DNA from: Sulfodiicoccus acidiphilus
Lineage (GTDB): Archaea > Thermoproteota > Thermoprotei_A > Sulfolobales > Sulfolobaceae
Assembly: GCF_003967175.1 (NCBI RefSeq)
Contig: NZ_AP018553.1
Location: 1,364,001-1,428,000, forward strand
Direction: 5' to 3'
DNA length: 64,000 bases
In this document: positions 1 to 64,000 of the stretch, one piece after another
How the letters are laid out: the number at the start of each line of letters is the position of its first letter
How positions within the stretch are numbered: the stretch's first letter is position 1
Notes under the pieces: model-generated
The model's input: the letters and a program-made list of their open reading frames with translations, nothing else
Told to the model about the DNA's origin: nothing
Databases searched by the model: none
Translations under genes and position numbers: made by a program

Positions 1-1
1 C

Positions 2-553
2 GACCCACAGCTCGGGGACTTCGACTACAGGTCGGTAGCGGAGAGGTTGAGGTCCTCGGGGATGGGGGACCCCAAGATGGTACTTCGTGTACTCGAGAGG
101 GACTTCGGCGTGATAGAGACCTCCTATCACTCCTACAACCAGCACTGGTGGAAGTTCGTGGACAGGGACCAGGTGATCGAGGCCCTAGGAGAAACGTCCA
201 TGGAGGATCCAGAGGTGCAGCTAGTGAGAATACAGTTCAACAGCCTGGGAGTGGAGGAACTCGAGAGGAAACTGAGATTCATGGCCACCAAACCGACTAT
301 AACCGACTCGGACAGGAGGTCCTTCAGGGAACTGGCCTTCGACGTCCTCCCCTCCCTCACAGAGCTCTACAGGAGGGCCTCAGTTCACGAATCTACAGCG
401 TACGTCTGTGAAGAGGTGTTGAGGATCATGAACCTCGCGAACGTCGTATCCAAGAGGATGTCAACTAAGAGGACTCCGTTCGGTCAACTCAACTCACTGG
501 GCCAGCTCAAGGAGCCTCTGAGAGATGAACCTCAGGGCCTCGTGAAGGACTGA
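2..553 (+). CDS. Hypothetical protein, 5' end outside the window
   Basis: The frame is open from base 2 through the window edge, so the first TTG at 47 is probably internal and the gene starts upstream. About 183 residues are visible. The first 60 residues (motif DPKMVLRVLERDFG, then HSYNQHWWKF) look like a compact alpha/beta or winged-helix segment; the rest is charged and helical with a Cys near the end. I do not recognise the family. Its last 60 bp overlap the convergent phosphopantothenate synthetase gene, so one of the two 3' ends is in dense overlap. A DNA-binding role is possible but not supported by a clear motif. Confidence 0.6.
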   Translation, partial: DPQLGDFDYRSVAERLRSSGMGDPKMVLRVLERDFGVIETSYHSYNQHWWKFVDRDQVIEALGETSMEDPEVQLVRIQFNSLGVEELERKLRFMATKPTITDSDRRSFRELAFDVLPSLTELYRRASVHESTAYVCEEVLRIMNLANVVSKRMSTKRTPFGQLNSLGQLKEPLRDEPQGLVKD

Positions 554-1239
554 GGTGTTATTGTAGGACTTGAGGACCTGTTCTAGGTCTGTCCTCCCCT
601 TCATGTTCCGAGCCGCCTCCACCATAGCTGGGAAGGCGCGGACAACGTTGTCGACCACGGTGACGGTTGAGGTGACGGCCGTCCTAGAGAGCGGGTTCAA
701 GTCGACCGAGACCACTTTCTTCCCCATTCTCACTAGGGCCTCTGTCCTGTCTCCGTCTTCCAGGGCCAAGAGGACCACATCTGCGGAGAATATTCCCTCC
801 TTGTTCACCCTTCTCCTCTCGCTGAACAGCTCTGGTATTGTCTCGTCCGTGTCCCCGGCTCCTAACACCTCCCTCGCCCCGGCCCTCCTCAGGACCTCAG
901 CCACCGCCTTCTCCCTCTCGGGCGTCCTGTAGAAGAGGTTCACCTCGATCCTAGCTCCAGCGACCTCACTGAGCCTCACTACGTGTTCCGGGACTAGCGC
1001 TGCGACGTTGCCGTTAACGGATATGACTGGCCTCTTAGCGGTAAGGAGTAGTGCGACTGCCGCCTCCACCGCCCTCCTGGCGAAGTCCTGAGTTGCCTCC
1101 CCCAACAGGTAGTCGAAGCACTCCCCCTGCCGTGGGCTATCAGTCCCTCAGGGGCCAGGACTCCAGACCGCATGGCCTCCACCAACTTCTCCCTGATCAA
1201 CAGCGACTCCCGCCTCGGGTGGCTACTGGGTATCAACAA
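494..1239 (-). CDS. Phosphopantothenate synthetase (4-phosphopantoate-beta-alanine ligase), split by a frameshift
   Basis: This is the archaeal enzyme that joins 4-phosphopantoate to beta-alanine using ATP in CoA biosynthesis. The N-terminal part (TTG at 1239, REKLVEAM...GLIAHGRG) and the C-terminal part ([11 protein letters not shown]..., [25 protein letters not shown]) match the family but lie in different frames. The frames meet at the C5 run at 1123-1127 (G5 on the coding strand). One extra G would give [13 protein letters not shown] and a protein of about 248 aa, close to the usual 250-260. It follows pantoate kinase directly, with the TTG start overlapping the kinase stop, so the two consecutive steps are encoded together. 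The gene is expected to be essential, which favours a sequence error over real loss. Confidence 0.88.
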
Positions 1240-1976
1240 GGACCTGCTCCCTCCAGCATAGGTTCGTGCCTCAGGGCACCCTCTGGGGCCTCCCCTAAAA
1301 ACATTATCAACCCCTTCTTCCTGAAGGCGTTGGGTGCAGGAGGAGGGAAGCCGAGCGAGGAGTTAAACTCCGCCGCCATCCGGAAAAAGGCGGCCAAGGT
1401 CCTCTCCTCGAGGAACTTCCTAATTAGGAACTCGGCGTTAGCTCCGCCCTCTAATATGATTCGGGTGGGGATCCTTTGGAGGGGGACAGAGTACACCGGG
1501 CTCCACTCCACCGGAACTGGTTCGGCTTCCCCCACTCCAGGGGCCCCGGGCGACTTCCTGTACACGACCCCTCCTCCTGTGAACTGGGAGAGGACGTCTC
1601 CCAACCCGTTCCCCGACAAGACTTCTGCCACGTGGGCTGTTCGGAGCGCTCTCCACCTGTTCACACCGTAAATCTCGGTTGCGGCCAGCGCGTAGGCCAA
1701 GCTGAGAGCCCCGCTTAACCCGTACCCGTAACCCAGTGGGACTGCGGAGTCGACCTCTAGCCTAACTTCGCCCAGCTCCTTCAAGTAGTCCAAGTTTGGT
1801 AGCTCTATGGACATGCCGTTGAAGGTTAGTCCTACCCCCCTCCTGGCCCTCGCCCTCATGGGTGGTCCCAGCGTCAGGCTCACCCCCACAGATCCAGTGG
1901 TCACTGGGTCCTCAGTCCTCCTCGGTGACCAAACCCCGGACACGTTAAGTGGCACCTTAACGCAAGTCTCGTCCAC
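1233..1976 (-). CDS. Pantoate kinase (GHMP superfamily)
   Basis: Phosphorylates pantoate with ATP to 4-phosphopantoate, the archaeal replacement for the bacterial pantothenate-first route to CoA. The 247-aa product has the GHMP layout: N-terminal beta-strand region with VPLNVSGVW, the glycine-rich ATP loop around residues 86-93 ([11 protein letters not shown]) and the late GGANAEF segment. Start GTG at 1976 lies 27 bp from the TTAACC box at about 1998-2011, consistent with a leaderless transcript. The phosphopantothenate synthetase gene begins on its stop codon, forming a two-gene CoA operon divergent from the FAD/Fe-S oxidoreductase. Identification is by family motifs and by the neighbour. 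Confidence 0.88.
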
Positions 1977-1997
1977 TGGGGCCCAAGGGCCGAGAAA

Positions 1998-2011
1998 GGT
2001 TAAAGGTTAAC
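1998..2011. promoter_or_regulatory. Shared bidirectional promoter box
   Basis: The tandem GGTTAAAGGTTAAC sits about 27 bp from both divergent starts: GTG at 1976 (pantoate kinase) and ATG at 2032 (FAD/Fe-S protein). That is the usual TATA-to-start spacing of leaderless archaeal genes. The 55 bp between the starts leaves room for only one TATA region, so the two directions probably share or compete for it. Confidence 0.55.
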
Positions 2012-2031
2012 TGGAACCACTATGAGCTCAG

Positions 2032-4284
2032 ATGATACTGGACGCCTCAGTGTTCAGCAGAGCCTTGCCTTGGGTAGATCAGCGAGTACTAGACAAGTTC
2101 CAAGATAACACGAAGGAGGTGGTGTTCGGGAGGGGAACCTCCATGAGGGGGGACGCCCTGAAGCACCTGAGGGCGAAGGCGGTGGGCGCTGCTAGGAGCC
2201 TTCCTGGAGGAAAGGTGGTCGAGGTGACCAAGGAGAGTTCGTTGGAGGGGTCAGTGGAGCACCTGAAGGTAGCGGCCGGAGCAACGTACGACGAGGTGCT
2301 GGAGGCCGCGAAGTCACTAGGGCTCGCCCCCGCCCTGATTCCCTTGTTCGGCAAGGGCACGGTTGGGGGTTTCGTTTCTACTAACGGCTCCGGCCTCGGC
2401 AGCTACAAGTACGGCTTCGTGAACTACTCTAGACGCTTGGGCACGCTCTTGGACAGGGATACGGCGGTGATAGGAGCAGTACCTTACCTTAGACTGTTGG
2501 AGGTGGACAGCGAGGTCGAGTTCGCGTGGAGTGCCATCTCCTTAGAAGGGGAATGGAGGTACTACTTACCCGAGAGGTACGCTGAGGTCCTAGGTGAGAC
2601 TGGCAGATGGGTCGAACTCGAGTCCCTGTACTCCGAGGTGGGGTCACGGGTGTCAAAGACCCTTGAGGCAGGTTACATCCCCGTTGCCTTGAGGTACAAC
2701 GTCGAACTCAGGGACAAGGTGAGCTCGCTTCAGTTCCTGGAGACTTACGTAGCCTACTCCATAAGGTACAACTCCCCCTCTAGACAGGAGGTGACCCTGG
2801 GGAGGATGAAACACGACGAATTGGAGAGGCTCTTCGACTTCCTCAAAGCGAACCAAGGGGTCTTCCCTTTCCCCTCCCTGGGCGACTACGAGGAGCATCA
2901 CAAGGTGGTCATGTCGAGGTTCAAGTTCAACAGGCGAGTCCCCAAGGAGTTCAGGGAACTGCAAGGGGAGTTCCTTGAGGCCAGCAGGTGTGTAAACTGC
3001 TCCCTATGCTTGGATCACTGTCTGGCTTACTCCACTACGGGGGACATAGAGGACTCCCCGCTGGGAAAGCTGAACAGGGCGAGCGTGGGGGAGACTAAGT
3101 TCGAGGCGTGCTTCGGCTGTTGGAGGTGTCAAGAGGCCTGTCCCCAGAAGATAAGGATATCTGCGGTCACAGAGGCCCTCCCTAGGCTCGCACCCGACGT
3201 GACTAGGAAGGTGAAGATAGAGAAGGCCTCCCCTGGCACCTCGGAGCTAGAGGTCTCCCTGGAAGAGAAGTTCAAGAACAGACCACTTTTCGTCCTCTTC
3301 GCAGGATGTGCCCCTCAGTACGACCCTGACGGAGTGGAGGGTTTCCTCACCTTCCTAGACAGGGAGGGTGAGGTCCTCCCCAACTCCTTGTCTCCCAGAG
3401 TGAAGGTTGTCGATGGGTCTTGCTGCGGCTTCGACAGCTTCGTCCAAGGGGACCTGAAGGGAGCGAGGGAAGCCGTGGTCACCATAGTGAAGAGGTTGGA
3501 GGAGCTCGGGGCCGACGGAGTCTACTTCCTGTGCCCAGAGGGGCTCTACGTTTACAGTTCTCTAGGAGGAAAGAACGGCCACCTGGCCGTGGAAGCCATG
3601 AGGGGATTCCTCCCAGAGGACTACCACGCGGGCTGTTGGGCTAGGAAGCTGGGACTAGGACAGGGAGAGTACAGGTGCGCCGGCTCCTTCCTCGCCCAGT
3701 ACAGGGGGGCCAACGTGAATCCAGGAAAGGAGGACAGGCCTACCCTCTGTCCCTTCTCGACCTGGAAGTTCGGGACCAAGTCGGTCTACGACCTCTTCGT
3801 CTCGTCTTCCTCCAAGGCCAAGGTCTCGCCCTCTTTGGACGACGATCTGAGGAGACTTCTGATGTCCTCCGTCGAGGTGGCCGTCCAGGAGTCGGGGGAC
3901 GAGTTGGCCGGCAAGGTGGGGCAGCTCGAAATGGGAGGGCCCGCCTTCTTCAAGGTGATCGCGGTACAGATATTCAGGAAGAACCTATCCAAGGCCCTGG
4001 CCTCCAAGGCCCGGGAGTCCCCTGTAGTCGACATGTTGAGGGAGTCTCCCCGGGAGGTGGAGATCGCTGTGGAAAGGATCTTGGACCAGCTGAGGATCGA
4101 AGTGGCAAAGGGAGATTTCCCCGAGGGGCTCAGGAGCAGAATATCCTCATCTAGGGCCCTAGACTACAAGTACAAGAACACCGTGGAGTCCCAGGTCTTC
4201 CTGGACTTACTCAGGAAGGTGCTAGGGGACGCCTTAGGGGAGCAGATTGTGATCGACGCCCTGAGGAAGGCGGCGATCTCCTAG
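2032..4284 (+). CDS. FAD-linked oxidase fused to Fe-S/CCG oxidoreductase domain
   Basis: A 750-aa fused flavin and iron-sulfur dehydrogenase of the D-lactate/glycolate oxidase type. Residues 1 to about 130 carry an FAD PCMH-like region (FGKGTVGGFVSTNGSG) and residues 150-300 the cap domain. Two 4Fe-4S motifs follow at about 322-333 (CVNCSLCLDHC) and 361-372 (CFGCWRCQEACP). The C-terminal half has CCG-type cysteine elements (FAGCAP, GSCCGF, AGCW, LCPF). The substrate is unknown; 2-hydroxyacids are the family expectation, with electrons passed to quinone or another acceptor. The architecture parallels the separate glcD and glcF genes at 28.5-30.9 kb, so the window holds both fused and split versions. 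It has its own leaderless promoter. Confidence 0.8.
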   Translation: MILDASVFSRALPWVDQRVLDKFQDNTKEVVFGRGTSMRGDALKHLRAKAVGAARSLPGGKVVEVTKESSLEGSVEHLKVAAGATYDEVLEAAKSLGLAPALIPLFGKGTVGGFVSTNGSGLGSYKYGFVNYSRRLGTLLDRDTAVIGAVPYLRLLEVDSEVEFAWSAISLEGEWRYYLPERYAEVLGETGRWVELESLYSEVGSRVSKTLEAGYIPVALRYNVELRDKVSSLQFLETYVAYSIRYNSPSRQEVTLGRMKHDELERLFDFLKANQGVFPFPSLGDYEEHHKVVMSRFKFNRRVPKEFRELQGEFLEASRCVNCSLCLDHCLAYSTTGDIEDSPLGKLNRASVGETKFEACFGCWRCQEACPQKIRISAVTEALPRLAPDVTRKVKIEKASPGTSELEVSLEEKFKNRPLFVLFAGCAPQYDPDGVEGFLTFLDREGEVLPNSLSPRVKVVDGSCCGFDSFVQGDLKGAREAVVTIVKRLEELGADGVYFLCPEGLYVYSSLGGKNGHLAVEAMRGFLPEDYHAGCWARKLGLGQGEYRCAGSFLAQYRGANVNPGKEDRPTLCPFSTWKFGTKSVYDLFVSSSSKAKVSPSLDDDLRRLLMSSVEVAVQESGDELAGKVGQLEMGGPAFFKVIAVQIFRKNLSKALASKARESPVVDMLRESPREVEIAVERILDQLRIEVAKGDFPEGLRSRISSSRALDYKYKNTVESQVFLDLLRKVLGDALGEQIVIDALRKAAIS

Positions 4285-4628
4285 TCGAACTGGAACACGT
4301 ACCTCTCGCCTTCCTTCTTCGCTAGCCCGTACCTCTCCAGCGCCGTCAGCAAAGGGAGCAGGCGCCTGGGAGGGCTCGGAGATAGTTTGAGTAGTTCCAG
4401 CGAGTCCCTGAAGGTGTAAAGGTTGTAGGACTCGTCCACTTTCAAAGACACGAGTCCCTCTAGGACCACGGCCGCTGGACCCGAGATAGCGTATCCCCTC
4501 TGCATCACCCTCTCGCAGAGTCCGCGCGACTCCAGGAGGACGTCCAGCTTTGAGTTCACCTCCCTAAGGAGGACGATAACGTCGTCCTCCCTCCTGCTTG
4601 GGGAAAGGGAACTGAGCAGATCACCCAT
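4281..4628 (-). CDS. Small hypothetical protein, possible winged helix
   Basis: About 115 aa if it starts at the ATG at 4628. A longer in-frame start at 4676 would run into the divergent moaDE start and is less likely. Acidic N-terminus with a leucine-rich predicted helix, then a C-terminal segment (LLPLLTALERYGLAKKEG) that resembles the recognition helix and wing of a winged-helix domain. It overlaps the end of the FAD/Fe-S gene by 4 bp, convergently. The family is not recognised; a local regulator of the moaDE operon is a guess from position only. Confidence 0.55.
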   Translation of the reverse strand: MGDLLSSLSPSRREDDVIVLLREVNSKLDVLLESRGLCERVMQRGYAISGPAAVVLEGLVSLKVDESYNLYTFRDSLELLKLSPSPPRRLLPLLTALERYGLAKKEGERYVFQFD

Positions 4629-4665
4629 ATTACGGAGGCCTTCCACATATGTGTAGGAGAGTGCG

Positions 4666-5355
4666 ATGAAAGTCAAAGTGCTTTACTTCGCATTCCTGAG
4701 GGACTTGGCCGGGGTCGAGGAGGAGACGGTGGAAGTGGACTGTCATAACTTGGATTGTCTTGTAAGTGAGTTGGAGAGGAGACACGGGAAGGCCCTGGGG
4801 AACGCTCTCAGGGAGGGTTACGCTGGGGTGAAGGTGGTGCCCCTAGTGAACTCCAGGCCTGGAGTACGGGAGCTCAAGGAGGGAGACGAGGTGGCCTTCA
4901 TCCCCCCTCCTTCTGGAGGAGACCTGAGGAAGGAGGGCCTGGACTTCCTTGAGCTTCTGGCGAAGTTCAGAAGGGATGCACCACCTGACGCGGGTTCCAT
5001 CGTGACCTACCTGGGCTTCGTCAAGGGGAGGGTCGAGGGGCACAGAGTGGACTCCCTGGAGTATCAGGTATACGAGTCCTACACCCTCGCCAGGTTCAGG
5101 GAGATAGAGGATGAGCTCAAGTCCAAGTACCCGGACCTGGTGAAGTTGGAGATACACCACGTGGTGGGCAAGAGGTCGCCGGGAGAGGACGTGATGCTCA
5201 TAATGGCCATGGGCAGGGGGAGGGGGGACGCATTGAAGGCGGTGGCGGAGGCCGTGGAGCTAGTCAAGCACACCACCGGAATATGGAAGCTCGAGACTAG
5301 GGACGACGGGCAGTACTGGGTGGTGGCGGGAAACACGAGGGTGAGGAAGCAGTGA
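4666..5355 (+). CDS. MoaD-MoaE fusion, molybdopterin synthase
   Basis: Both subunits of molybdopterin synthase in one 229-aa chain. Residues 1-86 are the ubiquitin-fold sulfur carrier MoaD, ending in the family tail IPPPSGG. Residues 90-229 are MoaE (VTYLGFVKGRV, HHVVGKRSPGED, KHTTGIWKLE with the catalytic-type lysine). Together they add the two dithiolene sulfurs to precursor Z. In separate MoaD the terminal GG must be free to carry a thiocarboxylate; here it is followed directly by MoaE sequence. Start ATG at 4666; the stop overlaps the next start by 4 bp. The cofactor could serve the molybdenum hydroxylase subunit at 36.4 kb. Confidence 0.92.
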   Translation: MKVKVLYFAFLRDLAGVEEETVEVDCHNLDCLVSELERRHGKALGNALREGYAGVKVVPLVNSRPGVRELKEGDEVAFIPPPSGGDLRKEGLDFLELLAKFRRDAPPDAGSIVTYLGFVKGRVEGHRVDSLEYQVYESYTLARFREIEDELKSKYPDLVKLEIHHVVGKRSPGEDVMLIMAMGRGRGDALKAVAEAVELVKHTTGIWKLETRDDGQYWVVAGNTRVRKQ

Positions 5356-6674
5356 GGAGACCGGTGGCTCTAGTGATCGCTGGTCTAGACTCCGGGAACG
5401 GAGCGGGAGGGGAGACCGACCTGAGGGTCATGGACTCCCTCGACGTCCACGGGGTGTTAGCAGTCACCGCCCTCACGGCCCAGAACACCAAGGGTGTGAA
5501 GTCCGTTCTCCCCACTCCCCCAGAGTTCCTGAAGGTGCAGTTGGACGCCATCCTGGAGGACTTCAAGCCGTCCGGGGCCAAGGTTGGTATGGTGTGGGGC
5601 AGGGAGCAGTACTCGCTACTCTCCTCCGTCCTAGAGGGACTCGACAACGTAGTGGTAGACCCCGTTCTCAGAGCCAAGGACGGCACTCAGCTCATTCCGG
5701 AAGTCGAGGAGTACGTGAGGTTAATTGTCCCTAGGGCCACTCTCCTCACTCCCAATGCCTACGAGGCCCAGGCCCTGACTGGCCTGAGGGTTGAGGACGT
5801 CAACGAGGCCAAGGAGGCTGCCCGCGTCGTGAGGGAAAAGTACAATGTGAAGTACGTCCTCGTGAAGGGAGGACACCTCAAGCAGAACGTGGACGTCCTC
5901 TACGACGGGGAGAGGTTCGTGGAGTTCTCCAGACCCAGACTTCAGTCTAAGAACACCCACGGTACGGGCTCGATGCTGGCTTCTGCTGCCGCGTCCATGC
6001 TCGTCAAGGGACTCCCGGTGGAGGAGGCGGTTAAGTTGGCGGGAGACTTGACGGCCGAGGCCATCTACTTCGGGTTGGACGTCGGAGGGGGAATAGGTCC
6101 GGTTAATCCAGGGGTCCACCTGGCGAGGAGGGCGGAGAGGTACAGGGTTTTGGAGGAGATGCGCGACTTCGCCTCCTTCGCTGAGTCCACTCCGAACTTC
6201 GTCTCCCTGATCCCAGAGGTGTCGTCCAACTTGGCCCACTCTGTTCCTCCCCAACTGGTGGGCGGGCTCGAGGACGTCGCCACCTACTTGGGGAGGATCA
6301 CGAGGTACGGGGAAAAGGTCAGGGTGAACTTGCCGGCCCTCTTCGGCAGGCCCACTCACACCGCCAGGCTCCTCCTCGCCGCTATCAGGGCAGGGGCCAA
6401 CGCCGACTCCCTCATCAACCTGAGGTTCGACGAATCCTTCCTCGCGAAGTTCAGGGATATGGGGTACGAACCACTGGAGTTGAACAGGGAGGAGGAACCG
6501 CAATGGGAGGAAGGGAACACGATGCAGTGGCTCGTGAGGAGGGCGGCGGAGGAGAGGGGCGAAGTACCTCAGGTGATCTTCGACAGGGGAACCAAGGGGA
6601 AGGAGGCCATGATAAGGTTCTGGACGAGGGGGTTGGAGGAGATGAAGGATGTCCTTAGGAGGCTGGTGAGTTGA
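5352..6674 (+). CDS. ThiD-ThiN fusion: HMP-P kinase and thiamine-phosphate synthase
   Basis: A 440-aa bifunctional thiamine enzyme. The N-terminal 260 residues are a PfkB-type hydroxymethylpyrimidine phosphate kinase (IAGLDSGNGAGGETD; LLTPNAYEAQALTG; KGGH; KNTHGTGS anion-hole motif). The C-terminal 165 residues are ThiN, the archaeal thiamine-phosphate synthase that replaces ThiE (NLAHSVP, PTHTARLLLAAIR, IFDRGTKGKEAMIRFW). The fusion is well known in archaea and bacteria. GTG start at 5352 overlaps the moaDE stop, so the two cofactor genes are translationally coupled. All key motifs are intact. Confidence 0.93.
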   Translation: MRRPVALVIAGLDSGNGAGGETDLRVMDSLDVHGVLAVTALTAQNTKGVKSVLPTPPEFLKVQLDAILEDFKPSGAKVGMVWGREQYSLLSSVLEGLDNVVVDPVLRAKDGTQLIPEVEEYVRLIVPRATLLTPNAYEAQALTGLRVEDVNEAKEAARVVREKYNVKYVLVKGGHLKQNVDVLYDGERFVEFSRPRLQSKNTHGTGSMLASAAASMLVKGLPVEEAVKLAGDLTAEAIYFGLDVGGGIGPVNPGVHLARRAERYRVLEEMRDFASFAESTPNFVSLIPEVSSNLAHSVPPQLVGGLEDVATYLGRITRYGEKVRVNLPALFGRPTHTARLLLAAIRAGANADSLINLRFDESFLAKFRDMGYEPLELNREEEPQWEEGNTMQWLVRRAAEERGEVPQVIFDRGTKGKEAMIRFWTRGLEEMKDVLRRLVS

Positions 6675-7225
6675 GACTGGAGCGAGCTCTCAGAGCCTCG
6701 AAGTCCCTATGCAGGACAGGGTGGATGCTTCGTGGGGTGCCGGGGGCCGAGGCGGAGACGGTGGCGGAGCACAGTTTCGAGGCGGCGGTGTTGGCCTATT
6801 TCCTGGCGGAGAAGTTGGCCATGTCTGGAGTGAGGGTGGACGCGGAGAGGGCCACGGCTGTTGCCCTCTTCCACGACATGGGAGAGTCCGTGATGGGCGA
6901 CCTGGTGAAGTGGACGGGCAAAAGGGTAGACAAACCCTCTGTGGAGAGGGAGGCCTTCAGGGAGCTAAAGGTGGGAGAGGAGCTCTTCGCTGAGTACTCC
7001 TCGAGGCGCTCTTTAGAGTCCAGATTGGCGAAGCTCTCGGACGTGCTCTCGACCCACCTACAGGCCCTGAGGTACGCTCAGAGGGGGTACGACGTGTCGG
7101 AGATAGTTGAAGCCACGTCGAGTGAGCTCCAGGAGCTCCTCTCCGACCCAGAGCTAGCTCCACTGAAGAAAGAGGTCCAATCCCTGACAAACTTAAAATC
7201 GGGAGACCCGGATCCTCAGACATGA
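6671..7225 (+). CDS. HD-domain phosphohydrolase (YfbR/HDDC2-like)
   Basis: A 184-aa metal-dependent HD protein. The expected residues are present: AEHSFEAA (first His, about residue 33), FHDMGES (HD pair, about 68-69) and the late Asp in KLSDVLS. Length and motif spacing resemble 5'-deoxynucleotidase YfbR and HDDC2 proteins, so a nucleotide monophosphate phosphatase activity is the best guess. It overlaps thiDN by 4 bp upstream and ppa by 4 bp downstream, placing it in a cofactor and nucleotide housekeeping operon where released pyrophosphate would be cleaved by the next gene product. Confidence 0.8.
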
Positions 7226-7737
7226 ACCTAGGTCCAGGAAAGAAGGCCCCAGACTTGGTCAACGTAGTGGTTGAGATCCCCATGGGATCCAACGTCAAGT
7301 ACGAGATGGACGAAGAGAGTGGAATGGTGAAGGTGGACAGGTTCCTCTACACGTCGATGGTGTACCCCTTCAACTACGGCTTCGTCCCCGGCACCAAGGC
7401 GGAGGACGGCGACCCCCTCGACGTGCTCGTCATATCGTCCTACTCGGTCGCCCCGGGCTCGTTCATCGAGGTCAGGCCTGTGGGAGTGCTCAGGATGACA
7501 GACGAGGAGGGCAACGACGAGAAGATCATAGGTCTCCCTACCCCCAAGGTGGACCCGGCCTACTCGAACGTCCAGGAAGTGAACGACCTGCCGGAAGTGG
7601 TGAGGTCAAAGATAGTTCACTTCTTCGAGCACTACAAGGAACTGGAGCCGGGGAAGTGGACCAGGGTGTCCGGCTTCGGGACCTCCAGGGAGGCCAAGGA
7701 GAAGATTAAAGCGGCCCTGGAGAGAGCGAGGTCGTGA
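7222..7737 (+). CDS. ppa: Inorganic pyrophosphatase, family I
   Basis: Hydrolyses cytosolic pyrophosphate to two phosphates. The 171-aa length fits archaeal family I enzymes. The signature DGDPLDVLV with its three aspartates is at residues about 66-74; other active-site segments are [23 protein letters not shown] and [12 protein letters not shown] at 7222 overlaps the HD gene and the product ends on the GTG of the following glycosyltransferase, so the chain of 4-bp overlaps continues. Nothing unusual is seen. Confidence 0.96.
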
Positions 7738-8981
7738 TAGCCGAGCTATTGCTCGCCTTGTGTTGCGCCGCTAGCTGCTCCTGGTTGCTCTCTCAAATTT
7801 ACTACGCGTCCCACAGGGCCTTACCCCTAGAGGAGAGGCCAGGGCGAGCCAAGTACAGCGTAGTCGTAGCAGTGAAGGACGAGGAAGTGGAGACCCTCAA
7901 CGAGCTCAGGGAATGCCTGCTCAACTTGGACTACGGAGATTACGAGGTGTTGGTGGTGTCAGACGACGCTCCAGAGAGGAGGGACGAAGTCACTCGGGCC
8001 CTGCGCGGCCTCAGGGTGCTCTTCCGCGACTCCCCGAGTGGTGGGAAGGCAGGGGCCCTCAACTACGCCAGCTCCTTCGTCACAGGCACACACTTAGTGT
8101 TCCTCGACGCAGAGGCCAGGGTGGGAAGGGACTTCCTCCTCACGTTAAGTAGGTTCGCGGGTTACGACGTCCTTGCCCTCCGCCTCACGGTCAGGAACGC
8201 ACAGGGGCCCGTGGGTAGGGCGTATTCCTCCACCACCGACTTCTCCTTCAGGTCACTCTTCGCAGGGAGGGACTCGCTGGGGCTGTTCCTCTTCCCCAAC
8301 GGCTCGGCCCTAGTCGTGAGGAGGGAGGTGTTGGACTCTCTAGGCTGGTGGAGGCCGACGATGGCGGAAGACCTCGACTTGGGGGTGAGGCTCGCCCTCA
8401 AGGGGGTGAGGGTGAGGTACCTGGACCTCGCCGTATCAACCATGGCCCCCCTATCCACAGGGGAGCTCCACAGGCAGATCTCCAGGTGGGGCTACGGTTC
8501 TGGGGAGCTGGCCCCCTTAAGCCTAAAGCTCCTTGGGATGGGGGTGAGGGGAATTGAAGGGTGGGCCTACGTGAACCAGTGGCTGCTCTATCCCCTCTAC
8601 CCTGCAGCTCTCCTAATCTACAGCCTCCTCTCCCCGGCATTTGGTCTCGGTCAGCTCTCCGTTCTGGTCACCGCCTCGATCTACGGAGTCACCCTCTCGC
8701 TTTACGGGAGGTTCGTGAGGGGGGACCCAACCCTGGGCGTCCTCACCACCTTCTCAGCCCTCTCGGGATACGTGAGGGGACTCCTGAGGGTTCCCATGAA
8801 GTGGAAGGTAACTAAGAAGGCCGGCACTTCGGCTTCCTACCCGCTCTCCCTCTTTCTGTTCGGAGAGGCTCTAGGACTCCTGAGTCCGCTCTACGTCCTA
8901 CTGGGGTATCCCCTCCAGTCCCTAGTCCTGCTAGGCCTGGGGGTCACCTTGGCGTGGAGCTCAAGGCCGCCATGGATGTGA
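7734..8981 (+). CDS. Membrane glycosyltransferase family 2
   Basis: A 415-aa processive-type GT2 protein. An N-terminal membrane segment (residues 1-25) is followed by the GT-A domain: [25 protein letters not shown] in the DXD position, [10 protein letters not shown] (catalytic-base ED) and QISRWGYG, the QxxRW-type motif. Several C-terminal membrane helices from about residue 280 complete the chitin/hyaluronan-synthase-like topology. It probably makes or exports a cell-surface polysaccharide or glycolipid from a nucleotide sugar; the sugar is unknown. The gene is last in the moaDE operon and its end overlaps the convergent pilus ATPase by 38 bp. Confidence 0.82.
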
Positions 8982-10659
8982 CCTTCCTCAAGGCGGCCTC
9001 TGGGTTGAGGCTGTACTCGATCACGTACTTCTTGAGTTCCCTGCTAGAGTTCCTGCTTTGCACTACCTCCCTGACTGTGGTGAGGAGCTTGAGGTACTGG
9101 GCCCTCCTCTCTATTTCCCTCGTCACCTCGTCGAACTCCCTGCCCAGCGCCTCCGCCCTGGACAGGAGGACCTTCGCGGCCTTCAGGTCGAAGCTGTGGG
9201 TGTCGTTGCTGGGTTCCCACACGCTCACCTTGGAGAACTCCCTGTAGGAGAGCACCTCGTCTATGCTCACCACCCTCCTCCTCAACACCATCCTCCCCTC
9301 TTGGGACAGGGGCAGCCTCCTCACGTTTATCACTATGTTCATCTCAGGTATCCACTCCTGGGGTATGTTCATGGGTTCGTTGAGCAACCTGTTCACAGCC
9401 GACTCGGCGTCCCTGGCGTGGAGGGTGGTGGCTCCTCCGTGTCCCGTCGAAAGTGCCTGGAAGAGCACGTAGGCCTCCTGCCCCCTTATCTCCCCCACCA
9501 CTATCATGTCTGGCCTGTACCTGAGGGAGAGCTTCAGGAGGTCCATGAGGCTTATCTCCTTCCCCGTCCCTCCGAAGGCCTGCCTGGAGTAGAGTTGGAC
9601 CCAGTTAGTCTGGACTAACCTCATCTCCGGTATGTCCTCTATCGTGACTATCTTGTTGGAGTCCTTCACGACGTTCAGGAAGGCGTTCAGCATTGTGGTC
9701 TTACCCGCCCCTGTTACTCCTATCGTCATGAAGGACATCCTCAGGTCCACTGCGTACCAGAGGTAGGCCGCCAGCTCGGGGGAAATCACACTAGACCTTA
9801 TGAGGTCCAGCACCGTGATGGGGCTCTCACTGAACTTCCTGAAGACGAAGGACGATCCCGTCTTTGACACCTCCCTCCCGAAGGTGGCGGCCAACCTGTC
9901 CCCGTTGGGGAGCATCGCGTCCACTATCGGCTCCGCTACAGACACGGTCTTCCCCGCCACGGAAGTCAGCCTGAGCAGCGTCTGGTCCAGGAACTCCTGT
10001 CCGCTGTACTTAGCGCCGAAGAGTTCCCCGTCCTTGAAGGACAGGTTGGTTGGGATGTACTCGTAGTCCCTGTGGTAAACGTAGACCGGAAGTCCCAGGC
10101 CGTTGCAGGAAATGTCCTCCACCCTGTAGTCGGATAGGGCGGGCGTCAATACGCCGTAGCCGAAAACGTTCCTCACTACGTAATACATGGCCACCTTAGC
10201 GTCGGTGGTGAGCTGGTACTTCGGTGCCTCGGCCTCGAACACCTTCACGTCCCTCTTCCTCTCGTGCAGGGAGAGGAGGATGAAAGCCAGGTCCGGATCC
10301 TGGTTGGAGAGGAGGAGTCTCTCTATTTCAGAGATGAGGGTGGCGTAGAGGTTAACCACTTCTTGAGAGGGTTGAGGCTCCACCACCACGTACCTGTAGT
10401 TGCCCACTGTGTTGTCGTACCCTATGAAGACGTGTGGAACAGGTATCGCTAGTTCGACGTTCCGTGCCTCGAACTGCTCCCTGACACGCTGGGGGACGGT
10501 GGAGGTTATGTCCACTTCGTAGTCGCTAACTATGTCCCCGAACTCCTGCTGATCGTAGGATACAGGAAGTAGGGTGACGGGCAACCTCGAGAGAGGAGAG
10601 GTAGGAGGCCTCCTCTTCACCGCGCGAACTGGCAACCTCAAAGGTATAGAAAACTTCAC
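8944..10659 (-). CDS. Type IV pilus assembly ATPase (AapE/UpsE/ArlI family)
   Basis: A cytosolic hexameric GspE-type ATPase that drives pilin insertion. Seen: Walker A GVTGAGKTT, Asp box IVTIEDIPEM, Walker B DMIVVGEIRG and a His box (STGHGGATTLHARD). GTG at 10659 is preferred over the longer ATG at 10746 because TTTAATTA at 10683-10690 lies 27 bp upstream; the product is then about 571 aa. The C-terminal 90 residues are helical. With the platform protein and pilin upstream on the same strand it forms a pilus locus. Whether it is the adhesive (aap), UV-inducible (ups) or another pilus cannot be settled here; no archaellum genes are adjacent. Confidence 0.87.
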   Translation of the reverse strand: MKFSIPLRLPVRAVKRRPPTSPLSRLPVTLLPVSYDQQEFGDIVSDYEVDITSTVPQRVREQFEARNVELAIPVPHVFIGYDNTVGNYRYVVVEPQPSQEVVNLYATLISEIERLLLSNQDPDLAFILLSLHERKRDVKVFEAEAPKYQLTTDAKVAMYYVVRNVFGYGVLTPALSDYRVEDISCNGLGLPVYVYHRDYEYIPTNLSFKDGELFGAKYSGQEFLDQTLLRLTSVAGKTVSVAEPIVDAMLPNGDRLAATFGREVSKTGSSFVFRKFSESPITVLDLIRSSVISPELAAYLWYAVDLRMSFMTIGVTGAGKTTMLNAFLNVVKDSNKIVTIEDIPEMRLVQTNWVQLYSRQAFGGTGKEISLMDLLKLSLRYRPDMIVVGEIRGQEAYVLFQALSTGHGGATTLHARDAESAVNRLLNEPMNIPQEWIPEMNIVINVRRLPLSQEGRMVLRRRVVSIDEVLSYREFSKVSVWEPSNDTHSFDLKAAKVLLSRAEALGREFDEVTREIERRAQYLKLLTTVREVVQSRNSSRELKKYVIEYSLNPEAALRKVTSMAALSSTPR

Positions 10660-10682
10660 TGTAGATGCACACGATTTTCGCC

Positions 10683-10690
10683 TAATTAAA
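10683..10690 (-). promoter_or_regulatory. TATA box of the pilus ATPase
   Basis: TTTAATTA on the minus strand, centred 27 bp before GTG 10659 and followed by no Shine-Dalgarno-like sequence. It decides the start of the ATPase and shows that the ATPase can be transcribed separately from the platform gene, which ends 150 bp upstream. Confidence 0.55.
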
Positions 10691-10840
10691 CCTTTTTCCG
10701 GTGGATTTCGGAAGGCTGTGTACGGTCGAAGGTCGCGAAACTCCAAGGTCGTTGGGATCCCTCAAGGACAGGATGAGGCGTCCAGTTCCCTGAAGTGAGT
10801 CAGGGATCTGGGCACGCCGTATCCTAAGATAAACTGGAAG

Positions 10841-12639
10841 TCAGAGGGAGGGAGCCTGGGTGCTCACGAAGCTTATGTTCACGTGGGAGAGCGCCACCAG
10901 TATGACGGCGGTCACCACCACTAGGACGGCGGAGTGCACGAAGCCAGCCGACACCCTGCCCGTGGCTATCTTTCCCACCAGGAACCCGGCGAAGAAGGCG
11001 TTGAACATGGAGGATATTCCGGACGCGAAGACGACGTTAGGTAGAATCTGGGACGCCGCCGCGAGGGGACCGTAGGAAGATATTAGGGAATGGGAGCCAA
11101 GCAGTCCCAGTATGGAGAAAGACAGTAGGACAGACGCCACTAGTGCGAGTATCACCCCCACGTACGGAGTGAAGAGGAGTACCCTGACCTTGTTCTTGTA
11201 GTCCCTCCTTATGGCGAGCTGGGTCTCCAGCTGTTCCGCGAGGGCATTAACGGTCTCCGGAGTCATGCTCCCCACCTCTATCATGTCGGCCAGAGATATC
11301 ACGGAGACCCTAGCGTAGAACTCCATCATCCCTTCCGAGGCCCTCCGGAATGCGTCCTTGAGCGGCACTCCCAGCTTCAAGAGCGCGGTCACGTTGTTGA
11401 GGACCGGACGAAGTTTCCCCATTTCCGGCGCGTCTTTCACCTTCTGCACTACGCCCTCCGGGGAGAGCCCCGCCCTTATTCCCTCCGCCACTGAACGCAG
11501 GAGCCTAGCGGCGTACTGTTCGTAGCCGGTGGCCCTCTTCTCCTCCAAGTAGTTCACGTAGGCCGGAGGGATCGAGGCTACCAGCAGTCCCACCAGCAGG
11601 GCCGTCATGACCGGCTCCAAGTCTTGGGTCACGCCGGAGAGGGTGACGAAGTTGACCAGTTCGTGAGTAGCCACTAGGATACCGAAGGACACTATCAGTC
11701 CCGCCGGGAAGCTGTAGGCGAAGACCCTGTAGGCCTTGGCACCCTTCTCGGGGAACTTGAACTGCGTCTGATCTGCCATCAGGACGAACATCAGGTTGAC
11801 TAAGGGTATCAAGATCACCGCCACAACTTCCATCAACTTCACAGTCGCAGTAGATCCGCCCGAGGGGAACAGGGCCCCCAAGATGACCACCAGGAAAATA
11901 GAGATGTAACCGGAGGCCAGCCATATTATGTACCCTTCCGCCACTCCCTGGAGTCGATCCGCCGCCCCCGCCGCCATTACCCTCACCTGGTCCGCCACGT
12001 CCCTCATCTTGGCCTCCATCGTCTGCAGGACTGGTGCCCCCGTCCTTATGGCGAGTACGTAGGTCGACATGAAATCGTTGAATAGCTTAGACGGCGAAAC
12101 GTCGAGGGTCTTGAGGACTGCCTCCTCCACCCCTTCTCCCAAGTACCGTACCCTCTTGGAGACGTAGGAGGAGAGTCCCCTGACGTGCTCGAAGGCCTGT
12201 ACCCTGGACACGTTCTCGAAGAGTATCCTGGGGAGAGGCCGGATCTCAGGAATATCACGAAGAGCGAGGAGAAGACCGGGGTCTCGCTGGTGATCCCCAC
12301 CTCCCTCTCGTATATCCTCTGCGAGAGGAACACCTGCTGCACGAAGTAAGTTATGGGAGGAATGAGGATCCCGAGCGCCACGAGGATGAGGGATCCTAAG
12401 AGGTACTTGGGGACTCGAGTAGGGAGGTACAACTTGTCTATGACCACGACCGACAGGGTTACCATTAGGACAGTCGGCACTATAGAGACCGTTGTGTAGA
12501 AGAGGAGCTTCGAGGCGTAGAGCTGAGGATCGTCGGGGATGCCGGCTTTCCTGAGCTTGGGCTCCAGGGACTTAGCTAGTGACTTGGCGAGCGAAGTGTC
12601 GTAGAAGATCATGAAGAGGTCTCTGTTTCTCGGGGTCAA
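10841..12639 (-). CDS. Type IV pilus platform membrane protein (TadC/AapF/UpsF-like), split by a frameshift
   Basis: Polytopic platform partner of the pilus ATPase. The N-terminal piece (TTG at 12639) has two early membrane helices and then SLFVIFLRSGLSP. The remainder, in another frame, has the T2SF-type repeats with cytoplasmic loops (LRSVAEGIRAGLSPE, DMIEVGSMTPETVNALAEQLE) and more helices. The frames meet at GGGG 12230-12233 (C4 on the coding strand); one extra C restores SGLSPRILFENV and a protein of about 598 aa. TTG 12639 is 26 bp from TTTTTATA at 12662-12669. If the frameshift were real the pilus would be non-functional, while its ATPase and promoters look well kept. Confidence 0.82.
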
Positions 12640-12661
12640 CGAGAATATAGTGTGCAGGTTC

Positions 12662-12669
12662 TATAAAAA
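12662..12669 (-). promoter_or_regulatory. TATA box of the pilus platform gene
   Basis: TTTTTATA on the minus strand, 26 bp before TTG 12639. It supports a leaderless TTG start rather than the ATG nine codons later. Confidence 0.5.
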
Positions 12670-12786
12670 CACGATCAAGTTTTGGTGTAGATGAATGTAT
12701 TAACCTAAGTAGCGCCTATATATATACTGCATCTATAAAGAACCTGAGAACAGATAAAAATAAGAATTAAATAAAAACTAAAAGAC

Positions 12787-13415
12787 TTATTGATTCGGGT
12801 TGTAGACGATTGTGGCAGGTAGAGTTACTCCATTAGGGAAGTTAATAGTTAGTGTACTTGGACTGGAGAACACTGAGGGATTGAAATTGGTTCCCACAGG
12901 GAAAACCAAGTAATATGTCTGAACACTGTCTGGAGATACTGTTGTTACTACTGGGGAGGGAGAATATTGAACCCCCCGCTGGCGGTAATAGTGAATGGTT
13001 TACCAATGTAGACCGCATAGCTTCCGGGAGAAGGAGGAGGAGAACTACTACTTGAGGAACTCGCACTTGAGGAACTCGCAGTGTCCAGATCGTAAGTTTC
13101 TCCGTTGAAGCTAATCGTCGAGGGAAAAGCCACAGGAGAGCTCCCACCGTTCTTTATTGTTATAACTATCATTGCGTAATTAGTAGGACCAGAACTACTA
13201 GAACTACTACTAGAACTACTACTAGAACTACTATAAGTATAGTTGTATATTGTCCCCGTTCCCACCTGTGTTAGCCCGGTCCCTGAGGAGGCGAATCCCG
13301 AGAAAAGTCCGAACGCTAGGCCCACCACGGCTACCGCTATTACGACTGATGCTATCACCAATATCAGAGCAGTTACTGCACCCGATATCGCTTTCACACT
13401 TCTTCTAGATTTCAT
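12787..13415 (-). CDS. Archaeal type IV pilin with poly-serine tracts, split by a frameshift
   Basis: The N-terminus (RRSVKAISG then a roughly 28-residue hydrophobic helix) is a class III signal peptide cut by PibD, typical of Sulfolobus pilins. Then comes an extracellular beta-rich domain broken by two serine tracts, SSSS... at about residues 62-75 and [13 protein letters not shown] at about 113-126, suggesting flexible glycosylated linkers. The first frame stops at 12948. A shift at the C6 run 12972-12977 (coding GGGGGG) continues as [17 protein letters not shown]... to TAA at 12787-12789, giving about 209 aa. ATG 13415 is leaderless. It is the pilin for the platform and ATPase downstream. 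Confidence 0.82.
13051..13080. repeat. Tandem 15-bp repeat in the pilin gene
   Basis: Two exact copies of CTTGAGGAACTCGCA, encoding part of the second serine tract of the pilin. Unit length is a multiple of three, so copy-number change would alter linker length without breaking the frame. Confidence 0.85.
13191..13232. repeat. 12-bp period repeat encoding poly-serine
   Basis: Units of GAACTACTACTA (coding strand AGT AGT AGT TCT) repeat with one shortened unit, giving the first run of about 14 serines in the pilin. Two serine codons alternate in a fixed pattern, which points to tandem duplication. Confidence 0.8.
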
Positions 13416-13437
13416 CTAGAAGAGTTCAATAGAACAT

Positions 13438-13446
13438 CTATATAAG
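13438..13446 (-). promoter_or_regulatory. TATA box of the pilin gene
   Basis: Minus-strand CTTATATAG centred 27 bp upstream of ATG 13415. The pilin gene therefore has its own strong-looking leaderless promoter, separate from that of the platform gene, as expected for a protein needed in large excess. Confidence 0.6.
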
Positions 13447-13570
13447 GTTTTCTACAGTATATTGGAGTCTGACTACCTTTTCCCAGGCCACAGAGTTACA
13501 CCTCCTAAGGGAGCGCGGGTCATCGTACTAAGCAGCGTCGTACACCCATCACCCTAGACGACTTCGTTGA

Positions 13571-14629
<1,059 letters not shown>

Positions 14630-14955
14630 GCGGTAAGACCTTCAACGGTGAAGCTCCCAGCAGGACTGACCACCTTTTAACGTCCTCTCTCAATTTCGTG
14701 TTTTACTTACCATTCCATTTAACGAAATCACGCTTAAGTCGGTCCAAGTTCTCTTAACGTTCGAATGGTATCTGCGAAGGCGTTTTCTATTATCGGTATT
14801 TCTTTAAATTCGTTGTTCGTTAATACACCTTGATTCCTCCAAGTAAGCGTAGATCGCTCTAGTTTTCTCTTTAAAGGGACTCAACACGAAGTTGAGTGGG
14901 GCTAGGAGCGGTCTGTCCCTTGTAGCAGTACGGATTTCAACTGACTGTAGAAGGC
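14630..14955. other. Intergenic, 326 bp, no convincing gene
   Basis: Between the 3' ends of the reductoisomerase gene and tatC. AT-rich in the middle (14700-14830). A minus-strand frame at about 14804-14950 ends in KEKTRAIYAYLEESRC, which looks mildly protein-like but has no start or family; it may be a remnant. No RNA gene or terminal repeat was found. Confidence 0.5.
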
Positions 14956-15768
14956 TCACTGTAGAGGGGAGCGCCTCCCCTCTATAGCCGAACTCGCTAC
15001 TACACCTACGAAGTAGAGTGCAGTCAGCGTCGCCCCGATCACCGTCTCTATTAATCCGCCAGTGGTTCCGGGAGATATAATCAGTGCTATGACGAAGGAC
15101 GCCACCACGCCCCACCTCCAGTTCCTTTTCCACGTGGAGGACTTGACCGCTCCCACGTACGTGAGTCCCGACATCACAAGTGGGAACTCGAAGGCGAGCC
15201 CGGTGCCGAGCATCAGAGCCACCAGGAAGTTCACGAAGGCCTGGAGCCCTATGGTCGGTTTCACGCCTAGATATACGTCGTACACCATGACGAACTTGAG
15301 GACGGCTGGTATTATTACGAAGTAGGCGAAGGACGCCCCAGCGGCGAAGAGCGCGATGGAGGGCAGGACGCTATACCTGACCAACCTCTTCTCGTGCCTG
15401 TAGAGGGCGGGAGACACGAACCCCCACACCTCCCTGAGGATCAGGGGCATGAGTGTGAACACGGCGAGGAAGATCGATATCATGAGGTCGGCGTATATGG
15501 GCTCGAAGGGGCTAACGGTTATCACTGTCATTCCCTTGGGTAGTTCGGTCTGGAGCAGGAACCTGGCGAAGTCCGACGACAGGCTCTGGAATATGGTAGG
15601 GTAAGGCACCGGAACCTTTACCCCGGCCACTTTGACCTCCGTTATCCCAACGGCGAAGTAAATCGCTAGGACCGCCAGGACTTCCAGTAGTACTCTCCTA
15701 GCCCTCCTTGCGAGCTCCTGGAGGTGATCGAGGAGCCTCGGTGAGGAGGGGACCTCCTCTGCAACCAA
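14956..15768 (-). CDS. tatC: Twin-arginine translocase subunit TatC
   Basis: A 270-aa six-helix membrane receptor that recognises twin-arginine signals and forms the translocation site with TatA. The first cytoplasmic segment LLDHLQELARRARR is the TatC N-terminal helix with the conserved HL.EL pattern; the conserved SPFEP and the region LREVWGFVSPALYRHEKR follow, with hydrophobic helices throughout and ISPG near the end. TTG start at 15768 lies 17 bp after the tatA stop, so the two are co-transcribed. Confidence 0.92.
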   Translation of the reverse strand: MVAEEVPSSPRLLDHLQELARRARRVLLEVLAVLAIYFAVGITEVKVAGVKVPVPYPTIFQSLSSDFARFLLQTELPKGMTVITVSPFEPIYADLMISIFLAVFTLMPLILREVWGFVSPALYRHEKRLVRYSVLPSIALFAAGASFAYFVIIPAVLKFVMVYDVYLGVKPTIGLQAFVNFLVALMLGTGLAFEFPLVMSGLTYVGAVKSSTWKRNWRWGVVASFVIALIISPGTTGGLIETVIGATLTALYFVGVVASSAIEGRRSPLQ

Positions 15769-15785
15769 GGAGCTCCCCTAAAAAT

Positions 15786-16079
15786 TCAGTCCTTCTCCTT
15801 CACCACCGAGTTCCCCTTGAGCCTGTCCAGCTCGGCCTGGAGCTCCTGTATCTTCCTCTGGAGCTCCTCCGCCTTGGCCTGGTTCTGGGTCTGGGAGAGC
15901 TGGTTCTGGTTGGCCTGGAGCTCCCTCTCCAGCTCCTTCTGCACCTCCATCTGACCCCTCTTGAGTTCACCCATCGCCCTCCCGAGGTTCCTGAACAGCT
16001 CAGGGATCTTGCTTGCTCCCCCGAACAGTATGACGGCCACGACTATTACTATCGCCCAATCGGAGATGCTTCCTAACAC
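15786..16079 (-). CDS. tatA: Twin-arginine translocase pore subunit TatA
   Basis: A 97-aa TatA/E protein: one N-terminal membrane helix (SDWAIVIVVAVILFGGASK), the hinge with the FG motif, an amphipathic helix (IPELFRNLGRAMGELKRG), then an unusually glutamine- and glutamate-rich coiled-coil tail (QANQNQLSQTQNQAKAEELQRK). GTG start at 16079. It pairs with tatC downstream to export folded proteins, for example cofactor-containing oxidoreductases. Confidence 0.92.
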   Translation of the reverse strand: MLGSISDWAIVIVVAVILFGGASKIPELFRNLGRAMGELKRGQMEVQKELERELQANQNQLSQTQNQAKAEELQRKIQELQAELDRLKGNSVVKEKD

Positions 16080-16247
16080 GTCCTACCACTACCTTTATCT
16101 CACCTAAGTGGGTAATAAACCTTTACAGGAGGAACGAGAGTCCGCTCGATGGGCCGCACTAGCGTGTCTATAGGAAGCAGTCGGAAGACTTCGTTTTTAG
16201 TGCAAAAAAGATAAGATAGAAATCACCACTAACTTTTCTGGAGAAAG

Positions 16248-16661
16248 TTGCATGTAGTCAGGGAGTATGGTACCTCCCACGAGCCGGAGGCCCTGGTTAA
16301 GGTGTTAGGTGACCCTAAGTTCGTTCTTCCCAGGCTCTTCCCCCCTGTCAAGGAGGTGGAGACTCGAGGCACGTCCTTCCAGGCGAAGGGGAGGTTCTTG
16401 GGCTCGTCGTTCTCCATGAGCGGGGAAGTCTACGTTTCAGTCGACGCTGTCACGTATCCCTTCGTGCTACTGGCCGGCTCGGGGAAGGGGGACGGCAGGC
16501 TCACTGCCCGGTTCTCCCCAGGGAGCCTCGTCCTCGCTTTCGACTACGACGGCTGGATGAACAGGCTCTCCGGCACGTTCTTCATGGGGAGGTGGTTCTC
16601 CAACTTCGGGAAGGGCCTGGAGGAGGAAGTTAGGCTGGAGAGGGTCAGGAGAAAGGTCTAA
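16248..16661 (+). CDS. DUF3211-like protein, SRPBCC fold
   Basis: About 137 aa from TTG 16248 (GTG 16254 is also possible). The pattern of an N-terminal amphipathic helix, alternating strands (SFQAKGRFLG, SFSMSGEVYVS, GRLTARFSPGSLVLAF) and a long C-terminal helix (KGLEEEVRLERVRRK) fits the START/Bet v1-like fold and the Sulfolobales-specific DUF3211 family. These may bind hydrophobic ligands; no function is known. It is divergent from tatA and 39 bp before the VIT-type transporter gene. Confidence 0.6.
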   Translation: MHVVREYGTSHEPEALVKVLGDPKFVLPRLFPPVKEVETRGTSFQAKGRFLGSSFSMSGEVYVSVDAVTYPFVLLAGSGKGDGRLTARFSPGSLVLAFDYDGWMNRLSGTFFMGRWFSNFGKGLEEEVRLERVRRKV

Positions 16662-16700
16662 CGAGCCAAGCTTATTAACGATCCCTTCGGCGGGAGAGTT

Positions 16701-17438
16701 ATGGAGGCCCACGAGATCAAGCACTACACGCACGAGTCGGACTCCTTTAGGACCAAAGTGTTCGGTATCCAGGACGGCCTGATAGGAGTAGGTTCCATAA
16801 TACTCGGGACGGCGGGGCTCACGAGGGACCCACTCCTCATAGTCGCGGCCGGCCTCATCGCCACAGCCGCTCAGACCCTCTCGATGGGTGTGGGGGAGTT
16901 CATCTCGACTAGGGTGAGGAAGCAGATCATCGACAACGAGCTGAGGAAGGAGGAGTTCGAGATAGAGAACTTCCCGGAGAAGGAGAGGGAGGAACTCGTA
17001 GAGATGTACGTTGACAAGGGGCTCAGCAGGGAGGAGGCGGTGGACATGGCCTCGAAACTGATGCGGGACAGGAAAGTCGTGCTCAGGGAGATGATGCTCA
17101 ACGAGCTCAAGGTGACGCCGGAAGAGTTCGAGGAGCCGGCGAAGCTCGGTCTACTCATGGCCGGCTACCTCTTCCTAGGAGGGGTGTTGCCCCTCCTCCC
17201 GTTCCTCCTCTGGCTGGTGGTTCCGGTCGGGTACTTGGTCGCCGTCTCGTCCTCCGCGGCAGCGATAATGGTGACCCTGGCGGGGTTCGGCGCCGCCGCC
17301 TCCAAGTACACGGGGCTCCCAGGTTGGAGGATGGCCCTGGAACAGGTTGCAACTGGTGGTAGTGCCCTCCTTGCTTCGTTCATTGTGGGCTACGGCCTCG
17401 GCAGGGTACTCCACTTACCTCCCCAGCTACTCCAGTAA
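16701..17438 (+). CDS. VIT1/CCC1-family metal transporter
   Basis: A 245-aa membrane protein of the vacuolar iron transporter family, which exports Fe2+ or Mn2+ from the cytoplasm. Seen: N-terminal FRTKVFGIQDGLIGVGSIILG (family Asp in the first helix), SMGVGEFISTRVRKQ, a charged cytoplasmic metal-binding insert (about 80-150, rich in Glu and Met such as REMMLNELK) and three C-terminal helices. The family normally has five helices and that count fits. ATG 16701. Its end overlaps the convergent MBL gene by 12 bp. Confidence 0.85.
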   Translation: MEAHEIKHYTHESDSFRTKVFGIQDGLIGVGSIILGTAGLTRDPLLIVAAGLIATAAQTLSMGVGEFISTRVRKQIIDNELRKEEFEIENFPEKEREELVEMYVDKGLSREEAVDMASKLMRDRKVVLREMMLNELKVTPEEFEEPAKLGLLMAGYLFLGGVLPLLPFLLWLVVPVGYLVAVSSSAAAIMVTLAGFGAAASKYTGLPGWRMALEQVATGGSALLASFIVGYGLGRVLHLPPQLLQ

Positions 17439-18335
17439 ACTCAAACCGCTTAGGTCTCCCCTCCTGTTGTCCCTGGAGTAGAGCTCCCTCCTTTTGGCCT
17501 CTAGTATTACGGGCTCAACTCCGAGGAACTGCGCCGCGTTCAGGAACTTCACTCCTAGGTCCATCGCCACGTCCCTCACGGGAGCTAGCCTCTCCTCCGC
17601 CATGGGGTCCCTCAGGACGTGGTGGTCCACCACGAACCTGCTCAGTCCCTCCCGCACCATCGCTTCCATGTTCTTGATGGACCTGTGGAGGTCCTCCTCG
17701 GAGAGCGCGTGTCCGAGCATGTAGCTCAGGGGACCGTCCACTATCACGTCGTTCGGCTTGGTCTCTCGAGTGAACTCCAGGTGAGCCTCCCGTGGAGCTC
17801 CCTCAACGTCCGAAGTGATCAAGACGCTCCCGTCCCCGTCCTTGACCAACACCTGCACCACGTATCCCATCCTCTCGTCGCTCCCGTGGGGGACGGCCCT
17901 GGAGAACTTGACTGTGGTGCCCCCGAACCTGAACTCCCTGCCGTCGGCGGACTCCAGGGACCTGGGGAGGCCCTCGATCGCCTTCAGGAACTTCGGGGCC
18001 CTGAAGACCCTCTGGCTCCTGTTCACGTCCCGCCTTGGATCCTTGATTAGCACCGCCTTACCTGCGTAAATAGAGGTGGGTATCACGAAGCCTGGGTCGT
18101 GGTGGTCGTAGTGGTAGTGCGTCACTACGAGGACGTCGGCTTCCGTCGCGGCGTGGTACACCTTCGACGCCAGTTCCTTGAGCCTGTCCACCTCCAGTTG
18201 GTGGGGAGGCAGGCCGTACCTCCTGGGCGCGAGAGAGACCGCCGGGTCCACTAGAATCCTGACGTCCCTGGTCTCGACCAGGGTAGCCTGGGACCTCACT
18301 CCTAGGCTCTCGAAAGCTATGGGAACTACTTCCAC
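17427..18335 (-). CDS. UPF0282 metallo-beta-lactamase-fold protein
   Basis: Archaeal MBL-fold hydrolase of unknown substrate. The start is set at GTG 18335, giving MEVVPIAFESLGVRSQ, which matches the family N-terminus and avoids overlap with the upstream gene; the longer frame to 18392 is unlikely. Metal-binding motif THYHYDHHD at about residues 93-101, later VPHGSD, ITSDVEG and FVVDHHVLRD. Length about 302 aa, normal for UPF0282. Confidence 0.82.
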   Translation of the reverse strand: MEVVPIAFESLGVRSQATLVETRDVRILVDPAVSLAPRRYGLPPHQLEVDRLKELASKVYHAATEADVLVVTHYHYDHHDPGFVIPTSIYAGKAVLIKDPRRDVNRSQRVFRAPKFLKAIEGLPRSLESADGREFRFGGTTVKFSRAVPHGSDERMGYVVQVLVKDGDGSVLITSDVEGAPREAHLEFTRETKPNDVIVDGPLSYMLGHALSEEDLHRSIKNMEAMVREGLSRFVVDHHVLRDPMAEERLAPVRDVAMDLGVKFLNAAQFLGVEPVILEAKRRELYSRDNRRGDLSGLSLLE

Positions 18336-18366
18336 GAGGTAAATGTAGAGTCGTGGAACAAATCCT

Positions 18367-18624
18367 TTAGGATCTGAGGGAGGACAACTCATCGGCCAGT
18401 TCCCTGACTCTCCTCTTGCCCTCGGCCAGGTCCAGGATTGCCCTCCTTATCCCGTAGGTTGACCTCGTCCTGGCCACCCTGCCGGCCGCGTAGAGGGAAA
18501 GTCCAACTGCCGTGGTGGCGTGGAAGGGGTCGTCCAGGGCCGCCGCCAGGAACTTCCCCACCCTCATGGCCGTGGAGCCTGAGGGCTCGTAGGGTCCCAC
18601 CAACTCAGCTAAGTCGAGCTTCAC
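18367..18624 (-). CDS. Small hypothetical protein
   Basis: 85 aa, ATG 18624, helical, with an Ala- and Arg-rich central segment (TTAVGLSLYAAGRVARTRS). It sits 31 bp upstream of the UPF0282 gene and 48 bp downstream of endonuclease V on the same strand, so it may belong to that operon. No family recognised. Confidence 0.55.
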   Translation of the reverse strand: MKLDLAELVGPYEPSGSTAMRVGKFLAAALDDPFHATTAVGLSLYAAGRVARTRSTYGIRRAILDLAEGKRRVRELADELSSLRS

Positions 18625-18672
18625 GAGGGTCAGTTGGAGGCGGGGAGTTAAAGGTGATCCACCGAGGCCTCC

Positions 18673-19308
18673 CTAACCTCCCCCTTTTATCCGGAGGGAG
18701 TACTCCCGCCTGAACCTCTTGGTCTCCGCGTCTGCCTCCCTGAGACACGGTGGGTATCCCCTGGACGACAGTTCCACCACGTTGTTCAGGCTCACCATGT
18801 TACCTACGCTGTAGTAGTACCTCCCTCGCTTCACTCCGACCCTCCTCCCCTTCACCTCCACGAAGGTAATATCGCCTTCCTCCTTCAGCTCCCCAGTGAG
18901 CCTGGACTTGGCGACCCCCACGGTGGGCCTCTGGAGCAAAACCCCCACCACCGTGGCAAGCCCCGCGAACCTGGGGTGGGCCAGTCCGTGTCCGTCCACG
19001 AAAGTGAGGTCGCACTGAATTCCCCTGAGGAGGTGCAGTAATACCGGGGCCTCCCTCACGAAGAGCAGCCCTGGGACGTAAGGGAAGTCCACCTTGGCCT
19101 CGGCCCTGAGGACTTGGCGTTGTCCGTCCTGCTCCCTCACCGCGACCCCGAAGGCCTCCCCCCTCCAGTACGAGACGTCTGCGCAACAGACCGACCTTAC
19201 AGCGGAGAGGTCCAGATCCTCCTCTTTCACGTTCCTCGCCACCAGCTCTTGGATGGAGTAAAGGAGCTCAACCGTCAGGTGGTCCAAGGTTCTCCCTCTA
19301 TAGACCAA
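18673..19308 (-). CDS. nfi: Endonuclease V
   Basis: Cleaves the second phosphodiester 3' of deoxyinosine (or inosine in RNA) to start repair of deaminated adenine, useful in hot acid. 211 aa. Motifs: ADVSYW with the first catalytic Asp, VPGLLFVREAP, FVDGHGLAHPRFAG with the second Asp and GVAKSRL. It overlaps the phosphatase gene by 34 bp if ATG 19308 is used; TTG 19287 would shorten the overlap and the N-terminus before LDHLTVELL and is equally plausible. Confidence 0.93.
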   Translation of the reverse strand: MVYRGRTLDHLTVELLYSIQELVARNVKEEDLDLSAVRSVCCADVSYWRGEAFGVAVREQDGQRQVLRAEAKVDFPYVPGLLFVREAPVLLHLLRGIQCDLTFVDGHGLAHPRFAGLATVVGVLLQRPTVGVAKSRLTGELKEEGDITFVEVKGRRVGVKRGRYYYSVGNMVSLNNVVELSSRGYPPCLREADAETKRFRREYSLRIKGGG

Positions 19309-19751
19309 AGGAACTGCAGCTGCTGTAGCGTCTCCACCGCTCCTTCCCTCTTGGACCTGACCACCTCCACGGCCCGTCTCGCGTTCAATCCCCTCCTTAC
19401 TATCAAGTAGCCGGCCAACACCGTGCCGGTCCTACCCCTCCCACCCACGCAGTGCACTAGGTTTCCCCTCCCAGAGTCGATCCACTTCACGGCCTCTTCG
19501 AACTGCTCCCTGGTGGGAGGCGCCCCGTCTGGGATCGGAAGCCACATGTAGGACAGTCCCCTCTCCCTGAGTTGGGAGAAGTAGTACTTGGAGTCCCCCC
19601 ACCCCTCCTCTAACTCCCACTCCTGAGGGAGGACGAGCACGCGCCTCACGCCGGTTTCCCTCCAGTGGTCTATCTCGTCTCCGCTGAACGGCATCCCAGA
19701 GCCGCCTAGGAAGCCCTTGATGATCCAGTACACTCCCGACTCTTGGTGCAC
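19275..19751 (-). CDS. Protein-tyrosine/dual-specificity phosphatase (SsoPTP-like)
   Basis: A 158-aa cysteine phosphatase close in pattern to SsoPTP of Saccharolobus. The P-loop HCVGGRGRTGT at about residues 100-110 has the nucleophilic Cys and Arg; IPDGAPPT supplies the general-acid Asp loop. The N-terminus YWIIKGFLGGSGMPFSGDEI is the family signature. It would dephosphorylate Tyr and Ser/Thr on cytosolic proteins. Upstream partner of endonuclease V in a coupled pair. Confidence 0.93.
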   Translation of the reverse strand: MHQESGVYWIIKGFLGGSGMPFSGDEIDHWRETGVRRVLVLPQEWELEEGWGDSKYYFSQLRERGLSYMWLPIPDGAPPTREQFEEAVKWIDSGRGNLVHCVGGRGRTGTVLAGYLIVRRGLNARRAVEVVRSKREGAVETLQQLQFLWSIEGEPWTT

Positions 19752-19764
19752 GACAATTTCAAGT

Positions 19765-20676
19765 TCACTTCCCTCGACGGCGTCTGGCTAGGCCTATCAG
19801 GGAGGTCAGCGTCAGGCTAGTAACTACGAGCCATCCTGCCGCCGCCACTCCCCCCTGCAAGAGGTAGGGCACCAGGAAGCCTGCTGCAACGTCGGTGGAG
19901 AAGGCGTAGTTCACTGTGACTAGCGGGTCTCCCAGCTTTCCTGCTTCCTCGGCTATGAGTGGGTGGAGAGGCCCGTACAGGAAGCCTATGAGGAGAGTGA
20001 GTGGGCCCGCGTTCGTCAGCAGGAACGTCCCGACAGCGGCCCCTAGGACCGCCAAGTTCGTGGCTATGTCGATCCTGAACCTCCTAGACAGGAGCCTGGA
20101 GGCGGAGACGGCCACGTAGAACAGCGCAACGTAGAGCGAGGAGGATCGATTGAGCACCACTGCGAAAGCGCCGTAGACGGCGAAGTTCACCGCCATTAGC
20201 CAAAGCATCCTAGGCCCTGGAGGCGCCAGCACGACGTCCCTGAGCTTCGTAGTTCTGACCTCCGGTCCCGTCAGGGCTAGGACGAGCACAGAGCTCACTA
20301 TCAAGGCCGGGTACAGTAGCTTCAGGTACACGAATAGGGAGGAGAGGAGGAACCCGGAGGAGAAGGAGAAGTAGAGTTCTCGTGTGAAGCCCCTTTCGAC
20401 GCCCAGGGGGGTGAGGAGAGGGTTGAGGAGGGAGACGAAGAATACGGCCGCCGGAATCGAGTAGGGGAAGAACGGTAAGCAGGCCAGTCCACCCAGAGAC
20501 GAGGCGAGGTACAACTTCCTCCCCAGGGCGGGATAGAGGAGGAAGCCAGCCAGGCTACCTAAGGCGTTAGTCCCAACGGCGAGGGAGAAGAAGATCCACT
20601 CGTCCGACCCGAACATCCTGGGTATGAGTCCCAGCGAGGTGAACACGAAGCTCCTGCTGAACAGGGCGTACCCCAT
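19765..20676 (-). CDS. Polytopic membrane protein, MFS-like
   Basis: A 303-aa protein with about ten hydrophobic segments and short positively charged loops (LARRRRGK at the C-terminus, SRLLSRRFRID in the middle). The arrangement of paired half-domains with small loops suggests a major facilitator member, but it is shorter than usual and no diagnostic MFS motif is clear. Same strand as the phosphatase, 13 bp upstream of it. Substrate unknown. Confidence 0.6.
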   Translation of the reverse strand: MGYALFSRSFVFTSLGLIPRMFGSDEWIFFSLAVGTNALGSLAGFLLYPALGRKLYLASSLGGLACLPFFPYSIPAAVFFVSLLNPLLTPLGVERGFTRELYFSFSSGFLLSSLFVYLKLLYPALIVSSVLVLALTGPEVRTTKLRDVVLAPPGPRMLWLMAVNFAVYGAFAVVLNRSSSLYVALFYVAVSASRLLSRRFRIDIATNLAVLGAAVGTFLLTNAGPLTLLIGFLYGPLHPLIAEEAGKLGDPLVTVNYAFSTDVAAGFLVPYLLQGGVAAAGWLVVTSLTLTSLIGLARRRRGK

Positions 20677-20886
20677 GGCTGTTCCCCTGTCGCTAAGCTT
20701 CGTGGGGGACCACCTCGATCACTGGAGGACCTTGTAGGCGGGGGAAATAAGCCGTTTGCAGGAAACCCTCCACACTTTCGTCATCGTCGGATGCACCACA
20801 AAGGGAGCTCTGACTCCCGTGAATCTATGCTAGGTGGTGGCGTGGCCCTTCTGGTGCAGGCCCTGCCTGAAGAGTCCACACCTTCC

Positions 20887-21381
20887 CTAACTTCTCCCTT
20901 CGGCGACCTTGGCGCACTCTCCTCTGGCTAGCTCCAGTTCGACGGGGCCGTTGACGTTCAGGATCCGTTCTCCTAGCTCCACGTCCTGGTGAGTCGCGGG
21001 CCTTGAAGACCTCCATAGGCTTATCCCCACGAACCGGCCCAAGCTCAGGAGGTTGCAGAGGTCAGCCTCACACCCTTCCACCAGGGCAAACAGATGGTCT
21101 ACCCGGATCAGGGGGACGTCTGCGGGAAGCACCAAGGCCGGCGTGCCCACCGCCTCCACCGCCTCCACCACGTCCCACTCATACCCTCTGCCCGAGGTGT
21201 AGACCTTGGGCCCGGGGAGTCCCTCACCCGGCCTTCCCCTCACTACCGCGAAGGTGACGGGGCCTAGTCTCCCGCCCACCTCCGCCATCCTGAGGGCCAT
21301 TGGTCGTCCGCACACCTCCAGGAGGGGTTTATCTGGCGAGAGTCTAGTGCCCAGTCCACCGGCCATCACCACCACCCTCAA
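20887..21381 (-). CDS. Nucleotidyltransferase, CobY/MobA-like
   Basis: A 164-aa MobA-like NTP transferase. The nucleotide-binding motif MAGGLGTRLSPDKPLLEVCGRP is at the N-terminus, followed by LPADVPLI, the metal-binding Asp. Small size and the KPLLEVCGRP pattern resemble CobY (GTP:adenosylcobinamide-phosphate guanylyltransferase), but MobA-type molybdenum cofactor or sugar nucleotidyltransferase activity is possible. The frame opens at TTG 21381; TTAATAAA at about 21390-21397 would place a leaderless start near ATG 21366, so the start is uncertain. Confidence 0.6.
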   Translation of the reverse strand: MRVVVMAGGLGTRLSPDKPLLEVCGRPMALRMAEVGGRLGPVTFAVVRGRPGEGLPGPKVYTSGRGYEWDVVEAVEAVGTPALVLPADVPLIRVDHLFALVEGCEADLCNLLSLGRFVGISLWRSSRPATHQDVELGERILNVNGPVELELARGECAKVAEGRS

Positions 21382-21413
21382 CTCGCCTTTATTAACGGTG
21401 GAGCTCCCTATAA

Positions 21414-22144
21414 TTGGAGGTGCTCCCCATACAGGCCGTAGAGGTTCAAGACCTCAGGAAAACGTACGGGGGTAAGGTGGAGGCCCTGAAGGGGATCACG
21501 TTCTCTGTTGGTCGGGGGAGGTGTTCACCCTCCTCGGTCCCAACGGGGCTGGGAAGACCACAACATTGGGGATCCTTTCCTGCGTCCTCTCGCCGACCTC
21601 TGGGAAGGTCGCGGTGTTGGGGATGCAGGTCCCCAGGGAATGCGCGAAGATCAGGAGGGAAGTCGGGGTCATGCCTCAGCAGTTCCAGGGATTTTCCGAC
21701 CTAACCGTGGAGGAGAACGTGGGGTACTTCGCCGGACTGTACGGGGAGAACGAGTGGAGGCCCCTTATATCCAAACTCGGGCTGGAGTCGTACTCCAGGG
21801 TGCGGTACAGGGCCCTCTCCGGGGGCCTCAAGAGGAGGGTTGGTCTCGCCTGCGCTCTGGCGGGAAGGCCGAGGATACTCTTCCTGGACGAGCCCACGGT
21901 CGGGCTCGATCCCAAGGCCAGGAGGTCCCTCTGGGAGGTGGTAAAGTCGTTGAAGGGGGAGGGAGTGACCGTGCTCATGACGACACACTACCTGGACGAG
22001 GCTCAGAGGCTGTCGGACAGGGTCGCCGTGATATACGGCGGGAGGGTCCTGAAGGTCGACACGCCCGAGGCAGTCATGAACGAGTTCCACAAGGAGAGTT
22101 TGGAGGAGGCTTACTTGTCCCTCATGGAGGGGGTGGAGGAGTGA
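21414..22144 (+). CDS. ABC transporter ATPase (DrrA/CcmA type), split by a frameshift
   Basis: Nucleotide-binding subunit of an ABC-2 exporter. First frame: AVEVQDLRKTYGGKVEALKGI then VGRG. Second frame: [14 protein letters not shown] (Walker A), LSGGLKRRVGLA (signature), ILFLDEPTVGLDP (Walker B) and TTHYLDEA. They meet at G5 21514-21518; a sixth G gives VGRGEVFTLLGPNGAG, the normal family sequence. Restored length is about 243 aa. GTGA overlap with the permease. The 5' start is TTG 21414 or GTG 21420. Confidence 0.88.
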
Positions 22145-23139
22145 GGAGAGTCCTACTGACCACGTGGGCAGTCCTTAAGGACAACTTGAGCAACAGGTTC
22201 ACCCTCTTCTGGGTCGTCCTCTTCCCGCTCGTCCTGACAGTCCTCTTCGCCCTAATCTTCGGCGGGGCTTCCGTTCACTACGTTGTGTTCGTTTACGGCG
22301 TCGACGCACCGCGAGTTGCCTCCTACCTCAACGGTAGCGGCCTCTTCGTCGCTACTGTGTCCAACGAATCCGTCCAAGCCCTCCGACACGGTTACCTCTA
22401 CGTTTACCTTGAGAACCAGTCCGCGTTGAGGATCCTCTACCCGCCCCAGGACGGTTCCTTGGTCAAGCCCTTAGCGGCGCTCGTTGAACAGTCGCTCGCT
22501 TCTGACTCCCTAGCTGTCGCGGCGAGCCCAGGGGGACACTACACGTACTACTCCTACCTGATCGCCGGGATAGTCGGAGTGATATCCCTTTCCAACGGTG
22601 TCTTCGGCGTGGTGGGAGTTGTGAGCGGCTACTACAGGGACGGGTTAGTGGAGAGGTTGGGGGCCTCTCCCCTCGAGAACTGGGAGTGGGTGCTTTCCCT
22701 CATGACGTATGAAGTCGTCATAGTGCTCCTATCCTCGGCTGTGATATTGGCGGTGGGCCTGACCCTTGGGTTCGTCCCGGCAGTGGACCTCCCCTTCGTG
22801 GGAGTGTTGGTCCTCGGGACCCTGATGTTCAGCGGACTGGGGGCTGTGATATACGGTTTAACCCCCAAGGACAAGGTATTCGTGGCGGAGGGTGCAGCTA
22901 ACGTCCTTGTCTTCCTCCTGATGTTCGTTAGTAACGCCTTCTACCCGGTGTCCCAGTTCCCCTACTTCCTCAGGCTAGTGGCGACGTACTCTCCAGTGTC
23001 CATAGTGAACGACGTGGTGAGGGACCTCATTCTGTATCAGCAAGCCCCCGCACCTTGGCAGTTTGGGGCCATAGCTGTGCTGACCCTGGCCTTCGTGGGC
23101 GCAGGGTCTAGGCTCCTCACACTCAGGGAGGCACCCTGA
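22141..23139 (+). CDS. ABC-2 type permease
   Basis: Membrane subunit for the ATPase just upstream. GTG 22141 overlaps the ATPase stop. 332 aa with one N-terminal helix, a roughly 130-residue extracytoplasmic domain (about 40-160, with NGS and NES glycosylation sequons) and five C-terminal helices, the ABC2_membrane_3 layout. The last part (SNAFYPVSQFPYFLRLVATYSPVSIVND) carries the family's short loop. Exported substrate unknown; lipids, peptides or drugs are usual. Confidence 0.82.
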   Translation: MRRVLLTTWAVLKDNLSNRFTLFWVVLFPLVLTVLFALIFGGASVHYVVFVYGVDAPRVASYLNGSGLFVATVSNESVQALRHGYLYVYLENQSALRILYPPQDGSLVKPLAALVEQSLASDSLAVAASPGGHYTYYSYLIAGIVGVISLSNGVFGVVGVVSGYYRDGLVERLGASPLENWEWVLSLMTYEVVIVLLSSAVILAVGLTLGFVPAVDLPFVGVLVLGTLMFSGLGAVIYGLTPKDKVFVAEGAANVLVFLLMFVSNAFYPVSQFPYFLRLVATYSPVSIVNDVVRDLILYQQAPAPWQFGAIAVLTLAFVGAGSRLLTLREAP

Positions 23140-23165
23140 GGAAGGCCGCGAAGTTTCCTCTGAGG

Positions 23166-23923
23166 TCATCGAGGAACCCACGGCGGGGTCCTCCTGAAGA
23201 CGAAGGCCCTGAGGCCCTCCTTCACTTCGTCCGTGGTGGCCTGGACTACGAGCTCTTTCATGTAGAGGAGGATTCTTTCCTCCACATCCCTGGTCCTCAA
23301 CCTCTTAGCTAGGGCTAAGACCTGGGGGCCGTTCCTTAGCAGTTCCTTGGACAACCTCTCCAGCTCCCGTTCTGGGTCTGGGGATACCAAGTCGACTAGA
23401 CCCATCGTCGCCGCCTCCCGGGCGTCCACTTCCTCACCAGTGAGGATGAATCGGTTGAGCCTCCTCGTCCCCATTATGGAGGGGCCTAGGGCCAGCAAGA
23501 CGGGGGGAAACAACCCCCACCTCATTCCAGGGGACGAGAACTTAGCTTCAGGCGAGGAAATGACGAAATCGGAGAGGATTGCCAGCTCCAACGAAGCCCC
23601 GTAGGCCACTCCAGTGACCAGCGAGACCACGGGCTTGCGGAACCTGAGTAGGTTGATGAAGAGCTCCCTGAGGGAGGAGAAGAACTTGCTCACTGCGTCA
23701 GAGTTCTTGGACACTTCGTAGAGTTCCTCCAGGTCAACTCCCGCTCCGAAATTTCCTTCTCCTTCCAGGGCTAGGACCCTTGAGTCGTCCCTCTCCACCA
23801 ACTTCAAGGCGTCGACCATCTCAACCATGAACTTCGAACCCACCAAGTTCAGCTTCCCCCCGTGCGGAACTTCACAAAGGTGAGGCGGTCCCTCCTCTCC
23901 AGACGCAGTTTCTCGAACTCCAC
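23166..23923 (-). CDS. Enoyl-CoA hydratase/isomerase family protein, split by a frameshift
   Basis: Crotonase-fold protein. GTG 23923 is leaderless, 25 bp from CTTTTATGG. The first 20 residues (VEFEKLRLERRDRLTFVKF) lie in a different frame from GGKLNLVGSKFMVEMVDALKLV and the rest; the junction is the C6 run 23856-23861 (coding G6), where one more G restores continuity. The oxyanion segments FGAGVDLEELYE and GVAYGASLELAILSDF are present, but positions of the usual catalytic glutamates hold GMRWGLFPP, so hydratase activity is uncertain. Restored length is about 252 aa. Confidence 0.78.
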
Positions 23924-24099
23924 TCCATAACCTCGGCTTCTCCCCATAAAAGCGGAGCTCACAGCACACTCGTCGCTCCGAGCCGCGTCCGGACACGACT
24001 TCGAGTCCTGAGAGGTTGTTTCCGAGCTGAAGCGGTAAGCGGGCAGGTCAGCCGCCAATTGGGGCTAGTTCCATTACCGGAACTCCATCCTAAATGACT

Positions 24100-24443
24100 T
24101 TACAAAGTCGGGGGTTGAGGGGCGTAAAGCCTCGCCCTTCACGGCGGGGACGGACAGCCCCCTCATATTTATACTTCTTTGTGAAATTTCTCTTAGTGGT
24201 ACTAACGACGCTCCTCCCCAGCTCGATCTAAGGTTTAATGGGACTGAGGGAGGAGCAGCTATTATCTCCTTCTCTTAAGGGACTAGAGCTTTGCGATGAA
24301 AGTCCCCTCCTCTTCAGATCGGAGTGGATCTCTGATCCACTCGACTGCCCACCAAACGAGACATGTAAACCCGAACCGATGGTGGGAACGACGATCCCTC
24401 TGGGAGGGAACCCTCGTCCCTTCCAGGGCGGGGAGGAAGTCAG
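24100..24443 (+). mobile_element. Solo omega-RNA-like element derived from a TnpB insertion sequence, copy 1
   Basis: Nearly identical at both ends to 51410-51756 (two or three differences in the first 140 bp). The left end (TTACAAAGTCGGGGGTTGAGG) resembles the left end of the TnpB relic at 46710. The right end (CCCTCG..TTCCAGGGCGGGGAGGAAGTCAG, 24410-24443) matches omega-RNA right ends seen beside TnpB remnants elsewhere in the window. The interior has a perfect 9-bp stem with TCT loop at 24322-24342. No transposase or TnpB body remains. An open frame of about 79 codons runs through it but probably reflects the old TnpB C-terminal tail. Confidence 0.75.
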
Positions 24444-24565
24444 CTTGAGTACTCGGGAACGTTTGAAGCTAGGGTAGAGATACCTCACCCGGCTCCACTC
24501 GATGCGTCGGTGACGAGGTACCAGCGTGGAACAACCTTTTTACCCAGTTGGGATGAAGGGCTCAG

Positions 24566-25423
24566 ATGATAACGCCGCTCTACTCGATCGAGGTTGTCGT
24601 CGCGGCCATTCTGGCCGGACTTCTCGGTTCGCTCACGGGCTTGGGAGGCGGCGTAGTCCTTACGCCTGTGCTCATACTTTTCCTCGGGGTTCCAATTCCG
24701 TACGCCCTCGGAACGTCCCTCATCTCCACCATAGCTACGTCCAGCGGCGCCGCCTCGGCCTACGTCAAGGACGAGCTCTCCAACATGAGGATAGGGATAT
24801 CCCTAGAGGTAGGGACTACTTCTGGCGCCATAGCTGGCTCCCTCACCCTTTACGAAATAGAGAGGTTGCACCTCCTGAACATAATTGCAATAATATTCGG
24901 CGCGGTCCTCATGTTCTCGACCTTCCCCAACTTCGTGAGGATGAAGACGGAAGTGCCGGAGGGCGTGAAGCCAGACTTCTTCACGAGGAAGCTCAAGCTC
25001 ATGGGCACCTACTACGATCAGGCCCTCAGGAGGGAGGTGAAGTACGTGGGGAGGAGGTATCCCCTCGGACTCATAGGCATGTTCGTGGCCGGCTACATGT
25101 CTGGCCTCCTAGGAATAGGTTCTGGCGCTTTCAAGGTCCTAGCGATGGACTTCATGATGACCCTCCCCTTCAAGATAAGCACAGCAACTAGCAACTTCAT
25201 GATTGGAGTGACCGCAGCCACTAGCTCCGGACTGTACTGGAGCTTCGGATTCATAGACCCGGTGCTGGTCGCCTCGACTATACCTGGAGTGCTGTTGGGC
25301 TCCCTGATCGGGACGAGGTACCTCAACAGGTTGATGTCGAGGAGACTCAGGCAGCTGTTCACAGTCGTGTTGATATTGTTGGGCATACAGCTCATATTGA
25401 GGGGACTTGGGGTGATAGGATGA
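24566..25423 (+). CDS. TauE/SafE family anion exporter
   Basis: A 285-aa membrane protein. Two hydrophobic halves each carry the family glycine-rich segment (GLLGSLTGLGGGVVLTP near the start, GYMSGLLGIGSGAFKV at about 175), separated by a polar loop of about 50 residues. TauE/SafE proteins export sulfite, sulfoacetate or related anions, which fits a sulfur-metabolising archaeon, but the substrate is not shown. Start ATG 24566; TTTTTACC at about 24536 is a plausible TATA box. Overlaps the DUF1634 gene by 4 bp. Confidence 0.85.
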   Translation: MITPLYSIEVVVAAILAGLLGSLTGLGGGVVLTPVLILFLGVPIPYALGTSLISTIATSSGAASAYVKDELSNMRIGISLEVGTTSGAIAGSLTLYEIERLHLLNIIAIIFGAVLMFSTFPNFVRMKTEVPEGVKPDFFTRKLKLMGTYYDQALRREVKYVGRRYPLGLIGMFVAGYMSGLLGIGSGAFKVLAMDFMMTLPFKISTATSNFMIGVTAATSSGLYWSFGFIDPVLVASTIPGVLLGSLIGTRYLNRLMSRRLRQLFTVVLILLGIQLILRGLGVIG

Positions 25424-25764
25424 ACCTGGAAAGGGTGGTGAGCCTGACCCTCAGGACGGGCGTTATACTCTCGTCCGCCCTCGTGATAGGAGGTTTAGTG
25501 CTCTTCTACGTCGAGGGGAGGAATACTACCATCAGTTCGTCCTACTTCAACTTATCCCGCATGGCACAGGGGTTGCTCCACCTCGATCCATTGGCCATCA
25601 TAATGCTGGGGGTGGCTGTGCTGGTGGCTACTCCAGTGATAAGGGTGTTGGAGTTGGGCATCAACTACGTAGCTGCAGATAGGGACAGGCTGTACGTGGC
25701 GCTGAGCTTCGCCGTCCTAGCGCTCATGCTGATAGGAATACTTCTGCTTCCACACGTGGTCTGA
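25420..25764 (+). CDS. DUF1634 membrane protein
   Basis: 114 aa with three predicted membrane helices (about 12-33, 58-75, 88-111). DUF1634 proteins are commonly encoded next to TauE/SafE transporters, and here the ATGA overlap makes the two a coupled pair, so it is probably an accessory subunit of that exporter. No catalytic residues seen. Confidence 0.72.
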   Translation: MNLERVVSLTLRTGVILSSALVIGGLVLFYVEGRNTTISSSYFNLSRMAQGLLHLDPLAIIMLGVAVLVATPVIRVLELGINYVAADRDRLYVALSFAVLALMLIGILLLPHVV

Positions 25765-25823
25765 CTAGGTCCACTGTTTCGCGTCGGTCTCCACCCCATT
25801 CCTATGGGCCTACTCGGTGGATC

Positions 25824-26600
25824 TCACGCGTTGAACCCGAGTTTCCCCCTCAATATGGCCGAGACTGCGGTGGCCGGCGCTAAGACGGCCAAGAAGGTCA
25901 TGCCAAGAGGTAGCCTGAGCACGTCGCCCCTCCTGGCGAAGCTGATGAACTTGCCGTCCCTTACCTCTCCCTCGTGGATTTCGAACCTCGTGAACCACTG
26001 GTTTGGCCTGAGCAGGGTCACCCTTCCCTCCAGGGTTTGGCAGGGCGTTTTCACTGACACCTCCCCGTCCTCAGTCAACTCCTCCACCGTGAGGGCCTTT
26101 GACTCGAAAGGGAGGAGAGCCTTCATGATTAACGTCCTAACGTCATAGGTGGGGAAGTGTGCACAATCGTTGCCTCCCAATACGTCCAGTCCCACTTCCT
26201 CTCCCCTCACATGTCTCACCTCGAAGAACGGGGCCTCCGGCACGTTCCACGTGAGGAGCTCCCTCTGCTCGGGGAGAATCACTCCCACTCTGACCTTGAC
26301 GGGAGGAGACGGAGTCCTCCCTTTCTCCTCCCTCGTGGGCTCGAATGGGTGGATCGACGCGTCGATGCCAGCCTCCCTGAGGGCCCCCGCTAACTCCATT
26401 GCCGCCCCGTAGTCCCCGGTCGGGTAAACCGTGACCCTCTTGTAGTGCCTTGCCGCGACGAACGCGTCCCTCAACTTACCCCTGTCTGAGACCACCAATG
26501 CCTCCTCCCCCCTGCTTATGAAGAGCTTCCTCTTCGCGACGTTCACGACCCCGAAGTTACTTCTTATCCTCGACAAGGTCTGCTCGTCAAGTTCCGCCAT
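25824..26600 (-). CDS. Hypothetical protein
   Basis: About 258 aa. The frame opens at 26660, but TATATCC at 26628-26634 places a leaderless start near TTG 26603 or ATG 26600 (MAELDEQTLSRI). An N-terminal region with KRKLFISRGEEALVVSDRG and a central segment with VRVGVILPEQRELL suggest alpha/beta domains; the C-terminus (LRLPLGMTFLAVLAPATAVSAILRG) looks like one membrane helix. No family recognised. Monocistronic and convergent with DUF1634. Confidence 0.6.
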   Translation of the reverse strand: MAELDEQTLSRIRSNFGVVNVAKRKLFISRGEEALVVSDRGKLRDAFVAARHYKRVTVYPTGDYGAAMELAGALREAGIDASIHPFEPTREEKGRTPSPPVKVRVGVILPEQRELLTWNVPEAPFFEVRHVRGEEVGLDVLGGNDCAHFPTYDVRTLIMKALLPFESKALTVEELTEDGEVSVKTPCQTLEGRVTLLRPNQWFTRFEIHEGEVRDGKFISFARRGDVLRLPLGMTFLAVLAPATAVSAILRGKLGFNA

Positions 26601-26760
26601 CAACAGGAGGTCCATGTGGGCTGTAAGGATATAGGACGCGATCGTAATTAAGTTTCCCATCTCTTAAACGGTGTTAACCCGTCTAGACGAATTTGGTCCT
26701 AAGAGTTTAACAAAAGTATTTCTAATAGATAGAAAATAAGAAGAATTGAGATAAATCACA

Positions 26761-26920
26761 CCATCTTCCGAAAACGCGGATGCGGTCAGATCGGCGCGGC
26801 TTCGGCATTGGGGTTAGGCCGGCCTGTTAAGTCGCACCCGGATCCCCCACGTTCCGTATTACAAGACCCAACCGAAGGCCAGGTGAGCTGTCGCAGGCCC
26901 GAGGAAACCCTCACCCTCTG
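26761..26920. ncRNA. Candidate structured RNA, unassigned
   Basis: A GC-rich block of about 150 bp directly after a very AT-rich 55-bp stretch (26706-26760) in an intergenic gap. It has long-range pairing potential, such as GGCCTG 26821-26826 with CAGGCC 26893-26898 and CTTCGG near 26800 with CCGAAG near 26871. The segment GGCCTGTTAAGTCGC recalls the GUUAAG region of archaeal 5S rRNA, but the 5S loop C consensus is absent. No coding frame. Strand is not settled; its distal edge touches the stop of the segB-like gene. Confidence 0.35.
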
Positions 26921-27372
26921 AAGTCTACGTACTTCCTGGCCACCCTCTCAGCGGCCTCGAACAAGTCGCCGTACATCTGCCTCAGTCCCATTTCCATGGC
27001 TTCCTTGGCCGTTCGACTAACCTTGAATCCAGGTACGGTGGAGTAGAGGTACTGTAGGACGAGGTAAGCGGGATAGCTCCAGACTCCCACCTTGGGTTCC
27101 TTCGATGTGAACGACGCCATCAACTTCTCTACCTCCTCCCAGTTCCTAGAGTCCGTACCCTTCACTCTACTCTCCTCGTCATGGGGTATGTCCTCTTCCT
27201 TCAGTCTAGAGTCCACTCCCTCGACCTTTCTTGTCTCCGCTCTGGGCCCCAGCCTCTCTCCTCCAGGGTCTTGAGTCGTCTCCCCGTTCTTGACTCCGCC
27301 CTCCGCTCCCTGGGCTCTAGAGTCGCCCTCTCTATGCTCCCTCCTCTTCAGTAGGAAGTCTATCTCGCTCAA
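26911..27372 (-). CDS. SegB-like DNA-binding partition protein (candidate)
   Basis: A 153-aa protein encoded directly after the ParA gene with a 4-bp overlap. Residues 1-90 are polar and charged, low in hydrophobics, and probably disordered. The C-terminal 60 residues (KVGVWSYPAYLVLQYLYSTVPGFKVSRTAKEAMEMGL) look like a ribbon-helix-helix domain of the kind in the Sulfolobus SegB partner of SegA. Three codon triplets GAC TCT AGA or GACTCTAGG in the disordered part coincide with the repeated DNA motif described separately. Role inferred: centromere binding in chromosome segregation. Confidence 0.6.
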   Translation of the reverse strand: MSEIDFLLKRREHREGDSRAQGAEGGVKNGETTQDPGGERLGPRAETRKVEGVDSRLKEEDIPHDEESRVKGTDSRNWEEVEKLMASFTSKEPKVGVWSYPAYLVLQYLYSTVPGFKVSRTAKEAMEMGLRQMYGDLFEAAERVARKYVDFRG

Positions 27373-28038
27373 CCAGTGATCACCTTGGCCAGGGCGTTGT
27401 AGTGTTGCGTGAGCCTTCCGTTCCTGAACCTGAACTCATCGTACCTCACGGCGGGGACGCCGAGTCTGGAGGCGTCGGTGAAGACCCTAGACTGCGGTAT
27501 TGCGACGTCAACGAACTCGATGGAGGAGGCACCCTCCTTCAGCGGCTTCTTAGAGCCGTTAGTGAAGGCGAGCGCCCTTTTGTTCAACCCCTTTAATCTA
27601 GAGTCTAGGTTCTTGAGGACCTCCATGGTGAGCGGCTGTGGTGTGACGGGCACCACGACCTTGTCCGCGGCCACCGTCGCTGAGAGCGACAGAGTGCCGA
27701 GGTTAGGCGGCGTGTCCACCACCAGTACGTCGAAACCCTCAGCTACTTTCCTCACGGAAGCCACGGTGGATTCCACGTCCCCCTCCAGCTCCCTTCTGAG
27801 GAGTCCCAAGTGGGCCGGGAAGACCTCAACGTCGAATATGTTCACGCTCTTCCCACCTATTTCCCTCTCCACCTTCTCTCTCCTCATTCCGAAGGAGACA
27901 GTGGTACCTCCCTCCGGATCCAGGTCCAAGAGGCCCACGTTTCTAGTACGGGCGAGTACGTAAGCTAGGTTGACAGAGGTGGTGGTCTTACCCACACCTC
28001 CCTTCTGGTTTACCACCGTGACTATCATGTCTAGAGTC
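27205..28038. repeat. Repeated TCTAGAGTC motif in and before segA/segB
   Basis: Exact copies at 27205-27213, 27316-27324, 27597-27605 and 28030-28038, with a one-mismatch copy CCTAGAGTC at 27145-27153, all in the same orientation. I found one other exact copy in the whole window, in opposite orientation, at 38664-38672. Four of these lie in coding DNA, always read as Asp-Ser-Arg. One abuts the segA start codon. Candidate SegB-binding (parS-like) sites. Confidence 0.6.
27369..28028 (-). CDS. ParA/SegA-family partition ATPase
   Basis: A 219-aa Walker-type ATPase. Deviant Walker A KGGVGKTTT at residues 9-17 with the signature Lys, Walker A' DLDPEGG, and Walker B LVVDTPPNLG. Size and gene order (ATPase, then small DNA-binding protein) match the SegAB segregation system of Sulfolobales. 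ATG 28028 is directly preceded on the non-coding side by TCTAGAGTC (28030-28038), a possible operator overlapping the transcription start, so autoregulation is likely. Confidence 0.85.
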   Translation of the reverse strand: MIVTVVNQKGGVGKTTTSVNLAYVLARTRNVGLLDLDPEGGTTVSFGMRREKVEREIGGKSVNIFDVEVFPAHLGLLRRELEGDVESTVASVRKVAEGFDVLVVDTPPNLGTLSLSATVAADKVVVPVTPQPLTMEVLKNLDSRLKGLNKRALAFTNGSKKPLKEGASSIEFVDVAIPQSRVFTDASRLGVPAVRYDEFRFRNGRLTQHYNALAKVITG

Positions 28039-28482
28039 TCCTCTGCAGAGCCACAAAAGGCAGGCCCCGCGGTGTTACCCCAGCCTTAACAGTTTCGGTC
28101 GAGTTTCGAAGGTTTGCGGGGAAATTTGGATTCGACGAACGAGGAGCCTAAGTTGTGGGGAAAGGGTGGTCGACGTCGCTGTAGGAACTTGACGATCGGC
28201 GCGGCCTCCCCGTAGAGAGATCCTGGGCGACGTCGGGCTCGAGGATGAGGAGGTGACTTCCCAGAGGTGGACTCTTTCGTTCGCTCTTTTAGATTTTCTA
28301 CGATGGACCAATCCACGACCTAGTTTTTACAGAAGAAGGGGACATTACAGTCCTACCTGGCCTACTCGTCCCAGGATCCCACGGGATGACTGTCTAGAGT
28401 TAACTAGACTTGCCACTTCGGGAAGGTCTCTAGCAGCTAAACTGTCCTCGGAAGGCGACTTTCTTCAACCATTTTACGACTT
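28039..28482. other. Intergenic, 444 bp, upstream of segA
   Basis: No coding frame with family resemblance. It holds an inverted repeat GTCTAG-6-CTAGAC at 28392-28409 that is related to the TCTAGAGTC motif, and a second loosely similar TCTCTAGCAG at about 28426. This may be a partition-related or regulatory region for segA. Confidence 0.4.
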
Positions 28483-29472
28483 CTAGTCGAGGAGGTCAGC
28501 CGGGTGGATCACCTTGAACTTCCTCCCGAGACTGAGGGAACACGACGGGTTGGAGGAGACGACCGTCTCAATCCCCGTCCTTCCGACCTTCCTGGCCTTC
28601 TCCTCGAAGATCGCGTCGGCTAGCTCTGGCTGAAATAGGAAGTAGCTCCCACCAGCTCCACACTCGAACGAGGGGTCGTCCATTTCGACCACCTGCACTC
28701 CCATCCTCTTCAACATGGCCCTGGTGTAACCAGAGATTCCCACCACCTTGGCGTGGCAGGGCTCATGGAGGGTGACCTTTGCGTCGACCCTCGGGAGCTC
28801 CAGGCCGTTCCTTTCCACGAATTCGGCGAAGTCGTACACTTCCACCCCCTTCCACCTCTCCTTCATGTGAGCCGCACAGTTCGCCGAGAGCACCACAACC
28901 TTCCTACCCTTCAACTTGGACGACCACGCGGTCGCAATTTCTTCCGCCCTGTCCCTCTCCCCCTCTCCCATATGTGGTAGGCCGCAACAACCGTTCACCA
29001 CCTCGACTTTGAACCACCTCCTCAGGTACTTAAGGGCCTTCTCTACCGTCTGCCTCAAAACCACCGCCGTGAGGCATCCTGGGAAGAGCACTACTTCAGC
29101 GCTCTGGTCTCTGTACTCTAGAGGCTCCCTGACCTCCTTCACGAACTCCCTCAGCCTCGCCGACGTCTCTCCATTTCCCTTCATGACCAGTCTGAGGGCT
29201 GACGCCAAGGCCCTGGGGTTCTCCAGGAGTCTGTGCATTCCAGCAGTGGAGGCGTCGGCCCTCCTGTGGGCGGATATAAGTTCGCCATAGGGGACGCCGC
29301 TGGGACACGCCTCCTCACACCTCCTGCAGAAGACGCAGGTCCCTAGGCCTGAACTCTCTAACCCCAACCTCATAGCCATGATCCTGCCTCTAGGGGAATG
29401 AACTTCCGACCTAGTGACTACGTAAGTGGGGCAGGCCTCGAGACAGAACCCGCAGTGTACGCACTCGTTCAC
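28483..29472 (-). CDS. Glycolate oxidase-type Fe-S subunit (GlcF-like)
   Basis: A 329-aa protein that passes electrons from the flavin subunit encoded just upstream. Two 4Fe-4S motifs: CVHCGFCLEACP at residues 4-15 and CVFCRRCEEACP at about 46-57. Two CCG domains follow with FPGCLTAV...NGCCGLPH and HEPCHA...ECGAGGS. GTG 29472 directly follows the glcD-like stop. It probably forms a 2-hydroxyacid dehydrogenase (glycolate or D-lactate) with the neighbouring glcD and glcE products. Confidence 0.85.
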   Translation of the reverse strand: MNECVHCGFCLEACPTYVVTRSEVHSPRGRIMAMRLGLESSGLGTCVFCRRCEEACPSGVPYGELISAHRRADASTAGMHRLLENPRALASALRLVMKGNGETSARLREFVKEVREPLEYRDQSAEVVLFPGCLTAVVLRQTVEKALKYLRRWFKVEVVNGCCGLPHMGEGERDRAEEIATAWSSKLKGRKVVVLSANCAAHMKERWKGVEVYDFAEFVERNGLELPRVDAKVTLHEPCHAKVVGISGYTRAMLKRMGVQVVEMDDPSFECGAGGSYFLFQPELADAIFEEKARKVGRTGIETVVSSNPSCSLSLGRKFKVIHPADLLD

Positions 29473-30864
29473 TCAGTCCCCCTCCCATAATGTCCTCAGC
29501 GGGCCGACGGGCTGACACCCTTCGAGCCTGAGCATCTTGCACCTGTTCAACAGGTGTCTGGGATCGAAGGCGTCCTTAACTCTCCTCATAGCGAGGAGGT
29601 CCTCGTCCGTGTAGTAGTAGCCCATGAAGCCCACCTTCTCTAGTCCTATTCCGTGTTCCCCACTTGGCACTCCGCCGCTCTCTACGGCCACCCTGACTAT
29701 CTCCCTGCCTGCTCTGAGGGCCTTCTCGAGCCCCCGTGGGTCGGAGGGATCGTATGGGACTAGGGGATGGAGGTTCCCGTCCCCAGCGTGGAAGACGTTG
29801 GCTACCTTCAGCCCGTATCGCCTGGAGATCTTCGATATTTCCTCGAGCACGTCTGGGAGCTTGGTGACCAGTATGTTGCTGTCCAGTGTGAGGTAAGCGG
29901 GCGCTACGACTCCCATGGCCGGGAAGGCTCCCTTCCTTCCCCTCCATAACCTATCCGCTTCGGCCTGCTCCTTGGCCAAGGTGACCTTACCTCCGGCAGA
30001 CTGGAAGGCCATGGTAGTCAACTCTACCTCCTCCACCACCTGAGGGCCGTAACCATCTAGCTCCACGAGTACTATGGCCTCGGCCTCGGGATACCCTGAC
30101 CTGAACTTGCTCCTCTCCACGGCCTCTACGGAGTTCCTGTCCATCATCTCCATGGCAGCCGGTACCACCCCAGAGTTGAAGGTGTTCACCACGGCCTCCC
30201 CCGCGTTACGTAGGGACTCGAAGGCTCCCATCAAGGTGACTGACGCGTCTGGCCTGGGGGTGAGCCTTAGCCTAGCCCTCAGAACTACTCCTAACGTTCC
30301 CTCCGCCCCCACGAATATCCCAGCGTCGTCCATGACGCTCCTCCCCCCCGCATCCACCAACTGTCCGTCCGGCAACAGCACCCTCAATCCCACCACGTGA
30401 TTGAAAGTCGGGCCGTACTTCACCACGTGGATCCCCCCAGAGTCGTGGGAAACGTTCCCCCCTATGGATGAGACCGAATAGCTTGAGGGGTCTGGAGCGT
30501 AGAAGAGGTGAGGAGGAGCGTTCTTTGTCACCATCACGTTGGCTATTCCCGGCCCCACTGTGACCTCCAGCCCTTCCCAGTCGAGGATCCTGTTTAGTCT
30601 CGCCATCGACACCACGACTTCTCCGTTGACTGGGATGGACGCACCGCTCAGGCTGGTCCCAGTACCCCTCACTAAAAAGGGTTCTCCCCGCTTCAGAAGC
30701 GTCCTCACAGTCTTTACTGCCTGCTCCTCGTTTCCGGGCAGAACTACGGCCCGCGGGTTACCTCCCACCACAGTGAACCCGTCGACGGAGTAGAGTCTAG
30801 CCTCTTCCCCAGTCACCACCCAACTATCTCCCACTAACCCCCTCAACTCTTCCAGAAGGGACAC
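29473..30864 (-). CDS. FAD-linked 2-hydroxyacid dehydrogenase subunit (GlcD-like)
   Basis: A 463-aa VAO/PCMH-family flavoprotein. FAD-binding segments FLVRGTGTSLSGASIP at about residues 63-78 and SSIGGNVSHDSGG at about 130-142, the cap domain with GDGNLHP (substrate/metal His motif, HAGDGNLHP) at about 358-366, and the C-terminal SGEHGIGLEK. All match GlcD and D-lactate dehydrogenases. Divergent from the glcE-like gene, with 36 bp between starts, so a single control region probably serves the three-gene cluster. Confidence 0.88.
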   Translation of the reverse strand: MSLLEELRGLVGDSWVVTGEEARLYSVDGFTVVGGNPRAVVLPGNEEQAVKTVRTLLKRGEPFLVRGTGTSLSGASIPVNGEVVVSMARLNRILDWEGLEVTVGPGIANVMVTKNAPPHLFYAPDPSSYSVSSIGGNVSHDSGGIHVVKYGPTFNHVVGLRVLLPDGQLVDAGGRSVMDDAGIFVGAEGTLGVVLRARLRLTPRPDASVTLMGAFESLRNAGEAVVNTFNSGVVPAAMEMMDRNSVEAVERSKFRSGYPEAEAIVLVELDGYGPQVVEEVELTTMAFQSAGGKVTLAKEQAEADRLWRGRKGAFPAMGVVAPAYLTLDSNILVTKLPDVLEEISKISRRYGLKVANVFHAGDGNLHPLVPYDPSDPRGLEKALRAGREIVRVAVESGGVPSGEHGIGLEKVGFMGYYYTDEDLLAMRRVKDAFDPRHLLNRCKMLRLEGCQPVGPLRTLWEGD

Positions 30865-30900
30865 GTTTCTATATTTACCCTCCCCACTTAAATAGCGTCA

Positions 30901-31961
30901 ATGGACTGGCTATCGGCCTTGGAGAGGGAGGTAAAGGTGAGTAGGGACGGTGGAACTTACGTGGCCAGGCCAGAGACCTACGAGCAGGTGAGGGAGGTGG
31001 TCAGCCTCGCCAATCGGATGGGCTTCACGTTGACCCCGGCCGGCACTAGGTCCCATACGATAGGTCCGCCTAGGAGGGCCGACGTGGTCCTCTCCACCCT
31101 CGAGTTGAGGGGGTAGTGGAGGTGAGCAGGGCCAATTCATTTATCACTGCCAAGGCGGGCACGTTGATGGAGGAGCTAGAACGTAGGCTCTCCGAGGACG
31201 AACTACTCCTGCCCTTTCCTTACAAGGGTACGTTGGGCGGGTTGGCCTCCGTCAATTCACCTGGGTACTTCTCTGCGTGGGTGGGTTTCCCGAGGAACTT
31301 CCTCCTTGGAGCCAGGCTGGTGACGGGATACGGCTCTCTAGTTCTGTCGGGGGGGCGAACCGCCAAGTTCTCCAGCGGGTACAAGATATGGAAGTCGCTC
31401 TCTGGCACCTTGGGCTGGCTCGGGATATATGTGGAACTAACCTTCAGGACCCTCCCCGAACCAGAGGAGGTGAAGGTAGGTTCCTTCTCTGGGGACTGGA
31501 GGTCCACCTTAAAGTATAGGCCCTGGGGCATACTCTACTTGGCCCACGAGAGGAAGTGGATCGGGGTGTTCGCAGGGAGCAGGAATTACGTGAGATCGGT
31601 CTCCGCACAGCTCGACCTCACTGACGAGTCGCTCCCCGAACTGGAGGCCTCGTGTCCTAGGGTTGTGGGGCTCCACGTAACGAGGGGAACGGAGGCCGAG
31701 GTACTCTCCTCTCTCTCTCCAGAGTGGGGCGTGGGCTTTGTGGGCACGGGCTACTCTAGGCTCTGCACAGAAGAGTCGGAGGAATCGCTGAGGTCCAAGG
31801 TCAAGGGGTACGTAGTGGTGGAGAGGGGAAGTGCGTCGGAGTACTGGGGTTTCTCTTCACCGGTGTTGTGTGCCCTCAAGAGGGCTCTGGATCCCCAGGG
31901 GGTCCTCTCCCCTGGAGTTTTCGACAACTGTCTGCCCCCCTCACGGGCAACGACTTATTAG
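30901..31961 (+). CDS. FAD-binding subunit (GlcE-like), split by a frameshift
   Basis: A smaller PCMH flavoprotein of the GlcE type. The N-terminal 71 residues (PETYEQVREVVSLANRMGF, PAGTRSH) are followed by a stop that disappears if one G is added to the G5 run 31109-31113. The frame then reads LRGVVEVSRANSFITAKAGT, as expected for the family, and continues through GTLGGLASVNSPGYFS and SSGYKIWKSLSGTLGWLG. Restored length is about 353 aa. ATG 30901. With glcD and glcF it completes a three-subunit glycolate oxidase-like complex. Confidence 0.8.
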
Positions 31962-32297
31962 GGGCGAAGCACAAGGTGCATTCGTGAGAACCGTGAAGCA
32001 GGTACAGTATGTATCACTTGAAGTACAAATGGACTCATCGGACGCCTTGAAGTTAGACGAGTTCCTAACCATTAGCGCGATCGAGGCGTGCGCCTAGTAT
32101 TTACGCATAGCTCAACTTATTGTCGCTTTTACTTCCAAGTACGGCATTGGAATCCCTCTCAGGTGATCGCACACCCCCAATTCGTTAAAGCCCGTAAGGG
32201 AGACACTACCCGACCTTCATCGTTCCTAGGACCTCCCTAGGAGTGGCACTGATCTCACATCGAGGACATTTAGAAGTAACAACTAAATAGAAAGTGG
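31962..32297. other. Intergenic, 336 bp
   Basis: A short frame from GTG 31984 encodes about 37 residues (KQVQYVSLEVQMDSSDALKLDEFL) and ends at TAG 32096; it may be a broken gene start, possibly of a transposase, but I cannot assign it. The rest is non-coding and leads into the mobile-element relic at 32298. Confidence 0.4.
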
Positions 32298-32632
32298 TAC
32301 AAAAACTGGGGTTGAGGGAGGGTAAAGTCTCCTCGGGGATGGAACAGATGGCAACTTATTTAAAGTTTAAATATTTCTTTTCAAAATGTCTGTCGTTGAT
32401 ACTAAAGACGCTCCTCCCCAGCTCTACTGGGGCTCAAAGGGATCGAGGGACAACCAGAATCTCCTCACTTCTCTGCAACTGAACTATAGCTCGGCGAAGA
32501 AATATCCCCTCTATTCGGACGAGGATTGTCATCTGAGCCACCTGACCGCCCCTCAAGAGATGTAGCCCCGGACCCACGGTGGGAACTACGAAACTCTTGG
32601 AGGGAGATCCTCCCAGGGTGGAGAGGAATTTG
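32298..32632 (+). mobile_element. Diverged solo TnpB-derived element, copy 3
   Basis: Follows the same order of blocks as the 345-bp elements at 24100 and 51410: TACAAAAACTGGGGTTGAGG, then GTAAAGTCTCC, a TTTAAA-rich stretch, ACGCTCCTCCCCAGCT (32410-32425), and a right end with CCCACGGTGGGAACTACGA and CTCCCAGGGTGGAGAGGAA. It is clearly older: the central hairpin and right-end stem carry several mismatches. It ends 5 bp after the rhodanese stop codon. Confidence 0.6.
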
Positions 32633-32636
32633 GACT

Positions 32637-33050
32637 CTAGGCTCTAGACCTCACGCTCTGGGAATTTAACAACTCCTTCCACACCTTAGCTCCTTCGTCG
32701 AGTCCCCTCACTACTTCGTAACCCATGTACATCCACGCCTGGAGTCCGCCTGCGAGGTAGTAGGCTCTGCGTCTGTAAAGGTGTGGCATGCCGAAGGTAG
32801 CGTAGTAGGCCCTGTTACCGTGTTCGCAGATCACGGCCACTTCCTTATCAGAGAAATAGTGCGATAGCTCCTCCAAGTAGTCCATGGGAATTAGAACCGA
32901 ACCTGGAACGTGGTGCGCTACGTACTCCTGTGGAGTCCTTATGTCCAACATGAGGACCTTTCCTTGCTTCCACAACCTCCTCACGTCCGAGGGGTAAGAA
33001 TACACGATGTGGTTGTAGTATGGCGTGTACGTGTTCTCCACTACCATCAA
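32637..33050 (-). CDS. Rhodanese-domain sulfurtransferase
   Basis: A 137-aa single rhodanese domain. DIRTPQEYVAHHVPGSVLIP is the CH2A/CH2B region; the active loop CEHGNRA at about residues 82-88 has the catalytic Cys. It would carry persulfide from thiosulfate or another donor to an acceptor; sulfur trafficking is prominent in Sulfolobales. ATG 33050. Its stop codon is almost touched by the mobile element at 32298-32632. Confidence 0.85.
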   Translation of the reverse strand: MMVVENTYTPYYNHIVYSYPSDVRRLWKQGKVLMLDIRTPQEYVAHHVPGSVLIPMDYLEELSHYFSDKEVAVICEHGNRAYYATFGMPHLYRRRAYYLAGGLQAWMYMGYEVVRGLDEGAKVWKELLNSQSVRSRA

Positions 33051-33153
33051 TTGAGGTCAGGGAACAAGCTCCTGGAGCCCTAAATTCGCTATTTATTAAT
33101 TGACGAGGACACTATTCCCGTGGAGATTATCTCTATTTTCGACTTTAATAATG

Positions 33154-33693
33154 CTACATCGTTTTGACGAAGACCAGCCCGTAGTGGTACGGGCCCACCT
33201 CGAACTCCCTCTCCAACTTCAGATCCCTGAAGTGTCTGAGGTAGTCTTCTTTGGACATCCTGATGGCCTGAGGCGGCCCCACGGGAGAGTCCCTCCTCCA
33301 GTCCACCACGATCACCTTTCCCCCAGACCTCAGGATCCTGAGCACCTCCTTGTATGCGGCCTCCCTGTCCATGTCGTGGAAGGAGTTAGCTAGGAATACT
33401 ACGTCCACAGAGGCGGAAGGGATGGACGTCCTCGAGGAATCCTCGTTTAGTGCTACAACCTTGGGGGACAAGTCGCTCACCATGTGGACGAACTTAGCAC
33501 TCCTGTCCACACAGTAAAGGGTAGAGGCGTATTTCACTAGGTACCTGCAGTAGTACCCTGGGCCGCAGCCCAACTCTGCTATCACCTCCCCTCCTCGAAG
33601 CAGGGAGGGGAGGAAGAGCTCCGGATCCTCGAACTTCCTCCTCTCCGGGCTCAGCAAGATCTTGGCCATCTCCTCTTCGTTGTGTCTATGCAT
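33154..33693 (-). CDS. SAM-dependent methyltransferase, class I
   Basis: A 179-aa methyltransferase domain. Motif I AELGCGPGYYCRYL at about residues 39-52, acidic strand-2 end CVDRSAKF, motif VVFLANSFHDM and the RILRSGGKVIVVDW post-motif. Resembles UbiE/Methyltransf_11 enzymes acting on small molecules or metalloid species. It lies 4 bp after the radical SAM gene, so the two may modify the same substrate. Confidence 0.8.
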   Translation of the reverse strand: MHRHNEEEMAKILLSPERRKFEDPELFLPSLLRGGEVIAELGCGPGYYCRYLVKYASTLYCVDRSAKFVHMVSDLSPKVVALNEDSSRTSIPSASVDVVFLANSFHDMDREAAYKEVLRILRSGGKVIVVDWRRDSPVGPPQAIRMSKEDYLRHFRDLKLEREFEVGPYHYGLVFVKTM

Positions 33694-33697
33694 CCTC

Positions 33698-34743
33698 TCA
33701 CCTAACGACCGAGCCCACCACTCTCACTGGTTCCTGAACCACGTTGAACAGGTAGTCGAAGGCGTTGCTCAGGATCCTTTCCTTCACCATGGAGAGGTTC
33801 CTCCAATCGAATAGGGAAGGCTCGAGATAACACGTGAGGCCGCACCTGTTACAGGTCTCGTATTTCGACCAATCGTACGAGTTCCAGAGTTGCTCGATGT
33901 CGACTTCCCACGCTCTGGCCTCTCCCCTGTACTCGTTGAGTACGTAGCACGGACTCACTATCCTACCCTGTGGGTCCACGTTTATAGTGAGCCACGGCTT
34001 GCAGGTCCAAGGCTTTCCACCGTACCAAGAGGAGAGGATCGCCTCGAAGTACTCCTTCGAGTTAACTATGGGGGCTCCCTCGAGCTTCATCCTTAGCAGT
34101 GCCGTGAGGACTTCCCTCAACCTCTCCTTCTCGGGCGACATCTTCTCGGCAGTGGAGTAGTCGTAGGCGACCTGGAAGCTCACGCTCACGCCCAGTTCCT
34201 CCACCAGTCTCACCATTTCAGTGGCCTGGTGGAGGTTGTCCGAGCCCAACGTGACGTTGACGGTCGTCTCGACGTAGTCCTTGGCCATCCTTATTCCCTC
34301 CACCGTCTTCTTGAACGCCCCTTCCACCCCCCTTATTTTGTCGTGCACCTCCCCTATCCCGTCGAGGGAAACGAAGAGGTTCTCTAGGTACCTCCTGACT
34401 TCAGGGAACCTTTCCTTCAACATGACGCCGTTAGTCACTAGGGAGGTGTGAAACCTTTCGTGGGACTCCCTCAAGACTTCTGGAAGGTCCCTCCTGAGGA
34501 AGGGCTCTCCCCCTCGAACCCCATGAAGAGCACTCCTGCGTCGGCTAGGGCGTTCATCATCCTGACTTCCTCCTGGAGGGAGAGGAGCTTCTCGTCCTTC
34601 CTCCTCCAGAACGGACACATCCTGCACTTCAGGTTGCACGAATAGAGCAACTTGTGGCCGGCGATGAGGGGGAGCTTCCTTCCCCTAGCCTCCCTCATTC
34701 CCCGAGCTATTCCCCTGAGCAAGACCGGCCTGAAAGTGGCCAT
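33698..34743 (-). CDS. Radical SAM/SPASM-like protein, split by a frameshift
   Basis: The N-terminal frame holds the 4Fe-4S motif CNLKCRMC at about residues 36-43 and runs to ADAGVLFMGFEG. The rest lies in a second frame (GEPFLRRDLPEVL, TSLVTNGVML, LFVSLDGIGEVHDKIRG, and a C-terminal cysteine cluster CKPW, SPCYV, CNRCGLTCY). One more G in the coding G5 run (34509-34513) joins them as GFEGGEPFLRRD, the classic GGEP motif of the family. Restored length is about 348 aa. ATG 34743 is 25 bp from TTTTTATC. MoaA-like SPASM proteins modify peptides or cofactors; the target is unknown. Confidence 0.82.
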
Positions 34744-35243
34744 ACCACGAATATTGCTATCGTAGATAAAAACTGTCGAGTAAACTCGAGTCGATTTGTC
34801 TTCTCTAAAGCTAGAAGACGTCGCTCAATCGCGGTAAGTTAGACTCAAAGTGCGCTAAGGAGGACTAGGGACCACCTCAAGAGACTATTCTCGTCGTCGA
34901 ATCGACTTTTCCCGAACCTTTGTAGTGATCCGGAGGAACTTCGATGGGGCGAGCAAATTCCGCCGAGGTTACGTCTCCTCCACCGCGAAGAGGTTCTGCT
35001 TCGACTCGCTGGTAGGGATACGCTAATGGGGTTCCTATCATCGTAGGCGGCGAAGTGGTCGTGGGAAAGGATCCCTTCGTAGACGAAATAGGAGATAACC
35101 CATTGCCCCAATCGAGCCCTAGGTAGGACTCCACCACGTACTTCGTAAATGAGTCCGTTCCCGCATGGAGACAAGGTACTCCAACTTACAGGCGTTGGTT
35201 TGAACTAACCAAGCTAATTTAAACGGTCACTCTAGTTTGGCCT
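34744..35243. other. Intergenic, 500 bp, possible decayed gene on the minus strand
   Basis: Carries the divergent promoters of the radical SAM gene (about 34768) and the acyl-CoA dehydrogenase gene (TAATTTAAAC, 35214-35223). In between, minus-strand frames at 34877-35174 include VESYLGLDWGNG and, in another frame, FVYEGILSHDHFAAYDD. The two overlap and shift, as in a decayed gene; an IS110-type transposase start is a weak possibility. Nothing firm. Confidence 0.35.
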
Positions 35244-36431
35244 ATGACCTTACCGTTTTCTCCTCAGGACTTCAAGGTGGAGTTGAGGGAGGAGCACGAG
35301 TTACTCAGGCAGTCGGTCAGGGAACTGTGCGAGAGCAGGGTCAGGCCCTACGTGGAAAAGGGGGAGAGGGAGATGGCGATACCGCCGGAGGTAAGGAAGG
35401 CGGTAGTGGACGCTGGCCTAATGGGACTGAACATTAAGCCCGATTACGGGGGACAGGGAGGGGACCTGTTGTCTCAGGCCATAGTGACGGAGGAAATCAG
35501 TCGCGTCTGGCCGTCGCTCTCGACCCACGTCTTCATTCACTGGCTCTTCAGTACCACCCTTCAGCTCTTCGCCTCCGAGAGGCTTCGCTCCGAGCACTTG
35601 CCCGAGGTCGCCTCCGGGAGGGCGGTGGTGGCCTTCGCCAACACCGAGCCCTCCGGGGGCTCCGACGTCGCGGGGATGAGGACCACCGCCAGGAAGGTCG
35701 GGTCGCACTACGTGATAAACGGGAGGAAGACCTTCGTCACGAACGGGGGGATTGCGGACAGGCTCCTCGTCACAGCCAGGACCTCCCAGGGGGAGAGGAG
35801 GTGGATGGGGATATCCATGTTCCTCGCCTCGAGGGAGCACGGTTTCAAGGTGGAGGGGAGGATAGAGACTTCAGGCGTCAGGGCGTCAAACACGGCCCAG
35901 CTCCTCTTCGAGGACGTGCGGGTCCCGGAGGGGAACCTGGTGGGGGAGGAGGGGAACGGCTTCAAGCAGACCATGCTCGCGTTCGACTACAGCAGGGTCT
36001 CGGTGGCCGCCCAGGGGGTGGGCCTCGCCCAGGCGGCCCTGGAGGCCTCCCTCTCCTACTCCTCCCAGAGGGAGGCCTTCGGCCAGCCCGTGGCCTCCTT
36101 CCAGATGGTCCAGGAGAGGTTGGCCGACGCGATGGCGGAGGTGGCCGCGGCGAGGCTGCTCACCTACTTCGCCGCCTCCCTCCTCGACAGGGGGAACCTC
36201 CAGGACGGGGTGGTGGCGGCGTCCATGGCGAAGTTCTACGCCACGGAGGTCGCGGAGAGGGCGGCGAGCAGGGCGATCGAGGTGCACGGGGGGTACGGGG
36301 TCTCCACGCCGGTGGAGAGGTTGCTGAGGGACTCCCAGATCCTGAAGACCTACGAGGGAACCAACATGATTCAGAGGTTGACAGTAGTTAGGCAAGTTAT
36401 GAAGAGCAAGTTCGGGGTCAATGTCAGGTGA
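35244..36431 (+). CDS. Acyl-CoA dehydrogenase
   Basis: A 395-aa FAD flavoprotein that oxidises acyl-CoA to enoyl-CoA. The N-terminal helical domain starts with REEHELLRQSVRELCE; the middle domain has FANTEPSGGSDVAGMRT (FAD and substrate contacts); the C-terminal domain has YSSQREAFGQPVASFQ, the HGGYG motif and KTYEGTNMIQ, in which Glu of the YEGT segment is the usual catalytic base. ATG 35244 is 26 bp after the TATA box. The stop overlaps the molybdenum hydroxylase gene by 4 bp. From 35820 to 36340 codon use turns markedly GC-rich compared with either side. Confidence 0.92.
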   Translation: MTLPFSPQDFKVELREEHELLRQSVRELCESRVRPYVEKGEREMAIPPEVRKAVVDAGLMGLNIKPDYGGQGGDLLSQAIVTEEISRVWPSLSTHVFIHWLFSTTLQLFASERLRSEHLPEVASGRAVVAFANTEPSGGSDVAGMRTTARKVGSHYVINGRKTFVTNGGIADRLLVTARTSQGERRWMGISMFLASREHGFKVEGRIETSGVRASNTAQLLFEDVRVPEGNLVGEEGNGFKQTMLAFDYSRVSVAAQGVGLAQAALEASLSYSSQREAFGQPVASFQMVQERLADAMAEVAAARLLTYFAASLLDRGNLQDGVVAASMAKFYATEVAERAASRAIEVHGGYGVSTPVERLLRDSQILKTYEGTNMIQRLTVVRQVMKSKFGVNVR

Positions 36432-38664
36432 AGTACATAGGATCTCCCGTCAGGCGAGTTGAGGACCCGAGGTTCGTAAAGGGGAGGGGAAGGTACGTCG
36501 ACGACCTATGGCTACCTGGTATGCTCCACCTCGCGGTCCTCAGGTCTCCCTACGCCAGAGCGAGGTTCAAGGTCTTCACCGACGCGATAACTGGAGAACA
36601 CGCCAAGGACTTCGTATCGCCTAACTTCTTCGCTCCCCTGTACCCCAAGGAGAGGGTTCTTCCACTTGGTCAGGCATCGTATTACGGCGAACCAGTCGCC
36701 CTGGTGTTGGGGAGGGACCCCTACGAGGCTAGGGACGCTCTAGACGATCTGGAGGTAGAGTGGGATCCCCTCCCTCCGGTCCTAGACCCGGAGGAGGCAC
36801 TAAACGCGGATCCCATACACCCCGACGTACCTAACCTAGTGTATCGCGACCAGTTCTTCTACGGGGAGTTCAGGGAAGGTGACAAGCTGGAGAAGAGCTT
36901 CAGGTACAACAGACAATCTCCGTCTCCCATCGAACCTAACGCCGTGGTCGCAGACTACGACCCGCACGGCGGCCTCACCGTGTACGCCAACACACAGGTC
37001 CCTCAAGTTTTCAGGACGGCCTTGGCGGTAACCTTCGGGTTACCGAGGTCTAGGGTCACCTTGAAGGTGCCAGACTCGGGCGGGGGGTTCGGAGGGAAGA
37101 TCTTCATAAAACCCATTCTCCTAGCAACTTTGGCCTCCATGGTGTCTGGGAGACCGGTGAAGTACGTGGAGACTAGGACTGAACACCTCGTCGCCGCAGT
37201 CCACGGACCCGATAGGAGGTACAGGGCAGTACTTCACCACAGTGGAGAGAAGGTGTTGGGTTTGGAGGTGGAGCTACTAGAGGACTTCGGGGCCTACCTC
37301 CACACCTATCAACCCCTGCCTGTCCTTAGGCAGATATACCACCTCGCGGGCGCCTACGACGTGAAGTTCGTCTCGCTGCGGGTGAAGGGAGTCCTCACTA
37401 ACAAGGCTCCAACAGGTCCCTACAGGGGCCTTGGGATCCCTCCGGCCGTCCTAGTGCTGGAGAACCTTGTGAGCTCCTTGGCTAGAAAGGTGGGCGTCGA
37501 TCAATTCCAAGTCAGGGAGTCCAACTTAATCAGGAGGACCCCCTTCAACTCCATCACCGGTGCCGTCTACGACAGCGGGGACTACCTGGAGTCCCTCAGG
37601 AGGTTGGCCCGGGAGGTGGATCGCGGAAGGAGGGGATTGGGAGTGGCCTTCGCTCTGGAACCGGGCTCCTCTCTGGCCTTTCAGACGTTAGTCGTCAAAT
37701 CCCCTAGGACCCCCTACTACGAGGGTGCCTACGTGAAGATGGACAGTAGCGGCGAGGTGGTGGTGACCATGAGTACCAACTCCATGGGCACCGGCCACGA
37801 GACAGCAATTTCGCAAGTCGTAGCGGACACCCTGGGAGTAGACATGGACTCCGTCTTGGTCAGACTAGGCGACTCCGACGGCCCTCCTGGTACGGGTTTC
37901 TACGGAAGTAGGTTCTCTGTTGTGTCCATATCCGCCGTCTACGTAGCCGCCCTCAAGCTGAGGGAGAGGATGCGCACAGTGGCGTCGAAGCTATTTAACG
38001 TCGAGGCCTCTCAGGTGGAGTTCAGGGACGGGACGGTTTACGTGGGTTCAAGGAAGCTCTCGACCGTGAGGGAACTGGCTAACGCGGCGTACAACAGGTC
38101 CCACTTCCTGGGACTTGAGGAGGTTGGCCTTGAGGCTTCGGCGGTGATCAATTCCCCCAACGTTAACGTGGCTGACGAGTCCAGGAGAGTCAACTTCTCC
38201 TCCACATACGGCGTGAACGCCCACGCGGTCCTCGTGGACGTGGACGAGGACACTGGAGAGGTGAGGATCCTCAAGTACGTGGTGTTGAGCGACTGTGGAA
38301 ACATGATCAACCCGGCCCTGGTGGACGGACAACTGACGGGGGGAACTGTGATGGGCCTGGGAGCAGCCCTATCTGAGAAGGTGACATACGACGGTGAGGG
38401 AATTCCAATGGGGACCAATTTCTCTGACTACAGGATACCCCGGGCCGCGGAGGTACCGAGACTTTCCCTTATTCACCAGGTGAGTCCCTCTCCCTTCACT
38501 CCCCTAGGAACCAAGGGAGTAGCCGAGGGAGGGCAACCGTCCCACCAGCGGCCCTCATTAATGCCGTGGAGGATGCGTTGGGGACGAGCTTCGACAGAGT
38601 GGAGATTCCCCTCACCCGCGAACAGGTCCTGGCCCTGCTGGAGAAGTCGAAGTCCAGACGGTAG
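36428..38664 (+). CDS. Molybdenum hydroxylase large subunit (CoxL/aldehyde oxidase family), 3' frameshift
   Basis: A 745-aa molybdopterin-binding subunit. Seen: RVEDPRFVKGRGRYVDD start, PDSGGGFGGK (Mo-site loop), APTGPYRGLGIP, and near the end GTKGVAEGG with the catalytic-type Glu. The CO dehydrogenase active-site loop with Cys is absent, so an aldehyde or heterocycle oxidase is more likely. After VAEGG the frame is lost at G3 38531-38533; one added G restores TVPPAALINAVEDALG and a natural end at TAG 38662-38664, in place of the shifted end at 38671. The partner medium (FAD) and small (2Fe-2S) subunits are not adjacent. Confidence 0.85.
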
Positions 38665-38689
38665 ACTCTAGAGGTTTTCAGGACGGAGT

Positions 38690-39664
38690 TGGGACAGCTG
38701 CCCTGGCCCTGAGGAAGCGGGACAGGGAGTACGGGAACCTCCCATGTGGTGCAGCAGGTGGGGATTCTACGAGGCAAGGAAGAGGTTCCTGAAGGGACAG
38801 GCACGTTTCCCTAGGGAGAAGAAGTCGCACGAGTACTACGGCTTAGTGTACTCCCAGAAAGGTTGGAAGGTCCTGGAGGTGAGGACTAAGAACAGGAAGA
38901 AGTAGATGTCTCTTCGCCTCTCCCACCTCGGTACCTTCGATGTGGTGCACAGGGACTTCCCAGGTAAGGTGAGAAAGGTGTTCTTAACCTTGATCGTCGA
39001 TAGCGAGTTCCCACACCCCTGAGGACCGACAGGGTAGCGGCCTCGGAAGTGGAGGTGGAGAAGCTACTCGCCGTGTCTTATGGAGAGTACTTCCCCAACC
39101 CTAGGCCGTACTAGAGGGCCTTGGAGAAGGTCAGTGAACTTCACAGATTCCCCTCCAGGAAGAGGTTCCCCTCCAGGAACTGGTTCAGGGCCGAGATCGA
39201 GCTAGCAAGGGCACACGAACACCTCGGGAACTCCAGGGAGGATCTCTAGACGAAGCTTGGGAGGAGGCTCGCAGAACTGGGGCGTCTTAGTCGAGAAGGA
39301 CATTCAGGTCAAACGACTGGTTGACAAGTCCCTCTGGAAGCTGAAGAGGAGGCTGCGCGACGTGCCCCTACACTAGCTTAGATCGGTGCAGGAGTACTAG
39401 GTGGAGAAGTAGGTTAAGGGGTTGATGCTGGTCGACCCAAAGTAAAACCTTCGATGTTCAATTGCGGCCACGTCAGGGAAAACTTAATCCTGTCTGACCG
39501 TACCTTCACCTGTCCCAGGTGTTTTTGGGTGGCAGACCAAGACTACAAGGCGTCCTTACACCTCAGGAGATCTGGACGCCCTCTCCCGTGGAGCCCTTTA
39601 CCCGTTGGGCAAGGTTGGGCCACGAAGCAAGAAGCCCCGTCCGCGAGGGCGGGGTAAGCTCAAA
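38690..39664 (+). pseudogene. Decayed TnpB gene with omega-RNA-like 3' end
   Basis: Read across frames, pieces of a Sulfolobales TnpB appear in order: [72 protein letters not shown], then the zinc-ribbon and RuvC-III part CPRCFWVADQDYKASLHLRR. Stops and frameshifts interrupt every block. The right end GCCCCGTCCGCGAGGGCGGGG (39633-39653) forms the expected terminal stem. No tnpA is associated. It lies between the Mo-hydroxylase and MazG genes. Confidence 0.75.
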
Positions 39665-39687
39665 TTCTTCGAGTTCTCCACTGCTCC

Positions 39688-39933
39688 GTGGAAATAAGGG
39701 AACTTCAAGGTAGGCTAAGAGAGATGTACTACGAGAAGGACGAAGTCAGGGGAGTTTTCGCCACATTCACATGGCTTGTTGAGGAGGTCGGAGAATTGGC
39801 GGAGGCGCTATTGGAAGGTGACGAGGCACAAGTTGAGGAGGAGTTGGCGGACGTTGTGGCGTGGACCTTCTCAATAGCTTCCTTGAAGGGTGTGGACGTA
39901 GAGGATGCGTTGAGACGTAAGTATGGGCTGTGA
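39688..39933 (+). CDS. MazG-like nucleotide pyrophosphohydrolase
   Basis: An 81-aa four-helix MazG domain. WLVEEVGELAEALLEGDEAQVEEELADVVAW has the EExxE and ExxD metal-binding pattern at about residues 26-55. Hydrolyses NTPs or dNTPs to NMP and pyrophosphate, a house-cleaning role. GTG 39688. It is very short, as is common for archaeal single-domain MazG. It begins 24 bp after the TnpB relic, so its promoter may lie within relic sequence. Confidence 0.88.
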   Translation: MEIRELQGRLREMYYEKDEVRGVFATFTWLVEEVGELAEALLEGDEAQVEEELADVVAWTFSIASLKGVDVEDALRRKYGL

Positions 39934-39986
39934 TCGTTAAATAGTTAAAAATTAAAGCTAGAAGAATCCCACACCTTCGATTTTTT

Positions 39987-41165
39987 ATGAAGGTAGGCTC
40001 GATGTTTTACCTGAACGCGTCTAGGGTCTGTAGGAGCGCGGCCGCGGGAATAATAATGATAGTTTACCCGTATCTCATGCTTAAGGGCCTTCACGTCAGC
40101 GTAGTATTCCTAGGGCTGATCTACACCGCTGCGGCGCTCGCTACTGCCCTTCTAGGAGTTGCGTTAGGTTACGCCACTGACCTGTGGGGAAGGAAGGAGT
40201 CCCTAATCCTGGGTTCAATCCTTCTTCCGATCTCCTCGGCCCTACTACTCTTCGGTATAAACGTCCCGTTGACCGTGGCCGCGGCACTATTGGGTGGTAT
40301 AAGCTCCACCGGCTCGATGGCAGGAGGAGGGGTGGGAGGTGCGGTGGCCCCGGTCCAGAGCTCAATCATAGCTGACCTCACTAAGAGGGAGGAGAGGACG
40401 GTTTACATAAGCCTCCTTTCGTTCATAGGAAATTTGGCCGCGTCGGCTGGCTTCGTGATAGGTGGGTTTATGACGGTGGAAGAGGCGCTCTACGGAGCCA
40501 CGGTGCTTGGGATCCTCTCGGTACTTCTGGTCCTCCCAATGGATCTCCCGAAGATCAGGGCATCCTCCTTCAAGCTGAAGCACGGTGGAGTGGTAGGGAA
40601 ATTCTCGATAACCGGACTCCTCAACGGCCTCTCTCAGGGTCTCGTTACTCCCTTCCTCATCCCGTTCTTCATTGTGGCCTACGACTTGAGTAGGAGCCAG
40701 ATGGGGATCTACGGTACCATTGGAAGCCTGTTAGCCACATTCACCTTGTTGGTGGCTCCCCGCCTCGAGAGGTGGCTCGGCTTCCTCGGAACAGTGTACG
40801 TAACTCGAGGAGCCACTGTGTTGATGATGGGCGTTTTTCCCTTCGTGAGGGTCCTCTGGGGGTCCCTGCTCATCTACGTGTTGTACCCCTCCTTAAGGGT
40901 GGTGTCGATACCCGTGACTCAGAGCGCAATGATGGGAATGGTAGACGCCGACGAACGAGGGAGGATAAACGGGCTGAACCAGTCCTCTAGGTTGGGGTTC
41001 AGCGCCTTGGGAACAGCAGTCGCTACCCCGTTCTTCGACGGATCGCTCCTCTACCTCCCGTTCCTGGCCTACTCAGTTACTATGGCCTTTAACGTCTACC
41101 TCTACCGTAAGTTCTTCAGGGTGGGGGCAGGCGTTAAATCTCGGGAGGCCCACGTTCAGGAGTGA
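39987..41165 (+). CDS. Major facilitator superfamily transporter
   Basis: A 392-aa protein with about 12 hydrophobic helices. Loop 2-3 has the MFS motif form GYATDLWGRKESL and the middle loop contains LTKREERTVYISL; loop 10-11 has DADERGRINGLNQSSR. Substrate unknown. ATG 39987 follows the AT-rich stretch TTAAAAATTAAAG at 39946-39958. Its stop overlaps the GTG of an ArsB-type permease, so the two transporters are translationally coupled and may act on related compounds. Confidence 0.82.
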   Translation: MKVGSMFYLNASRVCRSAAAGIIMIVYPYLMLKGLHVSVVFLGLIYTAAALATALLGVALGYATDLWGRKESLILGSILLPISSALLLFGINVPLTVAAALLGGISSTGSMAGGGVGGAVAPVQSSIIADLTKREERTVYISLLSFIGNLAASAGFVIGGFMTVEEALYGATVLGILSVLLVLPMDLPKIRASSFKLKHGGVVGKFSITGLLNGLSQGLVTPFLIPFFIVAYDLSRSQMGIYGTIGSLLATFTLLVAPRLERWLGFLGTVYVTRGATVLMMGVFPFVRVLWGSLLIYVLYPSLRVVSIPVTQSAMMGMVDADERGRINGLNQSSRLGFSALGTAVATPFFDGSLLYLPFLAYSVTMAFNVYLYRKFFRVGAGVKSREAHVQE

Positions 41166-42379
41166 ACCTGATAGGCGTCGGGGTGGTGGTCCTCACTTTC
41201 GCGCTCATTGCGGCCAGGAGGCTCCGGGTTCCACCGTGGGCCTCCATGCTCCTCGGAGGGGTACTGATGGTCGCACTGGGTGTGGAGACCTTCCAGCAGG
41301 CCCTGGAGGCGGTGGATCTCGACGTAGTCCTCTTTCTCTTCTCCCTCTTCTCCCTAGTCTCGGCGCTTGAGGTCTCCGGTTTCCTGAGGTTCCTAGCCTT
41401 CAAGTTAGTCTCCTCCTCCAAGGACCCGGGGAGGCTGCTTCTCTACACGCTCGTCTTCTCTTCCCTCTTGGCCTGTGTGGTGACCAACGACGGGGTGGCC
41501 TCAAGCTGGACCCCAGTCGTGCTCGACGCGGCGAGGTTCGGTGGGGTCGATTCCGTTCCGTTAATGTACTCCCTAGCCTTCGGGGTCACCATAGGTAGTA
41601 CAATGATGCCCACAGGCAACCCCCAGAACCTCCTCATAGCTCTCAACTCAGGCCTCCCAGACCCCTTCGTAACCTTCCTCAGAGTCCTGTTCCTTCCTAC
41701 CATGATCAACGTTATGGTCACTTACCTCTTCCTGAGGCTAATCTTCAGGAGGAAGGGCGGAATTGTTAAACTGGAGGAAGTGAAGGTGGAAGACAAGTTC
41801 ACGGCCTATCTCGCCCTAGTTCTACTCATAGCTACCTTCTCAGCCTACTTCGTATTGGAGTTCGTCTCGTCCCCTGGACTGAACTACGTCTCCGCCTCCC
41901 TACTCTCCGCCTCCCTCCTCTACCTCTTGAGTGGAAAGCGGAGGCAGGTCGTGAGGAACTTGGACTGGTCGACCATCGTGTTCTTCGTGGGGCTCTTCAT
42001 GTTCACTCGAGGAGTACTCAACTCGGGCGTAGTGAACGCGGTGTTCAACCTCTTCCCGTCTCCAGCCTCGATCCCATCAATAATGGTCATAAGTGTCCTC
42101 CTCAGCCAGGTGGTGAGCAACGTTCCGCTTGTCGCGCTTTACATCCCCGTTATAGCTTCCCTCCACCCGGGGGCTCAGCAGTGGATAGCCCTGGCCGTCG
42201 GAAGCACGATAGCCGGCAACGTCACTCTCTTGGGGGCCGCGAGTAACGTCATAATATCCGAGGGAGCAGAGGCGCGGGGAGAGAGGGGGTTCGACTTCCT
42301 CCAGTTCATGAAGTACGGCGTTCCCCTGACGCTAGTCAACTTGGCCGTCTACTACCCGTTCTTGGTGCTCAAACTCTAA
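41162..42379 (+). CDS. ArsB/CitM-type ion transporter (IT superfamily)
   Basis: A 405-aa membrane protein with about 11 helices. Two re-entrant-type signatures, ACVVTNDGVASSWTPV (about residues 101-116) and SQVVSNVPLVALYIPV (about 314-329), each with the Asn motif shared by ArsB, NhaD and SLC13 anion carriers; also TGNPQNLLIA and GAASNVI. Candidates are arsenite, dicarboxylate or sulfate export or antiport. GTG 41162 overlaps the MFS stop. Confidence 0.82.
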   Translation: MNLIGVGVVVLTFALIAARRLRVPPWASMLLGGVLMVALGVETFQQALEAVDLDVVLFLFSLFSLVSALEVSGFLRFLAFKLVSSSKDPGRLLLYTLVFSSLLACVVTNDGVASSWTPVVLDAARFGGVDSVPLMYSLAFGVTIGSTMMPTGNPQNLLIALNSGLPDPFVTFLRVLFLPTMINVMVTYLFLRLIFRRKGGIVKLEEVKVEDKFTAYLALVLLIATFSAYFVLEFVSSPGLNYVSASLLSASLLYLLSGKRRQVVRNLDWSTIVFFVGLFMFTRGVLNSGVVNAVFNLFPSPASIPSIMVISVLLSQVVSNVPLVALYIPVIASLHPGAQQWIALAVGSTIAGNVTLLGAASNVIISEGAEARGERGFDFLQFMKYGVPLTLVNLAVYYPFLVLKL

Positions 42380-42402
42380 AGCTCACACTCATCACTGAGA
42401 GC

Positions 42403-43428
42403 GTGAATGCCTGGGACAAGTTCGTGTTCAGGCTCATGGAGAACTTGGCGGCTCCCTACTCCATCCTTTCGAGGGTCCTGCCTCAGGTGGTAGTCCTAGT
42501 GGTGATAGTCTACATCTCGAGCTCGGTCTACGTGTACTATCAGCACCTGGACTGGATATCCGCGGTGTACGCTGGAGTGAGCTTAGTGACCACCATAGGG
42601 CTCTATTCTCCCGACCTCAATTCAATGCCTGTGACCGAAAAGGTTGTGCTCATAGCTATCATGGCCACATCAGTTGCCACCTACGCCAGCGTTTTTACTG
42701 GGGTGGTGTCAGTCGTATCGAAGAGGTACCTCTGGGTTGACGCACGCGGGAGGTGGAGGGGTTCACACTTGAAGGGTCACGTGGTTATTGTAGGTAACTC
42801 GATGGAGATATTGGAGGCAGCTAGGAAACTCGACAGTTTGGGGGAGGAGTACGTTGTCCTCACCAACGACCAAGAGCTGGCATCGAGGTTGGGGAGGGAC
42901 GACGTGATAATAGGGGATCCGACTCGAGACGAGGACCTGAGGGCCGCCGGAGTTCAGAGCGCTAAGAGCGCAGTAGTCATGATGACGGAGGACAACGAGA
43001 GCCTCTTAGTTACGCTCAGGATACAGAAGCTTAATCCACCCCTGAGGGTGGTTGTGGGAGTCAAGGAAGACACGATGAAGGACGTGTTCGAGACCGCAGG
43101 GGCCGACTTGGTCTTCTCGATTAGGCGCATGGCGGGGAGGATAATGGCCTCCGCAGCGGTCTCGGGAAATGTCGGAGGTTACATGCTCGACGCTTCAGGT
43201 CTAGGCGAGATGTCCATAGGTGTATTCTACGTAGAGAGGGGTTCCAAGATGGACGGCTCACCTCTGTCCAAGGTACCAGAAGGAGTCATCCCCATCCTCA
43301 TCGTAAGGGACGGGAAGCTGAACCCCTACTTCACCAAGGAGACTGAGGTCAGGGCCGGGGACACCTTGGTCGTGCTCGGAGACCCTAAGAACTTCCCCAG
43401 GGTGAAGGAGGCCACGCGCGGGGGATAG
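42403..43428 (+). CDS. Potassium-channel-like protein with RCK domain
   Basis: 341 aa. Two N-terminal membrane helices flank a pore loop, then a TrkA-N/RCK Rossmann domain (GHVVIVGNSMEILEAARKL, VVLTNDQELA, IIGDPTRDEDLRAAGVQ at about residues 130-190) and a TrkA-C domain at the end. The pore loop reads SLVTTIGLYSPD in place of the usual T-V-G-Y-G, so ion selectivity may differ from normal K+ channels. GTG 42403 in the same direction as the ArsB-type gene, 23 bp after it. Confidence 0.82.
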   Translation: MNAWDKFVFRLMENLAAPYSILSRVLPQVVVLVVIVYISSSVYVYYQHLDWISAVYAGVSLVTTIGLYSPDLNSMPVTEKVVLIAIMATSVATYASVFTGVVSVVSKRYLWVDARGRWRGSHLKGHVVIVGNSMEILEAARKLDSLGEEYVVLTNDQELASRLGRDDVIIGDPTRDEDLRAAGVQSAKSAVVMMTEDNESLLVTLRIQKLNPPLRVVVGVKEDTMKDVFETAGADLVFSIRRMAGRIMASAAVSGNVGGYMLDASGLGEMSIGVFYVERGSKMDGSPLSKVPEGVIPILIVRDGKLNPYFTKETEVRAGDTLVVLGDPKNFPRVKEATRGG

Positions 43429-43464
43429 TGTCGCCTTTTTAGCCGCTAGACTCGAACTGAATAC

Positions 43465-44376
43465 ATGAGGCAGATAGACGCTCTTAAGTCTCCCAGGTTC
43501 GCACAGATATCTACCTTCGCAAGGTTACCGAGATGTTCGGATCCCTCAGAGGGAGCAGTGTTCGTAGGGGTCCCCTTCGACGACGCCACCACCTACAGGC
43601 CGGGGGCTAGGTTCGGTCCGTCGGGCATAAGAGACGGATCGAGGTTACTGCGCCCCTACAACCCGTTCCTGGAGGTTTACCCGTTCGATGAGCTTAACGC
43701 CTGTGACGCCGGGGACGTGGACACGGTCCCGGGACACATAGAGGACACAATGAGGGCCGTGGAGTCCTTCATGGGTCCCGTGTTTAAGGAGACGGTTCCC
43801 TTCGTAGCCGGGGGGGACCACTCCATCACTCTCTCCCTCCTAAGGTCCGTTCACGGGGCCCACGGTAAGGTCAACCTCATACACTTCGACTCCCACTACG
43901 ACTTCTGGGACAACCACTGGGGCAAGAAGTACACCCACGGCACCTGGCTGAGGAGAGCTATTGAGGAGGGGCTAGTCAATAGGGTAATACAGGTGGGAAT
44001 AAGGGGATCCGTTTACTCCCATCAGGATAAGGACGACGGAAGGAAGTTGGGAGTGACTTCCCTCGACGTTAGGGTCGTCAAATCTAATCTCCCTGCGACT
44101 CTAGAAGCCCTGAACTCCCTCTCAGGCAAGACCTACATCTCCTTCGACATAGACGCAGTGGACCCCGCCTTCGCCCCCGGCACAGGTACACCCGAAGTCG
44201 GAGGATTTACGAGCTACGAGGCACTAGAAATCGTTAGGTCCCTCAAGCTTCAGTTGGTCGGCTTCGACGTCGTAGAAGTTGCGCCTCCCTACGACGTTAG
44301 CGAGCTCACCTCGATGTTGGCGGCCAACCTCGTGTACGAGGCTATGAGTGTGGTCGCTAAGGGGAGGAAGAGGTGA
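43465..44376 (+). CDS. Agmatinase/ureohydrolase family
   Basis: 303 aa of the arginase fold with the binuclear Mn site: GGDHSI (about residue 117), HFDSHYDFWD (about 142) and SFDIDAVDPAFAPGTGTPE (about 232). The usual HxDAHxD has become HFDSHYD. Agmatinase (agmatine to putrescine and urea) is the family default, but guanidinobutyrase or formiminoglutamase activity is possible. ATG 43465 is about 25 bp after CTTTTTAG. The stop overlaps the next gene. Confidence 0.85.
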   Translation: MRQIDALKSPRFAQISTFARLPRCSDPSEGAVFVGVPFDDATTYRPGARFGPSGIRDGSRLLRPYNPFLEVYPFDELNACDAGDVDTVPGHIEDTMRAVESFMGPVFKETVPFVAGGDHSITLSLLRSVHGAHGKVNLIHFDSHYDFWDNHWGKKYTHGTWLRRAIEEGLVNRVIQVGIRGSVYSHQDKDDGRKLGVTSLDVRVVKSNLPATLEALNSLSGKTYISFDIDAVDPAFAPGTGTPEVGGFTSYEALEIVRSLKLQLVGFDVVEVAPPYDVSELTSMLAANLVYEAMSVVAKGRKR

Positions 44377-45056
44377 GGCTCCTAGATGTGAAGAGGGACG
44401 AGGTGGGGGGAGTGGGGCTCCTTCCCACTGGGAGCCTTGAGCAACACGGCCCCCACCTCCCCATGGGGACGGACTGTATACTTTCCCAGTACGTGGCGGA
44501 AGAGGCCGCCAAGGAAGTTCCAGAGTCCCTCCTCTTTCCAGCCCTCTGTTACGGCGTTTCCCTGGAGCATCAGGGGTTTCCTTACGTTGGAGTGAGCGGG
44601 GAGACCTTCATGAAGTTGGTGAGGGAAGTGTTGGAGACCTCGACTTCAGCTGGGGTGAGGAGGACTGTGATAGTCAACGGGCACGGGGGAAACGAGCCCT
44701 ACTTGAAGGTGGTACAGAGGGAGTTCAATTTCTCCCATAGAGAGGCCAAGGTCTACGTACATAATCTGGCGACCTACGGAGGCGACCTGCACGCAGGAGT
44801 CCGGGAGACCTCAGAGCTTTACGTTGTTAACAGGGAACTAGTGGATTCTGAAAGGATGAGGTCTGTGGATCCCTCCTTTAGGGAGGGAATCTTCGAGAGG
44901 CTCGGGGTCAAGGAGGCAACGAAGGACGGAGTGGCAGATTCGTCAGGTAGGTTGGTGGTGGACGAAGAGTTGGGGAGGAGGATGCTCAGGACGGACGTTC
45001 TCAGGGTCGTCTCCCTCGTCAGGGAGTTCTTAAAGGAGTTGAAAGGTACTGCGTGA
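44373..45056 (+). CDS. Creatininase-family amidohydrolase
   Basis: 227 aa with the creatininase metal-binding residues: LPTGSLEQHGPHLPMGTD (residues about 16-34, Glu, His and Asp ligands) and VNGHGGNE (about 108). Family members include creatininase, the formamide hydrolase ArfB of archaeal riboflavin/F420 synthesis, and MftE. GTG 44373 is coupled to the ureohydrolase gene by a GTGA overlap, so the two may attack C-N bonds of the same guanidino or amide compound in sequence. Confidence 0.8.
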   Translation: MRLLDVKRDEVGGVGLLPTGSLEQHGPHLPMGTDCILSQYVAEEAAKEVPESLLFPALCYGVSLEHQGFPYVGVSGETFMKLVREVLETSTSAGVRRTVIVNGHGGNEPYLKVVQREFNFSHREAKVYVHNLATYGGDLHAGVRETSELYVVNRELVDSERMRSVDPSFREGIFERLGVKEATKDGVADSSGRLVVDEELGRRMLRTDVLRVVSLVREFLKELKGTA

Positions 45057-45087
45057 AGGTTTTAACGAGACACTCTCATCACTATCC

Positions 45088-45840
45088 ATGCAAACCTTGT
45101 CCTTGGAGAAGAAGGATGGGGTCTCCTTGGTGACGATGGCCAGGCCCGAGAGGAGGAACGCCTTGAACAAGCAGCTCAGAGAGGAGCTTTTAATGACGTT
45201 GAGGGAGTTGAACTCGGACCCGTCCACTAAGGTGGTCGTCCTCACGGGGTCTGGAGGGGCCTTCTCCTCTGGAGCAGACTTGGGGTCTGGAGGGACAGAT
45301 GTAATGGAGGAGCTCGATAAGAGCTTCCACCCTATACTTAGAGAAATACGCTACTCCGATAAGATCTACGTGGCGGTAGTCGACGGCGTGGCCGCTGGAG
45401 CTGGGATGAGCCTAGCGATTGCCTGTGACCTGAGGTTTCTGTCCAAGGACGCGAGGTTAATCACGGCCTTTCACAGGATAGGCCTAGCTCCAGACACCGG
45501 CCTGACCTATATCCTGTCTAGATTGATTGGGGCTAGGGCCTATAAGTTGCTCTTAGTGGGAGGCGAACTCTCCGCCCAGGAGGCCGAATCGTTGGGACTG
45601 GGGAAGGTCGTGGAGGACCCCCTGAGCTCAGCCCTCTCCTTCGCCAGGGAGGTCGCGGCGGGACCTCTGAGGTCCTACGCGGCGAGCAAGAGAATGCTCA
45701 ACCTCTCCCTATTTCCCGACCTAGATCGGTTCCTAGAGTACGAGGCAATGCTTCAGGCCTCGTTGTCCAAGACCGAGGACTTCAGGGAGGGTGTCAGGGC
45801 CTTCCTAGAGAAGAGGACACCGAAGTACAGAGGTGAGTGA
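45088..45840 (+). CDS. Enoyl-CoA hydratase/isomerase, PaaG-like
   Basis: 250-aa crotonase-fold enzyme. CoA-binding RPERRNALN, oxyanion loop SSGADL and GVAAGAGMSLAIACD, then FHRIGLAPDTGLTYILSRLIG. The Asp in APDTG in place of the hydratase Glu is the pattern of PaaG-type ring-opening isomerases (epoxy-phenylacetyl-CoA), so an isomerase is likelier than a simple hydratase. ATG 45088 is 25 bp after TTTTAACG. The stop lies inside the start of the following paralogue (8-bp overlap). Confidence 0.88.
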   Translation: MQTLSLEKKDGVSLVTMARPERRNALNKQLREELLMTLRELNSDPSTKVVVLTGSGGAFSSGADLGSGGTDVMEELDKSFHPILREIRYSDKIYVAVVDGVAAGAGMSLAIACDLRFLSKDARLITAFHRIGLAPDTGLTYILSRLIGARAYKLLLVGGELSAQEAESLGLGKVVEDPLSSALSFAREVAAGPLRSYAASKRMLNLSLFPDLDRFLEYEAMLQASLSKTEDFREGVRAFLEKRTPKYRGE

Positions 45841-46603
45841 GTTGCCGACAGTAATCAAGGAAATGGTGGAGCAGGTCGCAGTGTTCAGGCTCAATAGGCC
45901 CCACAAACTGAATGCCATCAACATGGAGATGGTGGACGAGTTGGTGGCCGCCTTCACCGAGGTGGAATCCAACCCGTCGGTGAGGGTAGTTGTGGTCACC
46001 GGAAACGGGAGGGCCTTCTCGGCTGGAGCGGACGTCGGAGAGATGTCCTCCATGAGGCTGGAGGACGTGGTGAGGAGAGGGCACGCCCCGCTCTGGGAGA
46101 GGATGCGCACCTTCAGGAAACCGATAATAGCTGCCGTCAATGGTGTGGCGGCAGGAGGGGGGCTGGAGCTAGCGATGGCTTGCGACATAATCCTAGCGGC
46201 GGAGAGTTCCTTAATGGGACAACCCGAGATAAACCTCGGACTTATCCCGGGGGCGGGAGGAACTCAAAGACTTACTAGGACTATAGGAAAGTACAAGGCC
46301 ATGGAACTCGTGCTAACGGGAAAGTTGATCTCGGCGAGGGAGATGGAGAGGTTGGGATTAGTCACGAAGGTGGTTCCTGATAGTTGGCTAATGGACGAGG
46401 CCTTGAGGATAGCTAAAGAAATCGCCTCTAGGTCCCCCTTCGCAGTAGAACTCGCCAAGGAGGCGGTGAACAGGGCCATGGAAACTACGTTGTCCCAGGG
46501 GCTGGAGTTGGAGAGGAAGAATTTCTACGTCGCCTTGGCTTCGGATGACGGAAAGGAAGGAATGAGGGCATTCCTAGAGAAGAGGAGGCCGAAATGGACG
46601 TAA
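45833..46603 (+). CDS. Enoyl-CoA hydratase (3-hydroxyacyl-CoA dehydratase)
   Basis: 256-aa crotonase with complete catalytic equipment: RPHKLNAIN, FSAGADVGEM, GVAAGGGLELAMACDIILAAE (first Glu about residue 124) and GQPEINLGLIPGAGGTQRL (second Glu). Typical of hydratases including the 3-hydroxypropionyl-CoA dehydratase of the Sulfolobales carbon-fixation cycle, although that specific role cannot be assigned here. Forms an operon of two crotonases with the PaaG-like gene. Confidence 0.88.
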   Translation: MSELPTVIKEMVEQVAVFRLNRPHKLNAINMEMVDELVAAFTEVESNPSVRVVVVTGNGRAFSAGADVGEMSSMRLEDVVRRGHAPLWERMRTFRKPIIAAVNGVAAGGGLELAMACDIILAAESSLMGQPEINLGLIPGAGGTQRLTRTIGKYKAMELVLTGKLISAREMERLGLVTKVVPDSWLMDEALRIAKEIASRSPFAVELAKEAVNRAMETTLSQGLELERKNFYVALASDDGKEGMRAFLEKRRPKWT

Positions 46604-46709
46604 TCCCATCCGATTACCCCCCTACGAGTTGGATGACCGGCTGGTGAGACTTTCCTCCGTTTGCGCTTTCCACCGCCCTCTAAAAACACTGGCTTTATGT
46701 GACCCTTCT

Positions 46710-47875
46710 TTACAAAATAGGTGGCGGAAAGCCTCGCCTCTCTGAAGCAGGGACGGATAGCTCCCCATTTAAATATTAGTTTTCCTAAATTTCCTTAGAT
46801 GCCCAGGAGGGTTGAAGGATCGGAGCCACGATCTCGACGGAGATCCCCCTCGGAACCCCTCCTAGTCCTCGTGAACGACTACGTCGAAGCGACGCGTTTC
46901 ACCCTTTTCGGTTTAAAGGAGAACTTCTCAGATCCAGAAGAGAAGGGAGTGTTAGGAAGAGTCCACGGAGATCTGTACACTACGTTGAGGGAGGAATTCA
47001 ACCTACCTTCAAAGGTCGCTGAGGATTGTTATAGGGATGCCCTCTTAATGTACGATGGTTGATGTAATAATCCCAAAGAAGGGTAGGTTTCCGAGAGTTT
47101 ATAAACTCACGGTTTGGTTAACCCAAAAACGAGTTATAATGTGGACTTAGAGAATATCAGTGTGAAGATTGCTAGTGTTGGCGAGCTCCAAACCTCGACC
47201 CGAGGAACTCGAGCGGTACTCGACGCGGGAGAGGAGGTAGGCCAGACTCCTAGTTCAGGACGGGAAGGCCTCCGATAGGGGAAGGTAACCCGAGTCGAGC
47301 GTCGCCGTAGACGCGGCCGAAGTCGTCGGTACGACACCCGACACTTCCACCCACCCCTCCGCGACGCCCACAGCTGGAAGTCCTCGGCCGAGGACCTGCG
47401 GAAGAAGTACACCACCTGAACGGACGGATCCTCCGCAGAACTCCACGCACGAGTAAGGAAGATCTCGGAGGATGGCCAGCAAAGGGGAAGTGGATCGTCG
47501 AGGACGGTGCAAAAGTCGAGCTGGAGTTACCTCGAGGACCTCATTGAGATTGTGGACAAACTGTCGAGAGGGTTTCGCGATGAACTCTAACTTGATGCGG
47601 TACGGTCTTTTGCTGTATTGGACTGTATGGTAGGCGAGAAAGCACGGTTGTTGAGTTCGTTAGTCCCAAGCACTCTCCAGTTTCTTGTCCCAAATGCGGG
47701 CAGAAAACGAGGGAAGTTGGTTATCGTTGGTTTAAGTGTACTTGCGGTCGCGAGGACGACCACGACGTCGTAGCGGCGAACTTGAACAGGAGGGGTTCTC
47801 CGATCTCCTCGACCACCCCTCGGGGATGTACCCCTAATCGATGGAGGGAACCCTTCAGGGCGAGGAGGAAGTCAG
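46710..47875 (+). mobile_element. Decayed autonomous TnpB element (parent type of the solo elements)
   Basis: Left end TTACAAAATAGGTGGCGGAAAGCCTCGCC and right end CCCTTCAGGGCGAGGAGGAAGTCAG match the ends of the 345-bp elements at 24100 and 51410. Between them is a broken TnpB. The N-terminal part is open at 46799-47062 (LVNDYVEATRFTLFGLKENF, LPSKVAEDCYRDAL); after many stops the C-terminal zinc ribbon and RuvC-III region return at about 47670-47800 (CPKCGQKTREVGYRWFKCTCG, DHDVVAANLNRR). No tnpA seen. About 1.17 kb. Confidence 0.75.
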
Positions 47876-48013
47876 GTAGCTTTGTAGTGCCCTATTTAGG
47901 ATATTCCTAGTTTTTGGCAAACTTGCTTAGGCTTCAGCACCATAATTGAATATACATGTAACGAACTCGCCGTCGATGCACGGTTTAATACCCTCGGCGT
48001 AGTGTGAGCTTCC

Positions 48014-48892
48014 ATGTCAGCTTCCTCTAGTTCCATGAGGAATCAACTCATAAAGATCTTCCTAGCCATAGTGGCGACGGCCGTGGTAGCTTACTTCGTG
48101 AGGTTCCTCTTACTTCAGTTTCTTCCGAAGTACTCAGTCTACGTGCAGGACGCGATAAACGCCGTCCTAGTGGGACTAGTTGGATACGTCGTAGTAAGTA
48201 TAGTCCTATACGTCTTCAGGCAGGCCGTCACACCTAAGATGACCAAGGCGGCGGCCCACGTCCTAGAACTCGCAATGGAGGTTCTCCTTTACACCCTCCT
48301 AGTTATGGCAGTTCTGTCCGCTCTGGGAGTAAACCTCACGGGAGCAGCCATAGGAGGTGCTGTCGTGGGTATCGCCGTTGGACTAGCGGCACAGACCATA
48401 CTCAACAACCTCCTCTCAGGTTTCTTGGTGTCTCTTAGCAAGACCCTGGCCCCCGACGATCCGGTGATAGTACAGTCGTGGATTTGGAGCCCTCCTGTGA
48501 TAGGTAAGGTGCAGAGAGTGTCCACACTCTTCACCGACGTCCTCACCGTAACTGGTAACGTAGTCAGGCTCCCGAACTCGGCCTTCCTCGGAAACGCCAC
48601 CTTCACAAAGCTGGAGGGTACGAACTCCCTATCCTACACTTACCAAGTAACTGTGCAGGCTGACGTCCCAGCTAAGCAGGTGTTGGAGAAAGTTAGTAAG
48701 TCCCTAGAGGACTCCTTTAAGGGACAGAAACTTCCGGCCCCAGAGATATACTTCTCATCTAAGGCAGGGACGACCAACGTTTTCACGGTGGTGATTCACA
48801 TGGACGTAATAGAGAGGCTAAACCAGCTGGTAGACCTAGTGAACAGGTCCTTCGACTCGGCCTACTGGGACACTAAGTCCCAGCCCAAGTGA
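48014..48892 (+). CDS. Mechanosensitive channel, MscS family
   Basis: 292 aa: three or four N-terminal helices, the third being the pore-lining glycine/alanine-rich helix (AAIGGAVVGIAVGLAAQTILNN at about residues 117-138), followed by the beta domain (VQRVSTLFTDVLTVTGNVVRLPNSAFLGN) and a C-terminal alpha/beta domain. Releases solutes on hypo-osmotic shock. ATG 48014 lies about 28 bp after GGTTTAATAC. The 3' end overlaps the DUF998 gene by 20 bp. Confidence 0.9.
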   Translation: MSASSSSMRNQLIKIFLAIVATAVVAYFVRFLLLQFLPKYSVYVQDAINAVLVGLVGYVVVSIVLYVFRQAVTPKMTKAAAHVLELAMEVLLYTLLVMAVLSALGVNLTGAAIGGAVVGIAVGLAAQTILNNLLSGFLVSLSKTLAPDDPVIVQSWIWSPPVIGKVQRVSTLFTDVLTVTGNVVRLPNSAFLGNATFTKLEGTNSLSYTYQVTVQADVPAKQVLEKVSKSLEDSFKGQKLPAPEIYFSSKAGTTNVFTVVIHMDVIERLNQLVDLVNRSFDSAYWDTKSQPK

Positions 48893-49427
48893 GCCACGCC
48901 GCGAACGCCAGTCCCCACCACAGGATCGGAAAGGCTATGAACCTCTCTACCCCTCCAGGACCAAGCGGACCGTAGTTGTGGGAGGCGAAGAAGACGAGGG
49001 AGACTAAGGACACCCCGCCAGCCACCGGTCCCAGTAGGCGAAGCGGGCCTCTGCTCACCTTGACACTGTAGATCGCCGCCAAAGAACCGAAGAGGAAAGT
49101 CAAGAAAGCCGAGAAAGTGTGGGGCTCACCTGTGGTCTCTGGGAACAGCCCCACACCTAACGACCCCACACCCGCTATCCCCAACAAAACTGGGAAAGGC
49201 AGGTTCCTAAGTACTTTGCGCAGAGCTACGGCCCCTGCAATTAGGCAGAGTCCCAATATTAGGATGGAACTGTTGAATATGGGTGCCGTCGACCCCACAC
49301 CTAGGTCGCTTATGTAGTTCCTGGTGAGGCTGTAGGATGGGTAAAGCTCCTCAGCCAAGAGGGTTAGGGAGAGGAACTGAAAAACTCCGAGAGAGACAAT
49401 CCAACTCGCTACCTTACCCCAATTCAC
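48873..49427 (-). CDS. DUF998 membrane protein
   Basis: 184 aa with about six hydrophobic helices. The extracytoplasmic segment after helix 1 (YPSYSLTRNYISDLGVGSTAPIFNSS) is the hallmark of DUF998, and GLFPETTGEPH resembles its second conserved loop. Function unknown. Convergent with MscS. GTG or ATG start near 49427; divergent from nadE with 70 bp between. Confidence 0.78.
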   Translation of the reverse strand: MNWGKVASWIVSLGVFQFLSLTLLAEELYPSYSLTRNYISDLGVGSTAPIFNSSILILGLCLIAGAVALRKVLRNLPFPVLLGIAGVGSLGVGLFPETTGEPHTFSAFLTFLFGSLAAIYSVKVSRGPLRLLGPVAGGVSLVSLVFFASHNYGPLGPGGVERFIAFPILWWGLAFAAWLTWAGT

Positions 49428-49497
49428 GAGGTCCTAGACTACCTTAAGTATAAAGGATTTAAGGAATCTTTTTATAAGGTGAACTGAAATATACTTC

Positions 49498-50289
49498 GTG
49501 TCCTTAACTCAAATATCGATACTCCCTAGCTTGGATCTCTCCAAGGTGAGGAACTCCCTAGTGGGGCAGCTTAGGGACTACATACGCTCCTCAGGGAGGA
49601 GAGGGGGAGTAATGGGACTGAGCGGCGGGGTAGACTCCTCAGTTACCGCTGCCCTACTCTCAGAGGCCACTGAAAACAACTTCTTCCTGATAATGCCCTC
49701 TAGGAGCACTCCACCGCGGGACGTGGAGGACGCCCTTTCCCTAGTGAGGAAGCTGGGAGCGGAGAATAGGTACGCCTACGTGGAGATAGACGACGTCGTA
49801 GACTCCCTCGCGTCCAAGGTGGGCACCAGTGACAGGGTAGTAGTGGGCAACATGAAGGCCAGGGTGAGGATGACCCTACTCTACGCCTACGCCTCGAAGC
49901 TGGACTACTTGGTGGTGGGTACAGGGGACAAAAGCGAGTTACTCTTGGGGTACTTCACTAAGTACGGAGACGGAGGGGTCGACGTCCTCCCGATAGGAGG
50001 GCTCTACAAGACTCAGGTGAGGTCTCTGGCAAGGTTCCTAGGCCTTCCAGAGTCCATCGTCTCCAAGCCTAGCTCCCCTGCCCTCTGGGAAGGTCAGACT
50101 GCAGAGGGCGAGCTGGGAATAGGTTACGAGGTGGCGGACCCCATACTTTACCTCCTCATTGACAACGGTATGTCTGTGAGGGACGTGGCTTCAACCTTGG
50201 GGGTAGGTGAAGACATTGTGTCCAAGGTGTGGTCTATGGTAAAGTCTTCTGAGCACAAGAGGACCTCCCCCGTCATATTCAGTCCATAA
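49498..50289 (+). CDS. nadE: NH3-dependent NAD+ synthetase
   Basis: 263 aa, the ammonia-using form without a glutaminase domain. P-loop GLSGGVDSSVTAAL at about residues 40-53, the region GNMKARVRMTLLYAYA, GTGDKSELLLGYFTKYGDGG and the C-terminal KRTSPVIF. Converts deamido-NAD to NAD with ATP. GTG 49498 is 25 bp after TTTTTATAAG (49469-49478), a clear leaderless promoter. Confidence 0.95.
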   Translation: MSLTQISILPSLDLSKVRNSLVGQLRDYIRSSGRRGGVMGLSGGVDSSVTAALLSEATENNFFLIMPSRSTPPRDVEDALSLVRKLGAENRYAYVEIDDVVDSLASKVGTSDRVVVGNMKARVRMTLLYAYASKLDYLVVGTGDKSELLLGYFTKYGDGGVDVLPIGGLYKTQVRSLARFLGLPESIVSKPSSPALWEGQTAEGELGIGYEVADPILYLLIDNGMSVRDVASTLGVGEDIVSKVWSMVKSSEHKRTSPVIFSP

Positions 50290-50361
50290 CTGAACCTATT
50301 TTAGTCAAATTTTTTCATAATAGTTAGAAACTTTATATCCCCGGCTTAGTGCAAGGAGTGT

Positions 50362-50936
50362 ATGATGTCCCAGAGGGGAGGAGCACTTGGTCTGGTGATC
50401 CTGGTGCTGCTTCTGGCACTCTTGATCGTCGCTCTCATATCTCCAATATTCCTACTCGGCTCGGTTCCTCTCGCCCTAGGTGTGGGATCCCAAGATAAGT
50501 ACGGCATTCCCCTGGGAGCCGTGTCACTACTGGCTTACTTCCTTCATGGCGTTTACTACGTCCTTGCGGTCTCTCTGATGATAGGTGTGGTCGCCTTGGT
50601 TCTACTGAAGTACGTGAGATCTAGAGCGTTCTACTGTCTAGATCGCCCCTTTCTACTGCTCAGGTTTATGGTTATAGGGTACTGCTGCAGTTTATGGGGA
50701 GGCGTCTCGAGAGGAAAACAGAGTGCAGCACGAGGCAATACATCCTTTCTCTACTTGAATCCGGGCCGGCCTCGGCCTACTCACTCAGCAAAGTCACTGG
50801 GCTGAATTACTGCACCGTCAGGTATCATTTGGACGTCCTAACTCGAGAGGGCCTGGTGGTGCCCACGAGGTCGGGGCAGGTGACTCTCTACAGGAAGGCG
50901 AAGGTCCTCCCGTCCGCGGGAGTCAACAATTGGTGA
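50362..50936 (+). CDS. Membrane-anchored winged-helix regulator, probably split by a frameshift
   Basis: The N-terminal frame has two membrane helices (about residues 8-34 and 50-85) and then RSRAFYCLDRP. A C-terminal ArsR-type winged helix (STRQYILSLLESG, YSLSKVTGLNYCTVRYHLDVLTREGLV) lies in a second frame that opens at 50624. One extra C in the C4 run 50646-50649 joins them as LDRPLSTAQVYGYRV. The domain order, two helices then HTH, is plausible for a membrane-tethered one-component regulator of about 190 aa. Two separate genes, with the HTH starting at ATG 50694, remain possible. ATG 50362 is leaderless after TTTATATC. Confidence 0.6.
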
Positions 50937-51409
50937 CCAACTACAGGACGGCCAAACCCGAGGAGACTCGGATTCGCTAAACCTGCAAATCGAAGGCCCG
51001 AACTTAAGCAAAACCCTGGCCGACGGTAGCGAGGAGCCTCTTTTCGGCTCCCGTGGATCGCTCGCCACGAACGAAGGAACTTGAAGGCTCGTCCTAAACT
51101 ACCGACAGAAGGTGGCTAAGCGTAGGGGTGGCTCTCGCCCCGGGGTGAGTAGGTCCGAACGATAGTAGGTAAGAGACCGAGGAGTCTCAGGTCCTCCCTT
51201 ACATGGAGTCGTCCTCTACTAAATCTCTCTGAGACCAGTACCTAGCGCTCCGATAAAAGGAGTTTAATCGAGGGCACAGAAGAAGGACCCTCGATTCACC
51301 CTTTCATGAGCGACCTCATCCCGATCCTGGAAGGCTAGATCGCAAGAAGTCTAGTCTCAACCATTTAAGGAAAAGGGAGTAAGCGCCACCGCCAACGTTC
51401 TAGCTCAGG
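50937..51409. other. Intergenic, 473 bp, nothing recognised
   Basis: No open frame with family resemblance and no RNA gene identified. Small palindromic patches (for example CTCTCGCCCCGGGG near 51130) and TCTAGTC-type patches near 51350 are present but not convincing. It ends at the mobile element at 51410. Confidence 0.4.
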
Positions 51410-51756
51410 TTACAAAGTCGGGGGTTGAGGGGCGGAAAGTCTCGCCCTTCACGGCGGGGACGGACAGCCCCCTCATATTTATACTTCTTTGTGAAATTTC
51501 TCTTAGTGGTACTAACGACGCTCCTCCCCAGCTCGATCTAAGGTTTAATGGGACTGTGGGAGGAGCAAGCAGCGGCTTCAATTTCCTTTAAGGGACTAGA
51601 CGTAATGGGTGAAAGTCCCCTCCTCTTCAGATGGGAGTGGATCTCTGATCCACTCGACTGCCCACCAGATGAGGGATGTAAACCCGAATCAATGGTGGGA
51701 ACGACGAGCCCTCTGGGAGGGAACCCTCGTCCCTTCCAGGGCGGGGAGGAAGTCAG
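51410..51756 (+). mobile_element. Solo omega-RNA-like element derived from a TnpB insertion sequence, copy 2
   Basis: Near-identical in its first 140 bp and its last 140 bp to 24100-24443, with a more variable middle. It keeps the perfect 9-bp stem GAGTGGATC-TCT-GATCCACTC at 51635-51655 and the right-end stem CCCTCGTCCC/GGGCGGGG. A frame of about 70 codons is preserved in both copies. It ends 10 bp before the stop codon of the split TRIC gene on the other strand. Confidence 0.75.
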
Positions 51757-51766
51757 TCAACTCTAA

Positions 51767-51932
51767 CTAGCCTGACCTAGGTAGTTCCCATTTACCTCGT
51801 ATGGCCGCTACCCTCAAACCGAAGGTGAGCAGTGCAGTCACAGTCGAAGCCAAGGTGTCCCCGAGTCCCACGGCCCTGATGGAGAAGTAAGCTAACGTTC
51901 CCAAGATCGCCGCAGTGGGGTTTGGGCTTCAT
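51767..51932 (-). pseudogene. TRIC/UPF0126 channel gene, 3' fragment
   Basis: The minus-strand frame ending at TAG 51767-51769 reads NPTAAILGTLAYFSIRAVGLGDT, then ASTVTALLTFGLRVAAIRGKWELPR, the typical C-terminus of UPF0126 (TRIC cation channel-like) proteins. There is no start. The matching N-terminal part is at 53818-54294, on the far side of the IS607 element. About 15 residues expected between the two fragments are missing, so the insertion came with a small loss or the element ends lie slightly inside. Confidence 0.75.
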
Positions 51933-53059
51933 AGGATTTCGTAATATTTAATATCAATCCTCAGCCCTTGGGCTTCACCAGAGTCCCGGGATAACCCGTT
52001 CACACCCCTCCGCCCCTTTAGCGGGGTAACCCCGACCCACACCCGCGGTATTTCACGGACGTGGGGAAACCCGCACATCCTGAGGTAGATATTCAGTGAT
52101 GCGTTTAGTTGTCTGTCTAGGGTGAACCCGCACCTCTCACACCTGAAAGTCCTGCCGACCTTTCGGGAAACCCATCCACATCTGGGGCAGGACTTAGACG
52201 TGAGGTACGGGCTCACCTCCTTAACGAAGGAACCATAAATGGGAGCCTTGTATTTTAGAACGCGATGAATTGACCTCCATACAGTCTTTGAAATCTTCTT
52301 AGAAAGGGAATCGTTAGCATCTCTAAACATTGATTGCTTGTTTAACTTCTCAACTGCGAACGCAGTCAAGGGATACATTTCCAGTAAACTGTTCACGAAC
52401 TTGTGAACGTAATCTAGTACACGGTTCTTTTCACGATGAGAATACTTCTCCATCAACACTTTCCCTTTCTTACTGTGCTTAGAAGTGAACGATTGTATTT
52501 TACTCCTCTTCAGCTGCATACCATACTTCAGACTGTATAACTCCTTAAGAGAGATTGTAACGAACTTCTCTCCATCATAAGCGTCCAGTGTGTATAAGTT
52601 ACTGTCAATTGAAATGAAATCGATAGGACTACTCCATGATAGTTTATAACGGAAGGGTAGGTAGACCTCGTCCTCCTTGATTATGGGTTCACCTAATTCT
52701 AGCCATTTAACCCTCTTGGAGAACCACGTGTGAGACCATGAGAATGTAATGTACTCGTAAGGTCTCACAGTAATCCTTACGCTCTCACCCTCAACCTTCC
52801 TAAGCGTCGACTTCACCCTAACGTAAACCCTCTTCAGTCTAGGTTTCCTCAACGATCGTCCCTTCTCGGCCCTCCTCCTCCAACTCTTCAGTGTAGAGTA
52901 AGCGTCGTTTATTGCCTCGTCAACGTAGTGGGAAGCTAGTACGTTGATCTCCTCAAGCTCGTCCCTCAACGTCTTGTACACCTCCTTTTTCTTAGGCAAG
53001 GTTACTTTGACGTTCGTGGCTTTCTCGCCTTTCTTCACTTCTTTCCTCTCAACTTTCAC
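51929..53059 (-). CDS. tnpB: TnpB, RNA-guided nuclease of IS607 element
   Basis: 376 aa from GTG 53059. RuvC-I DFISIDSNLYTLD (Asp about residue 150), RuvC-II TAFAVEKLN (Glu about 238), zinc ribbon CPRCGWVSRKVG...CERCG, and RuvC-III LDRQLNASLN (Asp) are all present, so the nuclease looks complete. The reading frame continues upstream to about 53190 with TnpB-like sequence (EEEYVYLTYSVKND, LLENYKVLLQKALDW) but I see no ATG, GTG or TTG there; the real start may be further upstream or the N-terminus may have lost its start codon. Confidence 0.85.
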   Translation of the reverse strand: MKVERKEVKKGEKATNVKVTLPKKKEVYKTLRDELEEINVLASHYVDEAINDAYSTLKSWRRRAEKGRSLRKPRLKRVYVRVKSTLRKVEGESVRITVRPYEYITFSWSHTWFSKRVKWLELGEPIIKEDEVYLPFRYKLSWSSPIDFISIDSNLYTLDAYDGEKFVTISLKELYSLKYGMQLKRSKIQSFTSKHSKKGKVLMEKYSHREKNRVLDYVHKFVNSLLEMYPLTAFAVEKLNKQSMFRDANDSLSKKISKTVWRSIHRVLKYKAPIYGSFVKEVSPYLTSKSCPRCGWVSRKVGRTFRCERCGFTLDRQLNASLNIYLRMCGFPHVREIPRVWVGVTPLKGRRGVNGLSRDSGEAQGLRIDIKYYEIL

Positions 53060-53817
53060 CCTCTCCCATAACCAGTCTAATGCTTTCTGTAGTAGGACTT
53101 TGTAGTTTTCTAATAATACTCTGCTCTCCTCCTTCCTATCATTCTTTACGGAGTAAGTTAGGTAAACGTACTCCTCCTCTGGCTGAAACGATTTAAGCCT
53201 TGAGCTCTTCGACGCACTTCCTCACCTTCTCGTACCCATGACTCCCCATTCCGTACAGTTTTCCACTGAACGATACCAGTATGGAGATCAGGTCTTCCAT
53301 CAGTTCCTGCTCGGGTGTTTCGTCCTCCTTATTAAGAACGACTATCTCACAGTTGTGTGCTTTGCATACCTCCTCAATTATCTCCAAGCCGAATCTTACC
53401 AGTCTGTCTGGGTAAGCTATGACTACCTTTGATACTTCGTTGTCTAGTATCATCCTCAATAACTTGAGGAATCCCCTCCTCTTCACGTTTAGTCCAGAAC
53501 CTACGTCAGTTATTACCTGGTCGTAATCCTTAACGTTCTCCTCTAGGTATTTAACTTGGTTTACCAACTCGTCCTTCTGTGTGCTTGATGATACCCTAGC
53601 GTATAATACTACTTTCCTCTTCCTAACGATCCCCATCAACTTCTCTACGTCCTCCTCTCTGAACCTCCACTTTCCAGTCTCCAGTACTACTGGTTTGATG
53701 TAACCCTTCTTTACGTATTCTCTAAGCGTCGCATAGGATATCCCTAAGCGTTGGCAGACTTCCTTAGGCCTTAGCATTGTATAATAGTTTATGATGAAAT
53801 AATATAAACTTTACGGT
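51933..53817 (-). mobile_element. IS607-type insertion sequence (tnpA serine recombinase + tnpB), intact
   Basis: About 1.88 kb with a MerR/serine-recombinase tnpA followed by tnpB on the minus strand, ordered as in IS607-family elements of Sulfolobales. It is AT-richer than the flanks (foreign base composition is clear by eye). It splits a TRIC/UPF0126 gene. No terminal inverted repeats or long target duplication are visible, as expected for the family. The last 100 bp (about 51950-52060), overlapping the tnpB end, have the stem-rich look of an omega RNA. Confidence 0.85.
53193..53777 (-). CDS. tnpA: IS607-family serine recombinase TnpA
   Basis: 194 aa. Residues 1-50 are a MerR-type helix-turn-helix (LRPKEVCQRLGISYATLREYVKKG) and the rest is the resolvase domain, with the nucleophile serine in VVLYARVSS at about residue 64 and the Arg-rich VVIAYPDRLVRFGLE. 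The N-terminal HTH followed by the catalytic domain is specific to the IS607 group. ATG 53777. The AT-rich TATA-like stretch at 53790-53815 lies at the element end. Confidence 0.93.
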   Translation of the reverse strand: MLRPKEVCQRLGISYATLREYVKKGYIKPVVLETGKWRFREEDVEKLMGIVRKRKVVLYARVSSSTQKDELVNQVKYLEENVKDYDQVITDVGSGLNVKRRGFLKLLRMILDNEVSKVVIAYPDRLVRFGLEIIEEVCKAHNCEIVVLNKEDETPEQELMEDLISILVSFSGKLYGMGSHGYEKVRKCVEELKA

Positions 53818-54294
53818 TTATCGGAAACTGTTGTCAACGGCGTAGAACTCCCTCACCAGAACAGAGGGAATTTCGTTGGCGAGGATGTCCCTGAGCGCTC
53901 CTCCTCCCACTGCGGTGAGCGTGCCCACCATAATTACCAACAATGGATTTGGGCTGGTGGAGTAAGCTAGCGATGCTCCCGATGATGAGAAAGCTCCTAA
54001 ACCTACGGCGTCGGCGTAAAGTAGCGGCGTCCTCAGCTTCTCTATTTCCTTGTGAAAGTAAAAGGCCAAGACGCTCGCTGCTAAGGCTAGGGCGGGGTAG
54101 GGGATGTAGGTGAGGTTGGTGGGGGGAGTTCTCCCTAGCAAAACGTCCGCGATTATTCCGCCGGCCAGGGCAGAGGAGAACCCGAGGACGAGCGCGCCCA
54201 GCAGATCCATCCTCTTTTCGACTGCCTTGGTGGCGCCCGCAACAGCGAACGCCACTATCCCCACTGCGTTAGTGACCTCCAGGATCACGTTCAC
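53818..54294 (-). pseudogene. TRIC/UPF0126 channel gene, 5' fragment
   Basis: 158 codons: VTNAVGIVAFAVAGATKAVEKRMDLLG, the duplicated helix units with GGxxxD-type turns (GGIIADVLLGRTPP; TAVGGGALRDILANEIPSV), up to LVREFYA. Then the frame enters insertion sequence and stops. The C-terminus is at 51767-51932. GTG 54294 overlaps the stop of the upstream permease fragment (GTGA), so it was the second gene of an operon. Probably no longer functional, unless the truncated form still works. Confidence 0.82.
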
Positions 54295-54599
54295 ATCTTA
54301 CCTTCAAGGCGACGGGTAAAAACGTTCACTCCCTCTGCTTGGGGACGTCGCTCTCGTGAACCTCGTAGTTCCTCTGTCTTAGTCCAGACAATATTCCAAT
54401 GAGGATAGAAAACCGCCGCCGAGATGATAGCCACTATCGCTGTCGCCCAGTAGTACGGTGTGACGTTGAGGGCCCCGTCGCTTCCCAGGTAGACCATGAC
54501 CGTCAGGAACGCTATGTAAGCTACATACCAAAGCGAATCCAGTAGACCCTCCTTAGCTTTGAAGAGTATTCCGAATAGAATTGACAAAAAAGAGGACAA
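54291..54599 (-). pseudogene. Amino-acid permease-like gene, C-terminal fragment
   Basis: Codes for about 100 residues with two or three membrane helices (SFLSILFGILF, LWYVAYIAFLTVMVYLG, YYWATAIVAIISAAVFY) and a charged tail. It begins exactly where the TnpB relic at 54597-54930 ends. An APC-permease N-terminus lies on the other side (54931-55042), so both are probably remnants of one permease that has lost roughly 400 residues. TTG 54599 could be a chance start. Confidence 0.55.
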
Positions 54600-54930
54600 G
54601 CCTCGCCCCTTCTAGGGGCGGGGTAAAGCTTAAAATCTCCGAATGTTTAAATTTTTTGTAGAATAAAACGTGTCCCCGTAAGGGGATGCCCGACAAGGGC
54701 TCTACACATCCCTGAGTCCCTAAGAACCGTGGGTGGAGGGCTCCCCACGGTGAGGGATAGGGGTAACGGGCTGAAGGCCCAGCCCGCGGTCTACCGCTGG
54801 ATGAACAGAGCGGGGTGGGTGTTATACACACCCACTAGCTATGAAGTGATGAAAGTGAAGGCGGTAAACCACAAACCTATGATCCGCCTAAGGGAACCCT
54901 CGCCCTTTAGGGCGGGGAGGAGGTCAGTGA
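54597..54930 (+). mobile_element. TnpB C-terminal tail plus omega-RNA-like end, body deleted
   Basis: Left end CTCGCCCCTTCTAGGGGCGGGG (54602-54623), then a frame that matches the C-terminal tail of Sulfolobales TnpB proteins (TVRDRGNGLKAQPAVYRWMNRAG, TPTSYEVMKVKAVNHKPMIRLREP, 54750-54905), then the right end CCCTCGCCCTTTAGGGCGGGGAGGAGGTCAG. The tail also contains the hairpin GGGTGGGTGTTATACACACCCAC. All nuclease domains are gone. It lies inside the permease gene. Confidence 0.75.
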
Positions 54931-55042
54931 AGAATATCGCAGTGGCTACCGCACTCGACAAACCGATGACCAATAGACCCCCCAGTCCGATCTCCTTCTT
55001 AAGGGCCTTCGGCTCCCCCGAGTTAGGCTCTCTTGCTGACAC
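54931..55042 (-). pseudogene. Amino-acid permease-like gene, N-terminal fragment
   Basis: GTG 55042 followed by SAREPNSGEPKALKKEIGLGGLLVIGLSSAVATAIFFTD, the cytoplasmic tail and first helix of an APC-superfamily permease. The frame then runs into the TnpB-derived element at 54930. CATTTAAAGG about 24 bp upstream is a good TATA box, so a truncated transcript may still be made. Confidence 0.65.
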
Positions 55043-55149
55043 GGCCCAGGTCGTTTTTCACTATCCTTTAAATGTTTAAGTTTCATAATGCTTTATATTG
55101 TAACAAATGATTAAATATTGTCAACACCTGTATCAAATTTCACACGGAG

Positions 55150-55197
55150 CTAAGTTCCATAAGTCGATGAACCCTCTTCCTTCCAGGGCGAGGAGGA
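55150..55197 (+). mobile_element. Fragment of a TnpB element right end
   Basis: AACCCTCTTCCTTCCAGGGCGAGGAGGAAGTTAG resembles the right-end stem of the elements at 24443, 47875 and 51756. No left end or TnpB sequence lies beside it in the 100 bp upstream. It abuts the stop codon of the following secreted-protein gene. Confidence 0.5.
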
Positions 55198-55199
55198 AG

Positions 55200-56300
55200 T
55201 TAGGGGTAAATCAAAAGGAAGGCGGTTCTCGTCCCAGTTTGTGTGGAGTAACCTGAGGCGTAGACAGTACCCCCACTTACCTGCACGTCCGTTATGGAGG
55301 AGTTGACGGCCGTGAACACAGTCCTCATTCGTGTCAGGGAATGTCCCACTAGTAGGACGGCCCCCTCACGAGGTGATGACGTGGGGGAGTTGAAAGGTAC
55401 CCTGAGCGCCACCGCGTAAGTGCCCTGGCCGTACCCGAGCGCCGTTACGAAACCCAGTTCGTAGGTCAGTTTAACAGGCTCCACTCCGCTCGAGTTCACC
55501 GTAGCTAAGTATGTGTAGAGCACTAAGCTCCCACCTTGATTTCCGAACTTCACTCCTCCCACCATCCAACCTCCTGGAGTGGCAGCCGAGGCCAAGATCA
55601 CTCCTGGGAATCCTAGGGAGATGTTAACGAAGTTGCCGTCGAAGGTAGCGAGGGTAGCGTTGATATTTCCTCCTCCCACCAGGAACTCTTCTCCGGACGT
55701 CGATAGCGCGTCCAAGGTGTCAGCGGCCCCCAGCGGTCTAAATGGCTCGGGTAACTTCGGCGTGAGATCCACTAAGGTTCCGTTGTAGATCAAAAGGAAC
55801 GGGTACTGGAGTCCCCTCTGATTGAACCCGAAGGTGAAGGCCGTGCCACCTATCAGCCACCCTTCGCCGTAGGGCTCGGCGAAGTAAGCCTGCCCAACCT
55901 GGTAGAAACTTGGTAGTAGACTGGTGAGGTTTATCAGCTTTCCAGCGGACAATAAGAATACCCTGGAGTTTAGCGAAGAGTTGGTGTACTGGGCTCCCGC
56001 TATCATGTACGTTGAGCCGTTGAACGAAACATCGTAAATGGACCCGTTGGGGATGGAAACAGGCAGAGGAACGAAGGAGTGATTACTCACGTAATATATC
56101 CCTGCTAACCCGATCGACTGTGAGCCATCTATCACTACTCCACCTAGGAGGAGCCTCCCCCCACCTAGGTTCTGAACAGAGTTTATCTGGGAAAGCTGAG
56201 GGACTTGGAGCTGGATGAGTTTCGAGGGTTCCCTTAAGTAAGCGAAGGCCACTAGGGCCAGTGCCACTAGGACGATCGCCGCGACGACGTACCACTTCAC
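55200..56300 (-). CDS. Secreted or membrane-anchored beta-propeller-like protein
   Basis: 366 aa. N-terminal hydrophobic helix (VVAAIVLVALALVAFAYL) acts as signal anchor. The extracellular part has repeated units with GG-rich strands (LLLGGVVIDGSQ, EFLVGGGNINAT, GWMVGGVKFGN, GWLIGGTAFTF), suggesting a kelch/propeller fold, and many N-glycosylation sequons (NHS, NGS, NLT, NIS, NSS), common on Sulfolobales surface proteins. Function unknown. GTG 56300 follows TGATTTTAAC at a leaderless distance. Confidence 0.7.
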   Translation of the reverse strand: MKWYVVAAIVLVALALVAFAYLREPSKLIQLQVPQLSQINSVQNLGGGRLLLGGVVIDGSQSIGLAGIYYVSNHSFVPLPVSIPNGSIYDVSFNGSTYMIAGAQYTNSSLNSRVFLLSAGKLINLTSLLPSFYQVGQAYFAEPYGEGWLIGGTAFTFGFNQRGLQYPFLLIYNGTLVDLTPKLPEPFRPLGAADTLDALSTSGEEFLVGGGNINATLATFDGNFVNISLGFPGVILASAATPGGWMVGGVKFGNQGGSLVLYTYLATVNSSGVEPVKLTYELGFVTALGYGQGTYAVALRVPFNSPTSSPREGAVLLVGHSLTRMRTVFTAVNSSITDVQVSGGTVYASGYSTQTGTRTAFLLIYP

Positions 56301-56379
56301 GTCTGCCTTGTCTGTTGCTGGGTTAAAATCAGTTTTCTGAAGAGCTCTACCTATTAGTCAAATCGTCAAACTGTCGTCC

Positions 56380-57051
56380 GTGAAGAGGGAAATTCTCGCG
56401 GCTTCCGTGCTCGCGGTAGGCGAAGTGACTTCCCTACCGGCCTTCCTCGTGCTCGGCCCACTGGCGGTTGTTCTAGTGTGTACCGTCGATAGGAGGTTGT
56501 GGAAGGTTCCTGTCACTGCCGCTTTGGTGGGCTTCCTAGCTGAATTGGCCGGAACTAGGACTGGAGTTCCCTTCGGGCCCTATCACTACAATTCACCCTT
56601 CACCCACCTCGCGGTCCTAGGCGTACCTCTCCCTGTGGTCGACGCATGGTCCGTGTTCCTGTTGACCTCTTACTTAGCCTCAGCGGGCGTGGAGAGGCAG
56701 AGTTGGATTGTGGGAGCGCTCCTGGCCACCCTCTTGGACCTCTCGGTGGATCCCGTCATGGTGTCTGCCGGCTTCTGGAGTTGGAGAAGGGTAGTTGGAC
56801 CGACATGGTTCGGGGTACCTTGGACGAACTACGTTGGATGGTTCATCGTCTCCTTGCTCGCTCTCCGGATCTCGAGGACGAGAAACCTGAAAGTCGATGC
56901 TAGGCCGTTCGTCTTCCCTTACCTAGCTCTCCCCATGAGTTTCGCCGTCTCTGCGAAGCCTCAGTTGAGGGAACCACTGTATCTGGCGGCGGCGATCGTG
57001 ATCCTGTCGATCGTTTTCCTTTGGCTTTCCGCCTACAAAAGAGGGGGTTGA
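56380..57051 (+). CDS. Carotenoid biosynthesis protein, CruF/DUF422 family
   Basis: 223 aa with about seven membrane helices. The family signatures AELAGTRTGVPFGPYHYN (about residues 49-66), LDLSVDPVMVSAGFWSW and FGVPWTNYVGWF are clear. Members include CruF, the bisanhydrobacterioruberin hydratase making C50 carotenoids; the exact reaction here is inferred. GTG 56380; divergent from the secreted protein with 79 bp between. No other carotenoid genes are in view. Confidence 0.8.
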   Translation: MKREILAASVLAVGEVTSLPAFLVLGPLAVVLVCTVDRRLWKVPVTAALVGFLAELAGTRTGVPFGPYHYNSPFTHLAVLGVPLPVVDAWSVFLLTSYLASAGVERQSWIVGALLATLLDLSVDPVMVSAGFWSWRRVVGPTWFGVPWTNYVGWFIVSLLALRISRTRNLKVDARPFVFPYLALPMSFAVSAKPQLREPLYLAAAIVILSIVFLWLSAYKRGG

Positions 57052-57957
57052 GTGGGCTGAAAAGCCTTCTGTCGGGACTCTCATACGAATACTTGTTTTC
57101 CACGTGCTATTCTTATCGACGCTATCGACCCTCCTCAGCTGGATCGAGGATTCGACGAAACTGAGATTTAACCCTATGGGGGTTAAGGGGGTCCCCTTCC
57201 GTGAGGACTGATACCCTCTTATAAAAACGTTAATGAAGCTCCAACGTCTTCTAGACCTAACTGAAAGAGCTGGGTCGCACCCTCTGGACTGGGGGAACTC
57301 ACGCCCGTGGAGAGGAAACCCTCCGCGATCCCCCTTCCGTACTGTTCACAGAAAGGTTCCACTGAACCTCCGCTACGTAAGGAGATCGAGGTTCCTCCGA
57401 GGTGCGGGACTCACCGCGAGGACGCCCCGTCCGTGATGGCGGGGTAGTTCACGGAGTATCACTATGGTTCTTTCCTTCCATGGGATCTTGAGGTACTCGA
57501 CGAGGATCCCTCCTTTCGTAGGGGGAGCTCCGGCGTCCCCTACCGTTCCCTCCAGAGATGTATCCCGAACCCACGGTGGGAAAGATCAACCCTAGAAGGG
57601 GGAAACCCTTCCAGAGCTAGGAGGCATTGGAAAAGATCCAAAGCCTCTCCTTTCTAGAGGATAAGGTGATATAAACGTCCCTTGAAAATCTTTTCAGCGA
57701 CGCTGAGGCCTGGGCTAGATTTGAGGAAGGGATTCATAGAGAGGCTCGTCTCCTAAACTAAATCAAGATTCTGGGAGAACCACCACTCGATACGTGTATC
57801 TCGGCACCCGACGATCTAACTGAGACCTAAAACCAGAACCCACTGAACTCTGGAAGGGAACGCTAGACTGCGGGGATGGAGCAAGAATATAGGACTCCAC
57901 TAAGTTGTCTGTTGACGCTAAACAATACGGTTAAAATACATCAGCAAGTAGTAATTC
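57052..57957. other. Non-coding region of about 900 bp with nested element relics
   Basis: Apart from the relics at 57110-57640, I see no gene. From 57650 to 57957 the sequence is non-coding, with a TATA-like TTAAAATA at 57931-57938 that probably drives the downstream ABC exporter. Short remnants such as a 67-codon frame at 57233-57436 look like transposase debris. Confidence 0.5.
57110..57640 (+). mobile_element. Nested relics of two TnpB-element types
   Basis: An outer relic of the 24100 type begins near 57110 (TATCGACCCTCCTCAGCTGGATCGAGG) and resumes at about 57540 (GATGTATCCCGAACCCACGGTGGG...GGAAACCCTTCCAGAGC). Between them, about 57187-57445, sits a relic of the other type, which ends in GACGCCCCGTCCGTGATGGCGGGG like the end at 39633. 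One element therefore seems to have jumped into another, after which both decayed. Confidence 0.45.
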
Positions 57958-58014
57958 GTGAACCCGTTGTTTTCTTGGGGGTGACCTAGGTCGCACTCGA
58001 TCGAAGTTCTGGAT

Positions 58015-58920
58015 GTGTCCAAGGAATTCAGAACTAAGGGAAGTTCCTTGTGGGCCCTCAGGGACGTGAATTTGAAAGTGGATGGTTCGGCGGTGGCGGT
58101 AATAGGTCCCAACGGAGCAGGGAAGACGACACTAATAAAGGTGATCGCCACGCTCGTGGAGCCAACTACTGGTGACGTGCTGGTGAACGGACTCAGCGTC
58201 AGGAGGAAAGCTAGAGAAGTCAGGAGACAGATCGGATTAATGACGGTGAGTGACAGGGTTTTCTACTTCAGACTCACCGGGTTCGAGAACTTGGTCTTCT
58301 ACGCCTCTCTCTACGATCTATCCCTCTCCGAAGCGAAGTCAAGGGCTAGGGAATTGATCTCTATAGTCGGCCTAGATGAGTGGGGTGATGTGCAAGTGAT
58401 GAAGTACAGCCTCGGGATGATGAGGAGGTTGGCCCTCGCTAGGGCCCTCCTACACGATCCATCTGTGCTCCTATTGGACGAACCGACTCTAGGGGTAGAC
58501 GTGGTGTCGGCCAGGAAGATGAGGGAACTGGTCAGAGAGCTAAGCAGGGACAGAGCGGTTCTGTTCACGAGCCACTACATGAAGGACGTAGAGGAGATAG
58601 CTTCCTACATCTACGTCATAAAGGAAGGAAGGATAGTGGAGAGTGGCACGCCTTCGTCCTTGAAGTCCAAGTACTCCATGCTGGAAGCGGCGGTCTCTAG
58701 AAACTCCCTCCCAGAGCAACTCTGGAGGTACGTCGTGGAGGAAAGAGACGGGAGCCTGATACTCAGGGCACCTCAACAGGAGCTGGAGAACTTGGATGTG
58801 GAGTGGAAGAGGAAGGTAGAGACGTCCCTAGAGGACGTCTACGTTGCACTAGTGGGGGAAGGGAAAATGGACGTCAGGCTCTACCAGAACAGGAGGAGAG
58901 GTGGCTGGACACGTCAATGA
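58015..58920 (+). CDS. ABC transporter ATPase (ABC-2 exporter)
   Basis: 301 aa. Walker [14 protein letters not shown]-loop region RRQIGLMTV, signature [15 protein letters not shown] (a degenerate LSGGQ), Walker [13 protein letters not shown], switch His FTSHYM; a C-terminal substrate or regulatory segment of about 80 residues follows. The family N-terminus ([10 protein letters not shown]) continues upstream of GTG 58015 in the same frame but is closed by TGA 57982-57984. The leaderless position for TTAAAATA would be GTG 57958, which is in frame across that TGA. ATGA overlap with the permease. Confidence 0.88.
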
Positions 58921-59717
58921 GAGCTAGGCTCTACGCTTTCCTCTACCTAAGGGGTTTCAAGATATGGTACAGCTACAAGACTCAAATGGTGCTGAACGTA
59001 TTGAGCTGGGTCCTTCCAGTCTTTACATACTACTTCGTTGGGACATCCCTTGGGAGAACGTTGGTCTCCTCAACTGGAGTCACGAACTACACGGCCTTCA
59101 TTGTGGTGGGACTAGCATTCCAGGGCTACGTGTCCTCCGTCATAACCACTCTGAGCCAACGGATAAGGAACGAGCAGCTCTACGGGACTATAGAGTACTA
59201 CCTACTATCACCCCTCAACGTGACTGGCTTCCTCCTTTACTCCGCGCTTTGGGGGTTCACACTGAACACAGTTAACGCAATCGTAATATTGGCGGCGGGA
59301 CTCGGACTGGGGGTACGATACGCAGTAACGGATCTCCCTATGACCCTCCTCATAGTGGGCGAGCTCATCCTGTCTACCCTCGGCCTCGCCATGATAGCTG
59401 GCGGAATCTCGGTGGTAGTTAAGGCGGGAAACCCCATATCTTTCTTCTTTTCCACCTTCACCTCCCTGATGTCTGGAACGGTCTTTCCCGTCACCGTCCT
59501 GCCGTACGCTGTGAGACTAGTGAGTTACGCCCTCCCCTTAACTTGGGCGCTCGAAGGTCTCAGGGACACATTGCTTCTGGGAGCTTCCGTGGCGTCAGTT
59601 TTGAGGATAGTGGAAGTCCTGGCCCTCTTCGACGTCGTGCTCCTTCCTCTCGGCGTCGCTGTGTACCATTGGTGCTTCGAGCTGGCTAGGAGGAACGGAA
59701 CGCTGGGAGAATATTGA
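58917..59717 (+). CDS. ABC-2 type permease
   Basis: About 266 aa from ATG 58917, which overlaps the ATPase stop; a longer frame from 58803 would overlap the ATPase by 118 bp and is rejected. Six hydrophobic helices, the first cytoplasmic region [20 protein letters not shown] and the ABC2 loop [23 protein letters not shown] are typical of DrrB/ABC2_membrane proteins. Together with 58015-58920 it forms an exporter of unknown substrate, the second ABC-2 pair in this window. Confidence 0.87.
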
Positions 59718-59764
59718 TGTGGCTCGAAGCAAACTAATATTAACCTTAAGAACACAACTCAACT

Positions 59765-60076
59765 ATGTTGTTCCTTCTTTGGTTCAAAATTTCTCAGCCC
59801 CACAACCTGGATCAGAGGGGGCTAATGTCTGTCTGGAGGAGGGAGGCTGAGGCTGCCTTGCCGGCCGTTAAGACGGGAAAGGTGAAGGCACTGTATAAAG
59901 TGAGCGGGAGGAGGGAGGTGGTGGCCGTAGTCGATGTGGAGTCCCACGAGGAGCTGGACGAACTCCTGGAGGGGTTGCCAATAGTGAGGGAACTGGGACA
60001 CTCCGTGACCGTGGAGGTGCACGCAATTCACCCTTACGAGAACTTCTATGAGCTGACTAAGAAGCTTTCAAGTTGA
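59765..60076 (+). CDS. Muconolactone delta-isomerase-like protein
   Basis: 103 aa. N-terminal MLFLLWFKISQPHNLDQ, middle RREAEAALPAVKTGKVKALYKVSGRREVVAVVDVESHEELDELLEGLP and C-terminal VTVEVHAIHPY follow the muconolactone isomerase pattern. The known reaction shifts a double bond in aromatic breakdown. In archaea without a full catechol pathway the role may differ. It lies before a CitE-like lyase and a cyclase in the same direction. Confidence 0.75.
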   Translation: MLFLLWFKISQPHNLDQRGLMSVWRREAEAALPAVKTGKVKALYKVSGRREVVAVVDVESHEELDELLEGLPIVRELGHSVTVEVHAIHPYENFYELTKKLSS

Positions 60077-60109
60077 TGGTTATTTAGCCTATCCGCCTAT
60101 TTTTTCGTT

Positions 60110-60916
60110 GTGAGAAGCCAACTCTACGTTCCTGGGAACAACGAGAAGATGATCAGGAAGTCCACTCAGCTCCCGGCAGACTCTGTAGTACTGGATCTGG
60201 AGGATGCGGTTCCTAACGTCGAAAAAGCTAAGGCCAGGGATCTCCTCTCGTCCCTGTTTTCGGAGCTAGACTGGGGGAAGAGGAGGGTCTGCGTCAGGGT
60301 TAACCCCACTTACACGCTCCACTACTACGATGACGTCAAATGGGTGGTCTCCCAAGACAAGGTCACCTGCCTCTTAGTTCCCGAGGCGGAAGACGGTCTA
60401 TCTTCCCTGCATAGGGCCACCGGGAAGGATGTGGAGCCCCTGATCGAGACTGCCCGTGGGCTCCTCAAGGTGCAGGACATAGTCAGAGAAGAAGGTGTGT
60501 TCGCGGTGTCCTTCGGCTCGGCTGACCTAGCCCTCTCCATGAACGGAGACCCTTCAGTCCTGGGGACAAACCAGTATATCCGTACTGCGGTAGTCGCAGC
60601 CGCTAGGGCCTACGGGGTGGAGCCTCTGGACAGAGTCTTCTTCGATCTCAGGGACTTGAGCGGATTCGAGTCCGAGTGTAAGAGCGCCAAGTCCATGGGT
60701 TACTCTGGAAAACAGGTTATCCACCCAGTTCAAGTGGACGTCGCCAACAAGGTGTTCTCACCCACGGAGGAGGAGGTGAGGTGGGCCAAGAAAGTGGTTG
60801 ATATCTACGAGTCACGTTCAAGGGAAGGTAAGGGGGCTTTGAGGATCGACGACAGGCTAGTGGACGCCGTCCACTATAGGATGGCCAAGAGGATCCTGGA
60901 TTCGTTAGGGGGATAG
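60110..60916 (+). CDS. HpcH/HpaI aldolase/CitE-like lyase
   Basis: 268 aa TIM-barrel enzyme of the citrate lyase beta/malyl-CoA lyase group. RSQLYVPGNNEKMIRKS, SVVLDLEDAVP with the metal-binding acid, VRVNP, PLIETARGLL, VSFGSADLALSMNGD and SGKQVIHPVQV are the family landmarks. Likely cleaves or forms a malyl-CoA or citramalyl-CoA type bond. GTG 60110 is about 26 bp after GGTTATTTAG, a leaderless promoter. Confidence 0.87.
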   Translation: MRSQLYVPGNNEKMIRKSTQLPADSVVLDLEDAVPNVEKAKARDLLSSLFSELDWGKRRVCVRVNPTYTLHYYDDVKWVVSQDKVTCLLVPEAEDGLSSLHRATGKDVEPLIETARGLLKVQDIVREEGVFAVSFGSADLALSMNGDPSVLGTNQYIRTAVVAAARAYGVEPLDRVFFDLRDLSGFESECKSAKSMGYSGKQVIHPVQVDVANKVFSPTEEEVRWAKKVVDIYESRSREGKGALRIDDRLVDAVHYRMAKRILDSLGG

Positions 60917-60957
60917 GGGGCCCAAACGTTCTTAACAGGGTAACTCCACATAACTCT

Positions 60958-61571
60958 ATGGCTCGAGCTCTAGATCTTTCCCTAACCGTTGAGGAAGGGA
61001 TGCCGTATTACCCAGGAGATCCGGTACCATCAGTTAAGCAATTCAAGAGCCTCGACAAGGACGGAGTCAACCTCAAGGAGATCCACCTGGGGAGCCACAG
61101 TGGAACGCATGTTGATGCTCCAGCTCACTTCGTCAAGGATGCACCTTCCCTAGATCAGTTAGACCCTATGGCCTACTCTGGAACGGCCATCGCCATTAAA
61201 GTGGACGGAATAGTGAAAGTGACTGACGTTCCCCCAAGGGGGAGATAGTCCTGTTCTACACCGGGACTAACAGGAATTGGAGGCCCGGCTGGAGGATGGA
61301 TTCCTTCGGCTACGTGGAGCCCGAGGCCGCCAAGGAGCTCGTGAAGAGGGGATTCAAGGTAGTTGGCATAGACTCTCCGAGCGTCGAGATGCCGAGGTTC
61401 AGGGAGCCAGAGACTCACAGGACCCTCCTGTCCAACGGTGTACTCATAATCGAGAACTTAGCTGACTCCTTGTCGCAACTTGTCGGGAAGACGTTCAAGC
61501 TCTACTGCCTCCCCATAAAGGTCAGAGAGGGCGACGGAGCACCTGCAAGAGTGGTGGCGGTGCTCGACTGA
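60958..61571 (+). CDS. Cyclase/kynurenine formamidase-like hydrolase, split by a frameshift
   Basis: A metal-dependent amidohydrolase of the Cyclase family. The first frame has DLSLTVEEGMPYYPGDP and the HSGTHVDAPAHF metal motif (about residues 46-58), ending at PPRGR. The second frame continues as EIVLFYTGTNRNWRPG, GYVEPEAAKELVKRGFKVVGIDSPSVE and IENLADSLSQLVGK. A sixth G in the G5 run 61238-61242 joins PPRGEIVLF as in the family. Restored length is about 205 aa. ATG 60958. It could hydrolyse N-formylkynurenine or another cyclic amide or lactone. Confidence 0.85.
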
Positions 61572-62218
61572 GTCTCCTAACGCGTATTAGACTGGGTTCC
61601 GTAAGGGCTTCCCGCGTGTCATTCCTGCGTTAAAGGGTGGGAGTGCCCTATAAGAGGCCGTCCTCGAAGGGTTTTAACTACCCCCACCCTGACGGACGTG
61701 GCGTCCTTGCGACCTGGGTTTCCCATTCCCTGAGCCAACCAGGTCCCCTCACCGCGAAGGAGGAACGGTGTGGAAGGGAGGTTACGAGTTTCGTCCTTCA
61801 CCGAGTTCCCCGCGGTCACTAGGTATCCAACTTTACGGGAGAGGTGCGATCGCTCTCGTTTCGCGAGCGAAACGTTTCTACGGGTGGACCTTCCCCGGGG
61901 AAGGGACTTTAACCCCCTCAAACGTCAATAAAGTTAAACCCTTGAGGAATTCCTCCGGCCTCCTAGTTCTTAGGGGAGTCGAGGAACTGTCTCATTGGCA
62001 CTCCCTCGCCAATCCTATCACAACTTCAATGGGGCTGAGGAGAGTCTCTAAAAGGGGTTTTCCTCGACGCGCGTTCAGACCAACTTTCCCTCCCTAGATG
62101 ACGAGTCCTTCGTCGCTTTTCCCTTCCGTCGGGGCGGGTGCAACTCACCGCTATGCGACCTACAGTACGTCAATCTGAACAACCGAATTTATAACCAGGG
62201 CCTTGTTTGAAATCCTTC
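61572..62218. other. Non-coding region of about 650 bp rich in palindromes
   Basis: A short open frame at 61637-61822 (KRPSSKGFNYPHPDGRG) may be debris of a transposable element. Two exact palindromes stand close together: CGTTTCGC-GA-GCGAAACG at 61857-61874 and the 16-bp CCTTCCCCGGGGAAGG at 61889-61904. TTTATAAC at 62188-62195 is the promoter of the HIT gene. Confidence 0.5.
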
Positions 62219-62635
62219 GTGTGTCTCTTCTGCGACATAGTGAGGGGAGAGGCCAAGTCGTTCGTGGTTTACAGGGACTCAGATTACACGGCCTTCTTGG
62301 ACAGGTACCCCATATCACCTGGGCACACCTTGGTTGTGCCTAACAGACACTTCCAGGACTACGTGTCGACAGATGAGGACGTGTTGATGGGCATCCAGCC
62401 GGTCATAAGGAGGGTAGCGAGGGGAGTGATGAAAGGCCTGGGGGCCGACGGAGTCAGGATAGGCACTAACGTTGGAAGGAGTGCAGGACAGGTCATATTC
62501 CACCTCCACTTCCACGTCATACCGACGTGGTCAAAGGGGATACCCCCGAGGTTCAATTCCTTCGTTCCTAGGAAGGAGATGTCTGACGAGGAGTTCGAGA
62601 TCGTCAGATCCGCGATAGCGGAGGCTTTGATGTGA
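62219..62635 (+). CDS. HIT family hydrolase
   Basis: About 138 aa. GTG 62219 (MCLFCDIVRGEAKSF) is preferred over TTG 62207, since TTTATAAC at 62188-62195 is 28 bp before it and the MC-FCDI start is typical. Histidine triad HLHFHVIP at about residues 100-107. Zn-type Cys pair at the start. Hydrolyses nucleotide polyphosphates or phosphoramidates. Overlaps the next gene by 4 bp. Confidence 0.9.
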   Translation: MCLFCDIVRGEAKSFVVYRDSDYTAFLDRYPISPGHTLVVPNRHFQDYVSTDEDVLMGIQPVIRRVARGVMKGLGADGVRIGTNVGRSAGQVIFHLHFHVIPTWSKGIPPRFNSFVPRKEMSDEEFEIVRSAIAEALM

Positions 62636-63480
62636 TCTATACTTGGCTGTTCCTAGGGCTATACGTTTCCTCCATGTTCGTTGGAAGAGCTCTGAAGCTA
62701 GACGGCTCCAGGCTCATGACTCCCGTGGTTTTAGTTCTCGTATTCACGGTGAGCGCTTGGGCTTCGACGGAGGTGGTGGTGAGGGAACTGGAGGGGCTCC
62801 TTTTCCGCTCACTGGCCTTCACAGCGATGTTGGTTCTCCTCACGCTGGGTATTGGCGCTCTATTGAGGGGTGGGAGGGGAAACCTCGGTGAGGTGAAGTC
62901 CTCCTTCCCCTTCCAGTATCCAGCGGCCCTAGTTGCGGGTTGGGTCTTCGGGATCCTGTTTAGGACCCCCCTCTACTCCTCAGTAGTGACCTGTGAGCTC
63001 TACGTTCTCGCCGTTGTGGTAGGTATTTCTATGTGGAGGGGACTGTCGTTGAGGACAGTGCGAGCAGGAGGGGCCAGGGCCCTCCTGTCCACTGCGGTGG
63101 CGCTCTTAGGTTCGGCAGTTGGAGCAGGTCTCTTCTCGTTCCTCACGGGGCTGAGATTTAACGTGGCGTTGGGGATAGCGCTGGGGATGGGGTGGTACAG
63201 CTTCACGGGTCCGGCGATCGCCGCCTACGTCTCGCCTTACTACGGGGTCGTGGCGTTCCTTGTAAATTTCCTCAGGGAACAGGTGACCTACGTCTTGGTG
63301 CCGGCCCTGAGGAGGGACGAGGTGGGGCTCCTCGCCCTCGGAGGCGCCACCACAATGGACGATACGTTACCCGTCTTCGTCTCCACCTTCGGCCCGGAGG
63401 CAGGAGTGAGCGCCGCCGTCAATGGCGTGATCCTCACTCTCATCGTTCCCATCCTCGTTACCACGGTAGTTTCGATCTGA
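62632..63480 (+). CDS. LysO-family (YbjE) amino acid exporter
   Basis: 282 aa with about eight helices. The C-terminal half has the family motifs GMGWYSFTGPAIAAY, VNFLREQVTYVLVP and GGATTMDDTLPV, the last containing the acidic residues needed for lysine export in LysO. N-terminal DUF340-type half. Likely exports lysine or a related basic amino acid or analogue. GTG 62632 is coupled to the HIT gene. Confidence 0.85.
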   Translation: MIYTWLFLGLYVSSMFVGRALKLDGSRLMTPVVLVLVFTVSAWASTEVVVRELEGLLFRSLAFTAMLVLLTLGIGALLRGGRGNLGEVKSSFPFQYPAALVAGWVFGILFRTPLYSSVVTCELYVLAVVVGISMWRGLSLRTVRAGGARALLSTAVALLGSAVGAGLFSFLTGLRFNVALGIALGMGWYSFTGPAIAAYVSPYYGVVAFLVNFLREQVTYVLVPALRRDEVGLLALGGATTMDDTLPVFVSTFGPEAGVSAAVNGVILTLIVPILVTTVVSI

Positions 63481-63503
63481 CGACCTGAGCGATCTTGCAA
63501 GAG

Positions 63504-63513
63504 TTATATATAT
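63504..63513 (+). promoter_or_regulatory. TATA box of the R2-like gene
   Basis: TTATATATAT centred 27 bp before ATG 63535; the strongest TATA box seen in this part of the window. It suggests the interrupted gene downstream is still transcribed. Confidence 0.65.
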
Positions 63514-63534
63514 GTCGCAAATTTCATGTATATT

Positions 63535-64000
63535 ATGACTATTGATTACAATTCGGAGCCCTCCTTTCCGGAACTCAACGTTTACCCCCTCAGGTGGAAG
63601 TTCGACAACCAGGCTGGGTGGAAGCTTTACAGGAGGGCCAAGAGGGAACAGTGAGACGAGGACGAGATAGATTGGGGGAGGCTGAGAGAAGTGATCTCGG
63701 GTCTAGAGAGGCGAGAGAGGTTGGCTGTAGCCTATTGGTGGGCCATGCTCTCCAACTTCGACAACGCCACTCCGGTGTTCGCTCACGCCGTGGTCAAGGC
63801 TAGCGAGAGACACCTCCACAACGCGATCTCTGCCCTACTGACGACAATTACTTACGACGAAAATAGGCACAACCTAGTGTGCGGCAGATCTATCGACTCT
63901 GTGTTCCCTGGCTTTCCCTACGTCAAACCTAGGGACGAGTTGGAGGAGCGGGCCAGGCTCAACGTTCTCTGGACCTGATACGACGGCTCGAGGTATTGGG
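63535..64000 (+). pseudogene. R2-like ferritin-fold oxidase/ribonucleotide reductase small subunit homologue, with two in-frame TGA codons; runs off the window
   Basis: The frame from ATG 63535 reads LNVYPLRWKFDNQAGWKLYRRAKREQ, TGA (63652-63654), DEDEIDWGRLREVI...RERLAVAYWWAMLSNFDNATPVFA, DENRHN, PRDELEERARLNVLWT, TGA (63976-63978), YDGSRYW to the edge. All pieces stay in one frame with no indel. The second-half E-x-x-H motif (DENRHN) is that of di-iron R2 and R2lox-like proteins. Both TGA positions follow contexts where Trp would fit (REQ-W-DEDE; LWT-W-YDG). Either a decaying gene with two G-to-A changes or readthrough; see findings. Confidence 0.6.

Follow-up and report, generated by a model that had tools for sequence, protein, structure and literature searches.

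Very probably, the 9-bp word TCTAGAGTC, which recurs in and around two adjoining genes of the 64,000-nucleotide stretch analysed here (the window), is the core of sites for the centromere-binding protein SegB, and SegB binds phased runs of a 7-bp unit, TCTAGAS, that cluster at segAB, with SegA acting on the complex. The identity of the genes, the clustering of the sites, their 7-bp phasing and the synonymous constraint in segA are all supported by sequence comparison. The centromere-like nature of such sites is mostly known already; what appears new beyond the published motif is the 7-bp-phased tracts, the constrained blocks of segA and the tracts in the segB linker.

The segAB genes and their probable SegB sites

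By match to solved structures, we identify the genes at 27369–28028 and 26911–27372, both on the minus strand, as segA and segB. The first encodes a ParA-type Walker ATPase of 219 aa, with matches to the AAA_31/ParA Pfam families and to structure 7dut (deposited as SOJ protein; phmmer E 2.9e-85), which we take to be S. solfataricus SegA. Its product is 53–65% identical to full-length relatives of the family. segB lies directly downstream, overlapping segA by 4 bp, and encodes a ribbon-helix-helix (RHH) centromere-binding protein of 153 aa that matched SegB 7duv (phmmer E 2e-27) and no Pfam family. Residues 12–71 of SegB form a linker with AF2 pLDDT below 50, and the C-terminal helices are predicted confidently. 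The segC gene of S. solfataricus (a 165-aa ORF) was not found in the genome by a search run without a positive control. The relatives of this genome include named Sulfolobaceae, for example Metallosphaera and Aramenus.

The SegB motif obtained by ChIP-seq is TCTAGA-S-TCTAGA (TCTAGASTCTAGA), a 13-bp palindrome (Kabli et al. 2025, PMC12284271), and TCTAGAGTC covers 9 of its 13 bp. SegB binding, and segregation defects on its loss, are documented for S. solfataricus and S. acidocaldarius; the ChIP-seq sites cluster at segAB, some of them within segAB itself in S. acidocaldarius, and the peaks are narrow, without long-range spreading (PMC12284271). Since the word is part of this motif, and since segA and segB match solved structures, the proposal of the preliminary description that these are centromere-like sites for the segB product is probably right; published site 1, before segA, is conserved as well.

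We confirm the four exact copies of TCTAGAGTC first described (plus strand, at 27205, 27316, 27597 and 28030) and, at 27145, the near copy CCTAGAGTC; a further near copy, TCTTGAGTC at 27269, had been overlooked. Within genes the word is indeed read GAC TCT AGA/AGG, that is, Asp-Ser-Arg. The single orientation of the copies stands as an observation but not as evidence for binding: the copies point one way because all share the GAC TCT AGA reading, and with a palindromic motif orientation means little for binding. Elsewhere the window holds two exact copies, at 38664 and 44097 (both on the minus strand), rather than the one reported.

Local clustering of the word is borne out, and its rarity is not. 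No other 9-mer of the window has four copies on one strand within 900 bp, bar one local repeat near 13 kb. The single-contig genome of 2,353,189 bp, however, contains 35 exact copies (about 134 kb per copy per strand), and copies with one mismatch number 32 in the window versus 30 by chance, so that rarity across the genome is a weak argument, and we do not use it. These same two counts would fit the idea that codon bias favours the word and that its clustering is due to chance, an explanation that we consider very improbable in view of the full motif. With the consensus taken from the published paper, not fitted to these sequences, and expectations drawn from 260 kb of the same genome, sites matching at least 10 of 13 positions number 8 in 26911–28042 versus 0.23 expected (Poisson P 1.6e-10), and 14 in 26911–33050 versus 1.25 expected, the cluster extending to 33 kb of the window. 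Matches to the 13-bp consensus with one mismatch occur at only four places genome-wide, two of which are 27597–27609 and 32636–32648. Chance is further opposed by the tract counts, linker sites and synonymous excess presented below.

Phased 7-bp tracts at segAB

We scanned for five TCTAGAS units in 7-bp steps, at a threshold that gives 5 hits per 260 kb of background (about 1.2 in 64 kb). The window returned 12 hits, all within 27138–38673. In the 20–22 kb around segAB of 16 genomes, each genome has 5–18 tracts versus 0.6–0.7 expected, and the spacing is specific: among ten genera, one genome each, we counted 47 five-unit tracts at 7-bp spacing around segAB, versus 1, 5, 6, 4, 1, 3 and 16 at spacings of 5, 6, 8, 9, 10, 11 and 12 bp, respectively, the last figure most likely reflecting the 36-bp repeat of HS-7. 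These counts, too, argue against chance clustering. Outside segAB the same ten genera have 22 tracts at 7-bp spacing versus 1–5 at other spacings, and sites there have extra units at ±7 and ±14 (2.33 and 1.96 versus 1.58, sd 0.11); matches that arise by chance in remote regions of this genome show no extra units at these offsets. Most scattered 11/13 matches lack phased neighbours and look like chance, and we rejected them as true sites. Because genomes of one genus are not independent of each other, each genus was represented by a single genome in the key tests. The five-unit length, and the block positions in segA discussed below, were picked after inspection of the data, and a motif-free test agrees with them.

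The tracts around segAB span 4–7 units. Most likely, the published 13-bp palindrome represents two adjoining 7-bp units, and we infer that runs of at least four units may be the functional unit. It may be that the SegB-DNA structure reported by Yen et al. 2021 already implies an arrangement in heptads.

What we call the START tract (28029–28056, minus strand) comprises four 7-bp units, the last of which adjoins the segA ATG. Scored over ten genera, its units have means of 3.1, 4.1, 4.1 and 6.35, versus about 1.2–1.8 off phase. The tract corresponds in position to published site 1, and its offset from the ATG is the same in most relatives. It includes the exact word at 28030–28038, 1 bp upstream of the ATG (28028–28026), in agreement with the reported contact of one copy with the segA start; the motif directly upstream of the start reads AGGAGACTCTAGAC-ATG (10/13). 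The sites might, on the other hand, serve mainly in transcription control rather than as a centromere, through SegB autoregulation or by way of a different regulator (the RHH repressor aCcr1, for example). In nearly all genera the START tract lies directly against the segA ATG, and Kabli et al. 2025 (PMC12284271), who leave SegB feedback open, report that aCcr1 represses segAB. Most tracts, however, lie deep in coding sequence, kilobases away, and about 83% of the published SegB ChIP-seq sites are intragenic (PMC12284271), which makes a mainly regulatory role quite unlikely.

Three further SegB-like tracts, to which we assign no strand, lie in neighbouring genes. A five-unit hit at 29096–29130 falls in the upstream gene for an Fe-S protein (28483–29472) and includes a site at 29110–29122 (11/13). 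The tract at 32622–32670, at the 3′ end of a rhodanese-like ORF (32637–33050), has the core TCTAGGCTCTAGA at 32636–32648 (12/13). Genera g4, g5 and g9 also have tracts about 4.6–4.8 kb upstream of segA, which suggests positional conservation of this one, at about 4.6 kb. The third, again from the five-unit scan, extends across the stop codon of a gene for a CO-dehydrogenase-type large subunit (38639–38673). As a separate observation, the last ~50 codons of this ORF (36428–38671, plus strand) read as nonsense, and a neighbouring frame offers a plausible C-terminus with TAG at about 38663; there is therefore a 1-nt frameshift near 38530, either a sequencing error or real.

Evidence for DNA-level constraint in segA and the segB linker

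segA contains two tracts, both on the minus strand. Block 1 (27582–27616; +412 to +446 of the gene) has five phased units and the core site 27597–27609 (12/13); block 2 (27443–27491; +537 to +585), overlooked in the preliminary description, has about seven. As a null we recoded segA synonymously by local codon usage. Motif excess over this null across all genera peaks at +412 to +440 and +530 to +572, in 7-bp steps, and the five-unit score summed over ten genera, one genome each, exceeds all 2000 simulations at blocks 1 and 2 (z 6.0 and 8.9, respectively), which also argues against chance. Cross-genus synonymous codon identity, a measure free of the motif, peaks in the same places, at segA codons 139–149 and 180–193. 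The segA of this genome alone is borderline (p 0.07 for block 1 and 0.05 for block 2), and it is the ten genera jointly that carry the argument; block 1 is absent in Acd1 and block 2 in HS-7. The relatives thus appear, from these comparisons, to have kept 7-base runs in segA beyond the needs of the protein code.

It had been proposed that protein residues are bent to keep the DNA word. For the SegB linker this is supported, since residues vary there and the word turns up in several codon frames; SegA keeps its residues, and the additional evidence comes from synonymous codon choice. When related genomes were compared for residues kept and word lost, this pattern was not found in most genera. 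Among the exceptions, Acd1 (L036) has lost both residues and word, and g5 (L010, L013) and L034 keep the residues with the word there degraded.

The five-unit scan placed four tracts in the part of segB encoding the linker, all on the minus strand: 27288–27322, overlapping the exact word at 27316–27324; 27241–27275, with the near word TCTTGAGTC; 27191–27225, with the exact word at 27205–27213; and 27138–27172, with the near word at 27145–27153. The linker segment has four 10/13 sites, where synonymous recoding gives 0.41 (p 0.0017); all 597 background ORF pieces fall short of this site count, again contrary to chance. Linker residues gave no alignment between genera, and the core word occurs across linkers in several codon frames (read as DS, LES, RES, RV, QSQ and KSL). 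In HS-7 (L037/L061) the linker carries 13 identical 36-bp tandem repeats, each with TCTAGAGTCCACA (11/13). Long linkers without such arrays (g1, g5, g11 and M. yellowstonensis) have more copies of the word, or a stronger 7-bp periodicity, than the synonymous expectation; by the same test, the short-linker genera g4, g6 and g9 show no such excess in segB. The synonymous test is somewhat anti-conservative near segAB, where 7–16% of neighbouring ORF pieces reach p 0.05, depending on the statistic, and conservative in distant ORFs of this genome.

The 14-aa repeats of Metallosphaera SegB correspond to 42 bp, or 6 × 7 bp. Against synonymous resampling of the unit they are mostly not significant, although shuffling the codons within the unit weakens its 7-bp phasing (p 0.033 to <0.001), and we rejected them as a clear DNA array. 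They have been modelled as a beta-helix (Kabli et al., PMC12284271); for perfect repeats, AF2 reportedly returns beta-solenoids that are predicted with confidence yet unrealistic (PMC11795689).

Selection at the protein level could in principle account for both genes, if Asp-Ser-Arg and the linker repeats were kept for residue function (for example, contact with SegA, or a beta-helix) and the DNA word were a by-product. Nearly all relatives keep Leu-Asp-Ser-Arg in SegA, and the beta-helix proposal and the mostly non-significant resampling of the perfect Metallosphaera repeats point the same way. Such selection does not, however, explain the extra synonymous constraint in segA or the recurrence of the linker word in frames that encode differing residues, and the tendency of AF2 to over-predict solenoids weakens the structural argument. 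We regard this explanation as unlikely, if slightly less so than mainly regulatory sites. For the linkers we tentatively suggest a reading that we hold with some doubt: the long, fast-evolving SegB linkers (those of the window's genus, Aramenus, Acd1, HS-7 and Metallosphaera) might be kept partly as DNA, carrying an array of SegB sites, and the tandem repeats (13 × 36 bp in HS-7 and 42 bp in Metallosphaera) might be expanded centromere units rather than a beta-helix.

Relation to known partition systems

The genes and sites described here share with SegAB of the Sulfolobales (S. solfataricus and S. acidocaldarius; PMC12284271) orthologous SegA and SegB, overlapping genes, the motif, the site before segA and a cluster of sites around segAB that lie mostly within genes. 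The published system is described by a 13-bp palindrome; we find 7-bp units in longer runs, two tracts in segA under synonymous constraint and, in the segB linker, tracts that are specific to lineages. SegB binding and partition function here would be expected from these homologues.

An RHH centromere-binding protein and contiguous 7-bp repeats are also features of the parS/omega (ParB)/delta (ParA) system of pSM19035. There, parS consists of consecutive 7-bp repeats overlapping promoters, each omega dimer takes one repeat, and activation of the ParA partner requires at least four contiguous repeats (PMC9499535). SegB wraps DNA as a superhelix and has been likened in a review to omega of pSM19035. 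The pSM19035 heptad, WATCACW, is non-palindromic and belongs to a bacterial plasmid, whereas the unit here is TCTAGAS, the proteins are SegAB and the sites lie in chromosomal genes; SegB is without bacterial sequence relatives. By analogy, the tracts may work like the pSM19035 heptad centromere, but they do not belong to that family. Bacterial ParABS (Soj/Spo0J/parS) likewise combines a ParA-type ATPase, a DNA-binding partner and a site cluster near its own operon, but its ParB is a helix-turn-helix (HTH) protein and a spreading CTPase, in contrast to the RHH protein SegB with its narrow published peaks.

On the reading that we prefer, SegB (26911–27372) would occupy runs of phased TCTAGAS units, and the cluster of tracts (one before segA, two in segA, four in the segB linker and those in neighbouring genes) would load it side by side. 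SegB dimers lined up in this way may engage SegA, as omega does its partner, and the action of SegA on the SegB-DNA complex would move and fold the chromosome. These results bear on the open question of how archaea mark and move their chromosomes. The 7-bp-unit architecture, if true, links archaeal SegAB to a well-studied plasmid centromere mechanism, helps genome scans to distinguish true sites from matches due to chance, and predicts that unit number and phase set SegA activation. It would also offer a clean case of a second, DNA-level function shaping coding sequence, one accessible in S. acidocaldarius, for which deletions of segAB have already been made.

Clustering of the word near the origin, raised in the preliminary description, was not observed: the cluster lies at segAB, at 1,391 kb, and the best Cdc6/Orc gene at 86 kb. 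Two exact copies of TCTAGAGTC (90487 and 91262 of the genome contig) do occur 3.5–4.3 kb from this Cdc6/Orc gene (85927–86997), and are possible SegB sites near an origin.
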